Counted from the first letter of the stretch, positions 1-64,000 are shown. The stretch is 64,000 bases of DNA from Acidimicrobiia bacterium (GCA_026985095.1 JALSQW010000056.1:133144-197143); one strand, 5' to 3'. Numbers and translations: made by a program. Notes: a model not told the origin generated them from the letters alone.

Positions 1-417
1 CTGAACGCCAAGGCCGACGTCGTGGAGACGAACGGGGCAGTGTGGCGTTCCGAGCACATGGAGATCCCGTCACCGTCGGTCATCCGGCTCCGCAACTTCG
101 TCGCGGTGCCCTACGCGCGGCGAGTGCCGCTGAACCGCCGCGCGGTGTTCCTCCGCGACGACTACACCTGTCAGTACTGCGGGGCGAGAGCCGAGAACGT
201 CGACCACGTCGTCCCCAAGACCCAGGGTGGCCGTCACGAATGGCTCAACGTCGTCGCTGCGTGCCGGCGGTGCAACTCCAAGAAGGGTGGCCGGACGCCT
301 TCCCAGGCGGGGCTGCGTCTGCGTCGGTCACCTCGCGAGCCGGATCGTCACGCGTGGGTCGCCGTCGCCCTCGGGTCCGACCCGGACGTCGCCTGGGAGC
401 CCTACCTGGCGTCGTGA
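1..417 (+). CDS. HNH endonuclease family protein; 5' end probably outside the window (frame open from base 1, internal GTG at 22)
   Basis: DDYTCQYCGARAENVDHVVPKTQGGRHEWLNVVAACRRCNSKKGGRTP is a typical HNH with paired CxxC. Confidence 0.88.
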   Translation: MNAKADVVETNGAVWRSEHMEIPSPSVIRLRNFVAVPYARRVPLNRRAVFLRDDYTCQYCGARAENVDHVVPKTQGGRHEWLNVVAACRRCNSKKGGRTPSQAGLRLRRSPREPDRHAWVAVALGSDPDVAWEPYLAS

Positions 418-437
418 GCCGGGATCACGGCGGCCGC

Positions 438-1901
438 TCAGGCGCCGTCGTCGACTCCGACCGCCTTCTCGAGGCAGACGCCTGCGGCCTCGGAGCCGGT
501 CGATCCCTCGCCATGGATGGGCCGGTGACCGATGGAGAGCTTGGTGCAGAACCAACGCCCCGAATCACTCTCGGTGATCGCGTAGAAGGTGTTCGTGTCG
601 ACGACCGCGTACGACACCACGCCGATCGACGTCGACGGCGGCGTCTCCGTGCCCGTTTCGACCCACTCGAGCTCCGGAGCGACGGCAGCGAAGTCGGCGG
701 TCGTCTTGCCGATGAACGTCAGGTTGCCCCGGTCGTAGGTGAGGACCGCGGCGGCGACGGCGCTGCGGAGGAGCGAGCGAGCGACGAGATCGGTGTCCGG
801 TGCCGGTGGGGTGGAGAACGCGGGCCCCGGCCCGAAGGCATACGGGAGCGGTGCTCCGACGCCACCGAGGTCGCAGAAGGAAGGGTCGACCCCGATCGAG
901 GGGCGGACGCCTCCCAGGTCGAGCCACGTCGGGTCGCCCGCCGGCGGGTCGAGCCAGATGCCCGCGGGGAGGCGGGAGACGTCGACGAAACGGCCGTCGC
1001 GCGGGGCCGCCATGACGAAGGCGCGCCGAGTGGCGGTGCCGGGCGGGAGCAGCACTCCGGCGGCTCCCAGATAGCGGAAGTAGGGGTCGTCGCCCCCGAC
1101 GGCGGTCTCGGCGGCCGTGGCCGCGGCCGAGCCGTCCTTCCACTGCGCGATCGCGGGGACGTCGGGATACCTGAGCCCGGGCCAGACGTAGTCGGTCGCG
1201 GTCGAGGTGGTGACGTCGACCGCCAACGTGACGATGTGGGCCACCGGCTCGATGGTGGGGTCGCCGCACATGAGCGTCCCGATGCCGGTGGGACGGATAC
1301 GGACACCATCGTCCCACGGGATCTCATCGCCGAGGCGGATCGTCGTGACGTCCGGAACGATCGGCGTCGCCGGCGCCGGTGCGGTGCTCAGGGGCCAGGC
1401 GGCGGCGGCGATGGCGTCCCGTCGGAGCTCGAACCGTCCTTCGCTCGCGCTCGTCGGGACCTCGAATCCGAGGGTCCACCGGCTCCCGAGCCCGGCCTCG
1501 ACGGCGGTCACGTCCGCTCCTGGACGCGCACCATCGAGGGGATGGAGGAGGTCGACGTCGTGGGCGACGCCGTTGGCGTCGACGAACACGAGCCGGGCAC
1601 CGTCGGGGAACCGGCCTCGGTCGAGGTCGCCGATCACGATCGGGACGTCACCGAGGTTGCGGAACGCGACGTCGACGGTGACCCGGTCGTACCCGTCGCG
1701 GTCGCTGGAGCGGGTGATGCGCGCCGCGCCGACGGTGACGGCGTACCCCTCGGCGGTGAACGGTTCGCCCGCGGTGAGCACCGCCACCTCGTCGGTGGCT
1801 GCTGCGGTCTGGAGCTCGACGGAACCGGCGCCGGCCGAGCCGATCCCGGGAGACATGGCGAGGACGGACGCGGCGAGCACCGTTCCGATCAGCTTGCGCA
1901 C
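438..1901 (-). CDS. Secreted hypothetical protein with N-terminal signal peptide
   Basis: GTG start preceded by AGGAGG; VRKLIGTVLAASVLAMSPGIGSAGAG signal-like segment; DUF4352-like 'VTVDVAFRNLGDVPIVIGD' segment (weak). Confidence 0.7.
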   Translation of the reverse strand: MRKLIGTVLAASVLAMSPGIGSAGAGSVELQTAAATDEVAVLTAGEPFTAEGYAVTVGAARITRSSDRDGYDRVTVDVAFRNLGDVPIVIGDLDRGRFPDGARLVFVDANGVAHDVDLLHPLDGARPGADVTAVEAGLGSRWTLGFEVPTSASEGRFELRRDAIAAAAWPLSTAPAPATPIVPDVTTIRLGDEIPWDDGVRIRPTGIGTLMCGDPTIEPVAHIVTLAVDVTTSTATDYVWPGLRYPDVPAIAQWKDGSAAATAAETAVGGDDPYFRYLGAAGVLLPPGTATRRAFVMAAPRDGRFVDVSRLPAGIWLDPPAGDPTWLDLGGVRPSIGVDPSFCDLGGVGAPLPYAFGPGPAFSTPPAPDTDLVARSLLRSAVAAAVLTYDRGNLTFIGKTTADFAAVAPELEWVETGTETPPSTSIGVVSYAVVDTNTFYAITESDSGRWFCTKLSIGHRPIHGEGSTGSEAAGVCLEKAVGVDDGA

Positions 1902-1993
1902 GCGGCTCCTCCTTCGTTCATGTCCCCATCGGCACGCCACCGCCGTCGGTTGATGGGAATCCGAGCGGTGCGGGATGCGTCGGTGAGCGGCGC

Positions 1994-2509
1994 TCAGTTC
2001 TTGAGGACCAGCACCGGCTGACGGGAGCGCCGCACCACCTTGGTTCCCGTCGAGCCGAGGAGCCCCTCGAAGAACCCCTGTCCGTGGGCGCCGATGAGGA
2101 CGACGTCGACGTCCCGGTCCTCGGACTCGGTGAGGATGGCCTTGGCCGGGTCCTCGCTCTCGATGACGACCCCGGTGGCGTTCACGTCGACAGCGACGAG
2201 GGCGTCCACCAGCGGCTGGGTGTACTGGACGCGCTTGTCCTCGAGGTACCGGGCGATCATGGCGTCGTCGCCCGGCCAACCGCGCGGGGTGCCGGTGGAC
2301 GCGGCCGGCGGCTCGACGTACTCGACGTCGATGTCCACGTCGACCTCGGGGAGCTCGCCCATCTGGGAGCGAAGCTCCCGGAGGAGCTGACGGGGGATCT
2401 CGACCACCGTGAGGATGGTCACCTGCCCGTCTTCACCGGCCAGCGGTTTGGCGAACCGAGCGACCTCGGCGGGGTCGAGGCGCCCATCGGTGGCGACGAG
2501 AACGTGCAC
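1994..2509 (-). CDS. Universal stress protein (UspA family)
   Basis: MHVLVATDGRLDP... and VVLIGAHGQGFFEGLLGSTGTKVVRRSRQPVLVLKN, the Usp ATP-binding C-terminal motif. Confidence 0.9.
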   Translation of the reverse strand: MHVLVATDGRLDPAEVARFAKPLAGEDGQVTILTVVEIPRQLLRELRSQMGELPEVDVDIDVEYVEPPAASTGTPRGWPGDDAMIARYLEDKRVQYTQPLVDALVAVDVNATGVVIESEDPAKAILTESEDRDVDVVLIGAHGQGFFEGLLGSTGTKVVRRSRQPVLVLKN

Positions 2510-2597
2510 GCTGTGTCTCCTTGGCTCGGCTGGGTCACCAGGCTAGCGCCGCGCCTGGTTGCGTTGCTGGCACCGACATCGCCGTCTGGGAGCGACG

Positions 2598-3383
2598 TCA
2601 GGTGCGCAGGTCGCGGGCGATGGAGCGCAGGGTCGGTACGGCGAGCCCTGCCGCGTCGGCGTGATCGAGGGCCCGCGTCAGCCGACGGGGCGCGCTGCGT
2701 CCCGTTGCCCCGTGGTCGGGATCGGCGTCGATCGCGTCGATCATCTCGGCCAGCACGGCGTCGCGGTCGATCGGGGTGTCGACGAGGGTCGCCTGGATCG
2801 CCAGGACCTCGTCTGCGACCGGGCGTGAGATCTCGCCGTGTTCGTGCCACAACGCCCCGACGGTGCCGCCGGTGACCAGCCCGGCGATGTTGGCGGTGAG
2901 GATGTAGAGGTTCTTGGCGACGAGATGTCCGACGATCTGGACATCGGGGACATGCCGGGCGGCGATGCCGATCCCTTCCAACGCGGTCACGACCCCTTCG
3001 GCGTGGGGTCCGGCGACCGGTGTCGGCACGATCACCTTGGTGTCACGGCCGGGTTTCTTCTCGAACCAGACCGGGGCGACGGTCGGTGCGACGATGCCGT
3101 GGCGCGTCCAGTCGCGGGGGAGCAGCTCGTTCTGGATGAGCATCACGGCGTCTCGCCAGGTGCTCGGAAGCGATGCCAGGACGGGGTCGAGGGCGTCCTC
3201 TCCCACGGCGACGAGCACGAGTCCGGGCGCCGGGACGGCCGACGCGGCGGCGGCGAGATCGGTGCCGCGGAGCACCGGGAAGACGGGATGGCCGGCGCGG
3301 AGGAAGGCCCTGGCGAACACGGAGCCCATCTCGCCGATGCCGACCACGACGACGGGGTCGGGGATGGCGGTCATGGCCGGCAC
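2598..3383 (-). CDS. NAD(P)-binding / ketopantoate reductase-like protein
   Basis: N-terminal VVVVGIGEMGSVFARAFLRAGHPV Rossmann motif; C-terminal helical region. Confidence 0.6.
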   Translation of the reverse strand: MPAMTAIPDPVVVVGIGEMGSVFARAFLRAGHPVFPVLRGTDLAAAASAVPAPGLVLVAVGEDALDPVLASLPSTWRDAVMLIQNELLPRDWTRHGIVAPTVAPVWFEKKPGRDTKVIVPTPVAGPHAEGVVTALEGIGIAARHVPDVQIVGHLVAKNLYILTANIAGLVTGGTVGALWHEHGEISRPVADEVLAIQATLVDTPIDRDAVLAEMIDAIDADPDHGATGRSAPRRLTRALDHADAAGLAVPTLRSIARDLRT

Positions 3384-3434
3384 GATAGCTCGTCGTTGGG
3401 TGTCCGCTCGACGGTGTGGCCCTGCCCGTGACCG

Positions 3435-3777
3435 TCATGCGCTCCTCCGGGTGACGCTCTGGTCGACGCGGTGGGGGGTGCGCTTCGTCGGGCGCGAGCG
3501 GATCGGCCCGGTGGCGACGACGTCGCCGGCCGCGGCGGCGAACCCGGTGGCCGGGGCAGCACCCGAGACCCCGGTTGGTGGGATGGCCGTCGAACCGGAG
3601 CCGGGGATGCTCGGCTCCGAGGTCCTCGAGGATCTCGGCGGTCCGGTCCGTCGATCCATCGTCGGCCACGAGGAGCTCCCGGTCCTCGGGGACGCTCGCC
3701 ATCAGGGTCTGGGCGAAGTCGACGATCGCCGCCTCCTCGTCGTAGGCCGGAGCGAGGATCGTCACGGCGGTGGGCAT
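3435..3777 (-). pseudogene. Remnant of a family 2 glycosyltransferase (frameshifted and C-terminally truncated)
   Basis: MPTAVTILAPAYDEEAAIVDFAQ...LLVADDGSTDRTAEILEDLGAEHPRLRFDGHPTNRGLG, then continues in another frame as AAPATGFAAAAGDVVAT and stops. Confidence 0.75.
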
Positions 3778-3847
3778 CCGGCCAGCGGACCGGATGCCGT
3801 TGGAGGGTCGGCCGAGTGGTCCCGCGGGGAGTGAAGAGGTTGACAAG

Positions 3848-3882
3848 TGGGGCGAAGTGGTGCAAAGTGGGGCGTCGTGGGA
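3848..3882 (+). promoter_or_regulatory. Putative MraZ-box array (four TGGGN-type repeats at 10-bp period) upstream of mraZ
   Basis: TGGGG-CGAAG-TGGTG-CAAAG-TGGGG-CGTCG-TGGGA; TTGACA at 3840-3845 immediately upstream. Confidence 0.8.
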
Positions 3883-3916
3883 GATGATGACCGCTCAGTA
3901 CCGGAGACGATGACCC

Positions 3917-4348
3917 GTGTTCCTCGGGGAGTACAACCATTCGCTGGACCAGAAGGGCCGGGTCGTGATGCCCCGGAAGTTCCGGTCCGGATTGGAGCAC
4001 GGCTGCGTCATCACCAAGGGCCAGGACCGCTGCCTGTTCGTGTTCCCGCGCGAGCGATGGGACGAAGAGGCGGCCAAGGTGCTCAAGCTCCCACGGACGG
4101 ATCGGCGGGCCAGGAACTTCGCCAGATCCTTCTTCGCCTCGGCGTCGGACCAGGTGCCCGACAAGCAGGGTCGGGTGCAGATCCCCGAGACCCTGCGGGA
4201 CTACGCCGGGTTGGAGAAGGATGTCACGGTGGTCGGCATGGCCGACCACCTCGAGCTGTGGGCGACGACCGCATGGGCGGACGTCGCCACCGAGGCGGAC
4301 GACTACTACGCCGAGATCGGGGAGGTGCTGTCGGAGGAAGGGATATGA
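3917..4348 (+). CDS. mraZ: Transcriptional regulator MraZ
   Basis: VFLGEYNHSLDQKGRVVMPRKFR...DKQGRVQIPETLRDYAGL, the duplicated SpoVT/AbrB-like fold; first gene of dcw cluster. Confidence 0.97.
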   Translation: MFLGEYNHSLDQKGRVVMPRKFRSGLEHGCVITKGQDRCLFVFPRERWDEEAAKVLKLPRTDRRARNFARSFFASASDQVPDKQGRVQIPETLRDYAGLEKDVTVVGMADHLELWATTAWADVATEADDYYAEIGEVLSEEGI

Positions 4349-4359
4349 ACGAACCGAAC

Positions 4360-4499
4360 CGTCGTGCGATGAACGCCGGGTCTGGCTCATGGTCAGCCCC
4401 CCGGATGCCAATTGGAAGGCCCCTTACTCCGCCCGCTTCCATGTTGGCGCCAGCGCTCCGGGGGGCTGACCATGGATCAGACCCGATCATCGCACAACG
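4360..4499 (+). promoter_or_regulatory. Large imperfect palindrome (about 45-nt arms with an 18-bp perfect core) spanning the rsmH ribosome-binding site and start; candidate mraW-type structured RNA leader
   Basis: CATGGTCAGCCCCCCGGA (4388-4405) is the exact reverse complement of 4457-4474; homology extends outward through CGGGTCTG and GTGCGATGA on both sides. Confidence 0.85.
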
Positions 4500-5455
4500 A
4501 TCCCTACCACGAGCCGGTGCTCCGAACCGAGGTCGTCGAACTGTTCGCACCCGTGGCGGACGGGACGATCGTCGACGGCACCTTCGGCGGGGGTGGGCAC
4601 GCCATGGCGCTCCTGGAGGCCCATCCGACGGCGTGGGTGCTCGGCATCGATCGCGACCCGGACGCCATCGCCAACGCTCCGTCGCACCGCCGACTGAAGG
4701 TCGTGAACGGCAACTTCGCCGACGTGGCGTCGATCGTCGAGTCGCTGCGGAGTCACGAGCATGAGCCCCCGTTCCCGCCGGTCAGGGGCGTCCTCCTCGA
4801 CCTGGGGATCTCGTCGCATCAGGTCGACACCGCCCGACGCGGGTTCTCCTACCACCGCACCGGGCCCCTCGACATGCGGATGGGCCCCGACGCCGAACGG
4901 GACGCCGCCCAGCTCCTCGCCGAAGCCGACGTCGGCGAACTCACCCGCATCTTCCGGACCTACGGCGAGGAGCGGTTCGCCCGGAGGATCGCGCAGGCCA
5001 TCGTCCGAGCCCGACCCCTGCGCGACACGACCCATCTCGCGTCCGTCGTCGCCGAGGCGGTCCCGGCCCCCGCGCGTCGCGCCGCCCATCCGGCCCGGCG
5101 GGTCTTCCAGGCCATCCGGATCGCCGTCAACGCCGAGCTCGACGCCCTCGAGCGCGGCCTCGATGCCGGCATCGACCTCCTACCCGGAGGGGGCAGGATC
5201 GTCGTGATCGCCTACCACTCGCTCGAGGATCGGATCGTGAAGGCCAGGTTCGTCACCGGCGCCCGGACCTGCACCTGCCCACCGGACCTGCCCGTGTGTG
5301 CGTGCGGCGCCACCCCCGAACTGAAGATCCTGACCAAGCGGCCCCTCCGGCCATCGGAGGCCGAGATCGCGACCAACCCGAGAGCGCGGAGCGCCCGCCT
5401 GCGAGCCGCCGAGAAGCTCCACGCCGGCGCATCCGGCGTGGAGGAGAGCCCATGA
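4472..5455 (+). CDS. rsmH: 16S rRNA (cytosine1402-N4)-methyltransferase
   Basis: YHEPVLRTEVVELFAPVADGTIVDGTFGGGGHAMALLE...GVLLDLGISSHQVD...YHSLEDRIVKARF. Confidence 0.98.
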   Translation: MDQTRSSHNDPYHEPVLRTEVVELFAPVADGTIVDGTFGGGGHAMALLEAHPTAWVLGIDRDPDAIANAPSHRRLKVVNGNFADVASIVESLRSHEHEPPFPPVRGVLLDLGISSHQVDTARRGFSYHRTGPLDMRMGPDAERDAAQLLAEADVGELTRIFRTYGEERFARRIAQAIVRARPLRDTTHLASVVAEAVPAPARRAAHPARRVFQAIRIAVNAELDALERGLDAGIDLLPGGGRIVVIAYHSLEDRIVKARFVTGARTCTCPPDLPVCACGATPELKILTKRPLRPSEAEIATNPRARSARLRAAEKLHAGASGVEESP

Positions 5456-5853
5456 CCTCGCGCGCCATCCCGTTCCCGACAGAGCGAGCGAGGGACGCCG
5501 CGCCCCCCGCCGTGCGGCGACACCTGCCCCGCGTCCGCCCTCTGGTGGTGTTCACCCTCGCTGCCATCATCGCCCTGTTCGGGATGATCTACGGCCGTAT
5601 CTCTCTCGACCGCAACGCCTTCGAACTCCAGCGCCTGGAGTCTCGGATCGCCCAGGAGGAAGCTCGCTACTGGAACCTCAAGGTCGAAAGCGCAGAGCTG
5701 ATGGATCCGGTGCGCATCACCGGCGCCGCCGAGGAGATGGGCATGGTCTTCCCCGAGCGGCGCGTCCCGATCGAAGTGGACGGCATCACCATCGACACAC
5801 CGGCCCGGTCGATCGACACCGGCGACCTCACGGCCACCGCCGGTTCACCATGA
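5452..5853 (+). CDS. ftsL: FtsL-like small bitopic division protein
   Basis: Position between rsmH and ftsI; single TM VVFTLAAIIALFGMIYG followed by a coiled-coil-like segment; ATGA overlap with rsmH. Confidence 0.75.
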   Translation: MTSRAIPFPTERARDAAPPAVRRHLPRVRPLVVFTLAAIIALFGMIYGRISLDRNAFELQRLESRIAQEEARYWNLKVESAELMDPVRITGAAEEMGMVFPERRVPIEVDGITIDTPARSIDTGDLTATAGSP

Positions 5854-5966
5854 CGACCTGGACCACCGATACCGACGGCATGGGCGGCCGTCGGCGACCC
5901 ACGATCGACTGGCCACGCGCAGGCGGCCGACGAGGTCTCGACCTCCCTGGCCCCGGGACGCGGTAA
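5850..5966 (+). CDS. Putative 38-aa small ORF, ATGA-coupled to ftsL and ending 2 nt before the ftsI ATG
   Basis: MTTWTTDTDGMGGRRRPTIDWPRAGGRRGLDLPGPGTR*; fills the ftsL-ftsI gap exactly; not in supplied ORF track. Confidence 0.4.
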   Translation: MTTWTTDTDGMGGRRRPTIDWPRAGGRRGLDLPGPGTR

Positions 5967-5968
5967 CC

Positions 5969-7714
5969 ATGCGGCGCCCGGAATGGCGCTGGAGCGACCT
6001 CAGGGTCCTGACGGTGGGGTTCTTCCTCGTCGCGGCATGGATCGCCCTGGGGGTCCGCGTCTACCAGGTCCAGGCGGTCGACGCCGTCGAGTTCGCCCAG
6101 CGCGGGTTCGACCAGAGGATCAAGCACGAACGCATCGCCGCCAAGCGCGGCACCATCTACGATCGGGAAGGCGTCGAGCTGGCGGTCAGCGTCGTCGGCG
6201 CCGACCTCGTCGCCGACCCCAGTCTGATCGACGATCCGGTCGCCATCGCCTCGCTGCTCGACCCCGAGCTCGACATGGACCTCGACACCTTGACCGAGCG
6301 TCTCGGTAGGGACGGCCGCTACGCGCTCTTGGGATCGGCGCTTCGGCCGGAGGCCGTCGACCGCATCGAACAGATCATCGACGACAACGACATCGTCGGG
6401 CTCACGCTCGTCCCCCGGCCCGTGCGCGTCTACCCGTCGGGGCGCCTCGCCGCCAACGTCCTCGGGCTCACCCGCCTCGACGACGGCAGCGGGCTCGAGG
6501 GTCTCGAAGCCGGCCTCGACGACGTGCTCGTCGGCAAGGACGGCACCCGGATCGTCGAACGGGACCCCGGAGGTCGAGCGATCCCGCAAGGTCAGTTCCT
6601 CGTCGAACCCGCCCGCCCAGGCAGCGACGTCGTGACCACCATCGATCGACAGATCCAGTTCATCGCGGAGTCCGCAATCACCGAGGCCGTCGAGCGCACC
6701 GGGGCCAACTGGGGCACCGTCGTCGTGCTCATCCCCCAGACCGGGGAGATCCTCGCCATGGCCTCCGCCCCGGGCTTCGATCCCAACGACCGGCGCACCC
6801 TCGATCCCGACGCCATCGCCAATCGAGCGATCGCCGAGGTATACGAGCCCGGCTCTACCCTCAAGGTCATCACCATCGCCGGGGCGCTGGAGGAAGGTCT
6901 CGTGTCTCCGGGCACCGCGATCGATGTGCCCCAGCGCATCGAGATCGGCCCCAAGGAGTACTCGGATCCAAGCCGGCACGCCCCGAGCATGACCGTCGCC
7001 GACATCGTCAGGAAGTCGTCCAACGTGGGCACCATCGAACTCCAGCAGCTCCTCGGCAACGAACGCCAGTACGCGTACCTCGACGCGTTCGGGCTGGGGC
7101 GGGCATCGTCGATCGATTTCCCCGGAGAGCGACCCGGAACGCTCGAACACGTCTCCGACTGGTGCCCATCGACCTGCGGGCCGTCCGCTGCGATCGGGTA
7201 CGGCGTCGGTGTCACGCCCCTCCAGATGGCGTCGGTGTTCGCCACCATCGCCAACGACGGCGAATGGATCGAACCTCACGTGGTGGCCGAGATCGTCGAC
7301 GCCGATGGGGACACCATCGTCACCGAGCCGCGGCGGAGGAGGGTGCTGTCGGCCGAGACCGCCCGCCAGATGCGACAGATGCTCGAAGGGGTCGTCGCCG
7401 GGGGCACCGGGTACCGCGCCGCGATCGACGGGTTCAGCGTCGGCGGCAAGACCGGAACGGCCGAGAAGTACCTCCCCGAGGAAGGGATCTACTCCACCGA
7501 AGATCGGATGGCCAGCTTCGTCGGGATGGCGCCGATCGATCGCCCCCGGATCGTCGTGGCGGTGGTCCTCGACTCCCCGAGCGGGACCCTCGACGACGGC
7601 ACGGAACTCAAGTTCGGCGGCGCGTCCGCGGCCCCAGTCTTCGCCGTCGTCGCCGAGGCGACCCTCAACGAGCTCGGCGTCAGCCCCGATCTCCCCACCG
7701 ATACCGATGGGTGA
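5969..7714 (+). CDS. ftsI: Peptidoglycan transpeptidase (penicillin-binding protein, FtsI family)
   Basis: KRGTIYDREG, EPGSTLKVITI (SxxK), KSSNVGT (SxN), VGGKTGTAEK (KTG). Confidence 0.96.
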   Translation: MRRPEWRWSDLRVLTVGFFLVAAWIALGVRVYQVQAVDAVEFAQRGFDQRIKHERIAAKRGTIYDREGVELAVSVVGADLVADPSLIDDPVAIASLLDPELDMDLDTLTERLGRDGRYALLGSALRPEAVDRIEQIIDDNDIVGLTLVPRPVRVYPSGRLAANVLGLTRLDDGSGLEGLEAGLDDVLVGKDGTRIVERDPGGRAIPQGQFLVEPARPGSDVVTTIDRQIQFIAESAITEAVERTGANWGTVVVLIPQTGEILAMASAPGFDPNDRRTLDPDAIANRAIAEVYEPGSTLKVITIAGALEEGLVSPGTAIDVPQRIEIGPKEYSDPSRHAPSMTVADIVRKSSNVGTIELQQLLGNERQYAYLDAFGLGRASSIDFPGERPGTLEHVSDWCPSTCGPSAAIGYGVGVTPLQMASVFATIANDGEWIEPHVVAEIVDADGDTIVTEPRRRRVLSAETARQMRQMLEGVVAGGTGYRAAIDGFSVGGKTGTAEKYLPEEGIYSTEDRMASFVGMAPIDRPRIVVAVVLDSPSGTLDDGTELKFGGASAAPVFAVVAEATLNELGVSPDLPTDTDG

Positions 7715-9188
7715 GCGCGCCGTCTCGGTCGCCGACGTCGCCGCCCGCATCGCCGGCGCCAGGGTGGTCGGCTCCGGCGGGATCGTCCTCGACGGAGTGG
7801 TCCACGACTCGCGACACGCCGCGCCGGGCGACCTGTTCGTCGCGATCGTGGGGTTCCACACCGACGGACACGACCATGTCCCGGCAGCCATCGAGGCAGG
7901 TGCCGCCGCGGTCGTGGTCGAGCGCGAGCTTGCCGTCGACGTCCCCCAGATCGTCGTGCCCGATGCTCGGGTCGCTCTCGCCGCCGCCGCAGGCGCCGTG
8001 TACGGCGAACCGTCGACCGACCTGGCTGTCGTCGGGATCACGGGGACCAACGGGAAGACGACCGTCAGCTACATGGTGGAGTCGATCCTCGCCGCCGCCG
8101 GGCGGACCTCGGCGGTCGTCGGGACCGTCGGTGCCCGGGTCGCCGGGGAGGAGTTCCCGCTGGAGCGTACGACGCCCGAAGCCGACGACCTGCAGCGGCT
8201 CCTCGCCGCCGCGGTCGACCGCCACGCCTCCGCCGCGATCGTGGAGGTGTCGTCCCATGCCCTCGAGCTTCGGCGGGTCGATGGGGTCCGTTTCGCGATC
8301 GGTGCGTTCACCAACCTCAGCCGAGATCACCTCGACTTCCATCACACCATGGACGCCTACTTCGAGGCCAAGGCGTCGCTGTTCGTCCCCGAGCGCATCG
8401 ACCAAGCCGTGGTCTGCGTCGACGACGACGCCGGACGTCGGATCGCCGGGCGAGGTGCCGTCGAGACGATCACCGTCTCCATCCACGATCCCGCCGCCGA
8501 CGTCGTGGCCATCGACATCGCAGTGGAGAGCTCCGGCTCGTTCTTCGTGGCGGACCTCGACGGCTCGGGTCCGCTCCGCTTCTCGCTTCCCGTCACCGGC
8601 CGCTTCAACGTGCAGAACGCCCTCGTGGCAGCCACCATCGCGACGCTCCTCGGTATCGATCTGGCCTCGATCGCCGCGGGCCTTTCGTCTCTGCGAACCA
8701 TCCCAGGACGGCTCGAGCGGGTCCCGGGAGACCGTCACGTCGTCGTCGACTACGCGCACACCCCCGACGCGGTCGCGACCGTCGTCGCCGCTGCCCGAGA
8801 ACTCACCGACGCCAGAGTGATCGTCGTCGTCGGCGCCGGGGGCGATCGGGACCGGGAGAAGCGTCCGGAGATGGGTCGGGCCGCGGCGGCCGCCGACATC
8901 GCCATCATCACCTCGGACAACCCTCGGTCAGAGGACCCTGCTGCCATCGTGGACGCCGTCGCGCGAGGGGCACGGTCCGTTCCAGGGGCTGTCGTCGTCG
9001 ACGAGCCCGACCGCCGCACCGCCATCAGCCGGGCGATCGACATGGCGGGACCCGACGATCTGGTCCTCATCCTCGGCAAGGGACACGAGCGGGGGCAGGA
9101 GATCGGCGGCGTCGTCCATCCGTTCGACGACCGGGCGGTCGCCGCCGAGATCCTGGCCTCCGACGCCCACAGCGGAGCGGCACGATGA
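7707..9188 (+). CDS. murE: UDP-N-acetylmuramyl-tripeptide synthetase
   Basis: VVGITGTNGKTTVSYMVESIL, DYAHTPDAVATVV, DNPRSEDPAAIV. Confidence 0.95.
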   Translation: MGERAVSVADVAARIAGARVVGSGGIVLDGVVHDSRHAAPGDLFVAIVGFHTDGHDHVPAAIEAGAAAVVVERELAVDVPQIVVPDARVALAAAAGAVYGEPSTDLAVVGITGTNGKTTVSYMVESILAAAGRTSAVVGTVGARVAGEEFPLERTTPEADDLQRLLAAAVDRHASAAIVEVSSHALELRRVDGVRFAIGAFTNLSRDHLDFHHTMDAYFEAKASLFVPERIDQAVVCVDDDAGRRIAGRGAVETITVSIHDPAADVVAIDIAVESSGSFFVADLDGSGPLRFSLPVTGRFNVQNALVAATIATLLGIDLASIAAGLSSLRTIPGRLERVPGDRHVVVDYAHTPDAVATVVAAARELTDARVIVVVGAGGDRDREKRPEMGRAAAAADIAIITSDNPRSEDPAAIVDAVARGARSVPGAVVVDEPDRRTAISRAIDMAGPDDLVLILGKGHERGQEIGGVVHPFDDRAVAAEILASDAHSGAAR

Positions 9189-10537
9189 TCGCAACGAGCG
9201 GGCTGCGCTGGGACCTCGAAGCGATCGCCGCCACCGTCGGGGGCTCCGTGTTCGGAACCACGCCGATCCCCATCACGGCCGTTGAGATCGACTCCCGCCG
9301 AGTCGCCCCAGGATCGCTGTTCGTCGCCCTCCCAGGAGCCCGCGTCGACGGCCACGACTTCGTCGACGATGCCCTGGCGGCGGGCGCCGCCGCGGCGATC
9401 GTGCGGAAGGGTGCCGGGACGACCGCGGTCCCGCGCATCGAGGTCGGCGACACGATCGTCGCCCTGCGCGATCTCGCCGCGCTCCGCCGACGAGAGCTGC
9501 CTGTTCCGACCATCGCTGTCACCGGGTCGACGGGCAAGACCTCCACCAAGGAGCTGATCGCCGCGATCGTCGCAGGGTCGTGGGCCTCGCCCCGATCGTT
9601 CAACAACGAGATCGGCCTGCCGCTCACGGTGCTGGCGGCCCCCGACGACGCCACCGCGCTCGTCCTCGAAGTCGGATCCCGCGGGGCAGGCCACATCCGC
9701 TGGCTCTTGCCCGCCGCGGTTCCCGACGTCGCGGTCATCACCAACATCGGCCTCGTCCACCTCGAGACCTTCGGCACCCAGGCGGACCTCGTCGCCGCCA
9801 AGTGGGAGCTCGTCGAAGGCCTCGGCGACGGCGGGGTCGCGGTGCTCCCCGCCGGCGATCCTCGCCTCGCCGGGAGGTACGCCGGCAGGACGGTCACCTT
9901 CGGCTCGGAGGCCGGCGCCGACGTGCGCGTCGGGGACCTCAGCCTCGACGATGTCGCCCGTCCCCGGTTCACCCTCGACGTCGGCGGCCGGCGACGGTCC
10001 GTTCGGCTCCGGCTCGCGGGTGCCCACCACGCCATCAACGCCGCCGCGGCGGCGGCCGCCGTCGTGGCCTCCGGGCTTCCCATCGACCTCGATGCGATCG
10101 TCGCAGGGCTGGAATCGGCGGTCGGGCAGCAGTGGCGGATGCAGGTCCACCAGGGTCGGTTCGTCGTCGTGAACGACGCCTACAACGCGAATCCGACCTC
10201 CACCGAGTCGGCCCTCCGGTCCGTCGCCGCCATGGGCACCGGCCGCGTCGCCGTGCTCGGCGAGATGGCCGAACTCGGACCCGTGGCCGAGCGTGAGCAT
10301 CGCCGGATCGGCCGCCTCGTCGCCGAACTCGGCTACCGGACCCTGATCGCCGTCGGTGACGTCCACGGCATGGACCGAGCCGCCGGAGGAATCGCCATCC
10401 CCGTCCCGGATGCCGACGCCGCCTTCGCCGCCGCCGTCGACGTGCTCGCACCCGGCGACGTGGTCCTCGTCAAGGCGTCCCGCAGCGTCGGTCTCGAGCG
10501 ACTCGCCGACCGTCTCGTGGAGGAGGCGACGGCGTGA
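9185..10537 (+). CDS. murF: UDP-N-acetylmuramoyl-tripeptide--D-alanyl-D-alanine ligase
   Basis: IAVTGSTGKTSTKELI, NDAYNANPTSTESALRS; ATGA overlap with murE. Confidence 0.96.
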   Translation: MIATSGLRWDLEAIAATVGGSVFGTTPIPITAVEIDSRRVAPGSLFVALPGARVDGHDFVDDALAAGAAAAIVRKGAGTTAVPRIEVGDTIVALRDLAALRRRELPVPTIAVTGSTGKTSTKELIAAIVAGSWASPRSFNNEIGLPLTVLAAPDDATALVLEVGSRGAGHIRWLLPAAVPDVAVITNIGLVHLETFGTQADLVAAKWELVEGLGDGGVAVLPAGDPRLAGRYAGRTVTFGSEAGADVRVGDLSLDDVARPRFTLDVGGRRRSVRLRLAGAHHAINAAAAAAAVVASGLPIDLDAIVAGLESAVGQQWRMQVHQGRFVVVNDAYNANPTSTESALRSVAAMGTGRVAVLGEMAELGPVAEREHRRIGRLVAELGYRTLIAVGDVHGMDRAAGGIAIPVPDADAAFAAAVDVLAPGDVVLVKASRSVGLERLADRLVEEATA

Positions 10538-11598
10538 TCTCCCTCCTCATCGCCTCGGCCATCGCCTTCGCCTTCACCATCTCGGTCACCCCGGCAGCCA
10601 TCCGAGCGTTCCGGCGCCACGACATCGGCCAGTTCATCCAGTCCGAGGTCGAGGGACACATGCACAAGCGCGGTACCCCGACGATGGGTGGGATCGTCAT
10701 CATCGGCGGCGCCACACTGGGGTACGTCCTCGGCCACTTCCGCATCTACACGATCGGTCACGGTTTCGAGCTCACCACCCGTCCCTTCGGGCACACGGCC
10801 CTCCTGGCGCTGTTCGCGTTCTTGGGTATGGGGCTCATCGGCTTCCTCGACGACTACATGAAGTACGCCAGGAAGGAGAACAAGGGCCTCTCGAAGCGAT
10901 GGAAGTTCCTCGGCCAGCTCACCATCGCGGCGCTGTTCGCCGGAGGAGCCGTGATGGCGGGTGCCAGCACCGAGCTGTCGTTCACGCGGCCCCTCGGGAT
11001 CGACCTGGGCCCGTACCTGTACTTCGGGCTCGTGCTGTTCATGCTCACCGCGACGGCCAATGCCGTGAACCTGACCGACGGTCTCGACGGCCTCGTGGCC
11101 GGCTCGGGAGCCCTCGTCTTCGGCGCCTACGTGCTCATCGCCTTCTGGCAGTTCCGCAACCCCGAGTTCTACGGGGTCCCCTCGGCGCTCGATCTGGCCG
11201 TCTTCGGAGCGGCGTTGTCCGGCGCCGCCCTCGGCTTCTTGTGGTGGAACGCCGCGCCGGCGAAGATCTTCATGGGCGACACCGGCTCGCAGGCCTTCGG
11301 CGGGGCGCTGGCGGCGCTGGCGCTGCTCACCAACACCGAGCTGCTGCTCATCCTCCTCGGGGGTCTGTACGTCATGGAGACCCTGTCGGTCATCGGCCAG
11401 GTCTTCGCCTTCCGGGTCTTCGGTCGGCGGATCTTCAAGATGTCGCCCATCCATCACCATTTCGAGCTGGCCGGATGGCCCGAGACGACCGTCATCGTCC
11501 GGTTCTGGATCCTGGCGGGGATCATGGTCGCCATCGGCGTCGGGCTGTTCTACGCCGACTTCATCACCGCCACCGACGGGGGAGTGTTGCTGCCATGA
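10534..11598 (+). CDS. mraY: Phospho-N-acetylmuramoyl-pentapeptide-transferase
   Basis: HMHKRGTPTMGG, NAVNLTDGLDGL, GDTGSQAFGG, PIHHHFELAGWPET. Confidence 0.98.
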   Translation: MISLLIASAIAFAFTISVTPAAIRAFRRHDIGQFIQSEVEGHMHKRGTPTMGGIVIIGGATLGYVLGHFRIYTIGHGFELTTRPFGHTALLALFAFLGMGLIGFLDDYMKYARKENKGLSKRWKFLGQLTIAALFAGGAVMAGASTELSFTRPLGIDLGPYLYFGLVLFMLTATANAVNLTDGLDGLVAGSGALVFGAYVLIAFWQFRNPEFYGVPSALDLAVFGAALSGAALGFLWWNAAPAKIFMGDTGSQAFGGALAALALLTNTELLLILLGGLYVMETLSVIGQVFAFRVFGRRIFKMSPIHHHFELAGWPETTVIVRFWILAGIMVAIGVGLFYADFITATDGGVLLP

Positions 11599-12872
11599 AG
11601 GTCCTCGTCCTCGGTGCGGCGGTGAGCGGCCGGGCGGCGGCCGAGCTCTCCCGTCGGCAGGGTCACGTCACGGCGGTCTACGATCGCCGATCGGCCGCCG
11701 TGCGGCCGTTGCGTGACCGAGGGTTCGAGGTGCACTCGGGGAGCTGGAACGCCGGTCTCCTCCGCGGTGTCGACCTCGTCGTGGCGAGCCCCGGGTTCGG
11801 AGAATCATCGCCGCCGATCACCGACACCGCCGCGTCGGGCATCCCCCTGTGGGCGGAGATCGAGTTCGCCTCTCGGGCGCTCACCGCGCCGTACGTCGCG
11901 GTGACCGGGACGAACGGCAAGACGACCGTCACCGAGGCCCTGGCTGCCATGCTGGAACGCTCAGGCCGGCGCACCATCGCCGCGGGGAACGTCGGCACGC
12001 CCTTGGCGAGCGTCGTCGACCAGGAGTGGGACATCGTGGTGGTCGAAGCGTCGAGCTTCCAGCTCCGTTTCGTCGACACCTTCCACCCGTTCGCTGCAGG
12101 CGTCACGAACCTCGCCCCCGACCATCTCGATTGGCATGGCTCCTTCGAACGGTACGCCACCGCCAAGGCCGAGATCCATCGCAACATGGAAGGCGACGAT
12201 CTGTTCGTCTTCAACGCCGACGACGTCGCCGCAGCCCGCCTCGCGGCACGCGCTCGATGCCGTCTCCAGCCGGTCAGCGGCACCTCGGTTCCTCCCCACG
12301 GCATCGGCGTCGATGCCGGTGCGCTCGCCGTCGGGGAGCATCGGCTCCATGCCGGCACCGATGATCCGTCCTATCTCCTCGACCTGGCCGTCGCGGCCGC
12401 CCTCGCCATCGAGGCGGGCGCAGGCATCGATGCGATCGCGACCGTCGTGGAGGGGTTCCGGCCGGGAGCCCATCGCAGGGAACTGGTCGCCGACGCGGGG
12501 GGCATCCGATGGGTCAACGACTCGAAGGCCACGAACCCCCACGCGGCGGCGGCCGCCGCGGCCGCCTACCGGTCGGTCGTCCTGCTCGCCGGCGGGAAGA
12601 ACAAGGGCCTCGATCTGACACCGCTGACGCAGGTCCCCGCCATCCGGCGGATCGTCGCCTTCGGGGAGTCCGCCGGCGAGATCGCGGCGGCCGCTCCCGA
12701 GGTCGTGGACGTGGTCGACGACCTCGACGCGGCGATCGGCCTGGCGGAAGCGATCGCGCGCTCGGGCGACACGGTGCTCCTGGCGCCCGGGTGCGCCAGC
12801 TTCGACCAGTTCACGTCGTACGAGGAGCGCGGAGACACGTTCCGACGATCGGTACAGGAGAGGACACGATGA
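11595..12872 (+). CDS. murD: UDP-N-acetylmuramoylalanine--D-glutamate ligase
   Basis: VAVTGTNGKTTVTEALAAML, WVNDSKATNPHAAAAA, LAPGCASFDQFTSYEERGDTF. Confidence 0.97.
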   Translation: MKVLVLGAAVSGRAAAELSRRQGHVTAVYDRRSAAVRPLRDRGFEVHSGSWNAGLLRGVDLVVASPGFGESSPPITDTAASGIPLWAEIEFASRALTAPYVAVTGTNGKTTVTEALAAMLERSGRRTIAAGNVGTPLASVVDQEWDIVVVEASSFQLRFVDTFHPFAAGVTNLAPDHLDWHGSFERYATAKAEIHRNMEGDDLFVFNADDVAAARLAARARCRLQPVSGTSVPPHGIGVDAGALAVGEHRLHAGTDDPSYLLDLAVAAALAIEAGAGIDAIATVVEGFRPGAHRRELVADAGGIRWVNDSKATNPHAAAAAAAAYRSVVLLAGGKNKGLDLTPLTQVPAIRRIVAFGESAGEIAAAAPEVVDVVDDLDAAIGLAEAIARSGDTVLLAPGCASFDQFTSYEERGDTFRRSVQERTR

Positions 12873-14053
12873 CCGGAAGGGTGAGCACACTCGGCTACGC
12901 GAGACGGCGGTCGGGGTCCAAGGCCGTTCCCCGCGCCGCCACGTTGGAACGCCGCGCCGTGCTCCTGGCCGTCCCGGTCGCCATGCTGCTCATCATCGGG
13001 CTGGGGGCGATGCTGTCGGCATCCTCGGTGGTGTCGATCCGAGCCACCGGCGACTCGTTGTTCTACTTCAAGCGCCAGGTCATGTGGGTGGGCCTCGGTG
13101 TCATCGCGTTCGCGGTGTCGGTGCGGATCCCCTACCGCCGATGGCAAGGCCTGGCCCTGCCCCTGTACGTCGCCACCATGGCGCTGCTCGTCCTGACGCT
13201 GATCGCCGGCGACCGCCGCAACGGCGCGGTCCGTTGGATCGAGGTCGGCTCCTTCACGATCCAAGCCGCCGAGTTCGCCAAGCTCACCACGTTGATGCTC
13301 CTGGCGGCGGCGCTCACCAAGAAGGAGCGGTGGCTCGGACACCTCATGCACTTCATGGCGCCGGTCGGCGCCATCTTGGGCATCGTCGGCCTGCTCCTGC
13401 TGGCCCAACCCGACTTCGGGAGCTTCATGCTCATCCTCGCCGCCGCCTTCGCGGTCATGCTCACGTCGGCCGCGCCGATCGGCTACGTCGCCGGTCTGGG
13501 CACCCTCGGGGTGATGATGGCGTCGATCCTCGCCTTCGGGGCGAACTACCGGCGGTCCCGCATCGATGCGTTCCTCGACCCGATGGCCGACCCGCTCGGT
13601 GCCGGTCATCAGGCGGTGCAGAGCCTGGTGGCGTTGGGGACCGGTGGCCTGTTCGGTGTCGGCCTGGGAGCGAGCCGAGCGCGCTGGTCGTTCCTCCCGA
13701 ACGCGCATACCGACTTCATCTTCGCCATCATCGGAGAGGAGACCGGTATGGTCGGCTCCATCCTGGTCATCGCCCTGTTCGCCATGTTCGCGGTCGTCGG
13801 CATCCGGATCGCCCTCGCAGCTCCAGATCGATTCGGGCGTCTCCTCGCCGTGGGGCTCGTTGCCCTCTTGAGCTTCCAGGCGATCGTGAACATCGGCGGG
13901 GTCCTGGCCGTCCTCCCGATCACCGGCGTTCCGCTCCCGTTCGTCTCCGCCGGTGGCAACGCCATGATGGTCAACCTGGCCGCGGTCGGGATCCTCGTCA
14001 ACATCGCCAGGGCCACCCGGGTCGCAGCCCGCGGCAAGGACGTTCGGTCGTGA
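12869..14053 (+). CDS. ftsW: FtsW lipid II polymerase (SEDS family)
   Basis: Multi-TM; HTDFIFAIIGEETG and ITGVPLPFVSAGGNAM. Confidence 0.97.
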   Translation: MTGRVSTLGYARRRSGSKAVPRAATLERRAVLLAVPVAMLLIIGLGAMLSASSVVSIRATGDSLFYFKRQVMWVGLGVIAFAVSVRIPYRRWQGLALPLYVATMALLVLTLIAGDRRNGAVRWIEVGSFTIQAAEFAKLTTLMLLAAALTKKERWLGHLMHFMAPVGAILGIVGLLLLAQPDFGSFMLILAAAFAVMLTSAAPIGYVAGLGTLGVMMASILAFGANYRRSRIDAFLDPMADPLGAGHQAVQSLVALGTGGLFGVGLGASRARWSFLPNAHTDFIFAIIGEETGMVGSILVIALFAMFAVVGIRIALAAPDRFGRLLAVGLVALLSFQAIVNIGGVLAVLPITGVPLPFVSAGGNAMMVNLAAVGILVNIARATRVAARGKDVRS

Positions 14054-15135
14054 CCGTCGCCATCGCCGCAGCAGGCACGGGCGGACACCTCTATCCGGCG
14101 CTCGCCGTCGCCGATTCCCTCGTGACGGACCTCGGCGTCCCGGCCGACGAGATCGTGTTCTTCGGTGGCGATCGGATGGAGACGACGATGGTCCCGTCCG
14201 CTGGGTATCGGCTCGAGCAGGTCGACATCCGCGGCCTCGAGCGGTCCCTGTCGTTCGGCAACCTCTCGTTGCCCTTCGTCGTGCGACGAGCCGCCCACCG
14301 CATGGCGACGGTGATGGATGCCGCCGCGACGAAGGTGGTCGCCGCGTTCGGAAGCTACATCACCGTCCCCGCCGCGCTGGCCGCTCGACGGGTCGGCGTT
14401 CCGTTCGTCGTACACGAGCAGAACGCCGTACCCGGGCTGGCCAACCGGCTCGCCGCCCGGAGGGCGACCACGACGCTGGTCGGGTTCCCCCAGGCCGCCG
14501 AGCGTCTGAGGGGCGCCATCGTCGTGGGGAACCCGCTGCGCCGCGAGCTGGCCACGTTCGACCGGAAGGCGAGCCGCGCGGCGGCGCGTGGCATGTACGG
14601 ACTTGATCCGGAGGCACCGGTCGTCGGCATCCTTGGAGGGAGCCTCGGAGCGCGCATCCTCAACGAGCTGGCCGACCGGATCGCCACCACCAACGGTGGG
14701 AAGCTCCACGTCCTCCATCTCAGTGGCCGTCGCGACGCCGAACGGTTCCTCACCGCCTCGGCGTCGGTGGACACCTGGACGGTGGTCCCGTTCGAACCGG
14801 CGATGGACCGGTTCTACGCGGCGGTCGACCTGGTCGTGTCACGGGCCGGGGCGTCGACGATCTCGGAACTGGCCGTGACCGGCACGCCGGCGATCGTGGT
14901 GCCCTACGCCCTGGGTACCGCCGGTCATCAGGACGCCAACGCCGCCGAACTCGCCGCCGCGGGTGGGTGTGTGGTCGTTCCGGAAGGGGAGGTCGATTCG
15001 ATCCTCCCGCTGGTCGCCGATCTGGTGGTCGACGGTGATCGACTCGCAACGATGGGTGCCGCCGCCAGGTCGGTGGCGCGACCCGACGCAGCCCGCACGG
15101 TCGCTACCGTGCTCGCGGAGACCATCGATGGTTGA
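14050..15135 (+). CDS. murG: UDP-GlcNAc:lipid I GlcNAc transferase
   Basis: AAAGTGGHLYPALAVAD, VVHEQNAVPGLANR, VVSRAGASTISEL. Confidence 0.97.
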   Translation: MTVAIAAAGTGGHLYPALAVADSLVTDLGVPADEIVFFGGDRMETTMVPSAGYRLEQVDIRGLERSLSFGNLSLPFVVRRAAHRMATVMDAAATKVVAAFGSYITVPAALAARRVGVPFVVHEQNAVPGLANRLAARRATTTLVGFPQAAERLRGAIVVGNPLRRELATFDRKASRAAARGMYGLDPEAPVVGILGGSLGARILNELADRIATTNGGKLHVLHLSGRRDAERFLTASASVDTWTVVPFEPAMDRFYAAVDLVVSRAGASTISELAVTGTPAIVVPYALGTAGHQDANAAELAAAGGCVVVPEGEVDSILPLVADLVVDGDRLATMGAAARSVARPDAARTVATVLAETIDG

Positions 15136-16510
15136 CACCTCCCTGCCGCCCGCCGGGTCGAGCATCCACGTCATCGGCGTCGGAGGAGCGGGGATGTCGG
15201 GCGTGGCGAAGATCCTCGCCCAACTCGGGTACCGCGTCTCGGGTTCGGACCTGAAACCGGGTCGAACCCTGGAGCTCCTCGAGGACGTCGGGATCGTCAC
15301 CTGGGTCGGTCACCGGCCGGACCGGGCGGCATCGTGGGACGTCGTCGTGGCGTCGTCGGCGGTCCCGGATCGGGACCCGGAGCTCCGCGCAGCCGCCGAG
15401 GCGGGCGTTCCGGTCTGGCGCCGGCCTCGTCTCCTGGGTGCGCTCACGACCCGGTTCCCGACGGTGGGGTTCTCCGGCACCCATGGGAAGACGACGAGCA
15501 CCGCCCTGGCGGTGACCGCCCTGCGAGGGATGGGGAACGATCCGTCGTTCATCGTCGGTGGTGAGCTCGTGGCCCTCAACACGGGTGCACACCGCGGAAC
15601 CGACGACCTGTTCGTCCTGGAGGCCGACGAAGCCTTCGGAACGTTCCGGCATCTCCACCTCACCGGGATGATGGTGACCAACATCGAGCCCGACCATCTC
15701 GACCACTACGGAACCGTCGCCGCGCTGGAGGACGCGTTCGCTCAGGTCGCGGCCGACGTCTCGGGGCCCGTGGTCGCCTGTATCGACGATCCCGGGGTGC
15801 GCCGCCTCGACCAGCGGGTTCCCGTCGTCTCGTACGGAACCAGCTCGGATGCCACCTGGCGGATCGTCGACGCCGCTCCTGCAGGCCTCGGCGTCCGGTT
15901 CGGTCTCCAACACGACGCGGGTGGCTCTGGCGATGCCGTCGTCGTCGAGGTACCCCGGCCGGGCATGCACGTCGCCCGCGACGCAGCCGGTGTCCTCGCC
16001 CTGCTGGGGGAGATGGGCTACGACGTGGCGGCCGCGGCCGCATCGCTGGAGGGGTTCGACGGCGTCCGGCGCCGTTGGGAGGTACGGGCGAAGGTCGCGG
16101 GCGTGGTCGTGGTCGAGGACTACGCCCACCATCCCACCGAGATCGCGGCGACGGTCGAAGCCGCGATCGCCGGAGCGCGGGGGCGGGTGTGGGCGGTGTT
16201 CCAACCGCATCGGTACACCCGCACCGCCGATCTGGGACCGGACTTCGGCCGGCCCTTGTCCGCGGTCGACGAGGTCATCGTCACCGACGTGTACCCGGCG
16301 GGTGAGCATCCGATCCCGGGGGTCACCGGCAAGATCGTCGCCGACGCGGTGGCGGCTGCCGGAGGCCACGTCCGGTACGTGCCCAAGCTCGACGACGTGG
16401 TGGATCTCGTGGTGGGCGCGCTGCATCCCGGGGACGTCCTGGTGCTCCTGGGAGCCGGAGATGTCGGGTCGATCGCCGAGTCGGTGGCGTTGGCCTTGGA
16501 GCGACGATGA
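15128..16510 (+). CDS. murC: UDP-N-acetylmuramate--L-alanine ligase
   Basis: IHVIGVGGAGMSGVAKIL, FSGTHGKTTSTALAVTAL, EDYAHHPTEIAATVEA. Confidence 0.97.
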   Translation: MVDTSLPPAGSSIHVIGVGGAGMSGVAKILAQLGYRVSGSDLKPGRTLELLEDVGIVTWVGHRPDRAASWDVVVASSAVPDRDPELRAAAEAGVPVWRRPRLLGALTTRFPTVGFSGTHGKTTSTALAVTALRGMGNDPSFIVGGELVALNTGAHRGTDDLFVLEADEAFGTFRHLHLTGMMVTNIEPDHLDHYGTVAALEDAFAQVAADVSGPVVACIDDPGVRRLDQRVPVVSYGTSSDATWRIVDAAPAGLGVRFGLQHDAGGSGDAVVVEVPRPGMHVARDAAGVLALLGEMGYDVAAAAASLEGFDGVRRRWEVRAKVAGVVVVEDYAHHPTEIAATVEAAIAGARGRVWAVFQPHRYTRTADLGPDFGRPLSAVDEVIVTDVYPAGEHPIPGVTGKIVADAVAAAGGHVRYVPKLDDVVDLVVGALHPGDVLVLLGAGDVGSIAESVALALERR

Positions 16511-17415
16511 CCGGATCGATCGATCATCCCGCGGTCCGTCGCGACGTTCCGCTCGCTGCGCACACGACCTACAAGGTCGGTGGCCTCGCCGCGTTCTGGG
16601 CCGAACCGGCGACGATCGCCGATCTCGCCGGTGTCCTCGACGCCGTGCCGAGCGACCTGCCGGTGCTCGTCCTCGGTCGAGGGAGCAACCTGGTGTTCTC
16701 GGATGCCGGGTTCGACGGGCTGGTCATCCGGCCGACCGGGGAGTTCCTCGGAGTGTCGGTCGGTGACGATGGCGAGGTCGTCGCCGGCGGGGCGGCCCCG
16801 CTGCCGAAGGTGGCCCGCACGGCTGCGGCTGCGGGACGAGCCGGTCTCGAGTTCTACGTCGGTATCCCCGGCTCGGTGGGTGGTGCCATCCGGATGAACG
16901 CGGGAGGTCACGGCTCCGACACCGCCACCGTTCTCCTCACCGCCACGGTGCTCGACCTCGTCACCAGGCAGACGGACGACCTGACCCCGGCCGCTCTCGA
17001 GTTCGGGTACCGCCGCTCCGGGTTGACGGATCGTCACATGGTCCTGCGGGCGTCGTTCCGGACCGAGCCGGGAGACCCGGCCGTGCTCGATGGTCGATTG
17101 CGTGACATCATCCGCTGGCGGAAGGAACACCAACCCGGGGGGACCCTGAACGCCGGCAGCGTGTTCAAGAACCCGCCGGGGGCCTCGGCCGGGGAGATCA
17201 TCGACCGACTGGGGTTGAAGGGCTACCGTCGCGGCGACGTGGCGGTGTCGGAGATGCATGCGAACTTCTTCGTCGCCGGGCCCGGGGCCACCGGCCACGA
17301 CATCTGGGAGCTCGTCCGTGCCGTGCGAGCGAAGGTGAAAGAGGCGACCGGGATCGATCTCGAGCCGGAGATCCGGTTCGTCGGCCAGTTCGGAGACACG
17401 GAGGTCCACCCATGA
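16507..17415 (+). CDS. murB: UDP-N-acetylenolpyruvoylglucosamine reductase
   Basis: HTTYKVGGLAAFWAEP, LGRGSNLVFSDAGFDGLVI, IPGSVGGAIRMNAGGHG. Confidence 0.97.
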   Translation: MTGSIDHPAVRRDVPLAAHTTYKVGGLAAFWAEPATIADLAGVLDAVPSDLPVLVLGRGSNLVFSDAGFDGLVIRPTGEFLGVSVGDDGEVVAGGAAPLPKVARTAAAAGRAGLEFYVGIPGSVGGAIRMNAGGHGSDTATVLLTATVLDLVTRQTDDLTPAALEFGYRRSGLTDRHMVLRASFRTEPGDPAVLDGRLRDIIRWRKEHQPGGTLNAGSVFKNPPGASAGEIIDRLGLKGYRRGDVAVSEMHANFFVAGPGATGHDIWELVRAVRAKVKEATGIDLEPEIRFVGQFGDTEVHP

Positions 17416-18203
17416 GAACGATGGACGAGCGGATCGCACGCCGGCGGCGTCTGGTCACCGAAGACCGCGCCGCTCGTCGCCTGCGACGCATCCTCACGGT
17501 GCTGGCGATCGCCGGTGTCGTGGCGTTCGCAGCCTGGTTCGTTCGCTCGCCGTACCTGTCGATCGCCGAGGTGACCGCGACGGGCGGGTCCGTCACCGAT
17601 CCGGTGACCCTCGCGACCGAGATGGGTATCCGCCCCGGCGTCCCGACCATCGACGTCGACCGAGGAGCCCTCGAAGCCAGGCTCGAGTCCGAGCCGTGGA
17701 TCGCGGGCGCCGAGGTCGCCGTGTCGTGGCCGGGGACCGTCTCCATCACGGTCATCGAACACCGGGCGGTGGCGCAGGTGGGATCCCGAGGATCCGCCGT
17801 GGTGGTGGCCGAAGACGGGACCGTGCTGGAGCCCGCCGGTGACGCCCCGATGCCGGTCGTCGCCATCGAACCGGCGACGACGCGAGCCGGTGAGCGTCTC
17901 TCCGATCGACGCATCATCGGGGCCCTGGGGTTCGTCGACGCCCTTCCGCGGGACCTGGCCGTGGCCACCGAGGTCGAAGCAGAAGGCGAGATCCTGTGGG
18001 CGACGGTGCCGGGCCATCGTGTCAGGCTCGGGCACGGCACCGACATGGAGATGAAGGCCGCGGTCCTCGTCGCGATGCTCGAGACGGACATCCCTCCCGG
18101 CGCGGTGATCGATCTCATCGCTCCCACCCGTCCCGCCGTGCGAGCTCAACCTGAACTTGAAGGTGAGTCCCCGGGTCCCGCAAAGGGTGAAGTTTCGGGT
18201 TAA
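17412..18203 (+). CDS. ftsQ: FtsQ/DivIB cell division protein
   Basis: N-terminal TM then POTRA domain ([22 protein letters not shown]); between murB and ftsZ. Confidence 0.9.
18148..18201. promoter_or_regulatory. Inverted pair of AACCYGAA(A)CTT elements overlapping ftsQ 3' end, upstream of ftsZ
   Basis: AACCTGAACTT (18148-18158) and AAGTTTCGGGTT (18190-18201; reverse complement AACCCGAAACTT). Confidence 0.4.
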
Positions 18204-18232
18204 CCTTGGGGAACCGTGCCGGAGGGATGCAG

Positions 18233-19318
18233 ATGACGACCGATACCAACAGAGCGCCACACACCTACCTCGCCGTGATCAAGGTGGTCGGGGTCGGCGG
18301 CGGCGGGGTCAATGCCGTCAACCGGATGATCGAATCCGGGGTGGGCGGCGTGGAGTTCATCGCCATCAACACCGACGCGCAGGCGCTCTTGATGTCGGAC
18401 GCCGACATGAAACTCGACATCGGCCGCGACGCCACCCGTGGGCTCGGCGCCGGCGCCAACCCCGAAGTCGGGCGCGAGGCGGCCGACGAGCATCGCGACG
18501 AGATCGAGGATGCCCTCAAGGGCGCCGACATGGTGTTCATCACCGCCGGCGAGGGTGGCGGGACCGGGACCGGTGCTGCACCCGTCGTCGCCGAGGTCGC
18601 CCGCTCCGCAGGGGCGCTCACCGTGGGTGTCGTCACCCGACCGTTCGGCTTCGAAGGTCGCCGACGTTCCGTCCAGGCCGAACAGGGGATCCAGGCCCTC
18701 AAGGCCGCCGTCGACACCCTGATCATCATCCCCAACGAGCGCCTCCTCGAGGTCGCCGATACCAACATGCCGGTGACCGAAGCGTTCCGGATGGCCGACG
18801 AGGTCCTCACCGCCGGGGTCAAGGGCATCACCGACCTCATCACCACCCCCGGGCTCATCAACGTCGACTTCGCCGACGTCAAGACCGTCATGGCCGAAGC
18901 GGGTTCCGCGGTGATGGGCATCGGCCATGCGACCGGCGACTCGCGCGCCGAACAAGCCGCAGAGAAGGCCATCTCGAGTCCCCTGTTGGAGACCTCGATG
19001 GAAGGTGCCCGCGGGGTGCTGCTGTCCCTCGCCGGCCCTTCCGATATGACCTTGCAGGAGCTGAACACGGCGGCGACGTTGATCGCCGACCACTCCGACG
19101 CCGATGCGAACATCATCTTCGGCGCCGTGATCGACGACACGCTCGGCGACGAGATGCGGGTCACCGTGATCGCCGCCGGTTTCGACCGGGACCGCCGCTC
19201 CACGTCGGGTATCACCGGCTCACCGGCGTCTCGGCCCCGACCCTCGTTGTTCACCGACGACGAGGACAGCACCGAAGAGCGCGACGACCTCGAGATCCCG
19301 GGGTTCGTCCAAGGATGA
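18233..19318 (+). CDS. ftsZ: Cell division protein FtsZ
   Basis: [34 protein letters not shown] tubulin signature; GGAGGG ribosome-binding site upstream of ATG. Confidence 0.98.
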
Positions 19319-19938
19319 TCCGCCCGCCCGGATTCCGGGCGACGGCGTTCGAGACCCGTGCCGTCGACGACGCCAGAGACGACCTGGCGGTTCGACGGTC
19401 CCTGGCGACGGAGCTGGGGATCGGCACCGACTGGGCGTACCTGCATCAGGTCCACGGAGCGACGGTCATCGAGGCGACCGGCCCCGGGCTGCTGGGCGAC
19501 GCCGACGGCATCGTCACCACCCGCCGCGGCCTTCCCATCGTGGTCGCGACCGCCGACTGTCTCCCCATCGTCATCGAGGGAGCGGGCAGCGTCGGCGTCG
19601 CCCATGCCGGTTGGCGAGGGCTCGCCGCAGGGATCGTCGGGGCGGTGCTCTCCGCCATGGCGGATCTCGGGGATCGTCCCGTGCGGGCGGCCATCGGGCC
19701 GGCGATCGGCCCGTGTTGCTACGAGGTCGGGCCCGAGGTCGCCGGCCGCTTCCCTCGCTTCGTGTCGACCACGACCTGGGGGACCACCAGCATCGACCTC
19801 GCGGCCGCAGCCGCCGATCAGCTCGACGGGCTCGAGGTCTGGACGTCGGGCCGCTGCACCCGGACCGACCCCGATCTCCGGTCGTACCGTGGTGGCGATC
19901 TCCATCGCCGGCAGGTCGCCGTCGGGTGGCTGCCGTGA
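19315..19938 (+). CDS. pgeF: Peptidoglycan editing factor / YfiH laccase-domain protein
   Basis: [47 protein letters not shown]. Confidence 0.94.
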
Positions 19939-20630
19939 CGACGATCGCCGAACGGCTCGACGAGGTCCGTGCTCGGATCGCGGCGGCGGCACGCCGCTCG
20001 GGTCGGTCACCCGGCGACGTGACCCTGGTCGCGGTCAGCAAGGGCAGTCCGGACGAGGACGTGCTCGCGGCGCGCGCCGCCGGACAGCGGCTCTTCGGGG
20101 AGAACCGGCCCGATCAGCTCGCCGGCCGGATCGCCCGGCTCGACGGTGACCTGTCCTGGCACCTCATCGGGCATCTTCAGCGCCGGGCGGTGCGCCATGT
20201 CCTCGTCGGTGTCGCCATGATCGAGTCGCTCGACCGGATCCGCCTGGCCGAGACCCTGGCCCGGCGCCTTCCCGACGTCCCTCCGGTGCTGCTCGAGGTC
20301 AACCTGGCCGAAGAGCCGCAGAAGCACGGAGTGGCGCCCGTCGACGTTCCCGCGACGGCAGCCGCCGTCGTCGAGCTCGGACTCGATCTGCGTGGTCTGA
20401 TGGCCATCCCACCGCGGCCGGAAACGCCGGAGGACTCCCGGCCGTGGTTCGAGCGACTGGCCGAGTTGGGCGATGTGTTGGGCAGGGAACTGTCCGGGCC
20501 GGTCGAGCTGTCGATGGGCATGAGCGACGATTTCGAGGTGGCCGTCGAGTGCGGTGCGACCATCGTTCGCGTGGGACGGGCTATCTTTGGGGAACGGGCG
20601 GCCACCGAGCCGCGACGGGAAACGACGTGA
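19935..20630 (+). CDS. YggS/YBL036C family PLP-binding protein
   Basis: [55 protein letters not shown]. Confidence 0.94.
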
Positions 20631-20639
20631 GGTGAGCCG

Positions 20640-21227
20640 ATGGCATCGATGTGGCAGAAGACACTGTTCTACCTCGGCCTCGTCGACGAGGACGAGGCTG
20701 CCCAGGCGCAGGTGACACCGATGCCGCCGCCGCAGGAGACGGTCGTCGCCCAGCAGCCCGTCCCGATGGCGCCGCCGCATCAATCCGTGGCCGCTCGGGT
20801 GCGGCCGCCCGGGGTCGTCGCCGGTCGCCGCGTCGAGCCGCCGGGTCAGAGCCGCCGGCGGGTCTCGCCGTACCCCGAGCACGCCGAAGCGGGCCTCTAC
20901 GTCCACGAGACGGCGCCGACCAGGGACCGGTACCCGGTCGCGGAGCCCGAGGCGCGCGTCATCGTCGCCCGCAACTTCTCCGACGCGCAGGTGCTCGCCG
21001 ACGACCTCCGCGCCGGCAAGGCCGTCGTCCTCGACCTCCGCTCGACCGAGCCGGAGATGGTGCGTCGGATCGTGGACTTCACGTCAGGGCTCACCTACGC
21101 CCTCGACGGGAAGATGGGCAAGATCGCCAAGGGCGTGGTCCTCGTGACCCCCCACGGTGTGACGCTCAGCCCGCAAGAGCAGGAGCGGCTCTCCCAACTC
21201 GGTCTCTACGGCACCAGGGCCGGCTGA
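20640..21227 (+). CDS. sepF: Cell division protein SepF
   Basis: ARNFSDAQVLADDLRAGKAVVLDLRSTEPEMVRRIVDFTSGLTYALDGKMGKIAKGVVLVTP. Confidence 0.95.
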   Translation: MASMWQKTLFYLGLVDEDEAAQAQVTPMPPPQETVVAQQPVPMAPPHQSVAARVRPPGVVAGRRVEPPGQSRRRVSPYPEHAEAGLYVHETAPTRDRYPVAEPEARVIVARNFSDAQVLADDLRAGKAVVLDLRSTEPEMVRRIVDFTSGLTYALDGKMGKIAKGVVLVTPHGVTLSPQEQERLSQLGLYGTRAG

Positions 21228-21232
21228 GCGCG

Positions 21233-21496
21233 ATGAACCTCCTTCGCGGGCTCCTGAACCTCGTTCTGCTCGCCCTCTTCGCTTGGATCGTCCTGGGATA
21301 CGTCGTCGTGTTCGGCCGGATCCCGTGGGGTCATCCGGTCCGCAAGGCCTACGACTTCCTCGGTCGGATCTTCGAGCCCATCCTCCGCCCCATCCGTCGG
21401 GTGCTCCCGCCGATCCGGATCGGGGGAGCGGCGCTCGACCTGTCTCCGATGATCCTCATCTTGATCATCTGGCTGGTCATCGGCCTGCTCGGGTAG
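21233..21496 (+). CDS. YggT family membrane protein
   Basis: FEPILRPIRRVLPPIRIGGAALDLSPMILILIIWLVI. Confidence 0.92.
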   Translation: MNLLRGLLNLVLLALFAWIVLGYVVVFGRIPWGHPVRKAYDFLGRIFEPILRPIRRVLPPIRIGGAALDLSPMILILIIWLVIGLLG

Positions 21497-24400
21497 CAGC
21501 CCTCTTCACCGCCAGGACGACCCGGTGGCCATCCAGCGAGATGGCCGGTTCCATCGAGGTGGCGTCCCGCTCGATACCCTCGGCGAGGACCTCCCCGGCG
21601 ATGAGGTCGCCGAATCGACCGAATGCATCGACGATGTCCGGATCCGAGGAGTTCCATCGCACCGTCACCCGGTCGGTGACCGCCAGGCCCTGATCCTTGC
21701 GGAGGCTCTGGATCCGGTTGACGAGGTCCCGTGCGATGCCCTCCAGTCGCAGGTCCTCGTCGATCGTCGTGTCGAGCGCCACCGACAGGGACCCTTCGCT
21801 CGCCACGGCCAGGCCGGCACGGGGAACCCGGGTCACCACGATGTCGTCGGCGGCGATCTCGACACCGTCACACTCGACGGTTCCGCCCGCGAGGACCGAT
21901 TCGAGTTCCTCGCTGCCGAGCGCCTCGATCCGCTCGGCGACGCGCCTCGTCTCCTTGCCGAGCCGCGGTCCGAGGACCTTGAAGTTGGCCTTGGCGGTGA
22001 GGTCGACGAACGATCGCTCGTCGGCCGCGACGCGAACGTCCTTGACGTTGAGCTCGTCGGCGATGAGGTCCGCGTGGTCCTCGACCGCGGCCACCACCTG
22101 GGGATCACGGGTGGCGATGGTCACCGATCGCAGCGGCTGGCGAACGCGGAGATCCGTCCGTTTGCGAAGGCCGCGTCCGAGGTTCACGACCGTCCGGACG
22201 ATGGCCATGGAGCGCTCGAGATCGCGGTCGATGACCGAACCGTCCGCGGTCGGGTAGTCGAGGTGATGGACACTGACGGGAGCGTCGGCGTCGACGCTGC
22301 GGACCAGGTCCTGGTAGAGCCGTTCGGTGACGAAGGGCAACACCGGAGCGGCGACGGTGGCGAAGGTGGTCAGGACCTCGTACAAGGTCGCGAACGCGGC
22401 CAGTTTGGTCTGATCGTCCCCACCGCGATGGCTCCAGAAGCGCCTCCGGGAGCGGCGGATGTACCAGTTGGTGAGGTGTCCGACGAACCCGATGACGGGC
22501 GGGACGACCCGATCGAGGCGATAGTCCTCCATCTCGCGGTTGACGTCCGCGACGAGGCTCTGCAGCACCGAGACGATCCACCGATCGATCTCGGGCCGCT
22601 CGGCCAGCGGGGGCGCCGACGTGATGTCGTCCATCGTGATGCCGTCGGCCTGCGCGTAGGTGGTGAAGAACGAGTACGCGTTCCACAGTGGCAGGAGCAC
22701 GGTGCGCACCACGTCGCGGACCCCCGCTTCGGAGAAGCGGAGGGGTTCGCCTCGCACGATCGGCGAGTTGATCAGGTAGGCCCGCAACGCGTCGGCCCCG
22801 AACCGGTCGAGGATCGTGCTCGGATCCGGATAGTTCTTGAGCGACTTGGACATCTTGCGCCCATCCTCGGCGAGGATGAGCCCCGTCACGACGCAGTTCT
22901 GGAAGGGGGCCTGTTCCGAGATGGCGGTCGCCAGGACCAGGAGCGTGTAGAACCATCCGCGCGTCTGGTCGAGGCCCTCGGCGATGAAGTCGGCCGGGAA
23001 CCGGCGGGCGAAGCGTTCTTCGTTCTCGAAGGGGTAGTGGATCTGGGCATAGGGCATCGCTCCCGACTCGAACCAGCAGTCGAGGACCTCGGGCACCCGG
23101 CGCATCGTGCCGTCGGTGCATTCGGTGCACCGATACGTGACCTCGTCGACGAACTCCCGGTGGAGATCGTCGAGCCAGACGCCGGCGCGTTCACGCAGCT
23201 CGGCCCGCGATCCCATGGCCTCCTGGTGGCCGCAGCGGTCGCATTGCCATACGGGGATGCAGCTTCCCCAGTATCGGTTGCGGCTGATCGCCCAATCCCT
23301 GGCGTTCTCCAACCAGTTGCCGAACCGCTTCGAACCGATGTGCTCGGGCACCCAATGGATCGTCCGGTTGTTGGCCACCATCTCGTCGCGGAAGCGCTCG
23401 ACCGCGACGAACCAGGTGGGGATCGCCTTGTAGATGAGCGGCGTGGCCGTTCGCCAACAGAAGGGGTACGAGTGGCGGATGGTGCCCCTGACCAGGAGCC
23501 GGCCCTTCTCGTCGAGCAGATCCATCAAGATCGGGTCGGCCTCCTTGACGTTCATTCCCGCGACGTCGGGGACGTCGTCGGTGAAGCGGGCTTCGGCGTC
23601 GACCGGGTCGACCAGCACGTCGAGTCCGGCCGCTTGGAGGGCGAAGAAGTCCGCCTCGCCGTAGGCCGGGGCCATGTGCACCAGGCCGGTGCCCTCCTCC
23701 ACCGTGACGTCGTCCGAGACGATGACGCGGAAGGCGCCGCGGTCGCGCTCCTCCTCGAAGTAGTCGAAGGGCGGGTCGTATTCGATACCGACCAGATCCC
23801 GGCCCGATGCCGTCCGGTCGGGTTCGACGGGCTCACCGAAGATCGCCTCGATCCGATCGACGGCGATCCAGTACCGGCCGGGTCGTCCCCCGAGGGGGTG
23901 GACGACCCGGCCGTACTCGATGTCCTCCCCGACCGCCACCGCCAGGTTGCCGGGGAGGGTCCACGGTGTCGTGGTCCAGATGAGGAGATCGTCGCCCGCC
24001 TCGACGGGCCCGTGGCCTCTGAGGACGGGAAGTCGGACGACGATCGCCGGATCCTCCACCTCCCGATAGTCGAGGTTCGCCTCGAAGTTGGACAGCGGTG
24101 TCGTGGCCCCCCACGAGTAGGGCAGCACCTTGAAGTCCTGATAGATGAGACCCTTGTCCCACAAGCGTCGGAAGACCCACCACACCGACTCCATGAACTC
24201 GACGTCCATGGTCTTGTAGTCGTTGTCGAAGTCGACCCAGCGGCCGATCCGTTCGGTGATCGTCTCCCACTCACCGGTGGTGTGCTCGACCATCTCCCGA
24301 CAGGCCTGGTTGAAGCGAGCGATCCCGAGTTCCTGGATGTCTCGGGGGCCGGAGACGCCCAGGAGCTTCTCGACCTCCATCTCCACGGGCAGGCCGTGGG

Positions 24401-24677
24401 TGTCCCAGCCGAAGCGGCGTTCGACGCGGAAGCCGCGCATCGTCCAGTAGCGGGGCACGATGTCCTTGATGATGCCTTGCAGGATGTGCCCGTAGTGGGG
24501 GCTGCCGGTGGCGAAGGGCGGACCATCGTAGAAGGTGTACTCGCGCGTCGAGGGACGCATCGTCACCGACGTCTCGAAGGCGGCGACCTCCTTCCAGAAC
24601 GCCAGGACGCGAGCGTCCAGGGCAGGGAGATCCACGGTCGCGGGAACCTGGGGGAAGTCGGTGGTGCGGTCGGTCAT
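21477..24677 (-). CDS. ileS: Isoleucyl-tRNA synthetase
   Basis: YDGPPFATGSPHYGHILQGIIKDIVPRY (HIGH), EDGRKMSKSLKNYPDP (KMSKS); about 1066 aa. Confidence 0.98.
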   Translation of the reverse strand: MTDRTTDFPQVPATVDLPALDARVLAFWKEVAAFETSVTMRPSTREYTFYDGPPFATGSPHYGHILQGIIKDIVPRYWTMRGFRVERRFGWDTHGLPVEMEVEKLLGVSGPRDIQELGIARFNQACREMVEHTTGEWETITERIGRWVDFDNDYKTMDVEFMESVWWVFRRLWDKGLIYQDFKVLPYSWGATTPLSNFEANLDYREVEDPAIVVRLPVLRGHGPVEAGDDLLIWTTTPWTLPGNLAVAVGEDIEYGRVVHPLGGRPGRYWIAVDRIEAIFGEPVEPDRTASGRDLVGIEYDPPFDYFEEERDRGAFRVIVSDDVTVEEGTGLVHMAPAYGEADFFALQAAGLDVLVDPVDAEARFTDDVPDVAGMNVKEADPILMDLLDEKGRLLVRGTIRHSYPFCWRTATPLIYKAIPTWFVAVERFRDEMVANNRTIHWVPEHIGSKRFGNWLENARDWAISRNRYWGSCIPVWQCDRCGHQEAMGSRAELRERAGVWLDDLHREFVDEVTYRCTECTDGTMRRVPEVLDCWFESGAMPYAQIHYPFENEERFARRFPADFIAEGLDQTRGWFYTLLVLATAISEQAPFQNCVVTGLILAEDGRKMSKSLKNYPDPSTILDRFGADALRAYLINSPIVRGEPLRFSEAGVRDVVRTVLLPLWNAYSFFTTYAQADGITMDDITSAPPLAERPEIDRWIVSVLQSLVADVNREMEDYRLDRVVPPVIGFVGHLTNWYIRRSRRRFWSHRGGDDQTKLAAFATLYEVLTTFATVAAPVLPFVTERLYQDLVRSVDADAPVSVHHLDYPTADGSVIDRDLERSMAIVRTVVNLGRGLRKRTDLRVRQPLRSVTIATRDPQVVAAVEDHADLIADELNVKDVRVAADERSFVDLTAKANFKVLGPRLGKETRRVAERIEALGSEELESVLAGGTVECDGVEIAADDIVVTRVPRAGLAVASEGSLSVALDTTIDEDLRLEGIARDLVNRIQSLRKDQGLAVTDRVTVRWNSSDPDIVDAFGRFGDLIAGEVLAEGIERDATSMEPAISLDGHRVVLAVKRAATRAGR

Positions 24678-24680
24678 CTC

Positions 24681-24945
24681 GGTTGGCCTCCGGGCGCGTC
24701 CTGCGGTTGCGCCGGGACGGGGGCCTCCCGCGGTACCACCCGGCTTGCCGGCTGACGCCGGCCGCTCGTTGCTCCATGTCGGAGGAGGGCCCGGCGGGTT
24801 CTACGTCCGGCCTGGGCCGGGGTCTTCCCGCGGCTCGGGAGTGATGTCCGCCTCGGGTCGTGGTGCCGGACTTCCACCATCTCCGGCTCGCTGGAACCCG
24901 GGGTTCCGAGGCGGCGCGTCTCCGTCGGCGCCGTGACCGCAGGTT
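24681..24945 (-). promoter_or_regulatory. T-box riboswitch leader of ileS (probably translational type)
   Basis: T-box core GGGTGGTACCGCGGG on minus strand (plus 24728-24740); candidate specifier GAC-ATC-ACT (ATC at 24843-24845) matches Ile; CGGAGG SD just before ileS ATG. Confidence 0.9.
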
Positions 24946-25009
24946 AGCCGTCCCGCGGCCGCATCGGAGCAACTTGCGGGAACGGCGCGACGGTCCCACA
25001 CTTCGGGGG

Positions 25010-25297
25010 ATGGATCCGATCGAGGAGGCCGGCGACGGCGTGATCGTCACGGTATGGGTCGTCCCTGGCGCGTCGCGCACCGAGGTGACCGGACTCCACG
25101 ACGGCGCCGTCCGGATCCGTGTCGCCGCGCCGCCGGAAGGCGGTCGGGCCAATCGGGCCGTCGCCGACCTTCTGGGTCGGACCCTCGGGAGTCGGCGGGT
25201 GGAGCTGAGAGCCGGCGCGTCCGGTCGCCGCAAGCGCTTCTTCGTCGGTGGCGTCGCTTCCGACGAGGTCCACCGTGCGCTGTTGGCCGGCGACTGA
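25010..25297 (+). CDS. DUF167 / YggU family protein
   Basis: VWVVPGASRTEVTGLHDGAVRIRVAAPPEGGRANRAVADLL. Confidence 0.9.
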   Translation: MDPIEEAGDGVIVTVWVVPGASRTEVTGLHDGAVRIRVAAPPEGGRANRAVADLLGRTLGSRRVELRAGASGRRKRFFVGGVASDEVHRALLAGD

Positions 25298-25366
25298 AGC
25301 CTGTGCCGGGGTGCTTCGGAAACTGTCGTCGCCCACTATCCTCTTCGCTCCGACCCCGGAGGAGCG

Positions 25367-25738
25367 ATGGCCAGGAAGTTGGCGAAATCGACGCTCGATC
25401 GGCTCGCGAAACGTCTCGAGGACGAGCGGACCCGCCTGGAGACGCTCCTCGCCCAGATCGAGCAGCAACGCGAACAGGTACGGTTGTCCGAAGCGGCGTC
25501 GGAGCACGCGGCGGATCCCGAAAGCGCCGAAGGTGGCTCACTGGCCTTCGAGCTGGAGATGGACCTGTCGATCGAGCAGAACACCAGGGAGCTCCTGGAG
25601 AAGGTGAAGCACGCGCAAAGGCGCATGGACGAAGGCGTGTACGGGATATGCGAAGTGACAGGCAAACCGATCCCGCTGGCGAGGCTGGAGGCGCTCCCGT
25701 ACGCGACGACGGTCGTGGAGGCCGCCGACCGGCGCTGA
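25367..25738 (+). CDS. DksA/TraR-like protein with degenerate zinc finger
   Basis: Coiled-coil N-terminus then RRMDEGVYGICEVTGKPIPLARLEALPYATTVVEAADRR. Confidence 0.88.
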   Translation: MARKLAKSTLDRLAKRLEDERTRLETLLAQIEQQREQVRLSEAASEHAADPESAEGGSLAFELEMDLSIEQNTRELLEKVKHAQRRMDEGVYGICEVTGKPIPLARLEALPYATTVVEAADRR

Positions 25739-26187
25739 GCGAGCGGGCGATCGCACTGGCCATCGCGGCGGTCGTCCTGATCGTCGATCAGCTCACGAAG
25801 GCTTGGGCGCTCGCGGCGCTGGCCGATGGCCCCATCCCATTGATCGGTGACCTGTTCCAGTTCCGCCTCGCCCGGAACTCCGGGGCCGCGTTCTCGACGT
25901 TCACGGGATCGGGCCCGCTCCTCGGCCTCGTGGCGATCGGCGTGGTGATCATGATCTTCGTGGTCCTGGGCGATGCCGGCCATCGGATGGAGGCCGTCTC
26001 GTTGGGCCTCGTCCTGGGCGGGGCTCTGGGGAACCTCGCGGACCGGGCGTTCCGCGGTCCCGGCTTCCTCGACGGGCGGGTGGTCGACTGGATCTACCTG
26101 TCGTTCTTCCCCACGTTCAACGCGGCGGACGCCGCGATCACCATCGGCGTGGTGCTGCTCCTCTGGCACGCCTTCGCTCGCCGATGA
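25648..26187 (+). CDS. lspA: Lipoprotein signal peptidase; start uncertain (ATG 25648, or non-canonical CTG 25735)
   Basis: VLIVDQLTKAWAL, RLARNSGAAFS, GNLADRAFRGPGFLDGRVVDWIY, FNAADAAITIG. Confidence 0.93.
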   Translation: MRSDRQTDPAGEAGGAPVRDDGRGGRRPALSERAIALAIAAVVLIVDQLTKAWALAALADGPIPLIGDLFQFRLARNSGAAFSTFTGSGPLLGLVAIGVVIMIFVVLGDAGHRMEAVSLGLVLGGALGNLADRAFRGPGFLDGRVVDWIYLSFFPTFNAADAAITIGVVLLLWHAFARR

Positions 26188-27125
26188 GCCGTTGGGCGGT
26201 CCCCGAGGATCTGGCGGGCGACCGTGTCGACCGTATCGTGTCCCATCTGGCGCATGTGAGTCGATCCCAAGCTCGGGCGCTCGTGGATGCCGGCGCGGTC
26301 GCCGTCGATGGCGCGCCGGTGAAGGCCTCGGACCGGCTGGCGGCCGGCACCGAGATCGACGTGTCCCTCCCCTCCGAGCCTTCCGGCCCGAGCGCCGACG
26401 CCGGCGTCGAGTTCACGGTCGCCTTCGCGGACGACGACGTGATCGTCGTGAACAAGCCGCCGGGACTGGTCGTCCATCCGGGAGCGGGCGTGACCGGAGC
26501 GACCCTGGTGAACGGTCTCCTGGCTCGGTACCGGGAGCTCGGCGAGCTGGGTGAAGACCGCCGCTGGGGCATCGTGCATCGGATCGACAAGGACACGTCG
26601 GGGTTGCTGATGGTCGCTCGGACGCCTTCGGCGTTCGATTCCCTCCAGGAGGCCCTGCGAAGGCGCGAGGTGTCCCGGTCGTACCTGACGCTCGTACACG
26701 GACGGATCGAGGCCGCCGCGGGGACCATCGAGGCACCCATCGGAAGGGATCCGCGTCGTCCGACCCGGATGACGGTCCGGTCCGACGGACGGGAGGCGCG
26801 CACGCACTACCGACGTCTCGCCACCTGGAGCGAACCGCCACGGACCCTGCTGCACGTCGCCCTCGACACCGGGCGCACCCACCAGATCCGTGTCCACATG
26901 CAGGCCATCGGTCATCCCATCGTGGGCGACCGTACCTACGGCAAGCCCGGCGCGGGTAGCCCGGGCCGCACGTTCCTGCATGCCTACGCCCTGGTGTTCC
27001 CCCATCCGGCGACGGGCGGAAGCGTCGAGGTCCATGCGCCCCTCCCACAGGATCTCCAGGATGCCATCGCCGAGTTGGGAACTCCGGAGGCGGGTCGCCT
27101 CCCGGTCATCGACGTGGACGGGTAG
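26184..27125 (+). CDS. rluD: Ribosomal large-subunit pseudouridine synthase, RluD-like
   Basis: S4-like N-terminus; GIVHRIDKDTSGLLMVART; TGRTHQIRVHMQAIGHPIVGDRTYG. Confidence 0.95.
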   Translation: MSRWAVPEDLAGDRVDRIVSHLAHVSRSQARALVDAGAVAVDGAPVKASDRLAAGTEIDVSLPSEPSGPSADAGVEFTVAFADDDVIVVNKPPGLVVHPGAGVTGATLVNGLLARYRELGELGEDRRWGIVHRIDKDTSGLLMVARTPSAFDSLQEALRRREVSRSYLTLVHGRIEAAAGTIEAPIGRDPRRPTRMTVRSDGREARTHYRRLATWSEPPRTLLHVALDTGRTHQIRVHMQAIGHPIVGDRTYGKPGAGSPGRTFLHAYALVFPHPATGGSVEVHAPLPQDLQDAIAELGTPEAGRLPVIDVDG

Positions 27126-27135
27126 ATTCCGAGCG

Positions 27136-28665
27136 ATGTCGACCCACTACGACCGCTTGTCGCCGCTCGACGCTTCGTTCCTGGCGCTCGAGTCCCGCAC
27201 GACCCACATGCACGTGGGCGCCGTGACGATCTTCGAGGCCGGGCCCTTGAGCGAGGATGGGGGCGTCGACTTCGCCAAGGTCCGGTCGCACATCGCTTCG
27301 CGTCTGCATCTCATCCCCCGGTACCGGCAGCGTCTGGCCTGGGTGCCTCTCGAGCAGCATCCGGTGTGGGTCGACGACGAGCATTTCAACCTCGACTACC
27401 ACGTCCGACACATCGCGCTGCCCCACCCCGGCAGCGAGGAGCAGCTCAAGCAGCTGGCAGGACGGATCATGTCCCAGCAGCTCGACCGGGCCAAGCCGCT
27501 GTGGGAGATCACCGTCGTGGAGGGTCTCGTCGACGGGGGCTTCGCGTTGATCTCCAAGACCCATCACTGCATGCTCGATGGTGTGGCCGGAGTGGATCTC
27601 ATGGCCGTCCTGCTGTCACCCGTTCCCAGCGACGAGATCGAACCGCCCCCGCCATGGGAGCCCAGGCCGGCGCCGAACGGCACCGAACTGTTGGTGAAGG
27701 AAGCATCCCGACGGATCAGCCGGGTCCTGGCGAGCGCCACGCACATCAGGGAGATCCCCGGCGACATCGGCTCGGTCGTCGGCGATGTCGCGCATCGCCT
27801 GCGGGCGGTCGGAGCATCCCTCACCTCGGGGTGGCTGGTGCCGGCGGACGCTTCGCCGTTGAACGGCCAGGTCGGCCCGAACCGACGGTTCGACTGGCTG
27901 CGGTCCGATCTCGCCGAGGTCAAGACCATCAAGAACCTCCTCGGCGGCACCGTCAACGACGTGGTGCTCACCACGGTGGCCGGTGGCGTCCGGCGGTTCC
28001 TGCTGGAGCACCGCGGGTTGTCCGAGGAGCTGCTGGCCGAGATGGAGTTCCGCGTGATGGCCCCCGTCAGCGTGCGTTCCTCCTCCGGCGGGGGGACCCT
28101 CGGTAACCAGGTGGCCATGTGGCTGGTGCCGTTGCCGGTGGGTGAGCCCGATCCGGTGCGACGGATGGAGATCATCCAAGCCGAGACGGAGCGTCTGAAG
28201 GCCACCGATCAGGCGCTCGGGGCGGCGACGATCGTCCGGATGTCGGCCGGCGCTCCGTTGACGTTGGTGTCCCTCGGAGCCCGCCTGGCGGCCAACGCTC
28301 GACCCTTCAACATGACCGTGACCAACGTTCCCGGTCCCCAGTTCCCGCTCTACCTGCTGGGCTCGAGGCTCGAGGCCACCTATCCGCTCGTGCCCCTGTG
28401 GGAGGGCCACGGGGTCGGTATCGCCCTGTTCAGCTACGCCGGAGGGCTCTTCTGGGGGCTGAACGGCGACTACGACCTGATGCCCGACCTGGCCGGGTTC
28501 GCCGCCGCCTTGGGCCTGGCCGTCGAGGAGCTGCACGATGCCGCAGCCGAAGCGGTGGCTCGGCGAACCGATGAGGAGATGGCCGACGAGCCCCAGGCCT
28601 CGTCGTCGGACGGCGGCCGGAAGACCACCAAGGCGCCGGAACGGCCCCCCCTCGGTACTCGGTGA
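27136..28665 (+). CDS. Wax ester synthase / diacylglycerol acyltransferase (WS/DGAT)
   Basis: HHCMLDG (HHxxxDG) catalytic motif; LSPLDASFLALE; NVPGPQFPLYLLG. Confidence 0.95.
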   Translation: MSTHYDRLSPLDASFLALESRTTHMHVGAVTIFEAGPLSEDGGVDFAKVRSHIASRLHLIPRYRQRLAWVPLEQHPVWVDDEHFNLDYHVRHIALPHPGSEEQLKQLAGRIMSQQLDRAKPLWEITVVEGLVDGGFALISKTHHCMLDGVAGVDLMAVLLSPVPSDEIEPPPPWEPRPAPNGTELLVKEASRRISRVLASATHIREIPGDIGSVVGDVAHRLRAVGASLTSGWLVPADASPLNGQVGPNRRFDWLRSDLAEVKTIKNLLGGTVNDVVLTTVAGGVRRFLLEHRGLSEELLAEMEFRVMAPVSVRSSSGGGTLGNQVAMWLVPLPVGEPDPVRRMEIIQAETERLKATDQALGAATIVRMSAGAPLTLVSLGARLAANARPFNMTVTNVPGPQFPLYLLGSRLEATYPLVPLWEGHGVGIALFSYAGGLFWGLNGDYDLMPDLAGFAAALGLAVEELHDAAAEAVARRTDEEMADEPQASSSDGGRKTTKAPERPPLGTR

Positions 28666-28686
28666 CCGGATCGTCCTCGGCGGCGC

Positions 28687-29718
28687 CTACCCGAAGAACG
28701 TCCGCGCCGCCTCGTACCGGTCGAACGGAACCCCGCGGGTCTCGGCGCAGGCCTCCTCCAGCGGCACGGGGACGATCTCGTCACCCCGCAGAGCGGCCAT
28801 GACCTTGGAGCGCCCTTCCACCGCGTAGTCGGCGGCAGCCACCCCGAGACGGGTGGCGAGCACACGGTCGAAGGCGGTGGGGCTCCCACCGCGTTGGATG
28901 TGACCGAGGACCGTGACCCGGGTCTCGAACCCGGTTCGATCCTCGATCGCTTCCGAGATCTGGTAGCTGACCCCGCCGAGGCGTTCGAACCCGAAGGCGT
29001 CGGTTCGATGTTTCAGCGGTCGGTAGCCCGGGGGTGGGGGGACGCCTTCGGCGACGACCACGATCGAGTACCGCACACCCCGGCGATGCCGGGCCTTGAG
29101 GATGTCGACGATGTCGTCGAGGTCGTACGGCACCTCCGGGATCAGGATCGCGTCGGCGCCTCCGGCGATCCCTGCGTAGGTGGCGATCCATCCCTTGGTC
29201 CGGCCCATGACCTCGACCACCATCACCCGGTTGTGCGATTCCGCCGTGGTCACGAGCCGGTCGATGGCGTCGCTCGCCACCTGGACCGCCGTGTCGAACC
29301 CGAAGCAGACGTCCGTCCCGTTGATGTCGTTGTCGATGGTCTTGGGGACGCCGATGATCGGGAGGTCGCTCTCGTCGGCGAGACGCAACGCGGAATGCAG
29401 CGTCCCGTCGCCGCCGACGACCACGAGCGTGTCGATGCCGTTCTGGCGGATCGTGGGTTCGCAGCTCGCATAGCCGTCTCCATGGACGTACGGGTCCATG
29501 CGGGACGTTCCCAGGATGGTCCCGCCTCGCCCCAAGATGCCTCGGACGTCGTCGCGTTCGAGGGGACGGGTCTCGCCGCGCATCAGTCCTTCCCACCCGT
29601 TGCGGATGCCGACGACCTCGGCATCGTGGACCTCGGTTGCTCGGGTGACGACACCGCGGATCACGGCGTTGAGGCCGGGGCAGTCTCCACCTGCGGTGAG
29701 GATGCCGATCACGCTCAT
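28687..29718 (-). CDS. pfkA: 6-phosphofructokinase (group III type; predicted ATP-preferring)
   Basis: ILTAGGDCPGLNAVIRGVV, VVGGDGTLHSALRL, GVPKTIDNDINGTD. Confidence 0.93.
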   Translation of the reverse strand: MSVIGILTAGGDCPGLNAVIRGVVTRATEVHDAEVVGIRNGWEGLMRGETRPLERDDVRGILGRGGTILGTSRMDPYVHGDGYASCEPTIRQNGIDTLVVVGGDGTLHSALRLADESDLPIIGVPKTIDNDINGTDVCFGFDTAVQVASDAIDRLVTTAESHNRVMVVEVMGRTKGWIATYAGIAGGADAILIPEVPYDLDDIVDILKARHRRGVRYSIVVVAEGVPPPPGYRPLKHRTDAFGFERLGGVSYQISEAIEDRTGFETRVTVLGHIQRGGSPTAFDRVLATRLGVAAADYAVEGRSKVMAALRGDEIVPVPLEEACAETRGVPFDRYEAARTFFG

Positions 29719-29740
29719 GGGGGTTCCTTTCGGAGGCTCG

Positions 29741-30889
29741 TCAGTACAGGAACATCGGTTTGCCCGTCACGTGCCTGACCTTGGGTCGGTAGCCGGCGAC
29801 GTCGTACAGCTCGCCGACATCGACCCGTTTGACGCCTTCGCCCGTGACCGAGATCGGGACGGCGGTGTAGGTTCCCGAGCGGAGGGCCACCATCCTCCCC
29901 GACGATCCGTCCAGGGCCAGGTCGGCGGCCATCACCGCGTAGTTGGTCGCCACCATCAGGTCGAGGGAATCCGGGCGCCCCGAACGCAGGAGGTAGCCGA
30001 GCTGCTGGTAGATGATGCCCTGGCCCGTCCGTTCCTTGAGCAACGCTCCGGTGAGCGCCCCGATCCCGCCCAGCTTCCGGTGCCCGTAGGCGTCCTCCTC
30101 CCCGGACATGATCACCTCGCCCTCGGTCATCCGGGCGCCCTCCGAGATGGTCAGCATGGCGTAGTTGCTGGGGTTGGCCGCCTTGTCGGCCAGCAGCATC
30201 TCGGCGAGGGCGTCGATGTCGAACGGGACCTCGGAGATGACGGCCCGGTCGACGCCGGCGAGGTAGGCGGTGATGAGCGACGTCTCTCCGCTGTAACGTC
30301 CGAAGAGCTCCACGACGGCGATCCGTTCGTGGCTCCCGGTGCTGGTCCTGAGGTCGTGGATGTAGCCGACGCCGCGGGTCACGGCGGTCGAGAATCCGAT
30401 GCAGTAGTCCGTGCCGTGGACGTCGTTGTCCATCGTCTTGGGGATGGCGATGACCGCAACACCCTCCTCGTGTAGGCGGAGGCCGTACGAGAGGGTGTCG
30501 TCGCCGCCGATCGGGATGAGGACGTCGATGCCGAGGGCCTCGACGACTTCCAGGACGTGGCCGGTCAGGTCGAAAGGCCCTGCTCCCTCGACGCGGTCGG
30601 CGAGGAAGTCGGGGACCTCGCCGGCACGCATCCTGGCCGGATTGGTGCGGCTCGTGTGCAGGAAGGTGCCGCCGGTGCGATCGATGGTGCGGACGACGGC
30701 AGGGTCGAGGCGGAGGGTGTTGCGCTGGATGCTCGTCGGGTCGTCGAGGTCGATCGCGACGAGCCCTTGCCATCCGCGGCGGATGCCGACGACCTCGTGG
30801 CCTTCGTGGGCTACCCGGTTGACCACCGCCTTGATGCTGGCGTTGAGCCCGGGGACGTCGCCTCCGCCGGTGAGGATGGCGATGCGCAT
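29741..30889 (-). CDS. Second phosphofructokinase (predicted diphosphate-dependent)
   Basis: [52 protein letters not shown]. Confidence 0.92.
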
Positions 30890-31041
30890 GGGGATGTGCC
30901 TCCTCGTGGATGTCGCGGCCGTCGACGGAGGATACCCGCGCGTCGGGGACGCCGATCGGATCGCCGAGGGTGCGGATTCGCGCTCTGGCACACGGCGTCG
31001 CGGCGTGCTTACATGGGTGTAGTTCACATGGGAGGACTTCG

Positions 31042-34000
31042 ATGAGCGATCGCTTCGCGCATCTCCATGTGCACTCCGAGTTCTCGATGCTCGACGGTGC
31101 GGCCAGGGTCAAGGACGTCGTCGCGGCCGCGGTGGCCGACGGTCAGCCTGCGGTGGCCATCACCGACCACGGGGTGCTCTACGGTGTGGTCGATTTCACC
31201 GAGGCGGCGACCGCGGCCGGGATCAAGCCGATCATCGGGATCGAAGCGTACGTGACGCCCGGCTCGCGGTTCGATCGGCCACCTCGCCGCGAGGACGTCC
31301 GGTACCACATGACCCTGCTCGCCATGAACCAGGCGGGCTACCGCAATCTCATGAAGCTGGCGTCTCGGGCCTACCTCGAGGGCTTCTACTACAAGCCCCG
31401 GATGGACGCCGAGCTCCTCGCCGAGCACGCCGAGGGCATCGTGGCCACCTCGGGATGCCTCGGCGGGCATGTCCCACAACTCCTCGGTCCCGACGCCACC
31501 AGCGAAGAGGGCAACACCGCCCAGACCCGCGACTTCGCCGCCGCGGTGGCCGCCGCCGGGATGTACCAGGACATCTTCGGGAAAGAGAACTTCTTCATCG
31601 AGATCCAGGACCACGGGATCGAGGCGCAGCGGCGGATCATGCCCGACCTCCTTCAGGTCGCCGAGGACGTGGGTGCTCCGCTGCTGGCGGCCAACGACAG
31701 CCACTACACCTACGCCCACGAAGCCGACGCCCACGACGCGCTGCTGTGCATCCAGACGGGATCCAACCGGTCGGATCCCGACCGGTTCCGGTTCGACTCC
31801 CAGGAGTTCTACCTCAAGTCGTCCGCCGAGATGCGGGCCCTGTTCCCCTCCGACGAGTACCCGGGGGCCGCCGACAACACCTTGCTGATCGCCGAGCGGG
31901 CGGACCTCGCCATCGAGTTCGGCAACATCCTCCTCCCGCAGTTCCCGGTACCCGAAGGCTTCGACGAGGATTCCTACCTCGCTCATCTCGTCGAAGCCGG
32001 CGCCAAGGAGCGGTACGGGACCCTCGACGCCGCGACGAGGGAACGCATCGACTACGAGCTCAGGGTCATCGCGGAGATGGGGTTCTCGGCCTACTTCCTC
32101 ATCGTGTGGGACCTCATCAGGTACGCCGCCGAGCGGGGCATCCGCACCGGTCCCGGACGGGGCTCCGCGGCGGGGTCCATCGTGGCGTATTGCCTCGGGA
32201 TCACCAAGATCGACCCGATGGAGTTCGGGCTCATCTTCGAACGGTTCCTCAACCCCGGCCGGCGGGAGATGCCCGACATCGACATGGACTTCGACGAACG
32301 GTTCCGAGGCGAGATGATCGAGTACTGCGCCACCAAGTACGGCTCGGATCACGTTGCCCAGATCATCACGTTCTCGACCATCAAGGGCAAACAAGCCATC
32401 CGAGACGCCGCCCGGGTGCTCGGACACCCCTACAGCCTCGGTGACCGTGTCGCCAAGCAGATGCCCCCGTCGATCCTCGGCAAGGAGGCCACCCTCCAGC
32501 AGTGCCTCACCGAGCCGGACCCGAACGCCGACGGGGTCGTCAAGGACCACTACCAGGCGGCTGCCGGGCTGCGCGAGATGTACGCCTCGGATCCGGCCGT
32601 TCGGGAGGTCGTCGACACGGCGCGTGGCCTCGAGGGGCTCCGACGGCAGGATTCGATCCACGCCGCTGCCGTGGTGATCTCCCCGGTGCCGCTGACCGAC
32701 ATCGTCCCGATCCAGCGCAAGGGCGAGGACGCCGAGGTCGTCACCCAGTACGAGATGCACGGCGTCGAGTCCCTCGGGCTCCTCAAGATGGACTTCCTCG
32801 GTCTGCGGAACCTGGCCACGATCGAACGCACCCTCGAGCTCATCGAGCGGTCGACCGGAGAGCGGATCGACATCGATTCCATCCCGCTCGACGACCCGGA
32901 GGTGTTCGCGATGCTCCAGGCCGGAGATTCGATGGGCGTCTTCCAGTTCGAAGGCGGTCCCATGCGGGCGCTCATGCGCAACCTCCGACCGGACCGCTTC
33001 GAGCATCTCGTCGCCCTCAACGCCCTCTACCGGCCGGGGCCGCTCGGGGCGGGGATGCATCTCGAGTACGCCGACCGGAAGAACGGTAAGGCCGAGGTGA
33101 CCTTCCCCCATCCCGACCTCGAGGACATCCTCGGTGACACCTTCGGGATCATGGTGTACCAGGAGCAGGTCATGCAGGTGGCGCAGAAGATGGCCGGGTT
33201 CTCGATGGTCGAAGCGGACGCGCTCCGCAAGGCCATGGGCAAGAAGATCCCCGCGGTCATGCAGGCCCAAGAGGCGAAGTTCGTCGCTGGCTGTGTCGCC
33301 AACGGCCATCCCGAGTCGTTGGGCAAGGAACTGTTCGGCTTCATCGAGCATTTCGCCGGGTACGGCTTCAACCGGTCCCATTCCGCCGCGTACGCCTACG
33401 TCGCCTACCAGACGGCATGGCTCAAGGCCCACTACCCGGCCGAGTACATGGCGGCGCTCCTGACCGCCGTCAAGCGCGACAAGGACAAGACGGCCGTCTA
33501 CCTCCACGAGTGCCGGGTCATGGGGATCCCCGTGCTGGTCCCCGACGTGAACCGCTCCGAGTCCGACTTCACCGCCGCGGACGGCACGATCACCTTCGGG
33601 CTGTCGGCGGTCCGGAACGTCGGCGAGTCCGTCGTCGAGCTCATCGCCCAAGAACGCGACAAGAACGGCCCCTTCACGAGCTTCCAGGACTTCGTCGATC
33701 GCGTCGACGTGACCGTCCTCAACAAGCGCACGATCGAGTCGCTCATCAAGGCCGGAGCCTTCGATTCGCTCGGTCACCCCCGCAAGGGGCTGCTCGACGC
33801 CTCCGTGGCCATGCTCGACGCCACCATCGCCCGCCGCCGGGCCGAGGAGATGGGTCAGTTCAGCTTGTTCGGCGGTGCGGACTCGGGGATCGAACAGGTC
33901 GCCATCGAGATCGGTGACGCCGACTGGGACAAGACGACCAAGCTCGGGTTCGAGAAGGAGATGCTGGGACTGTACGTGTCGGATCACCCGCTCCTCGGGG

Positions 34001-34545
34001 TCGAGCGGGCGTTGGCGACGATGTGCACCACCACGATCCCGGGCCTGTGGGAACGCACCGACGGCGACAAGGTGTCGATCGGCGGGATCGTCGGCTCTAT
34101 CACCCGTCGGTACACGAAGGCCGGCGACCCGATGTACTTCTTCACGTTCGAGGATCTGCAAGGCAGCGTCGAGGTCGTCTGCTTCCCGCGGACCGTCGCC
34201 GAGTTCGGTCCGCTGATCCGGGAGGATGCCGTGCTCGTCCTGACCGGTCGAGTCGACCATCGCGGCGACGACGTCAAGTTCATCGCGCAGTCCGCCCGCG
34301 AGCCCGAGCTGTCGGCGACCGAACGGGTCGAACTGACCGTGCCGGCCACCCGACTCTCGAAGGACATGGTCGGTCGCCTCAAGGAGGTGCTCGCCAACCA
34401 TCCGGGGTCGGCGCCGGTGTTCCTCCACATGACGTCGGCCGGGGGCGTCAAGGTGCTCAAGCTCGGCGATGATCATCGCGTCGAACCGCGGAGCGCCCTG
34501 TTCGCGGAGCTCCGCGAGCTCCTCGGCCCGTCCGCGGTCCGCTAG
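31042..34545 (+). CDS. dnaE: DNA polymerase III alpha subunit
   Basis: [19 protein letters not shown] (PHP), [39 protein letters not shown]-fold C-terminus. Confidence 0.98.
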
Positions 34546-35732
34546 GAGCCCGCGCCGGTCGGGCGGTCCCTTTCGATCTCGTCGGCGCCGATGCCGAGCA
34601 GGAACAAGATGGCGTCCAGGTAGGGGACGCTCACCGCGGTGTCCGCGACCTCGGTGACCGAGCGCTTGGCGTTGAACGCGATCCCGAGTCCGGCCGCCGC
34701 GAGCATGTCGAGATCGTTGGCGCCGTCGCCGATCGCGACGGTCTGCTCGAGGGGGACGTTCTCCATCTCGGCGACGTGGATCAGCAGCTCGGCCTTGCGG
34801 CGCCGGTCGACGACCTCACCGCACAGACGCCCCGTCAGGCGGCCATCCACGATCTCGAGTTCGTTGGCGAAGGCATGGTCGAACCCGAGACGCTCGCGCA
34901 GGGTGTCGGTGATCCGACGGAAGCCGCCGCTGACGATCGCCGTCGAGAAGCCGAGCCTGCGGAGGGTCCGGACGAACCGCCGCGCTCCGGGCGTCAGGCG
35001 GAGGCGGTCCACCACCCGTTCGATGGCGTCGGCGTCGAGGCCTTCCAGCAGCGCGACCCGCTGCTGGAGGGCGGCGGAGAAGTCGAGTTCGCCGATCATC
35101 GCGCGTCGCGTCAACTCGGTCACCTCGTCGGCCTTGCCCGCCTCCTCGGCGAGCAGATCGATGACCTCGTCGCGGATGAGCGTCGAATCCACGTCGATGA
35201 CCACGAGGCGCTTCGCCCGACGCTCGAGTGCTTCGGGTTGGACCGCGACGTCGATGCCGTGGTCCATGGCGGCGGCGCCGAGACGGCGACGGAGGTCCTG
35301 ATCGTCGGCGCCGGCGACGATCAGCTCGTAGCTGGCCACCGGATCGTTCGCCAGTCGCCGGATCCGCTCGATGTTGCCGCCGGCGCCTGCGATCGCCTCC
35401 GCGATGGCCGCCAGCGCAACGGGAGGGAGGTGGGAGGCGATGACCGTCACGGCGTGGCGTCGGAGCGAAGGGAGCTCCGCGGTCGGCGGGCTCGTCTCTT
35501 CGAACTCGATCTCGATGCCCTGTTCCCAGCCGAAGAAGAGCAGGTCGCGGAACGCAGCACGTTCCTCGTCGATGGAGACGACGACGTCGAGCGTGAGGCG
35601 CCCCATCACGACGAACTGCTCCATGTCGAGCACCCGCGCCTCCTGGTCGGCGAGGATCGACAGCAACCCGGAGGTGATGCCGGGGCGATCGATGCCGCTC
35701 ACATGGATGAGGATGGTACGACGTTCAGGCAT
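34542..35732 (-). CDS. serB: Phosphoserine phosphatase with N-terminal ACT domain(s)
   Basis: LVVIDVDSTLIRDEVIDLLAEEAG, AIVSGGFRRITDTL, AIGDGANDLDMLAAAGLGIAFNAK. Confidence 0.95.
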   Translation of the reverse strand: MPERRTILIHVSGIDRPGITSGLLSILADQEARVLDMEQFVVMGRLTLDVVVSIDEERAAFRDLLFFGWEQGIEIEFEETSPPTAELPSLRRHAVTVIASHLPPVALAAIAEAIAGAGGNIERIRRLANDPVASYELIVAGADDQDLRRRLGAAAMDHGIDVAVQPEALERRAKRLVVIDVDSTLIRDEVIDLLAEEAGKADEVTELTRRAMIGELDFSAALQQRVALLEGLDADAIERVVDRLRLTPGARRFVRTLRRLGFSTAIVSGGFRRITDTLRERLGFDHAFANELEIVDGRLTGRLCGEVVDRRRKAELLIHVAEMENVPLEQTVAIGDGANDLDMLAAAGLGIAFNAKRSVTEVADTAVSVPYLDAILFLLGIGADEIERDRPTGAGS

Positions 35733-35755
35733 CGGCGCGCAGCGTAGCGGTCCCG

Positions 35756-36823
35756 TCAGATGCCTCGGCGCACGAGGTCGACGAGACGCGCGCTCTGGCG
35801 CACCAACGCGCCGAGCTCGGCCATGGTCGCCGGCGGCGTGGGGAGCCACGGGACGGTGGCCGGATCGACGCGGTAGCGGTTCGAGAACTCCCGCCGAGCC
35901 GCCTGTTGGCGGGCCGCCTCCGCCCCCCACCGTCGCAGGTTCATCTTCAACACCGAGCGGAGCTCCGCATCGGGGACACCCCGGATCGGACGGTCCGCCG
36001 CGGTCACCCACTCGGCGGGGAGCGCCCGGTTGAAGAGGACCAGCTCGGGGATCACCTCGACGTCGGTCAGCTCCTCGAAGAACCGGCGGGCTTCCCGCAA
36101 CGGGGTCGGATCCGAGGTCGTGACGACGATCGTCGCGGCCCGCCGGAGGTGACGCTCGATCGTGCGGGCCCGCGTTCGCAGACCGTCGTACATCGTGCGC
36201 AGGTCGAGGAGGAACTCGGCGATCTCCTCCAGGAGCGGGCCCCCCAGGACCGTGTCCGCGAGGCGCAGCATCGGCCGGGCGGTGATGCGGTAGAGGGCCC
36301 GTCGAGCGGGAAGGCGGGCTCCGGTGAGCCACAACAGCAGCTTGCCGCCCACCAGGTCTCCAGTCCGTCGTGGGGCGAGGAAGAAATCGATGCCGCCACC
36401 CGACGGGGGAGTGTCGACGATCAGCACGTCCCAGACCCCGGACTCGATGAGCTGGGCCATCTCCTCGCTCGCGGCGAACGCCTGGGCCGCGGGGAAACGA
36501 TCGGCGATCGCCCGGAAGAACGGGTTCTCGAGGAGGCGATCGGCGACGTCGGGCTCGGCGTAGTGGTGGATGACGCTCTCCCACGACGCGGTGACGTCCA
36601 ACATGGCCGCCCACAGGCCCGGATGGCCGGAGACCTCGACCGGCTCGTTGCCGAGCGGCCCGACGCCCAGCGCATCGGCCAAGCGGCGGGCGGGGTCGAC
36701 CGTGAGCACGAGGGAGCGCGCGCCCTCGTCGGCCGCGACGATCGCCATCGCCGCCGACAGGGTGGTCTTGCCGACACCGCCCGCGCCGGTGACGACGATG
36801 GTCCGGGTCCGGGGTGACGTCAT
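35756..36823 (-). CDS. ArsA/GET3-like P-loop ATPase
   Basis: TIVVTGAGGVGKTTLSAAMAIVAADEGARSLVLTVDPARRLADALG; VLIVDTPPSGG. Confidence 0.92.
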   Translation of the reverse strand: MTSPRTRTIVVTGAGGVGKTTLSAAMAIVAADEGARSLVLTVDPARRLADALGVGPLGNEPVEVSGHPGLWAAMLDVTASWESVIHHYAEPDVADRLLENPFFRAIADRFPAAQAFAASEEMAQLIESGVWDVLIVDTPPSGGGIDFFLAPRRTGDLVGGKLLLWLTGARLPARRALYRITARPMLRLADTVLGGPLLEEIAEFLLDLRTMYDGLRTRARTIERHLRRAATIVVTTSDPTPLREARRFFEELTDVEVIPELVLFNRALPAEWVTAADRPIRGVPDAELRSVLKMNLRRWGAEAARQQAARREFSNRYRVDPATVPWLPTPPATMAELGALVRQSARLVDLVRRGI

Positions 36824-37680
36824 CGTTCGGCTCCCAGCTCCTCGGAGAGGCGAGCCGCGACCTCTTCGGGGGTGAGCGTCCCGAACAGGAACGGCAGCCT
36901 GATCCCGGCGGGGAGACGGGCCAGCCATCGATGCTGGTCCTCCACCATGTCGAGGTGCAGGAGCGCTGCAGAGCGGGCGGGGCCATCGGGGACCTGCGCC
37001 AACCGGTCCCGTTCGACGTCGAGGGGATCGAGCACCCGGTTGGCGATGATCCGGGTGACCTCGATAGGGGCGTCGACCTCGAGGTCGTGGAGGGACTCGA
37101 GGGTCTCCACGACGGGCAGCTCCGCGGGGGTGGTGACGAGGACCAGACCGGCCACGGCGGGATCGGCGATCGTACGGCCGATCGACGCGGCCTGCTCCCG
37201 GACCGCTCCGGCGGGGACGAGACCGGCGATCGTCTCCGGCGCCCGCAGGTACGAGCGGAGCTGGCCGAGAGCCGGGGCATCGACGACGACCAGATCCCAG
37301 CGATCCTTCCACACCTCATAGACGGGCTTACCGATCGAGATGATCTCGCGAACTCCCGGTGCCGTGTCGACCAGCAGGTTGAGCGCTCTGGTGAGCTGCC
37401 CGGTCGGCGCCATCTTGGGCACTCGGAGCTGGAGCTTCAGGTACTCGTCGAGGGCACGGGCCCGGTCGATGACCACCAGAGAGATGCCGGGGCGAACCTG
37501 GAGGGGCTCGTAGCGTGCATGGGGGGCAGCGAGGTGCCCGGCGATCCCGACCGGGTCGGTGAGTCCCATGGCCAGGACCTGGAGCCCGCGCCGGGCCGCT
37601 TCGATGGCGATGGCACCAGCGACGGCCGACTTGCCGACCCCGCCCTTGCCCGAGACGATGAGCAGCCGCTTGTCGAACAC
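36820..37680 (-). CDS. ArsA/MinD-like P-loop ATPase, second member of the pair
   Basis: LLIVSGKGGVGKSAVAGAIAIEAARRG; ATGA overlap with downstream ATPase gene. Confidence 0.9.
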   Translation of the reverse strand: MFDKRLLIVSGKGGVGKSAVAGAIAIEAARRGLQVLAMGLTDPVGIAGHLAAPHARYEPLQVRPGISLVVIDRARALDEYLKLQLRVPKMAPTGQLTRALNLLVDTAPGVREIISIGKPVYEVWKDRWDLVVVDAPALGQLRSYLRAPETIAGLVPAGAVREQAASIGRTIADPAVAGLVLVTTPAELPVVETLESLHDLEVDAPIEVTRIIANRVLDPLDVERDRLAQVPDGPARSAALLHLDMVEDQHRWLARLPAGIRLPFLFGTLTPEEVAARLSEELGAER

Positions 37681-37746
37681 CCGCGGAGCGTACCCTGCCG
37701 ACGAGACGAGTACGCTGCGGCCATCAGCGGCTCAGCGGAGGACGAC

Positions 37747-37989
37747 GTGGCCAAACTCGACGTGGACGAGTTCCTGCAACGGTTCCGGGACCGAGCGAAA
37801 GCGGTGGAGGAGCGGGGCATCCCGCCCCTCGAAGGCGACGCCCGCAAGATCTTCATCGAACAAGCCAAGCTCGACCATCTCGACTACTCGCTGGTGGGGA
37901 GCGCCTCGTGGTCCGTCGAGGAGGGCAACCTCGTCCTCCGCATCCCCCTGGCGTCCGGCTCCGACCAGGGAACGGAGACCGACTCCTAG
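37747..37989 (+). CDS. Conserved-looking small hypothetical protein (80 aa)
   Basis: GTG start; VAKLDVDEFLQRFRDRAKAVEERGIPPLEGDARKIFIEQAKLDHLDYSLVGSASWSVEEGNLVLRIPL. Confidence 0.65.
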   Translation: MAKLDVDEFLQRFRDRAKAVEERGIPPLEGDARKIFIEQAKLDHLDYSLVGSASWSVEEGNLVLRIPLASGSDQGTETDS

Positions 37990-39668
37990 CGACCCGCCGT
38001 TGGGGTCTCGTCGGGGTCGTCGAGACCCAACGCGGCGCGTTTCGCGGCGGCGCGGCGTTCGGTCGCCAGGCGCCCCAAGGCGTGATCGCGATGATCGACG
38101 AACCGCATCGCTCCGGCGAGGAGCCGGTGTCCGGCCGTCTCGGCGATCTGACGATGCATCTCCTGGCACACCCGCCGGTAATCGGGATGGCCGCCCTGCT
38201 GGGTACGGAGCTCGAGGAGATGGAACGCCTCCCGGACGTTCATCTGCATGGAGAACCTGATCCGATAGGCGAAGGGCACGACGTACTGGGCGACGTCCGC
38301 TCCGAGGCCGTCGGCGACCTTCCGGTACGTGTCCGCCGCCTTCGTCATCGCCTCGTCCCACGCCTCGCGCCCCTCGATGTCGTCGATCGCCGCGGGCGTC
38401 ACGTACCCGTGGTCGGTCGAGAGGCGTTGCCACTCCACGGTGAGCATCCGGTGTCGCTGCAGGTCGCGGAAGATCCCGTAGTCGCACAGGATGTCGAACC
38501 GGTACGCGGACCGTTCCATCGCCCGCCCCGGCTTGTGGCGCCGGTTGCCGCGCTCGCCCACGTACGCCTCGAGGAGCCGTTGCTTGCGTTCGGGGGACAT
38601 CGCGGCGACGATCCCCATGAGCTGATCGTCGGGGAGGTTGGTCACCGAGTAGAGGGCTGCCGCGGCGATCTTGTCCTCGGCGTCGGGATCCCACTCGACG
38701 AGGGTCACCTCGGGGCGGGGCTCGGGTTCGGCGTCGACGGTGGCGGCGATCTCCTGGACCGCCGCCGCGGTGGCGCGGAGGTAGCCGCTCCATGCGCCGC
38801 CTCGATCGGGGACGTCGACCCGCCGCATGAACGCCGGGATCACCTTGCGGAGCTCGGTGAGGATCAGATCGGCGTAGGTGCGGACCTCTGCCAGTGGATG
38901 AGCTCGCATCCGGATCAGGAGCATCTCGTAGGCCTGGCCCGAAGCGAAGATGCCGACGTTCGACGTGGTGGCCGCCGGGAGGAGACCACGGAGGTCGTCG
39001 CAGGCCCTGGCACGGATGGTCGAGCGCCACACGAACGTCGAATCAGTGTCCTCCTTGGGATGCATCGTCTCGTAGTACGGCACGATGCGTGCCATCAGCG
39101 AGGTGTAGGTGTCGAACAGCGAGTCCATCGTGGCGACGTACTCGCCGGCCAGCTCGGAGGCGGCGATCTCGGCGGGGATGTGGTAGCGGTAACGCCCCCC
39201 GAGGGTGGTGTCGTAGAAGATGTACCGGGTCGATTGCTCCAGGTAGGAGGCAAGGCGCCCCCACTCGAGGACCTTCGTCAGGACGTTGGAAGCCTGTTCG
39301 CATGCCAGATGTGCGCCCCCGAGCTGGGCGACCGAATCGTCGCCGTACTGGGTGAATACCCGTTCGTACAGATCCTCGGCACGGTTCAGGCGCACCGCAG
39401 GGTCGTCGCCGTCGAGCTGGTCGGCGACGGCGCGGATCCCGATCTCGGGGCGGTCGTAGAACTCGTCGAGGAAGAGGCGGCGGAGGGACTTGGGGGACCG
39501 ACTGTACCGAGCGAAGAGGGCGCCTTTCACCACCTCGGGGAGGTTCACGAGGGCGAAGACGGGCCCGTCGACGTTCGTGAAGAACCGCTCCAGAACGAGC
39601 CGTTCCTCGGAGGTGAACTCCTCGGGATGGTACGTCGGGGGCGTCGTCGGTGCGGCGGCGGAGGTCAT
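37986..39668 (-). CDS. thyX: FAD-dependent thymidylate synthase-like protein with two ThyX-like halves
   Basis: EQSTRYIFYD and RARACDDLRGLLPA (half 1); QRHRMLTVEWQRLSTDHGY and NVREAFHLLELRTQQGGHPDYR (half 2); 560 aa. Confidence 0.88.
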   Translation of the reverse strand: MTSAAAPTTPPTYHPEEFTSEERLVLERFFTNVDGPVFALVNLPEVVKGALFARYSRSPKSLRRLFLDEFYDRPEIGIRAVADQLDGDDPAVRLNRAEDLYERVFTQYGDDSVAQLGGAHLACEQASNVLTKVLEWGRLASYLEQSTRYIFYDTTLGGRYRYHIPAEIAASELAGEYVATMDSLFDTYTSLMARIVPYYETMHPKEDTDSTFVWRSTIRARACDDLRGLLPAATTSNVGIFASGQAYEMLLIRMRAHPLAEVRTYADLILTELRKVIPAFMRRVDVPDRGGAWSGYLRATAAAVQEIAATVDAEPEPRPEVTLVEWDPDAEDKIAAAALYSVTNLPDDQLMGIVAAMSPERKQRLLEAYVGERGNRRHKPGRAMERSAYRFDILCDYGIFRDLQRHRMLTVEWQRLSTDHGYVTPAAIDDIEGREAWDEAMTKAADTYRKVADGLGADVAQYVVPFAYRIRFSMQMNVREAFHLLELRTQQGGHPDYRRVCQEMHRQIAETAGHRLLAGAMRFVDHRDHALGRLATERRAAAKRAALGLDDPDETPTAGR

Positions 39669-39768
39669 CGGTGCGAGGTCACGGGATCACGGGTCACCGT
39701 AGCAGCGACCACGATGCCGGACGAAACATGATCCTCGTCATGGCTACGTCGCCGGTACCCTCGTGCCC

Positions 39769-40050
39769 ATGGTCGTCTTCCTTCGGGTGCTGGCGGGTTC
39801 CCTGGCCACCGTCGCCGCCGCGGTCGTGATCGTGCCGATCCTCGTCCTGGTGGATCTCACCTCGGGAGGAACGGGGCTCGGCCTCTGCCCGGCCGGGCTG
39901 ATGGCGTGCTCCAATGGGTACTTCACCGGCCCGGAGCTGTTCGGGCTGTTGACCTCGGCGCTGTTCGTCGTCGGTGGTGCCCTCGCCGTCACCCTCCGGA
40001 TCCTCCGTTCCGTGGAACGTCGCGGCGATCGTCTCAGTGCGCCTCGCTGA
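39769..40050 (+). CDS. Small membrane protein, hypothetical
   Basis: Two hydrophobic segments in a 93-95 aa ORF. Confidence 0.6.
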   Translation: MVVFLRVLAGSLATVAAAVVIVPILVLVDLTSGGTGLGLCPAGLMACSNGYFTGPELFGLLTSALFVVGGALAVTLRILRSVERRGDRLSAPR

Positions 40051-40915
40051 TGGCCTCCGCCGAGGTGAGGTCCTCCAACTCGGGTGGCGTGAACGTCAGC
40101 ACGACGTAGATCCCGGCCATGATCGCCGCCGCTCCGAGCCATCCACGCCCGTCGAGGCGCTCACCGAGGACGACGGCGGCGGTCGCCGCCGCGAACACCG
40201 GTTCGAGCCCCAGCACGATGGCGGTCCTGCTCGGTCCGATCACCGTCTGGGCACCCACCTGCAGTAGGAACGCTCCGCCGCTGATGACGAGACCGGTGAC
40301 CAGCAGCGCCCCGATGACCTCACGTGACGGCACGGGGAACCCCTCCACGAGAACGGACGCGATCAGGGCGGCGATGGCGGTGACGAAGAGCTGCACGCCG
40401 GTGAACTCGACGACGCCGTGGCGATGGGCGTACCGGGAGAGCGTCACGATGTGGGCCGCGAAGGCGATCGCGCACACGACCGTCAGCGCATCGCCCGGAT
40501 GCAACCGGAACCCGTCGCCCACGGTCAACAGCGCCAACCCGACGATCGACAGCGTCGCACCGGCGACGGTCGCCACTGGTGGGGAGGTTCGCCGAAGGGC
40601 GGCCGCCAGCAGCGGCGTGAACACCACGTACAGGCCGGTGATCAACCCCGAGTTCGACGCGGTGGTGGATGCCAACCCGGAGGTCTGGGCCGCGTACCCG
40701 ATGAAGAGGAACGCGCCGGCGATGACGCCATCGCGCCACACGGTGCGATCGCGGGGGAAGGCGATGACGAAGAGCAGGACCGCCCCGAGCAGGAAGCGCC
40801 AGCCGACGAACGCGAACGGCGGCAAGGTGGCGATGGCGCCCTTGATCACCACGAAACTCGCTCCGAACAAGAACGCGGCGAGTGCCAGACCGAGATGTGC
40901 GGATCGGCGGGACAT
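40034..40915 (-). CDS. EamA/DMT family transporter
   Basis: LALAAFLFGASFVVIKGAI, multi-TM, GLEPVFAAATAAVVLGERL. Confidence 0.92.
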   Translation of the reverse strand: MSRRSAHLGLALAAFLFGASFVVIKGAIATLPPFAFVGWRFLLGAVLLFVIAFPRDRTVWRDGVIAGAFLFIGYAAQTSGLASTTASNSGLITGLYVVFTPLLAAALRRTSPPVATVAGATLSIVGLALLTVGDGFRLHPGDALTVVCAIAFAAHIVTLSRYAHRHGVVEFTGVQLFVTAIAALIASVLVEGFPVPSREVIGALLVTGLVISGGAFLLQVGAQTVIGPSRTAIVLGLEPVFAAATAAVVLGERLDGRGWLGAAAIMAGIYVVLTFTPPELEDLTSAEAISEAH

Positions 40916-40985
40916 GGCGACGCACGCTATCAGGTGACGGCGTCGGGCGGTCCTTCCGTCGTCCTCGACGTCGCGGAGCGGTACC

Positions 40986-41441
40986 GTGTCACCCATGTCC
41001 GACCACGAGACGACCTCGGTACCCGTTCCGCTTCGAGAGCGGCTCCCCGACTACCTCGTCATCTTCGCGATCGGCCTGGTCGTCGCCGTCGTCGTCGGAG
41101 GGGTCATCTCGGCGGCGTCGACTGCCTCGCTCGCCGACGGCATCGGCTACACGATCATCCTGCTCGGGGTCGTGTTCCTCCTCGCCGGGGGAGCGACCGG
41201 TGGCGGATACACCAGCCTCGGGATGGGGGCCGTCGGGGCGATGTTCGGCGCCCGCAGGCTCGACGAAGACGACGGCATCGACAGCGGCCCAGGATCTCGG
41301 GGCGAGGCGCCCGACCCGTACGAACGGCTGAGACGTGGTCTCCGTCCCGAAGCCAACCCGCGGGCCTTCTGGCAGGTCATCGCCGGCATCGCCTACGTGG
41401 CGATCGGCCTGCTCGTCGTGATCCGGTTCGGCGTCGCCTGA
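40986..41441 (+). CDS. Hypothetical membrane protein (alternative ATG at 40995)
   Basis: Three hydrophobic segments; no recognised family. Confidence 0.6.
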   Translation: MSPMSDHETTSVPVPLRERLPDYLVIFAIGLVVAVVVGGVISAASTASLADGIGYTIILLGVVFLLAGGATGGGYTSLGMGAVGAMFGARRLDEDDGIDSGPGSRGEAPDPYERLRRGLRPEANPRAFWQVIAGIAYVAIGLLVVIRFGVA

Positions 41442-41444
41442 GCC

Positions 41445-41846
41445 TCACCCGAGGCGCCGGCTCAGGCCGAGGGCGGCGCCGACGAGGACGGTGACGGTGC
41501 CGGCCAGCAGCAGCCAAGGACCGGTACCGGGCCTGGCAGGGATCCCCACGGCGGCCAGATCGCCGGCCGCGGCGTAGGCGTCGACCACCTTCTGGGCGGC
41601 GAAGATGGTGGCCACCGCGGCGAGGATCGACACCAGCAGCGCCGCCCACGACACGAGCCCCTCACGCCGATCGCCGGCGACGACGGCCAGGGCGATCATC
41701 ACCACCACCATCGCCGCCGGCCAGGCGGCCCCCTCGAATCCGTCGATGTTCGAACTCGCCGGCACGACCAGGTAGGCAGTACCGAGCGAGACCGTGGCGA
41801 GGGCTGCTCCGGCGACGATGAGCAGGCGAGCGGGATGCACGGTCAC
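41445..41846 (-). CDS. Hypothetical membrane protein
   Basis: GTG start overlapping the upstream thioesterase stop (GTGA); four hydrophobic segments. Confidence 0.6.
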   Translation of the reverse strand: MTVHPARLLIVAGAALATVSLGTAYLVVPASSNIDGFEGAAWPAAMVVVMIALAVVAGDRREGLVSWAALLVSILAAVATIFAAQKVVDAYAAAGDLAAVGIPARPGTGPWLLLAGTVTVLVGAALGLSRRLG

Positions 41847-42301
41847 GCTCCGGTACCGGCCGTGGTGTCCGAGGCGACCAGGAACAAGCCGTGGGCCTCG
41901 GCGACCACGCCCTCCGACGACGTCATCCGGGCCGACATCACCAGACGGCTCCCGCGGCGCTCCAGCAAGGTTCCCTCCAGCGAGAGGACCTCGTCCATCG
42001 GGGCAGGACGCCGGTACTTCAGCTCGAGCTTGGCGGTCAGCACCGGAACCCCCTCGTGCAGCATCGCCGTCCACGCCAGGGTCTCGTCCAGCGCGGTCGC
42101 CACGATCCCGCCGTGCAGGACGCCGTCGAAGCCCCGGTGATCGGGACGCGGTCGGAAGGTCGCCACGACCTTGCCGTCGTCGGTGGGGGCGAAATCGTCC
42201 AGGCCGAGGCCGATCGGGTTCTCCGCGCCGCACCCGAAACAGCCTTCGTCGCCGCCCTTCAGGCGTTCGATGCGCCCGTCGAGTCCCGACGGGCGGGTCA
42301 T
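41843..42301 (-). CDS. PaaI-like hotdog-fold thioesterase
   Basis: GLDDFAPTDDGKVVATFRPRPDHRGFDGVLHGGIVATALDETLAWTA. Confidence 0.85.
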   Translation of the reverse strand: MTRPSGLDGRIERLKGGDEGCFGCGAENPIGLGLDDFAPTDDGKVVATFRPRPDHRGFDGVLHGGIVATALDETLAWTAMLHEGVPVLTAKLELKYRRPAPMDEVLSLEGTLLERRGSRLVMSARMTSSEGVVAEAHGLFLVASDTTAGTGA

Positions 42302-42864
42302 GTCGCCTCGATGCGAGCGACACCACCGATGACCGAACGGACCGTGGCGATCGACTCGATCCGCCAACCGTGTCGGGCGAGGCGGTCGCGACCTCCTGCG
42401 TAGGCCTTCTCGATCACGAAGCCGTAGCCGATCACCTCGCCGCCGGACTCGACGACGATCTCTCCGAGCGCTTCCGCGGTGCGACCGCCCGACAGGAAGT
42501 CGTCGACGATGAGCACTCGAGAGCCCGGCGGGATCACGTGGCGGGCGACCTCGACCCGGTACTCGACCCCCTTGGTGGGCGAGACGACCTCGCGGGCGAA
42601 CGAGTAGCGGTCACCCGTGCCGAGGTACTTCTTGGCGTAGATGACCGGAACGTCGAGTTCGAAGGCGGTCGCCAGAGCCGGGGGGATACCGGACGCTTCG
42701 GCGGTGAGGATGACGTCGGGGAGGTCGGCGGCGAATCGGGCGGCGAGGTCGCGGCCGGCGTCGCGGATCACCGCAGGCTCGACCCGGTGATTGAGGAACT
42801 CGTCGACCATGATGAGTTCCCCTTCGACCCTGGCGCGATCGGCGATGAGCTCGGGGAGGTCCAC
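42298..42864 (-). CDS. xpt: Xanthine phosphoribosyltransferase
   Basis: VDEFLNHRVEPAVIRDAGRDLAARF, EASGIPPALATAFELDVPVIYAKK, VLIVDDFLSGGRTAEAL. Confidence 0.88.
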   Translation of the reverse strand: MDLPELIADRARVEGELIMVDEFLNHRVEPAVIRDAGRDLAARFAADLPDVILTAEASGIPPALATAFELDVPVIYAKKYLGTGDRYSFAREVVSPTKGVEYRVEVARHVIPPGSRVLIVDDFLSGGRTAEALGEIVVESGGEVIGYGFVIEKAYAGGRDRLARHGWRIESIATVRSVIGGVARIEAT

Positions 42865-42885
42865 GGGGACATCGTACCCGGTACC

Positions 42886-43566
42886 ATGCCGCCGATGTCC
42901 GACCTCGCCGCCGTACCCTCCCGAGACGTCCGCCGACGGGCGGCCGAGATCCTCCGTCGCCTCGAGACGCTCTACCCGGAAGCCCACACCGCCCTGCACT
43001 ACCGCGACCCGTGGCAGCTGCTGGTCGCCACGGTCCTGTCCGCACAGACGACCGACGAGAACGTCAACAAGGTGACGCCGGTGCTGTTCGAGCGCTGGCC
43101 GACACCGGAGGACCTCGCCCAGGCCGACCCCGAGGAGGTCGAGAAGGTGGTCTACTCGACCGGGTACTACCGGCAGAAGACGAAGTCGATCATCGGTCTG
43201 GCGCGGGCGCTCGTCGAGCGGTTCGGCGGTGAGGTTCCGGCCGACCTCGACGAGCTCGTCACGCTTCCCGGCGTCGGACGCAAGACCGCCAGCGTGGTCC
43301 TGGCCGAGGCGTTCCACCAACCCGCCATCGCCGTGGACACCCACGTCAAGCGGGTCGCGAACCGGCTGGGGCTGACCGACTCGTCGGATCCGGTCAAGAT
43401 CGAACGGGACCTCAAGGCGCTCTTCCCCCGGGAGACCTGGGCGGGGATCTCCATGCGGTTCATCCGCTTCGGGCGCGAGTACTGCGACGCGCGAAGACCG
43501 CGCTGCTTCGTCTGTCCGCTGGTGGACCTCTGCCCGTATCCGGACAAGACGCCGCCACCGGAGTGA
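42886..43566 (+). CDS. nth: Endonuclease III
   Basis: LVATVLSAQTTDENVNKVTP, LPGVGRKTASVVL, C-terminal Cys cluster CDARRPRCFVCPLVDLCPY (4Fe-4S). Confidence 0.96.
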   Translation: MPPMSDLAAVPSRDVRRRAAEILRRLETLYPEAHTALHYRDPWQLLVATVLSAQTTDENVNKVTPVLFERWPTPEDLAQADPEEVEKVVYSTGYYRQKTKSIIGLARALVERFGGEVPADLDELVTLPGVGRKTASVVLAEAFHQPAIAVDTHVKRVANRLGLTDSSDPVKIERDLKALFPRETWAGISMRFIRFGREYCDARRPRCFVCPLVDLCPYPDKTPPPE

Positions 43567-44873
43567 CATCGACCGGTCCATCCGCCCGCCGTCACGACCG
43601 GGAGATCCTCCGTCTCGCCGCTCCGGCCCTCGGCGCCTTGGCGGTCGATCCACTGGTCTCGCTGGTCGACACCGCGTTCGTCGGTCGACTCGGGGCAGAG
43701 GCGCTCGCGGCCGTCGCCCTGGCGGGCGCGGTGTTCGCGATCTCCTTCGCGTTGTTCAACTTCCTCGAGTACGGCGTCACCCCATACGTCGCCGCCGCCT
43801 TGGCGGCGGGCGATGGTCGCCGGGCGGGACGGTTCGTCCTCGGCGCGCTGATCGTCGGCGCCGCGGCAGGGACCGTCGTGGCCGTCGCAGTGGGCGGCGC
43901 CGCCGTCTGGATCTTGCGGGCCCTCGGCGCTGGGCCGGGGGTGATCGAAACAGCCGTGTCGTACCTCCGGATCCGGGCGATCGCGCTTCCGGCGGTGATG
44001 GTGGCGATGGTGGGCCACGGCGCCTTCCGGGGCGCTCAGGACACCCGTACCCCGATGGTCGTCACCGCCGGCTTCAACCTCGTCAACGTCGTGGCCGACC
44101 CGTTGCTCATCTTCGGACTCGGCCTGGGGGTCGTCGGCGCCGCGATCGCCACCGCGATCGCCCAGGTGCTCGGCGCCGCGTGGTTCCTGGTGTTGCTGGT
44201 GCGCTCGGATGTGCTGTCGATCCAGCGCGTTTGGCCGGGTCGTGACGCGTTGGCGCCGCTGTGGGGGGCCGGGCGGGCCCTGGTGGTGCGGACCGGTGCG
44301 TTGCTCGCGACCCTCACGATCGCGACCGCGGTGGCGGCGAGGGTCGGGACCGCCGCCGTGGCGGCCCATCAGATCGCCATGCAGCTCTGGTTGTTCCTCG
44401 CCCTGTCCCTCGACGCCCTCGCCATCGCCGGCCAGGCGATGGTCGCGAAAGCCCTCGGCGAAGGCGCGCGGAGCGAAGCGAAGGCGATCGCCGACCGACT
44501 CCTCCTGTTCGGCGCGGCTGGAGGGACCGTGCTCGCCGTCGGGCTGTTGTTGGTGCGTCCGTGGTTGGGAAGCTGGTTCACGCCCGATGCCGGCGTGTTG
44601 ACCGCCTTCGCGGCCATCTACGGGTTCCTGGCGCTGATGCAACCCCTCAACGGGCTCGTCTTCGTCTGGGACGGGGTCGCCATCGGGGCCGAGGCCTACG
44701 GGTTCCTGGCGGCCGGGACGGTCGCTGCGGGTGTGGTCGCCGTCGGTGTCCTCGCCCTGGTCATCCCCCTGAGCCTGGGGTTGGCGGGGGTGTGGTGGGC
44801 GATCGTGGCGATGATGGTGGTGCGGGCGGTGTTCCTCGGGTGGTGGCACGTGCGCGGGCCGCTCGCCGCCTGA
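43563..44873 (+). CDS. MATE family efflux transporter (DinF-like)
   Basis: 12-TM; LVSLVDTAFVGRLGAEALAAVALA; ATGA-type coupling to nth. Confidence 0.93.
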   Translation: MTSTGPSARRHDREILRLAAPALGALAVDPLVSLVDTAFVGRLGAEALAAVALAGAVFAISFALFNFLEYGVTPYVAAALAAGDGRRAGRFVLGALIVGAAAGTVVAVAVGGAAVWILRALGAGPGVIETAVSYLRIRAIALPAVMVAMVGHGAFRGAQDTRTPMVVTAGFNLVNVVADPLLIFGLGLGVVGAAIATAIAQVLGAAWFLVLLVRSDVLSIQRVWPGRDALAPLWGAGRALVVRTGALLATLTIATAVAARVGTAAVAAHQIAMQLWLFLALSLDALAIAGQAMVAKALGEGARSEAKAIADRLLLFGAAGGTVLAVGLLLVRPWLGSWFTPDAGVLTAFAAIYGFLALMQPLNGLVFVWDGVAIGAEAYGFLAAGTVAAGVVAVGVLALVIPLSLGLAGVWWAIVAMMVVRAVFLGWWHVRGPLAA

Positions 44874-46074
44874 CGAGGTCGATCCCTCGCGTCTCGGGGA
44901 GGGCGAGCGCCAGGAAGATCGAGACGGCGACGCCGATGCCAAGGACGACGACGGTCGCCGGCAACCCGATCCGGTCGATGAGGATGCCCCCGACGACGAA
45001 CCCGAAGATGCTCCCCAGGATCGAGACGTTCGTGATCCACGCTCCCGCGGTGGCGCGGACCCGGGTGGGGAACAGTTCGGCGCGTTGGGCGCCGAAGGAC
45101 GGGGTCAACATGGTGGCGCCGAGGGTGGCGAGGAAGATGGCAGGGGCCAGGAACCAGCCGGAATCCAGCAGGTAGAACGCCGCGCCGCCCACCAGGCCGA
45201 TCCCGAGGGCGGTCGCGGTCGCGATCCGCCGTCCGGCGCGGTCGGCGAGACGCCCGCCGACGACGAGGCCCACGGTGCCGAGGCCGGAGAACACGATCAG
45301 GAGGAACCGGGCCGCTCCGGCGTCCCACGCCAGATCGTTGATGAGCCGCTCCAGCACGAAGTCGAACGCCGGTGACGAGAACGCAGCGACGAAGAACCCG
45401 ATCGCCGCCATCGGCCAGAAATGTTTGCTGAGCCCCATCCCCAGCGCCTTGGCGAACGGGATGGGCTTGCCCGGTCGAAACGCGCGCGACTCGGGCAGGA
45501 ACCGGTTCAGCATCGGGAACAGCAGGAGCCCGAGGCCGGTGAGGGCGAACAGGATCCGCCATGCTTGCGGGGACTGTTCGGCGATCGGGAGCAGGAGGAG
45601 GCCGGTACCGACCCCGAGCGATCCGGCCAGCCCGTACACGCCGATGCCGTAGGCCCGTACGGGAGCCGTCAGCTCCTCGGCGAGGAGGACCACCCCGAGA
45701 CTGGCCACAGCCACGACCGACAGACGCGCCAGGGCTTGGGTGACCACGTAGACGGCGGTCGTCGGGACGAACGCCGTCGCCAAGCTGGCGGTGACCAGGA
45801 GCAGATACGCCATCAGTAGCGGTCGGCGTCGCCCGGCCCGGTCCGCCAGCATCGAGAAGACCAAACCGACGAGCGACACGGCTCGCACGATCGCGAACAC
45901 GAGGCTCATCTGGCCTTCGGTGAGGCCCAGGGTGAGTCTGGCATAGGGCAGCGTGTGGGCCATCTGTGCGCCGCCGTAGCCCACCACGAACCCGACGATG
46001 CCCATCAGGAACAGGATCCGGCGGTCGGAGACCTGCAGGGGGACGACGGGTCGGAACAGGGAAGGGAGCGGCAT
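44761..46074 (-). CDS. MFS transporter
   Basis: Multi-TM; LVFSMLADRAGRRRPLLMAY; VGLVVGGRLADRAGRRIAT. Confidence 0.9.
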   Translation of the reverse strand: MPLPSLFRPVVPLQVSDRRILFLMGIVGFVVGYGGAQMAHTLPYARLTLGLTEGQMSLVFAIVRAVSLVGLVFSMLADRAGRRRPLLMAYLLLVTASLATAFVPTTAVYVVTQALARLSVVAVASLGVVLLAEELTAPVRAYGIGVYGLAGSLGVGTGLLLLPIAEQSPQAWRILFALTGLGLLLFPMLNRFLPESRAFRPGKPIPFAKALGMGLSKHFWPMAAIGFFVAAFSSPAFDFVLERLINDLAWDAGAARFLLIVFSGLGTVGLVVGGRLADRAGRRIATATALGIGLVGGAAFYLLDSGWFLAPAIFLATLGATMLTPSFGAQRAELFPTRVRATAGAWITNVSILGSIFGFVVGGILIDRIGLPATVVVLGIGVAVSIFLALALPETRGIDLVRRRAARARATTRGTPPAPPSSPRSPTTPPPTPGSGG

Positions 46075-46177
46075 CGGCGGTCCGTGAGCTTACCCTCGAC
46101 CGGGGCGGAAACCCGGGAACACCCGAACCGCCGTTACCGTTGTCGTGTCGTAACGATCGTCCGGACCGGAGGGACCT

Positions 46178-46927
46178 GTGGATCCAGCGATACTGATCGC
46201 CGCCGTCTTCGCCGGCGCAGCCTCGTTCATCTCGCCCTGTGTCCTGCCGCTGATCCCCGGCTACGTGTCGTTGATGTCGGGGTACTCCATGAAGGAGCTG
46301 TCCGACGGGGACGTGTCCATGGGCAAGGTGGTGGGGTCCACCGCCTTGTTCATCGGCGGGTTCTCGATCGTGTTCGTGGCCCTCGGCGCGACGGCGACGA
46401 GCCTGTCCCGGTTCCTGCAGCAGACGGTGTTCACCCAGATCGCGGGCTGGATCGTGATCTTCATGGGGATCTTCATCGCCGTCACCGCGGTGTGGACCCC
46501 GTCGTTCCTACTCCCGGTCATGCGGGAACGCCGTTTCGAGATGCACAAGGCCCGTCGATTCGGGGTGTTCGCCCCGCCGCTCATGGGCATGGCGTTCGCC
46601 TTCGGCTGGACGCCGTGCATCGGTCCGTTCCTCGCCACGGCGCTGACCCTCGGGGCCAGCTCCGACACCGTCGGGCAGGGCATGATCGTGCTGTTGTTCT
46701 ACTCGATCGGTCTCGGCGTCCCCTTCCTCGTCACGTCCCTGGCGCTGGCCAAGGCGTTCTCCGCGTTCGACTGGGTCAAGAAGCGCCTCGTGCCGATCAC
46801 GGTGGTCTCGGGATTGTCGCTGTCGGTGTTCGGTGTGCTGCTCGTGACCGGACAGATCAGTGCCCTGTCGAGCTTCTTCTCCGAGCTGATGTTGCGACTC
46901 GGGCTCGACCGCTTCGCGTCGGTCTGA
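46178..46927 (+). CDS. ccdA: Cytochrome c biogenesis protein CcdA
   Basis: AGAASFISPCVLPLIPGYVSLMSGYS; FGWTPCIGPFLATAL. Confidence 0.93.
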   Translation: MDPAILIAAVFAGAASFISPCVLPLIPGYVSLMSGYSMKELSDGDVSMGKVVGSTALFIGGFSIVFVALGATATSLSRFLQQTVFTQIAGWIVIFMGIFIAVTAVWTPSFLLPVMRERRFEMHKARRFGVFAPPLMGMAFAFGWTPCIGPFLATALTLGASSDTVGQGMIVLLFYSIGLGVPFLVTSLALAKAFSAFDWVKKRLVPITVVSGLSLSVFGVLLVTGQISALSSFFSELMLRLGLDRFASV

Positions 46928-46975
46928 GCGCGGATCTCGGGAGCTTCGCGGCCGCGTCCGCCTAGGGTTCCCGCG

Positions 46976-48463
46976 ATGCAGATGTCCGTGACCCGAGACG
47001 AGTTCGTCGCTCTCGCCGAGACCCATCGGATCGTCCCGGTGGCCATCGAGCTGCTCGCCGACCGGGAGACCCCGGTCGGGGTGTTCGAGAAGCTCGTCGG
47101 TCGCGGCGACGGGTTCCTGCTCGAATCCGTCGAGGGCGGCGAACGGTGGGCCCGATGGTCCTTCGTCGGATGGGACCCGATGTTCGTCCTCGAAGGCCGC
47201 GGCGATCGCGCCATCGTCCACGGCGACGGTCCGGAGCTGGATCCTGAGATCGCCCCCCTCGACGCCCTCGAGCGGCTCGTCGACGAGATGACCACTCCCG
47301 ACCCGATCGTCGCTGGTCTCGGTCCGGTCGTTCCCCCGCTGCACACCGGCGCGGTCGGCTATCTGGGATACGACATGGTACGCGCCATCGAGCACCTCCC
47401 CGATCGCCCGCCCGACGACCGCGACCTCCCGGACATGCTGTGGCTGTTCGTCGGGGCGATCGCCGCCTTCGACCGTCTCCGGGACACGGTGGTGCTGATC
47501 CGCAACGTCCCCGTCGGCGAGGACCCGGCGGGCCGTTACGACCGGGCCGTCGCGGCCCTCCGAGCCGACGTGGAGCGGCTCGGAGCGCCCCGGTCCTACA
47601 CGGTGCGCGCCCGGCCGGGGTTCACCGAACGTCCGACGGTGAGAGCGAACATGACCCGCGACGAGTTCGAAGCGGGCGTCGAGAAGGCCATCGGACACAT
47701 CGCGGCGGGAGATGCGTTCCAGATCGTCCCGTCCCTCCGGCTCGAGGTCGATCATCCGGGAGATCCGTTCACGACCTACCGAGCGCTGCGGCTCGTCAAC
47801 CCGTCCCCGTTCATGTTCTTCCTCCGTCACCGCGAGCTGGCGATCGCCGGGTCGTCCCCGGAGCTCATGGCGAGGATCAGGGACGGCGTCGTCTATTCCC
47901 GCCCCATCGCCGGCACGCGGCCGAGGGGTGCTTCGCCCGCCGAGGACGAGCGTCTCGAGGCGGAGCTGCTCGCCGATCCCAAGGAACGGGCCGAGCACGT
48001 CATGCTGATCGACCTGGCCCGCAACGATCTCGGTCGGGTCTGCGAGTTCGGGTCGGTGACCGTGGACGACCTGATGGTGATCGAGCGCTACTCCCACGTC
48101 ATGCACATCGTCTCGGGGATCTCGGGACGGCTCCGGCCAGGTGTCGGTCCGGTCGAGGTCCTCCGTTCGACGTTCCCTCATGGCACGGTGTCGGGCGCCC
48201 CGAAGGTCCGGGCGATGGAGATCATCGACGAGATCGAACCGACCGCCAGGGGTCCGTACGCGGGAGCGGTCGGGTACGTCGACTTCTCCGGGAACCTGGA
48301 CACCGCCATCGCCCTCCGGACCCTGGTGGCCTCCGGCGACACGGCCTGGGTCCAGGCCGGCGCGGGGATCGTCTACGACTCGAACCCGGCCAAGGAGTAC
48401 GAGGAGTGTCTCGCCAAGGCCGCGGCGGTGCTCGCCGCGGTGCACGGGATCGAGGCCGAATGA
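46976..48463 (+). CDS. trpE: Anthranilate synthase component I
   Basis: LLESVEGGERWARWSFVGWDP; IAGTRPRGASPAEDERLEAELLADPKERAEHVMLIDLARND; GTVSGAPKVRAMEIIDEIE. Confidence 0.97.
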   Translation: MQMSVTRDEFVALAETHRIVPVAIELLADRETPVGVFEKLVGRGDGFLLESVEGGERWARWSFVGWDPMFVLEGRGDRAIVHGDGPELDPEIAPLDALERLVDEMTTPDPIVAGLGPVVPPLHTGAVGYLGYDMVRAIEHLPDRPPDDRDLPDMLWLFVGAIAAFDRLRDTVVLIRNVPVGEDPAGRYDRAVAALRADVERLGAPRSYTVRARPGFTERPTVRANMTRDEFEAGVEKAIGHIAAGDAFQIVPSLRLEVDHPGDPFTTYRALRLVNPSPFMFFLRHRELAIAGSSPELMARIRDGVVYSRPIAGTRPRGASPAEDERLEAELLADPKERAEHVMLIDLARNDLGRVCEFGSVTVDDLMVIERYSHVMHIVSGISGRLRPGVGPVEVLRSTFPHGTVSGAPKVRAMEIIDEIEPTARGPYAGAVGYVDFSGNLDTAIALRTLVASGDTAWVQAGAGIVYDSNPAKEYEECLAKAAAVLAAVHGIEAE

Positions 48464-49362
48464 CGGCATCCCTCGCCGCGGACTACCGACGCCTGCGGGA
48501 GTCGGTCGGGGCCGTCGCCGACGTCTACCGGGCCGTGTCGATCGCCGGGACCGACGCCCGTCGGTTCCTGCAGGGGGTCCTCTCCGCCGACGTCGCTTCG
48601 GCGGAGGAGGGAACCGTCCTTCGCTCGCTCCTGCTCACCCCCAAGGGACGGCTCGTCGCGCACCTCCGGGTGGCGGTGGGTGAGGACCGGATCGTCGCGA
48701 TCACCGATGCTGCCGCGACGGACGACATGGTCGACGTCCTCGAACGTTTCCGCTTCCGGGTCGACGCGAGGATCGATCCCATCGACGCCGTATGCACGCT
48801 CCTGTACGGCCCCGGGGCGACCGGCGCGTGTGACCTGGCGCCGGGGCGATGGCGAGACGAAGGCGCCCGTTGCCTCATCGACGTCCCGGCAGTACATCCC
48901 GGAGCCCGCAGGATCCTCGTGGTCGGTGGGCGGACCGACGTCCCTCCCGTCGACCCCGCGGCCTACGCGGCGGTCCGGATCGAAGACGGAGAACCGATCA
49001 GCGGAGTGGACGTCGACGTTCGCTCCATCCCGCATGAGACCGGTCTCGTCGATGGTGCCGTCTCGTTCACCAAAGGCTGCTATCTCGGGCAGGAACTCGT
49101 CTCCCGGATCGAGACCCGGGGTCACGTCAACCGGGCGTTGCGGGGGATCGTCGCCGCCGGCGGGGCACCGATCGCCGCCGGCACCACGGTACAGGGCCTC
49201 GATCGAGATCTGGGTACCGTCACGTCGAGTGCGGTCTCGCCCGAACGAGGAGCCATCGGGATGGCCATGGTCCGTGTCGAGGCCCTGCCGGGGACCGAGG
49301 TGCGGTTGCAGGGACCCGACGGATCCCGGGAGGGGACGGTCGTTGCGCTGCCGATGCGATGA
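48460..49362 (+). CDS. YgfZ/GcvT family folate-binding protein
   Basis: SFTKGCYLGQELVSRIETRGHVNRAL (KGCYxGQE motif). Confidence 0.92.
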   Translation: MTASLAADYRRLRESVGAVADVYRAVSIAGTDARRFLQGVLSADVASAEEGTVLRSLLLTPKGRLVAHLRVAVGEDRIVAITDAAATDDMVDVLERFRFRVDARIDPIDAVCTLLYGPGATGACDLAPGRWRDEGARCLIDVPAVHPGARRILVVGGRTDVPPVDPAAYAAVRIEDGEPISGVDVDVRSIPHETGLVDGAVSFTKGCYLGQELVSRIETRGHVNRALRGIVAAGGAPIAAGTTVQGLDRDLGTVTSSAVSPERGAIGMAMVRVEALPGTEVRLQGPDGSREGTVVALPMR

Positions 49363-49449
49363 GCTCGGACACCACGGAGCTCTTTCGGTCTCCCTTACAG
49401 TCCTCGAACAGGTCGTACCGATACTGTGTGCAGGAGGTACGAGGAGATC

Positions 49450-50124
49450 ATGGCCGGCAAGGGAACGATCCTGCTGATCGAAGACGAGCCCGACATCGCG
49501 GATCTGCTCCGCATGTACCTGGAGAAGGACGGGTTCCGTCTCGTCCATGCCGCCTCGGGGGAGGATGGGCTCCAGCGCCTCGACGAACGCGACCCGAGGG
49601 TGGTGCTCCTCGACATCGGGCTTCCTGGTATCGACGGTATCGAGGTGTGCCGTCGGATCCGATCGACCTCCGATGTCCCGGTCATCATGCTCACCGCCCG
49701 GGACTCCGAGATCGACAAGATCGTCGGTCTCGAGATCGGCGCCGACGACTACGTGACGAAGCCGTTCTCGCCGCGCGAGCTCGTCGCCAGGGTCAAGGCG
49801 GTGCTTCGCCGCAGCGAGGAACGACCCATCGTTCCCAAGGTCATCGAGCTGAGCGGGTTCACGATCGACAGCGGCCGTCGTGAGGTCGTCACCCCCGTTG
49901 GCGAGGTGATCCGGCCGACGGCTCGCGAGTTCGATCTCCTCTGGTACCTGGCCGAGCACCGCGGTCTCGTCCTGTCCCGGAGCCAGATCCTCGAAGCCGT
50001 GTGGGGGTACGACTACTTCGGTGAGACGCGCACGGTCGACGTCCACATCCGGCAGCTCCGCAAGAAGCTCGACGGCATCCCGATCGAGACCGTGTGGGGC
50101 GTCGGCTACCGGCTCGGAGACTGA
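49450..50124 (+). CDS. OmpR/PhoB-family response regulator
   Basis: ILLIEDEPDIADLL, VLLDIGLPGIDG, GADDYVTKPFSPRELVARVKA, C-terminal winged helix. Confidence 0.96.
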   Translation: MAGKGTILLIEDEPDIADLLRMYLEKDGFRLVHAASGEDGLQRLDERDPRVVLLDIGLPGIDGIEVCRRIRSTSDVPVIMLTARDSEIDKIVGLEIGADDYVTKPFSPRELVARVKAVLRRSEERPIVPKVIELSGFTIDSGRREVVTPVGEVIRPTAREFDLLWYLAEHRGLVLSRSQILEAVWGYDYFGETRTVDVHIRQLRKKLDGIPIETVWGVGYRLGD

Positions 50125-51521
50125 TGCAGCGCAAGATCCTCCTCGGCGCGCTGGTGGTGGCGCTGGTGACCCTGGCGATCGGCGTCGCCACGATCGCCGT
50201 CGTCCAGCGGTCCGTACGCGATCAAGCCCAAGACGAACTGTTCCGTCAGGCCGAGGCGACGGCCACGTTCATCGAGGAGGAGCTCGGCGACCTCGATCTG
50301 AGCCCGGGCTCCGGGGCGCTCAAACGGCTCCCGAAGCTGCGCGAGAAGGTCGCCAGGGTGCTGCGCACCGCGAGGATCGTCGGGGGCCACGACATCGTCG
50401 AGGCAGCCATCCAGTTCCCGACCGGGCGCACCACGGCGCTGGTGGCGGAGCCCCGACTGCTCACCAGGATCCCCGCGGGCGTCGACGAACGCAGCGCTCT
50501 TCGTCTCGACGTCGACGGCGTCCCCATGTTGGTCACCGTGCGGCGGATCGCGCTCGTATCCGACGCGGAGCTGATCGTCGCCATCGGACGCAGCGAGCCG
50601 CTGTTGCCGGTGCGCTTCGTCACGAGATCGCTGCTCCTCGCCCTCGGTGTGGGCGCGGCGCTGGTCATCGGCTTCGGGGTGTGGTTCTCGACGGTGACCG
50701 GGCGTCGGCTTCGAGGGCTGGAGACCGCCTCGCGGCGGATCGCCAGCGGCGACCTGTCCGCTCGCGCCCCGATCGACGGCGACGACGAGATCACCGAGGT
50801 GTCTGAGGCCTTCAACGAGATGGCCGCCCAGCTCGAGGAGGCGCGCCGACGCGAACGCGACTTCCTGATGAGCGTCGGCCACGATCTACGGACACCGCTG
50901 ACCGCGATCAGGGGCTACGCCGAGGCGCTCGACACCGGCGACGTCTCCGACGAGGACCTCGAGCGCGTCGCCGCGGTGCTGCACACCCAGACCGACCGAC
51001 TCAGCCGGCTCGTCGAGGACCTGATGCTGCTGGCTCGGCTCGAAGCCAGGGAGTTCACCTTCCGACCCGAACGGGTGGACCTGGCAGCGCACGTCAAGGA
51101 GATCGCCGAGACCTATGGGGCGCGGATCGATGCCGCCCGGATCCGCCTCGATCTCCAACTCGCCGACGTGGGCGTGACCATGGTCGATCCGGACCGGGTC
51201 GGCCAGATCCTCGCCAACCTCCTCGACAACGCGATGCGTTACACCCCGGAGGGAGGCACGGTCGCCGTCGTCCTCGCCGAGACCGCCGCCGGTGTGGCCC
51301 TGACGGTGACCGACAGTGGACCGGGGATCGACCCGGAGGACCTGCCCCGGGTCTTCGACCGGCTCTACGTCGCGCAGCGGTACCGTCCCGTTCGGCCGGA
51401 GGGCTCGGGTCTGGGTCTGGCGATCGTCAAGGAGCTCGCCGATGCCATGGGCGGTTCGATCGCGGTCGAGAGCGCACCGGGGAGGGGAACGTCGGTCAGT
51501 GTGACCATCCCGATCGCCTGA
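50124..51521 (+). CDS. Sensor histidine kinase (HAMP-HisKA-HATPase)
   Basis: MSVGHDLRTPLTAIRGYAEAL, NLLDNAMRYTPEGG, DSGPGIDPEDLPRVFDRLY. Confidence 0.96.
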   Translation: MQRKILLGALVVALVTLAIGVATIAVVQRSVRDQAQDELFRQAEATATFIEEELGDLDLSPGSGALKRLPKLREKVARVLRTARIVGGHDIVEAAIQFPTGRTTALVAEPRLLTRIPAGVDERSALRLDVDGVPMLVTVRRIALVSDAELIVAIGRSEPLLPVRFVTRSLLLALGVGAALVIGFGVWFSTVTGRRLRGLETASRRIASGDLSARAPIDGDDEITEVSEAFNEMAAQLEEARRRERDFLMSVGHDLRTPLTAIRGYAEALDTGDVSDEDLERVAAVLHTQTDRLSRLVEDLMLLARLEAREFTFRPERVDLAAHVKEIAETYGARIDAARIRLDLQLADVGVTMVDPDRVGQILANLLDNAMRYTPEGGTVAVVLAETAAGVALTVTDSGPGIDPEDLPRVFDRLYVAQRYRPVRPEGSGLGLAIVKELADAMGGSIAVESAPGRGTSVSVTIPIA

Positions 51522-51606
51522 GGGGCTCCGCTGCACGATCATCGAGCTCTCGGCGGCCCGCCGGGCTCTCCTATCGGGCATCGCCGCCCTAGCCTCGGCG
51601 GTCGGC

Positions 51607-51915
51607 ATGCGACCGCTTCTCTCCACCGTCATCCTCGTGCTCGCCATGGTCCTGTCGGCATGTGCCGACCCGGCCCAGGGCCGGTACGGAGCCGATCTGT
51701 ACGGGGTCACCTGCGCCCGGTGTCACGGAGCGAACCTGCAGGGCGGCATCGGGCCCGCCATCGGGCCCGGATCGAACGCGGCGGCCGGCCTGAGCGACGA
51801 GCAGATCCGCGGCGTGATCGAGATCGGGCCGGGGGCCATGCCGTCGTTCCGTCGTCTCGACGACGATCAGATCGACAGCCTGGTCGCGTACCTCCGGGAG
51901 CGGCAAGGACGCTGA
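51607..51915 (+). CDS. Cytochrome c family lipoprotein
   Basis: Lipobox LSAC; CARCH heme motif; MPSF axial Met. Confidence 0.92.
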   Translation: MRPLLSTVILVLAMVLSACADPAQGRYGADLYGVTCARCHGANLQGGIGPAIGPGSNAAAGLSDEQIRGVIEIGPGAMPSFRRLDDDQIDSLVAYLRERQGR

Positions 51916-51955
51916 GGCCGGCGTGGAGCTCGGCGCAGCGTTCTACCATCGGGCG

Positions 51956-52726
51956 ATGCTGCAACCGATCGTCGAGGCCGCCGAACGCCGGGCGGAACGG
52001 GCCGCCGAGTCGCTCGATCGTCTCCGTCGCGAATCGGCGACGGCGCCGGCGACTCGATCGCTGGCTGCGGCGGTGGGTGGGCCGGGCCTGTCGGTGATCG
52101 CCGAGGTCAAGCGGCGCTCACCGTCGGCGGGGCCGCTGGCCGAGCCCCTCGACCCCGCTGCCCAGGCGATCCGCTACATGGCGGGAGGCGCAGCCGGCGT
52201 GTCGGTCCTCACCGAACCCGACTTCTTCGGCGGATCCCTCGACGATCTGCGGGCGGTCCGCGCCGCGATCGACCGACCCGTCCTCCGGAAGGACTTCATC
52301 GTCCACGCCGCCCAGATCTTCGAGGCGCGGGCCGCCGGAGCGGACGCGGTGTTGCTGATCGTCGCCCTGGTGGACCCGCCACGGCTCGTCGACCTGCTCA
52401 CGGTCGCCGACGAAGCGGGGGTGGAGGCGCTGGTCGAGGCGCACGACGAACGGGAGGCCGCCATCGCCGTCGAGTCCGGGGCCCGGATCGTCGGTGTCAA
52501 CAACCGGGACCTGCGCACGTTCGTCACCGACCTCGCCGTGGCCGAACGCGTCGCGCCGGTCTTGCCGTCCACCGTCGTGAAGATCGCAGAGTCCGGGGTC
52601 TCCGATCCCGACGGGGCTCGCCGGATGGCAGACGCCGGCTACGACGCCATCCTCGTGGGTGAGGCCGCCGTGCGCGCCGAGGATCCCGCCGCGCTCATCG
52701 CCAGACTGCGTCGAGCGGATCGATGA
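51956..52726 (+). CDS. trpC: Indole-3-glycerol phosphate synthase
   Basis: VIAEVKRRSPSAGPL, VSVLTEPDFFGGSLDDL, VLRKDFIVHAAQIFEARAAGADAVLLI, GVNNRDLRTF. Confidence 0.96.
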   Translation: MLQPIVEAAERRAERAAESLDRLRRESATAPATRSLAAAVGGPGLSVIAEVKRRSPSAGPLAEPLDPAAQAIRYMAGGAAGVSVLTEPDFFGGSLDDLRAVRAAIDRPVLRKDFIVHAAQIFEARAAGADAVLLIVALVDPPRLVDLLTVADEAGVEALVEAHDEREAAIAVESGARIVGVNNRDLRTFVTDLAVAERVAPVLPSTVVKIAESGVSDPDGARRMADAGYDAILVGEAAVRAEDPAALIARLRRADR

Positions 52727-52736
52727 GGGGACCGGC

Positions 52737-53345
52737 ATGTCGGCCTGGGTGAAGGTATGCGGCATCACCGACCCCGCGGTCGCCGCGGCCGCCGTCGACG
52801 CCGGCGTGGACGCCCTCGGGTTCGTCGTCGTTCCGGGCTCACCCCGAGCGGTGACCCCCGAACAGGCCGAGGCGTTGATCGGCGGCGTCGAGGTGTCGAC
52901 GTTCGTGGTGACGGTGGATGCCGAAGCCGCTCGCGTCGTCGAGCTCGCCACCGCGGTCGGCGCCTCGGGGATCCAGCCGCACGGACGCTATGCCGCCGAG
53001 GCTGCTCGGGAAGCGTCCGCCGCGGGATTCGAGGTCCTGTTCCCGGTCCCGGTGCGCGATGCACCGCCCGACCTGGGTGACGTCCCGCCCGCGGCGATAC
53101 CGTTGCTCGACCGCTTCGACCCGACCATCCACGGCGGGAGCGGCCGGACCTTCGACTGGCGCCTCGTGCGTCGGTCCGGGCGTCGGTTCGTCCTCGCCGG
53201 AGGATTGGGTCCCGACAACGTGCGGCGGGCGATCGCGATGGTGGCCCCGTGGGGTGTCGACGCGTCCTCACGACTCGAATCGGCTCCGGGCCGGAAGGAC
53301 ACCGCTAAGGTCGTCGCCTTCATCGAGGAGGCCAAGCGCCCATGA
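52737..53345 (+). CDS. trpF: Phosphoribosylanthranilate isomerase
   Basis: [48 protein letters not shown]. Confidence 0.94.
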
Positions 53346-54526
53346 GCTCTCGCCCAGACGAACGAGGCCGGTTCGGCGCCTACGGGGGAAGGTTCGCGCC
53401 CGAGACCCTCATGCCCGCGCTCCTCGAGCTGGAGCAGGCGTTCGACGAGGCCCGCACCGATCCGGGGTTCCTGGCCCGGCTCGGCGTCCTCCTCCGCGAC
53501 TTCGTCGGTCGTCCCACGCCGGTGTTCCGTGCCGAACGGCTCTCCGAACGCCTCGGGATCGATCTGTGGCTCAAACGCGAGGATCTGGCCCACACGGGGG
53601 CCCACAAGATCAACAACACCATCGGGCAGGCGCTCCTCGCCGTCGAGATGGGCAAGCCCCGCATCATCGCCGAGACGGGGGCCGGCCAGCACGGCGTCGC
53701 GACCGCGACCGCGTGCGCGTTGCTCGGTCTCGAATGCGCCGTCTACATGGGTGTCAAGGACATCGAGCGGCAGGCGTTGAACGTGTACCGGATGGAACTG
53801 CTGGGCGCCGACGTGCTGCCGGTCTCGGCGGGAGCGGGCACCCTCAAGGATGCCGTCTCCGAGGCGATGCGCGACTGGGTGGCGTCGGTGGAGACGACGC
53901 ACTACATCATCGGATCGGTCGTCGGGCCTCATCCCTTCCCATGGATCGTCAGGGAGTTCCAGAAGATCATCGGGGAGGAACTGATGGTCCAGCTCGACGG
54001 CTCCGAGGGGCGGCCCACCCCAGAGGTCATCGTCGCCTGCGTGGGTGGGGGCTCCAACGCGATGGGTGTCTTCTTCCCGTACGTCGCGGCGGACGCGGAC
54101 GTCGATCTGGTCGGTGTGGAAGCCGCAGGCGAAGGCCTCGACACCGGCCGCCACGGGGCGTCCCTGGTGGCAGGGAGCCCCGGCGTACTCCACGGCGCCA
54201 TGACCTACATGCTCCAGGACGAGCACGGCCAGGTCCTCGAAGCCCATTCGATCTCCGCCGGACTCGACTATCCGGGCGTGGGGCCCGAGCATGCGGCCTT
54301 CCTCGACCGTGGTGCCGTTCGGTACGACGCCGTCACCGACTCCGAAGCGGTCGCCGCGTTCCACCTCCTCGCTCGGACCGAGGGCATCATCCCGGCGCTC
54401 GAATCGTCGCACGCCCTGGCGTGGATCGTCAGGGAGGCCTCCACCCTGCGGGGCAAGACGGTGGTCCTGAACCTGTCGGGCCGGGGGGACAAGGACGTCC
54501 AGCAGGTGGCGGCACTCGATGGTTGA
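53342..54526 (+). CDS. trpB: Tryptophan synthase beta chain
   Basis: [24 protein letters not shown] (PLP lysine), [15 protein letters not shown]. Confidence 0.98.
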
Positions 54527-55349
54527 GCGAGGGATCGACCAGCTGGAGGCCATGTTCGCCCGTGTCCGCGACCGCGGCCGGGCAGCGTTCCTGCCGTACA
54601 TGACCGCAGGCCTCCCCGATCTGTCGAGCTCCGCCGACCTCTTCGTGGCGATGGCCGACGCCGGTGCCGACGGCTTCGAGGTGGGGATCCCCTACGCCGA
54701 TCCGCTCATGGACGGCCCCGTCGTCCAGGCCGCCGGCGCCCGGGCGCTGGCCTCCGGGGTGGACGTCGATCGGGCCCTGGCGGTGGTCGAACAGGTCGCG
54801 TCACGGACCGGGAAACCGACGATCGTGATGACCTACGTCAATCCGGTCCTGCGCCACGGGATCGACGCGTTCGTCACCCGCCTCGCCGATGTCGGCGCCT
54901 CGGGCCTGATCGTCGCGGACCTGCCCGCGGACGAGGCTGAACCGTTCCTGCACGCGGCAGCGTCGGTCGGCATCGGGATGGTGCTCTTCGCGGCCCCGAC
55001 GACCACCGATGCTCGGCTGGCTCGGATCGCGGCGGCTCGGCCGGCGTTCGTCTACGGCATCGCGGAGCTGGGTGTCACCGGGGAGCGACAGGCCGTCTCG
55101 TCGCGAGCTGCAGGCCTGGCCCGGCGGGTGAGGGAGACGATCGACGTGCCGCTCGTGCTCGGCGTCGGGATCACCACGCCGGCCGACGTGGCCGCCGCGG
55201 CCCGTGTCGCCGACGGCGTGATCGTGGGCTCCGCCTTGGTGCGCCGGGTCCTCGACGCGCCAGATCCGGTGGCCGCCGTGCGGACCGTGCGCGAAGCCGT
55301 CGCCGAGCTGGCGGCCGCGACCGAGGTGCCGGACCGTCCGGAGCACTAG
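54519..55349 (+). CDS. trpA: Tryptophan synthase alpha chain
   Basis: [55 protein letters not shown]. Confidence 0.97.
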
Positions 55350-55432
55350 TCCGTCCGGACCATTCCCCAGATGCCCCTCAAGGCCGGTCGCGACCTCGCC
55401 GATAGTGCCGTCATCGACGAAGGGGCATCGAG

Positions 55433-56008
55433 GTGGACAGGGCATCGACCGACCGTTCCGAACGGGGCGCCGCGTTGGTCGAGATGGCGCTGGTGGCCCC
55501 GCTGCTGCTCCTGTTGCTGTTCGGCATCGTCGAGTTCGGTTTCGTCTTCAAAGATCGGCTCACGATCTCGCACGCCACCAACGCTGCCGCCCGCACCGGG
55601 AGCACCACGGGGACGGATCCGGCCGCTGATTTCCTCATCCTCGGTGCGGTCGAGGCCGGCCTGACCGGAGCGGTCGACCTCGCCACCATCGATCACGTCG
55701 ACATCTACAAGGCCAACCCGGACGGCTCCAAGTCGGGCTCGTACAACCGCTACTTCGTCGATGCCTCGAGCGCCTGTGGCTGGAACCCGTGTCCGGACCC
55801 GTCCACGGGATCACCCGTGTACGGCAACCCCAGCAACTGGGGAGATCCGTCCAACCGTGACGTCGTCCTCGACGCCGACGGGCTCGATACCCTCGGGATC
55901 GAGGTCCAGTACACGCACACCTGGCTCACGGGCATCCTCGGGTTCGGCCCCGCCACCTGGGTGGAGCAGGCCGAGGTCCGCCTCGAACCGGACGTGTTCG
56001 GACCATGA
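55433..56008 (+). CDS. TadE-like pilus-assembly/secreted protein, cassette 1
   Basis: RGAALVEMALVAPLLLLLLFGIVEFGFVFKDRLT TadE N-terminus; C-WNPCPDPS motif. Confidence 0.85.
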   Translation: MDRASTDRSERGAALVEMALVAPLLLLLLFGIVEFGFVFKDRLTISHATNAAARTGSTTGTDPAADFLILGAVEAGLTGAVDLATIDHVDIYKANPDGSKSGSYNRYFVDASSACGWNPCPDPSTGSPVYGNPSNWGDPSNRDVVLDADGLDTLGIEVQYTHTWLTGILGFGPATWVEQAEVRLEPDVFGP

Positions 56009-57567
56009 CCGTCGCCGAGCTCGGCCGCGACGAGCAGGGCACGGTGATCGTCCTGGTCGCGTTCATGATGCTCGTGATCCTCGGGATGGCCGCCTTCGCC
56101 GTCGACCTGGGATGGATCTACTACAACGGCCAGGAGATCCAACACGGGGCCGACGCGGCGGCCCTCGCCGGGGTGGTGTACGAACCGGACGACCGCTCGT
56201 CCGCGTACTCCCAGGCGGTCCTGGTCGGCTTCCAGAACGGCTACGTCGACGGCACCATGGGTGGCCCCGACACCGTCGACCCGACCGACTTCGTGGAGGA
56301 TCCGACCGCGGTGGAGAATCCCCACCAGCTCAAGGTCGACGTCACCCACCAGGTCCCGACCTTCTTCATGAAGGTGTTCGGGATCGACACGGTCACGATC
56401 ACCCGCTCCGCCACCGCCGAGTACGTGCTCCCGCTGGCGCTCGGCAGCCCCGACAACACGTTCGGCAACGATCCGGCCACCGGCAAGTGGCCGAACTTCT
56501 GGGGCAACATCCACGGGTACTACACCGGCCGCCGGATGGGCGACCGTTACGCCTCGCAGTGCCTGTCCGGCCAGCGCCAGATCGGTTGCACGAAGAACCC
56601 CGAACGCCGCCCCTCGGTCGATGCCGGTCTGCCCACGGCCACCGGCGGCTATCTGTACGGGATCGAGGTCGATCCCGGCGCCGCCGACCTCACGGTCGAG
56701 ATCTTCGACGGGCCGTTCACCCGCGGCGGCGGCGACCTGGTGTTGGTCGGCGATCAACCCCAAGGATCCAGTCAGGGGCCGACGACGGTGTTCATGCTCT
56801 ACGGCCCCGACGAGACGCCGCTGGACACCAACGACGGCAACGAGCTGCTGTGCGTCGTCACCTACAGCCCACGGGATCCATACGCCGACTTCAACGGCGA
56901 CGGGGTGGTCGACGGAGCCGACGACCAGGACGGCGACGGCGATCTCGACTGGGACGACGTCGAGCTCGGCCTCCCCGGCGGCGTCGCCTCCCTGTGGGAC
57001 GAGATGTGCCCGCTCGCCAACCTCGACCGTGGCCCGGGGATCTACCCGCTACGGATCATGGTGGAGGACCCCGGCGGCGCCGACGACCGCGGCCTCAACC
57101 GCTGGTCGTTGCGGACCTCGGCGACGGGGCCGCAACCGAAGATCTTCGGGCTCGGCGACATGGCCATCTACGCCAACGTGGACGGCACGGTGGGCAACAC
57201 GATCTTCTACCTGGCCAACGTCGAACCGGTGCACGCGGGCAAGGACCTCGTCATCGACCTGTGGGACCCGGGGGACGCCTCAGGCAACCACTCGGTCCGG
57301 CTGATCGATCCCGACGGCAACACGCCGGCGTGTGAGTACACCTCGTCGAACGCCTCCTACGGGGGGACCCTTTCGACCTGCGACATCCCCACCTCCAGCG
57401 GCCGGTTCAACGATGAATGGATCAAGATCCGGGTCAGCCTTCCCGCCACCTACACGTGCGGCGCGGACTGTTGGTGGAAGGTCGAGTACAACTACCCGGG
57501 CCGGACGAACGACACCACCACGTGGTCGGCGCGGATCGAGGGGGATCCCGTTCGTCTCGTCAAGTGA
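56005..57567 (+). CDS. TadG-like (pilus Flp assembly TadG N-terminal) secreted protein with Ca-binding loops, cassette 1
   Basis: DEQGTVIVLVAFMMLVILGMAAFAVDLGWIYYNGQEIQHGADAAALAGV; DFNGDGVVDGADDQDGDGDLDWDD. Confidence 0.82.
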   Translation: MTVAELGRDEQGTVIVLVAFMMLVILGMAAFAVDLGWIYYNGQEIQHGADAAALAGVVYEPDDRSSAYSQAVLVGFQNGYVDGTMGGPDTVDPTDFVEDPTAVENPHQLKVDVTHQVPTFFMKVFGIDTVTITRSATAEYVLPLALGSPDNTFGNDPATGKWPNFWGNIHGYYTGRRMGDRYASQCLSGQRQIGCTKNPERRPSVDAGLPTATGGYLYGIEVDPGAADLTVEIFDGPFTRGGGDLVLVGDQPQGSSQGPTTVFMLYGPDETPLDTNDGNELLCVVTYSPRDPYADFNGDGVVDGADDQDGDGDLDWDDVELGLPGGVASLWDEMCPLANLDRGPGIYPLRIMVEDPGGADDRGLNRWSLRTSATGPQPKIFGLGDMAIYANVDGTVGNTIFYLANVEPVHAGKDLVIDLWDPGDASGNHSVRLIDPDGNTPACEYTSSNASYGGTLSTCDIPTSSGRFNDEWIKIRVSLPATYTCGADCWWKVEYNYPGRTNDTTTWSARIEGDPVRLVK

Positions 57568-57680
57568 CGCACTAGTTCCCGCGACGCGCGAGGCAATGGT
57601 CCTCCAGTAGCCGCGCCGGATGGCCGATACTGGTGGTCACCGCGGAGCTGAGGGGCACGCATCGTGAACGACATGGTCGG

Positions 57681-57763
57681 TACCGGGAGTGGGATTCGAA
57701 CCCACACGGGCTTTCGCCCAACGGATTTTGAGTCCGCCGCGTCTACCGTTCCGCCATCCCGGC
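57681..57763 (-). tRNA. tRNA-Leu (anticodon CAA)
   Basis: Minus-strand GCCGGGA...GCGGA-CTCAAAA-TCCGT...long variable arm...GTGGGTTCGAATCCCAC-TCCCGGT-A; acceptor and anticodon stems pair; CAA anticodon. Confidence 0.95.
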
Positions 57764-57897
57764 CGATGTGGCAGGATGCTAGCGGCGTCGGGGGGATCTC
57801 TTCGGGTCCTCTCACGGCGGATGGGTCGGACGACCCCTACCACAAGTGCACTCGATCCGCTACTGTGCGTGGCGATAGGACGCGAGAGGGGCGACAG

Positions 57898-58542
57898 ATG
57901 AACGCGGAGAGTGGCAACACGTCGCCGAGACGATCCGAGCGCGGCGCCGCGCTCGTCGAGATGGCGCTCGTCGCGCCGCTGTTGCTGGTGCTGTTGTTCG
58001 GCATCATCGAGCTCGGGATCGCCTTCAAGGACCGGCTCACCATCGGCAACGGCACCCAGAGCGCGGTGCGGGTCGTCTCCGCCATGGGGCAGCAGACCGA
58101 CGCCGACCTGCGGCTCCTGCAGAGCTTCGAGCAGACCCTCTCGGCGCTGCCCGGCAACGGCGTCGGGATCGTCAAGTACGTCGACGTCTTCAAGGCCGAC
58201 GCCTTCGGCAACCCGGTCGGCGGATGTCCCGGCGGTTCCTGCAACCGCTACTTCTACGTCTACGCCGACGGGACCGGGCCGCTGTGCGACTGGAACCCCT
58301 GCCCCGACCCCTCCGCCGGCTACTCGGGGTGGAACTGGGCCCCGACCGACCGCAGCGTCGAGGTCGGCAGCCTCGACGTGGTCGGGGTACGGATGATCTA
58401 CGGGCACACGTGGATCACGGGCGGGTTCCTCCCGTTGCCGGACGTCAAGTGCGACAACGGCAGTCCTCCGACCAACTGCTGGACCGACACCGCCTTGATG
58501 CGCATGGAGCCACAACAGTTCGGCCTCGGAGGTTCGCCGTGA
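57898..58542 (+). CDS. TadE-like pilus-assembly/secreted protein, cassette 2
   Basis: RGAALVEMALVAPLLLVLLFGIIELGIAFKDRLTIGN; CDWNPCPDPS motif shared with cassette 1. Confidence 0.85.
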   Translation: MNAESGNTSPRRSERGAALVEMALVAPLLLVLLFGIIELGIAFKDRLTIGNGTQSAVRVVSAMGQQTDADLRLLQSFEQTLSALPGNGVGIVKYVDVFKADAFGNPVGGCPGGSCNRYFYVYADGTGPLCDWNPCPDPSAGYSGWNWAPTDRSVEVGSLDVVGVRMIYGHTWITGGFLPLPDVKCDNGSPPTNCWTDTALMRMEPQQFGLGGSP

Positions 58543-60044
58543 TCGCTCGCTCCCTCGAACAGCTTCGAGCCCTTCGCGAGCGGGAGCATGGGACGGTCAT
58601 CCTGCTGACCGCACTGCTGGTGTTCGTCCTCATGGGCATGGCCGCCTTCTCGATCGACATCGGGTGGATCTACTACAACAACCTGCGCGCCAAGAAGACG
58701 GCCGAAGCCGCGGCCCTCGCCGGGGTCGTGCACATGCCGCTGCCGGGCTGTGCCGATCCGACCTCGGGAACCCAGCCCTACGACGTCGCGCTGGCCATCA
58801 GCCAGGTGAACGGGTACACCGACGGCGTGGGAGGCGTGTCCATCAGCCCGTCGATGGGCGCCAACTGCAACCAGCTCACCGTCCAGGTCGACACCAGCAT
58901 CCCGACCTTCTTCATGAACGTGTTCGGGATCTCCACCGTCGCCGTCTCCCAGCAGGCGACCGCGGAGCAGCTCCCACCCCTGAAGATCGGCTCGGACGAG
59001 CCGTACCTGGGTGAAGATCCCACCGTCGGGAGCCGCAACCGCAACTTCTGGCTCGCCACCAACGGCGACTGGACCCCCAAGGGCCAGGGGGACCCGTTCA
59101 CGCCCACCTGCTACGGGGCCGGGTGGACCTCGTGTACCGGCTCGAACAACGAGTTCAAGTCCCCCTCGTACTACTACGCCTTCGACATCCCGGCTGCCGA
59201 AGCGGGAAGCACCGTCACCTTCCAGGTCTTCGATCCCCAGGTCAACGAGGGCGGCGTCACGATCGACTTCAACCGGACCCATCCCGACGCCACCGGCAAC
59301 GAGCCCGTCACCTACACCTTCACCGTCTACGCTCCCGATTCCACCCCCAACGACTGGACCGACAACTCCACGGTCATCTGCAGCAAGACGTTCCGGCGCG
59401 AAGGACAAGCCGGCTACGACCCTTCGGACATGGACAGCTGGGTGTCGCTGTGCTCGACCACGGTGTCGGAGGGGATGTACGTGATGTCGGTGAAGGTCAC
59501 CGGGACCGTGTCGATCCTGAACGCCTGGTCCCTGCGCGCCCTCTCCAACGGCAACTACGACAACCAGGTCGCCGTCTACGGTCTCGGGGCCATGTCGCTG
59601 TGGACGCCGGAGGCGAACCCGCCGGCCCCGACCTTCAAACTCGTCAAGATCGACGAGATCTACGCGGGTCAAGAGATGATCATCAGCCTGTGGGATGTGG
59701 GCGACTTCTCCGTGTCGGGCAACCTGCAACTCATGAACCCGAACGCGGCCGCCGCCGTCAACTCCATCGATTGTCAGGTCCGGACCCGGGACGCCAGCGG
59801 GAACAACCCGACCGCATGGGCGGCCGACGACGGGTCGGGGAGCGTCGGGGAGTGCTACCAGAACATCTCACCGCAGGAACACAACAACGAATGGCTCGAC
59901 TTCCGCATCGAGATCCCCGGCGACTACACCTGCACGGGTCAGGACTGCTGGGCCTGGATCCGGTACGCCTTCGGTGGGGCCACCACCGACCGGACGACCT
60001 GGACGGCCCGGATCAACGGCCAACCCATCCACCTGGTGCCCTAG
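58539..60044 (+). CDS. TadG-like secreted protein, cassette 2
   Basis: EHGTVILLTALLVFVLMGMAAFSIDIGWIYYNNLRAKKTAEAAALAGVV; C-terminal module parallels cassette 1. Confidence 0.82.
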   Translation: MIARSLEQLRALREREHGTVILLTALLVFVLMGMAAFSIDIGWIYYNNLRAKKTAEAAALAGVVHMPLPGCADPTSGTQPYDVALAISQVNGYTDGVGGVSISPSMGANCNQLTVQVDTSIPTFFMNVFGISTVAVSQQATAEQLPPLKIGSDEPYLGEDPTVGSRNRNFWLATNGDWTPKGQGDPFTPTCYGAGWTSCTGSNNEFKSPSYYYAFDIPAAEAGSTVTFQVFDPQVNEGGVTIDFNRTHPDATGNEPVTYTFTVYAPDSTPNDWTDNSTVICSKTFRREGQAGYDPSDMDSWVSLCSTTVSEGMYVMSVKVTGTVSILNAWSLRALSNGNYDNQVAVYGLGAMSLWTPEANPPAPTFKLVKIDEIYAGQEMIISLWDVGDFSVSGNLQLMNPNAAAAVNSIDCQVRTRDASGNNPTAWAADDGSGSVGECYQNISPQEHNNEWLDFRIEIPGDYTCTGQDCWAWIRYAFGGATTDRTTWTARINGQPIHLVP

Positions 60045-60073
60045 GAGGGATCGGCACCCGTATCCTGGCGGCG

Positions 60074-60346
60074 ATGGGGCGACGAGAGACACGGATCTTC
60101 CGGCTGGGCGACGAGATCGCCGCGCTCGTGGACGCCGAACGGCAACTCGCCGAGGAGCTCGAGATGCTGCGACACATCGACGACGATGCTCGTCGAGACG
60201 CCCTCGTGTCCGAGAGTCCCCTCGACCGGGCCGATGCCAGGGAAACCGCCGCCGACGTCGCCAGGGCCGAGCGGAACCTGACCGACCTCCGTCGCCGACG
60301 CGAGCGGCTCGAGGCCAAGCGCGACCGGCTCATCGGCCGTCTCTAG
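60074..60346 (+). CDS. Small coiled-coil hypothetical protein (90 aa)
   Basis: MGRRETRIFRLGDEIAALVDAERQLAEELEMLRHID...AERNLTDLRRRRERLEAKRDRLIGRL. Confidence 0.7.
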   Translation: MGRRETRIFRLGDEIAALVDAERQLAEELEMLRHIDDDARRDALVSESPLDRADARETAADVARAERNLTDLRRRRERLEAKRDRLIGRL

Positions 60347-60388
60347 GTCCCCAGGGCCGGACGCCGGCAGGGGCGGTACCCTGCAGAC

Positions 60389-63013
60389 ATGAAGATCGCC
60401 CTCCTCGACGGACACAGCCTGGCCTACCGCGCCTTCTACGCCCTCCCCTCGGACCTGGCCACGCCGGCCGGGCAGGTCACCAACGCCGTGTTCGGGTTCA
60501 CGTCGATGCTCATCAAGTTGCTCACCGAACAGCGTCCCGATGCGGTCGTCGTCGCCTGGGACATGCCGGGTCCCACGTTCCGGACCGAAGCCTTCCCGGC
60601 CTACAAGGCTCAGCGTGAGGCCGCGCCCGACCTGTTTCGCGAACAGGTCCCCCTCATCCGCGACGTGCTCGACGCGCTCGGCATCCCGCAGATCGGCGTC
60701 GAAGGCGTCGAAGCGGACGACGTCATCGCCACCTTGGCCTCCGAGGCGAGACGGCGAGGTTGGGACGTCCTGGTCGTCACCGGCGACCGAGACGCGTTCC
60801 AGCTCATCGAACCCGGCATCACCGTCCTGTACACACGACGGGGGATCTCCGACACGGTGGAGGCGACCGCCGACTGGCTCGACGAACGCTACGGTGTCGC
60901 CCCCGAGCGGTACGTCGACTACGCGGCGCTGCGGGGCGATACCTCCGACAACCTCCCGGGCGTTCCCGGGGTCGGCGAGAAGACGGCGGCTCGGCTGATC
61001 AGGGACCACGGCGACCTCGAAGGCATCTACGAGCATCTCGACGAGATGACGCCCAAGCTCAGGGAGAACCTCGAGACCGCCAAGGACCAGGTGTTCTTGA
61101 ACCGGGAGCTGATGCGGCTTCGCCGGGACATCGAGCTCCCCGCCATCGACCTCGACGCGCTGCGTCTCGGGGACTTCGACAAGAGCGCCGTCAAAGAGGT
61201 GTTCGATGCCCTCGCCTTCCGCAACCTGTGGGACCGCCTGGCCGAGTACGGCGGATTCGCCACCACCGAGGCCGACACCATCGACACCGATGTCGTCGCC
61301 GCCGGGGACGACGACGACATCGCCGCCCTGGCTGCAGGCGGGGACCCGGCCGTCGAGCCGATCTGGGACGCCGACGCTCTCGCCGGCCTCGTCATCGCCG
61401 CCGTCGATGGGCGGACCGTCTACGTTCCGTCCGAGCGGCTCGACCCCTTCCTCGACGCCCTGGGTCGGAACGGGGGAGGGATGGTGCTGCACGATGCCAA
61501 ACCCGTCGTCCGGGCGCTCATCGAGATGGGACTCGACGCCCCGGTGGCCTTCGACACCGCCCTCGCCGCCTACGTCATCAACCCGGCGCAACGCGCTCCG
61601 GACCTCGACGAGTTGGCCTACCGGGAGCTCGGGCTGACCGTCGGTCCGGCGGTCGACGACGGTGGCGTCGACGACCAGGGCGCGTTCGACTTCGCCGGAT
61701 CGGGCCCGGACCTCGATGGCGCTGCACGTCGAGCGATCGCCGCGGGGCGTCTCGTCGATCCCCTCATCGAGCGCCTCGTCGCGCGCGGCGGACGGGAGCT
61801 CTACGACGAGATCGAGCGTCCCCTCGTCCCGGTGCTGGCGAGGATGGAGGTGGCCGGGATCGGTGTCGACCGCGCGTACCTCGAGATGCTCGGCAAGGAC
61901 CTTCGCGACCGGCTCGGTGCTCTCGAGGCGGAGATCCATGACGCCGCCGGCGGCCCGTTCAACATCAACTCGACCCTGCAGTTGCGTGAGCTCCTGTTCG
62001 ACCGCCTCGGCCTGCCCGTCGTCAAGAAGACCCCCAAGGGTGCCCCATCGACGGACGCGTCGGTGCTGGAGAAGCTCGAGGACCACCATCCGATCGTGGC
62101 GGCCATCCTGCGGTACCGGGAGCTGGAGAAGCTCCGATCCACCTACGTCGATGCGCTCGTCAAGCTCGTCGAGCCCGACGGTCGTATCCGTGGCCGATTC
62201 AACCAGATGGCCGCGTCCACCGGACGGCTCTCCCAGGAACAGCCCAACCTGCAGAACATCCCGATCCGGACCGAGGAGGGTCGTGCCATCCGCCGAGCCT
62301 TCGTGGCGGCCGACGGGGCGACCTTCGTCGTCGCCGACTACTCCCAGATCGAGCTGAGGATCCTGGCGCACCTGTCGGGCGATCCGGGCCTCGTCGAGGC
62401 GTTCGCCAACGACATCGACATCCACACCGCCACCGCAGCTCGGGTCGACGGCGTCGCCGTCGACGCCGTCACCTCCGATCAGCGCCGGCGGGCGAAGATG
62501 ATCAACTTCGGTCTGCTGTACGGGATGGAGGCCTACGGGCTCGCGCAGCGTCTCGGCATCGACCGGGACGAGGCCCAGGCGCACATCGATGCCTACTTCT
62601 CACGCTTCCCCCACGTCAAGGAGTTCATGGACGGGATCGTCGACCAGGCACGGGCGACCGGCTACACGACCACCATCCTCGGTCGGCGACGCTACCTGCC
62701 GGAGCTCTCCAGCTCCCGGTTCCGGGACCGGCAGATGGGTGAGCGGATGGCGCTCAACGCCCCGATCCAGGGCTCGGCCGCCGACATCATCAAGAAGGCG
62801 ATGATCGATCTCGACGGGGAACTGCGCGGTCGGCGGCTCGGCACAGAGATGCTCCTCCAGATCCACGATGAGCTCGTCCTGGAGGTGCCCATCGATGAGC
62901 TCGACGAGGTGACGACGTTGACTCGGAGCCTCATGGAAGGGGTCGTCGAGCTACGCGTCCCCCTCAAGGTCGAGATGGGCACCGGTCCGACCCTGGCCGA
63001 CTGCACGCATTGA
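60389..63013 (+). CDS. polA: DNA polymerase I
   Basis: 5'-3' exonuclease N-terminus (LLDGHSLAYRAFYALP, GDRDAFQLI), polymerase motifs FVVADYSQIELRILAHLSGD, RRRAKMINFGLLYGMEAYGLAQRL, LQIHDELVLEVP. Confidence 0.97.
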   Translation: MKIALLDGHSLAYRAFYALPSDLATPAGQVTNAVFGFTSMLIKLLTEQRPDAVVVAWDMPGPTFRTEAFPAYKAQREAAPDLFREQVPLIRDVLDALGIPQIGVEGVEADDVIATLASEARRRGWDVLVVTGDRDAFQLIEPGITVLYTRRGISDTVEATADWLDERYGVAPERYVDYAALRGDTSDNLPGVPGVGEKTAARLIRDHGDLEGIYEHLDEMTPKLRENLETAKDQVFLNRELMRLRRDIELPAIDLDALRLGDFDKSAVKEVFDALAFRNLWDRLAEYGGFATTEADTIDTDVVAAGDDDDIAALAAGGDPAVEPIWDADALAGLVIAAVDGRTVYVPSERLDPFLDALGRNGGGMVLHDAKPVVRALIEMGLDAPVAFDTALAAYVINPAQRAPDLDELAYRELGLTVGPAVDDGGVDDQGAFDFAGSGPDLDGAARRAIAAGRLVDPLIERLVARGGRELYDEIERPLVPVLARMEVAGIGVDRAYLEMLGKDLRDRLGALEAEIHDAAGGPFNINSTLQLRELLFDRLGLPVVKKTPKGAPSTDASVLEKLEDHHPIVAAILRYRELEKLRSTYVDALVKLVEPDGRIRGRFNQMAASTGRLSQEQPNLQNIPIRTEEGRAIRRAFVAADGATFVVADYSQIELRILAHLSGDPGLVEAFANDIDIHTATAARVDGVAVDAVTSDQRRRAKMINFGLLYGMEAYGLAQRLGIDRDEAQAHIDAYFSRFPHVKEFMDGIVDQARATGYTTTILGRRRYLPELSSSRFRDRQMGERMALNAPIQGSAADIIKKAMIDLDGELRGRRLGTEMLLQIHDELVLEVPIDELDEVTTLTRSLMEGVVELRVPLKVEMGTGPTLADCTH

Positions 63014-63198
63014 TCCGGGGGCGCGTCGCGTGGTTCCCTCGTGCCGTGCGCTGGGGACGGTGGTGCGCCGTCGGGCCACGTCCAACGGAGCGAGGGTGCC
63101 CTGGCGGCCGATTCCTGGTATCTTTCGGGGGCCTTCGACCGACCTTTCGGCCGCGCTCGGAGGAAATCACATTGCAGGCAAGGAGTTGATGCGCTCGT

Positions 63199-64000
63199 AT
63201 GGCCATCGAGAACGAGAACGAGCTCACCGTCGACGGTGAGGAACCACAACAGGTGACACCCGTCACCGAGACGGGTGCCGCCGGCACGGAGCCGGTCGCC
63301 GAGCCCGCCGCCGAGACCGCCGGTGCAGAATCGAAGGCCGCCGCGTCCGCAGCGGCCCCGGACGTCGAGGCCCCGACGGGGCCGACGACCGAGGCGACGG
63401 CCGGAACCACCGAGGCGGCGGAAGAGGCCACGGCCACCGGGCCGATCGGAACGCCCGGGCCCGTCGAGCACCCGCCGGCACCGCGCGAGGAACGCCCCGC
63501 CATCACCGCCCCCAAGGATCTGGGCGACCTGCCCGAGGACCTCTCGGCCGAGGACTTCGCCGCCGCCGTCGAGCGCACCGTCTTCCAGTTCAAGGAGGGG
63601 GACATCGTCGCCGGCACCGTCGTGCGGGTCGATCCCGACGAGGTCCTCGTCGACATCGGCTTCAAATCCGAGGGGGTCATCCCCTCCAAGGAACTGTCGA
63701 TCCGCAACAACGCGAACCCTGCCGACGTCGTATCCGTCGGCGAGGAGATCGAAGCGCTCGTCCTCCAGATGGAGGACGAGAACGGCCGACTCGTGCTCTC
63801 CAAGAAGCGGGCCCAGTACGAACGTGCCTGGGGCCGGATCGAGCGGATCATGCAGGAAGGCGGCACCGTATCGGGTCCGGTCATCGAGGTCGTCAAGGGC
63901 GGACTCATCGTCGACATCGGCCTGCGCGGGTTCCTCCCGGCCAGCCTCGTCGATCTGCGTCGGGTCCGCGACCTGCAGCCGTTCGTCGGTGAGGTGATCG
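63199..64000 (+). CDS. rpsA: 30S ribosomal protein S1, 3'-truncated by window end
   Basis: AAGGAG upstream; after acidic/Ala-rich N-terminus, FKEGDIVAGTVVRVDPDEVLVDIGFKSEGVIPSKELS and VSGPVIEVVKGGLIVDIGLRGFLPASLVDLRRV S1 repeats. Confidence 0.93.
   Translation, partial: MAIENENELTVDGEEPQQVTPVTETGAAGTEPVAEPAAETAGAESKAAASAAAPDVEAPTGPTTEATAGTTEAAEEATATGPIGTPGPVEHPPAPREERPAITAPKDLGDLPEDLSAEDFAAAVERTVFQFKEGDIVAGTVVRVDPDEVLVDIGFKSEGVIPSKELSIRNNANPADVVSVGEEIEALVLQMEDENGRLVLSKKRAQYERAWGRIERIMQEGGTVSGPVIEVVKGGLIVDIGLRGFLPASLVDLRRVRDLQPFVGEVI

Follow-up and report, generated by a model that had tools for sequence, protein, structure and literature searches.

We propose, with a probability that we would put at roughly 70%, that each of two tadE-tadG gene pairs in a 64,000-nucleotide stretch of an Acidimicrobiia genome (the window; contig C56, bases 133144-197143) specifies a tip complex of minor pilins for a Tad (type IVc) pilus, the core genes of which are found 4.9 kb 3' of the second pair. 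The proposal draws on gene content, synteny, signal residues, fold prediction, the co-segregation of partners and domain replacement at the slot between flanking genes, all established by computation; the position of TadG at the tip, and its presence in the fibre, would follow from the missing glutamate at +5 (Glu5) and from the literature on related systems. A prepilin peptidase would cut both TadE and TadG after a conserved glycine, and the N-terminal helices of TadE, with Glu5, and of TadG, without it, would then pack together at the membrane. Capped by TadG, this complex may prime the polymerisation of Flp by TadA, TadB and TadC and be carried outward at the pilus tip, where the two beta-sandwich domains of TadG would form an exposed binding head. 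Both pairs would be alternative tips of one machine, and a surface or adhesin-type role for them is plausible.

The pairs occupy the interval between trpA (54519-55349) and polA (60389-63013), its left and right neighbours by gene call and by synteny in relatives; protein-coding genes here are all on the plus strand. Pair 1 consists of tadE1 (55433-56008), encoding a minor pilin of 191 aa from a GTG start, and tadG1 (56005-57567), encoding a large minor pilin of 520 aa; pair 2 consists of tadE2 (57898-58542; 214 aa) and tadG2 (58539-60044; 501 aa), and the two genes of each pair overlap by 4 nt. Between the pairs lies a tRNA-Leu(CAA) gene (57679-57763, minus strand), absent from the preliminary description, which is a constant landmark of the slot and is kept in relatives. 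Between the slot and polA there is a small conserved gene (60074-60346), called as a gene and likewise kept in relatives, with no match to a Pfam family above cut-off, and polA is followed by the start of rpsA (63199-64000), which extends beyond the window's end. An internal ATG, the choice of a simple gene caller for tadE1, was rejected because it would delete the prepilin signature that relatives keep. No sigma-70-type promoter was found, and terminator-like sites were not clearly above expectation.

Both small proteins match the TadE family in Pfam (PF07811; E = 3e-15 for TadE1 and 4e-13 for TadE2, or 56.7 and 49.8 bits against a curated cut-off of 22.9), and both large proteins match the Tad domain at their N-termini (PF13400; E = 6e-10 for TadG1 and 4e-7 for TadG2, or 39.7 and 30.8 bits against 22.3). 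TadE1 and TadE2 share 43% identity (E = 2e-37), TadG1 and TadG2 31% (E = 7e-76), the latter from end to end with the C-terminal module included; the CxWNPCPDPS motif falls within this pairwise likeness of the two cassettes, which is far above chance and is kept in dozens of relatives. Each tadG lies immediately 3' of its tadE, in a genome that holds a tad core. The preliminary description, which had reported two tandem, overlapping pairs of TadE-like and TadG-like genes with a C-terminal module common to both TadGs, is therefore upheld in the coordinates, order and strand of all four reading frames, in their family assignment and in the shared module.

Ahead of a hydrophobic helix, TadE1 and TadE2 both carry the prepilin signature RG/AALVEMALVAPLL (G/AALVE in TadE1), and the pattern G/xxxxE is present in 140 of 148 members of the TadE family; this glutamate at +5 supports the assignment of the pairs to a tip complex. 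TadG1 has Gly12 at the cleavage position and no Glu at +5. The cleavage glycine is kept in all 56 alignable TadG rows; at +5, Leu, Met, Phe and Ile prevail and the listed residues do not include Glu. According to a review, type IV filaments have a tip complex from which assembly begins and whose capping subunit lacks Glu5 (PMC10191384), so that TadG looks as a minor pilin that caps the tip should.

Precedents from other Tad pili point in the same direction. The TadG orthologue CpaL of Caulobacter crescentus, which has a VWA domain, has been modelled at the Tad tip, and TadG of Aggregatibacter was found in fibre preparations (PMC12607857). In Myxococcus, the Kil pilus has four paralogous TadE/F/G-like clusters that act as interchangeable Tips (PMC12075869), and the existence of several Tip gene clusters for one Tad pilus supports our reading. 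The pairs might instead encode membrane-embedded Tad assembly or secretion factors, the beta-sandwich heads remaining at the cell envelope. One review table does give TadG as a component of the cytoplasmic-membrane sub-complex (PMC10191384), a listing that also counts against a tip complex, and the tip position of TadG is something that we infer; yet the prepilin-type N-terminus and missing Glu5 of TadG, the placement of its orthologues in fibres and at a modelled tip (PMC12607857) and the genetic linkage of Kil tips to their pilus (PMC12075869) all argue otherwise, and we regard a purely membrane-bound role as unlikely.

The tip complexes proposed here would resemble the Kil Tips of Myxococcus xanthus (KilLMN) in that several paralogous TadE/F/G-like clusters serve one Tad pilus and in that a large TadG-like pilin bears a variable C-terminal head, but Kil Tips are heterotrimers with links to predation and to a needleless T3SS (PMC12075869), whereas the window's family has two-gene pairs. 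CpaL also combines a pilin-like N-terminus with extra C-terminal domains (PMC12607857), but its VWA domain has no counterpart in TadG1 or TadG2, which have two beta-sandwich domains and gave no VWA match in Pfam. Canonical tad loci share with the pairs the TadE and Tad Pfam domains, the prepilin cleavage signature and the association with TadZABC and Flp (PMC10191384); the window's pairs differ in being located apart from the core operon, ahead of polA-rpsA, in their presence as two copies and in their large, unclassified TadG head.

The AlphaFold model of TadG1 (pLDDT 88.4, pTM 0.81) has a long N-terminal pilin helix (residues 3-57; 56011-56175), a short stretch of helix and strand that ends near residue 140 and then two beta-rich domains, which are read here as beta-sandwiches from their strand order and fold-search neighbours. 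The first covers residues of about 161-376 (56485-57132, boundaries approximate); the second, residues 377-520 (57133-57564), is the conserved C-terminal module, placed at 59565-60044 in tadG2 by alignment, and gave a pLDDT of 86.3 when folded alone. Only 24 columns align between the two domains (63% probability), so a tandem domain duplication is not claimed. The module was described from the outset as unclassified, and it has kept that status, with sub-threshold beta-sandwich resemblance only: no secure match was obtained in Pfam, NCBIfam, PDB sequences or PDB folds, the best Pfam matches (E 0.002-0.007) came from just 1-2 of 60 members, and a weak sequence hit in the PDB (E = 0.83), whose entry bears the name neurotoxin, was put down to chance. 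Neither beta domain of TadG1 had a Foldseek match in the PDB at E <= 0.001. The best neighbours are weak and include a xylanase that bears a carbohydrate-binding module (CBM), CBM4 and GOLD domains; for the C-terminal domain CBM4, CBM15 and CBM22 are among them, sharing the general beta-sandwich fold, but with low TM-scores and no significant sequence profile match. Because these neighbours are so weak, a lectin role for the head is offered as a suggestion only. The protein kind is known, and what is new is the head domain, which is absent from the family libraries searched, together with the arrangement.

The window contains no tad core gene, as the preliminary description correctly stated, because it stops about 0.9 kb before cpaB. 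That description had called the pairs orphan, allowing that a tad locus elsewhere without its own TadE/F/G would make them its displaced minor pilins, and a genome-wide search has now found essentially such a locus, so the term is not supported. At 198042-205580 of contig C56 there is a tad core; the genes past rpsA are cpaB/rcpC, tadZ, tadA, tadB, tadC, one for an unassigned 453-aa protein, two flp genes and those of a response regulator and a histidine kinase. The Pfam matches of the core are T2SSE, T2SSF (twice), RcpC and AAA_31; the two flp genes are nearly identical to each other and their Flp_Fap matches fall below the curated cut-off, and family searches across the whole genome gave no match to TadE or Tad at this core. 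As it has no minor pilins of its own, the nearest candidates are the two pairs of the window. Further tad loci on contigs C8 and C28 each have their own short TadE/F/G-like genes, which, set beside the nearby core that has none, supports the assignment of the pairs to that core. A secretin is expected to be absent in monoderms, and the absence of RcpA (PF00263 had no match in the genome) is for this reason not counted against Tad membership. Two points do count against our reading, namely that polA and rpsA intervene between the pairs and the core, and that the one A24 prepilin peptidase found in the genome lies on another contig (C66), next to genes for other T2SSE ATPases.

Comparative genomics links the pairs to the core more widely. 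The order tRNA-Leu(CAA), E-G pair or pairs, polA, rpsA and cpaB-tadZABC recurs in families f1 and f7, and an orthologous TadA is present in 44 of 48 genomes with the module as against 27 of 71 without it, raw counts in which kinship is ignored; both observations favour a tip complex. Related genes are found in Nocardioides, Phycicoccus, Aquihabitans and Chloroflexota, but across the phylum as a whole few genomes have the module (6 of 291). Support also comes from two gene orders: in a Chloroflexota locus (L150) HK-RR-flp-tadZ-tadA-tadB-tadC-E-E-G form one array, the tadG having the module, and in another locus (L132) E-G-E adjoins cpaB-tadZABC. On the opposing side, the tadG of L150 is interrupted, by a frameshift or an assembly error, and 27 genomes have a TadA orthologue yet lack the module. 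Ten genomes with the core and without the module all have TadE genes somewhere. Genome G058, which has the core, yielded, by profile, no more than one TadE, which resembles the TadE of another tad locus, and this too counts against the tip-complex reading.

The suggestion originally made for these genes, a stand-alone surface or secreted two-protein system that uses TadE/G-like anchors and needs no Tad pilus, could appeal to the lack of core genes in the window and to the frequent separation of pairs and core in other families: in f2, f4 and f6 the pairs form E-E-G-E-G arrays located elsewhere, far from the core, and the polA-rpsA-tad core block of f2 and f4 stays in place. It could also appeal to four module genomes, one of them 95% complete, in which orthologous TadA is missing at a strict cut-off and the remaining matches (38-51% identity) may be other T2SSE ATPases; these genomes and the distant arrays likewise weigh against a tip complex. 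Some TadA-like match was nevertheless present in every module genome checked (4 of 4 without the orthologue and 9 of 9 others), the related genes of L150 lie directly 3' of tadC, prepilin signatures are retained, and a core without tadE/F/G lies near the pairs here and is syntenic in relatives, with related genes in or beside the tad loci of other lineages. Independence from a Tad pilus is thus very improbable. It is just as improbable that the pairs serve one of the two loci on C8 and C28 or several machines at once, their nearness to the C56 core being an inherited neighbourhood only, for although the housekeeping neighbourhood (trp, polA, rpsA) is conserved anyway and the slot is empty in places despite the core, C8 and C28 own E/F/G genes, the C56 core has none, and the module co-occurs with C56-type TadA.

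When 43 TadGs and the TadEs paired with them are placed in trees, two old lineages emerge in the family, T (TTTW ends) and R (RTTW or RTVW ends), and the window holds one pair of each type, tadE1-tadG1 being T-type and tadE2-tadG2 R-type. The view that the pairs were duplicated and diverged stands, in so far as a TadE/TadG pair did duplicate, but not as a local event; TadG1 and TadG2 belong to separate old paralogous lineages found family-wide, and a recent local duplication was rejected. T-type TadGs are accompanied by T-lineage TadEs and R-type by R, with one swap (G012), within the family; outside it the TadE tree is less resolved. Such co-segregation fits a physical partnership with occasional exchange, and it supports the tip-complex reading. 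A third long E-G pair lies on contig C64, near the contig end, and would probably be a further alternative tip of the same machine. It was rejected as a third copy, its TadG resembling TadG1 and TadG2 only over some 60 N-terminal residues, with an unrelated head.

In the window's family and in f7 of the same order, the number of pairs in the tRNA-Leu(CAA)-polA gap is 0, 1, 2 or at least 3; without pairs, the trpA-polA gap measures 545-714 bp. The slot can be empty although the core is present. Unusually, one pair lies between trpA and the tRNA in the window's genus. VWA-bearing TadGs fill the slot in f7, by themselves in G062 and next to a TadG of the beta-sandwich type in G055, which again supports a tip complex. 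One could go further and see the slot as a cassette site at which this order, made up mostly of uncultured actinobacteria, gains, loses and swaps Tad tip pairs with tandem beta-sandwich, VWA or other heads. One pilus would then present a changeable set of tips that bind glycans, perhaps so as to attach to particles or to other cells; we hold this extension to be doubtful. The genomic arrangement is consistent with interchangeable Tips of the Kil type. That Tad tips are interchangeable was proposed from Myxococcus in 2025, and the window would offer a compact further case, independent of that one and from a monoderm lineage, with the putative tip genes at a fixed landmark beside the machine, in varying number and with head domains that change from family to family. 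With this arrangement, comparative genomics can be used to test the idea, and attention is drawn to a TadG head domain missing from the family libraries searched.

Outside the window on the same contig (C56), a gene for a conserved 453-aa protein lies 3' of tadC in the tad core (6585-7946 of the extracted locus L020), and this position after tadC is kept in relatives. The protein has no match in Pfam; our guess is that it may be a pilus-associated membrane glycosyltransferase. Two flp genes, also beyond the window (L020 8020-8193 and 8408-8581), are convergent to the core and encode near-identical products of 57 aa each, ending in SLP and SMP. An additional Flp-like pilin gene (C56:41413-41547, locus L177) is distant from every tad core located in this analysis.

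A third long TadE-TadG pair occurs on contig C64 (8195-10711 of locus L024, C64:99000-110090), where tadE overlaps a gene for a sigma factor of the ECF type (PF08281 and PF04542). The head of this TadG shows no relationship to those of TadG1 and TadG2, the large minor pilins of the window's two pairs. This third pair is possibly a sigma-controlled tip pair.

The genome has three tad loci and additional T2SSE ATPases, yet the search found a single prepilin peptidase domain, at C66:16398-16727 (locus L027); this one peptidase would need to handle every prepilin, unless other peptidases are too divergent for detection. Within the window, a small gene (60074-60346) encodes a 90-aa product, and its position near tRNA-Leu and polA is retained even where the pairs are absent.
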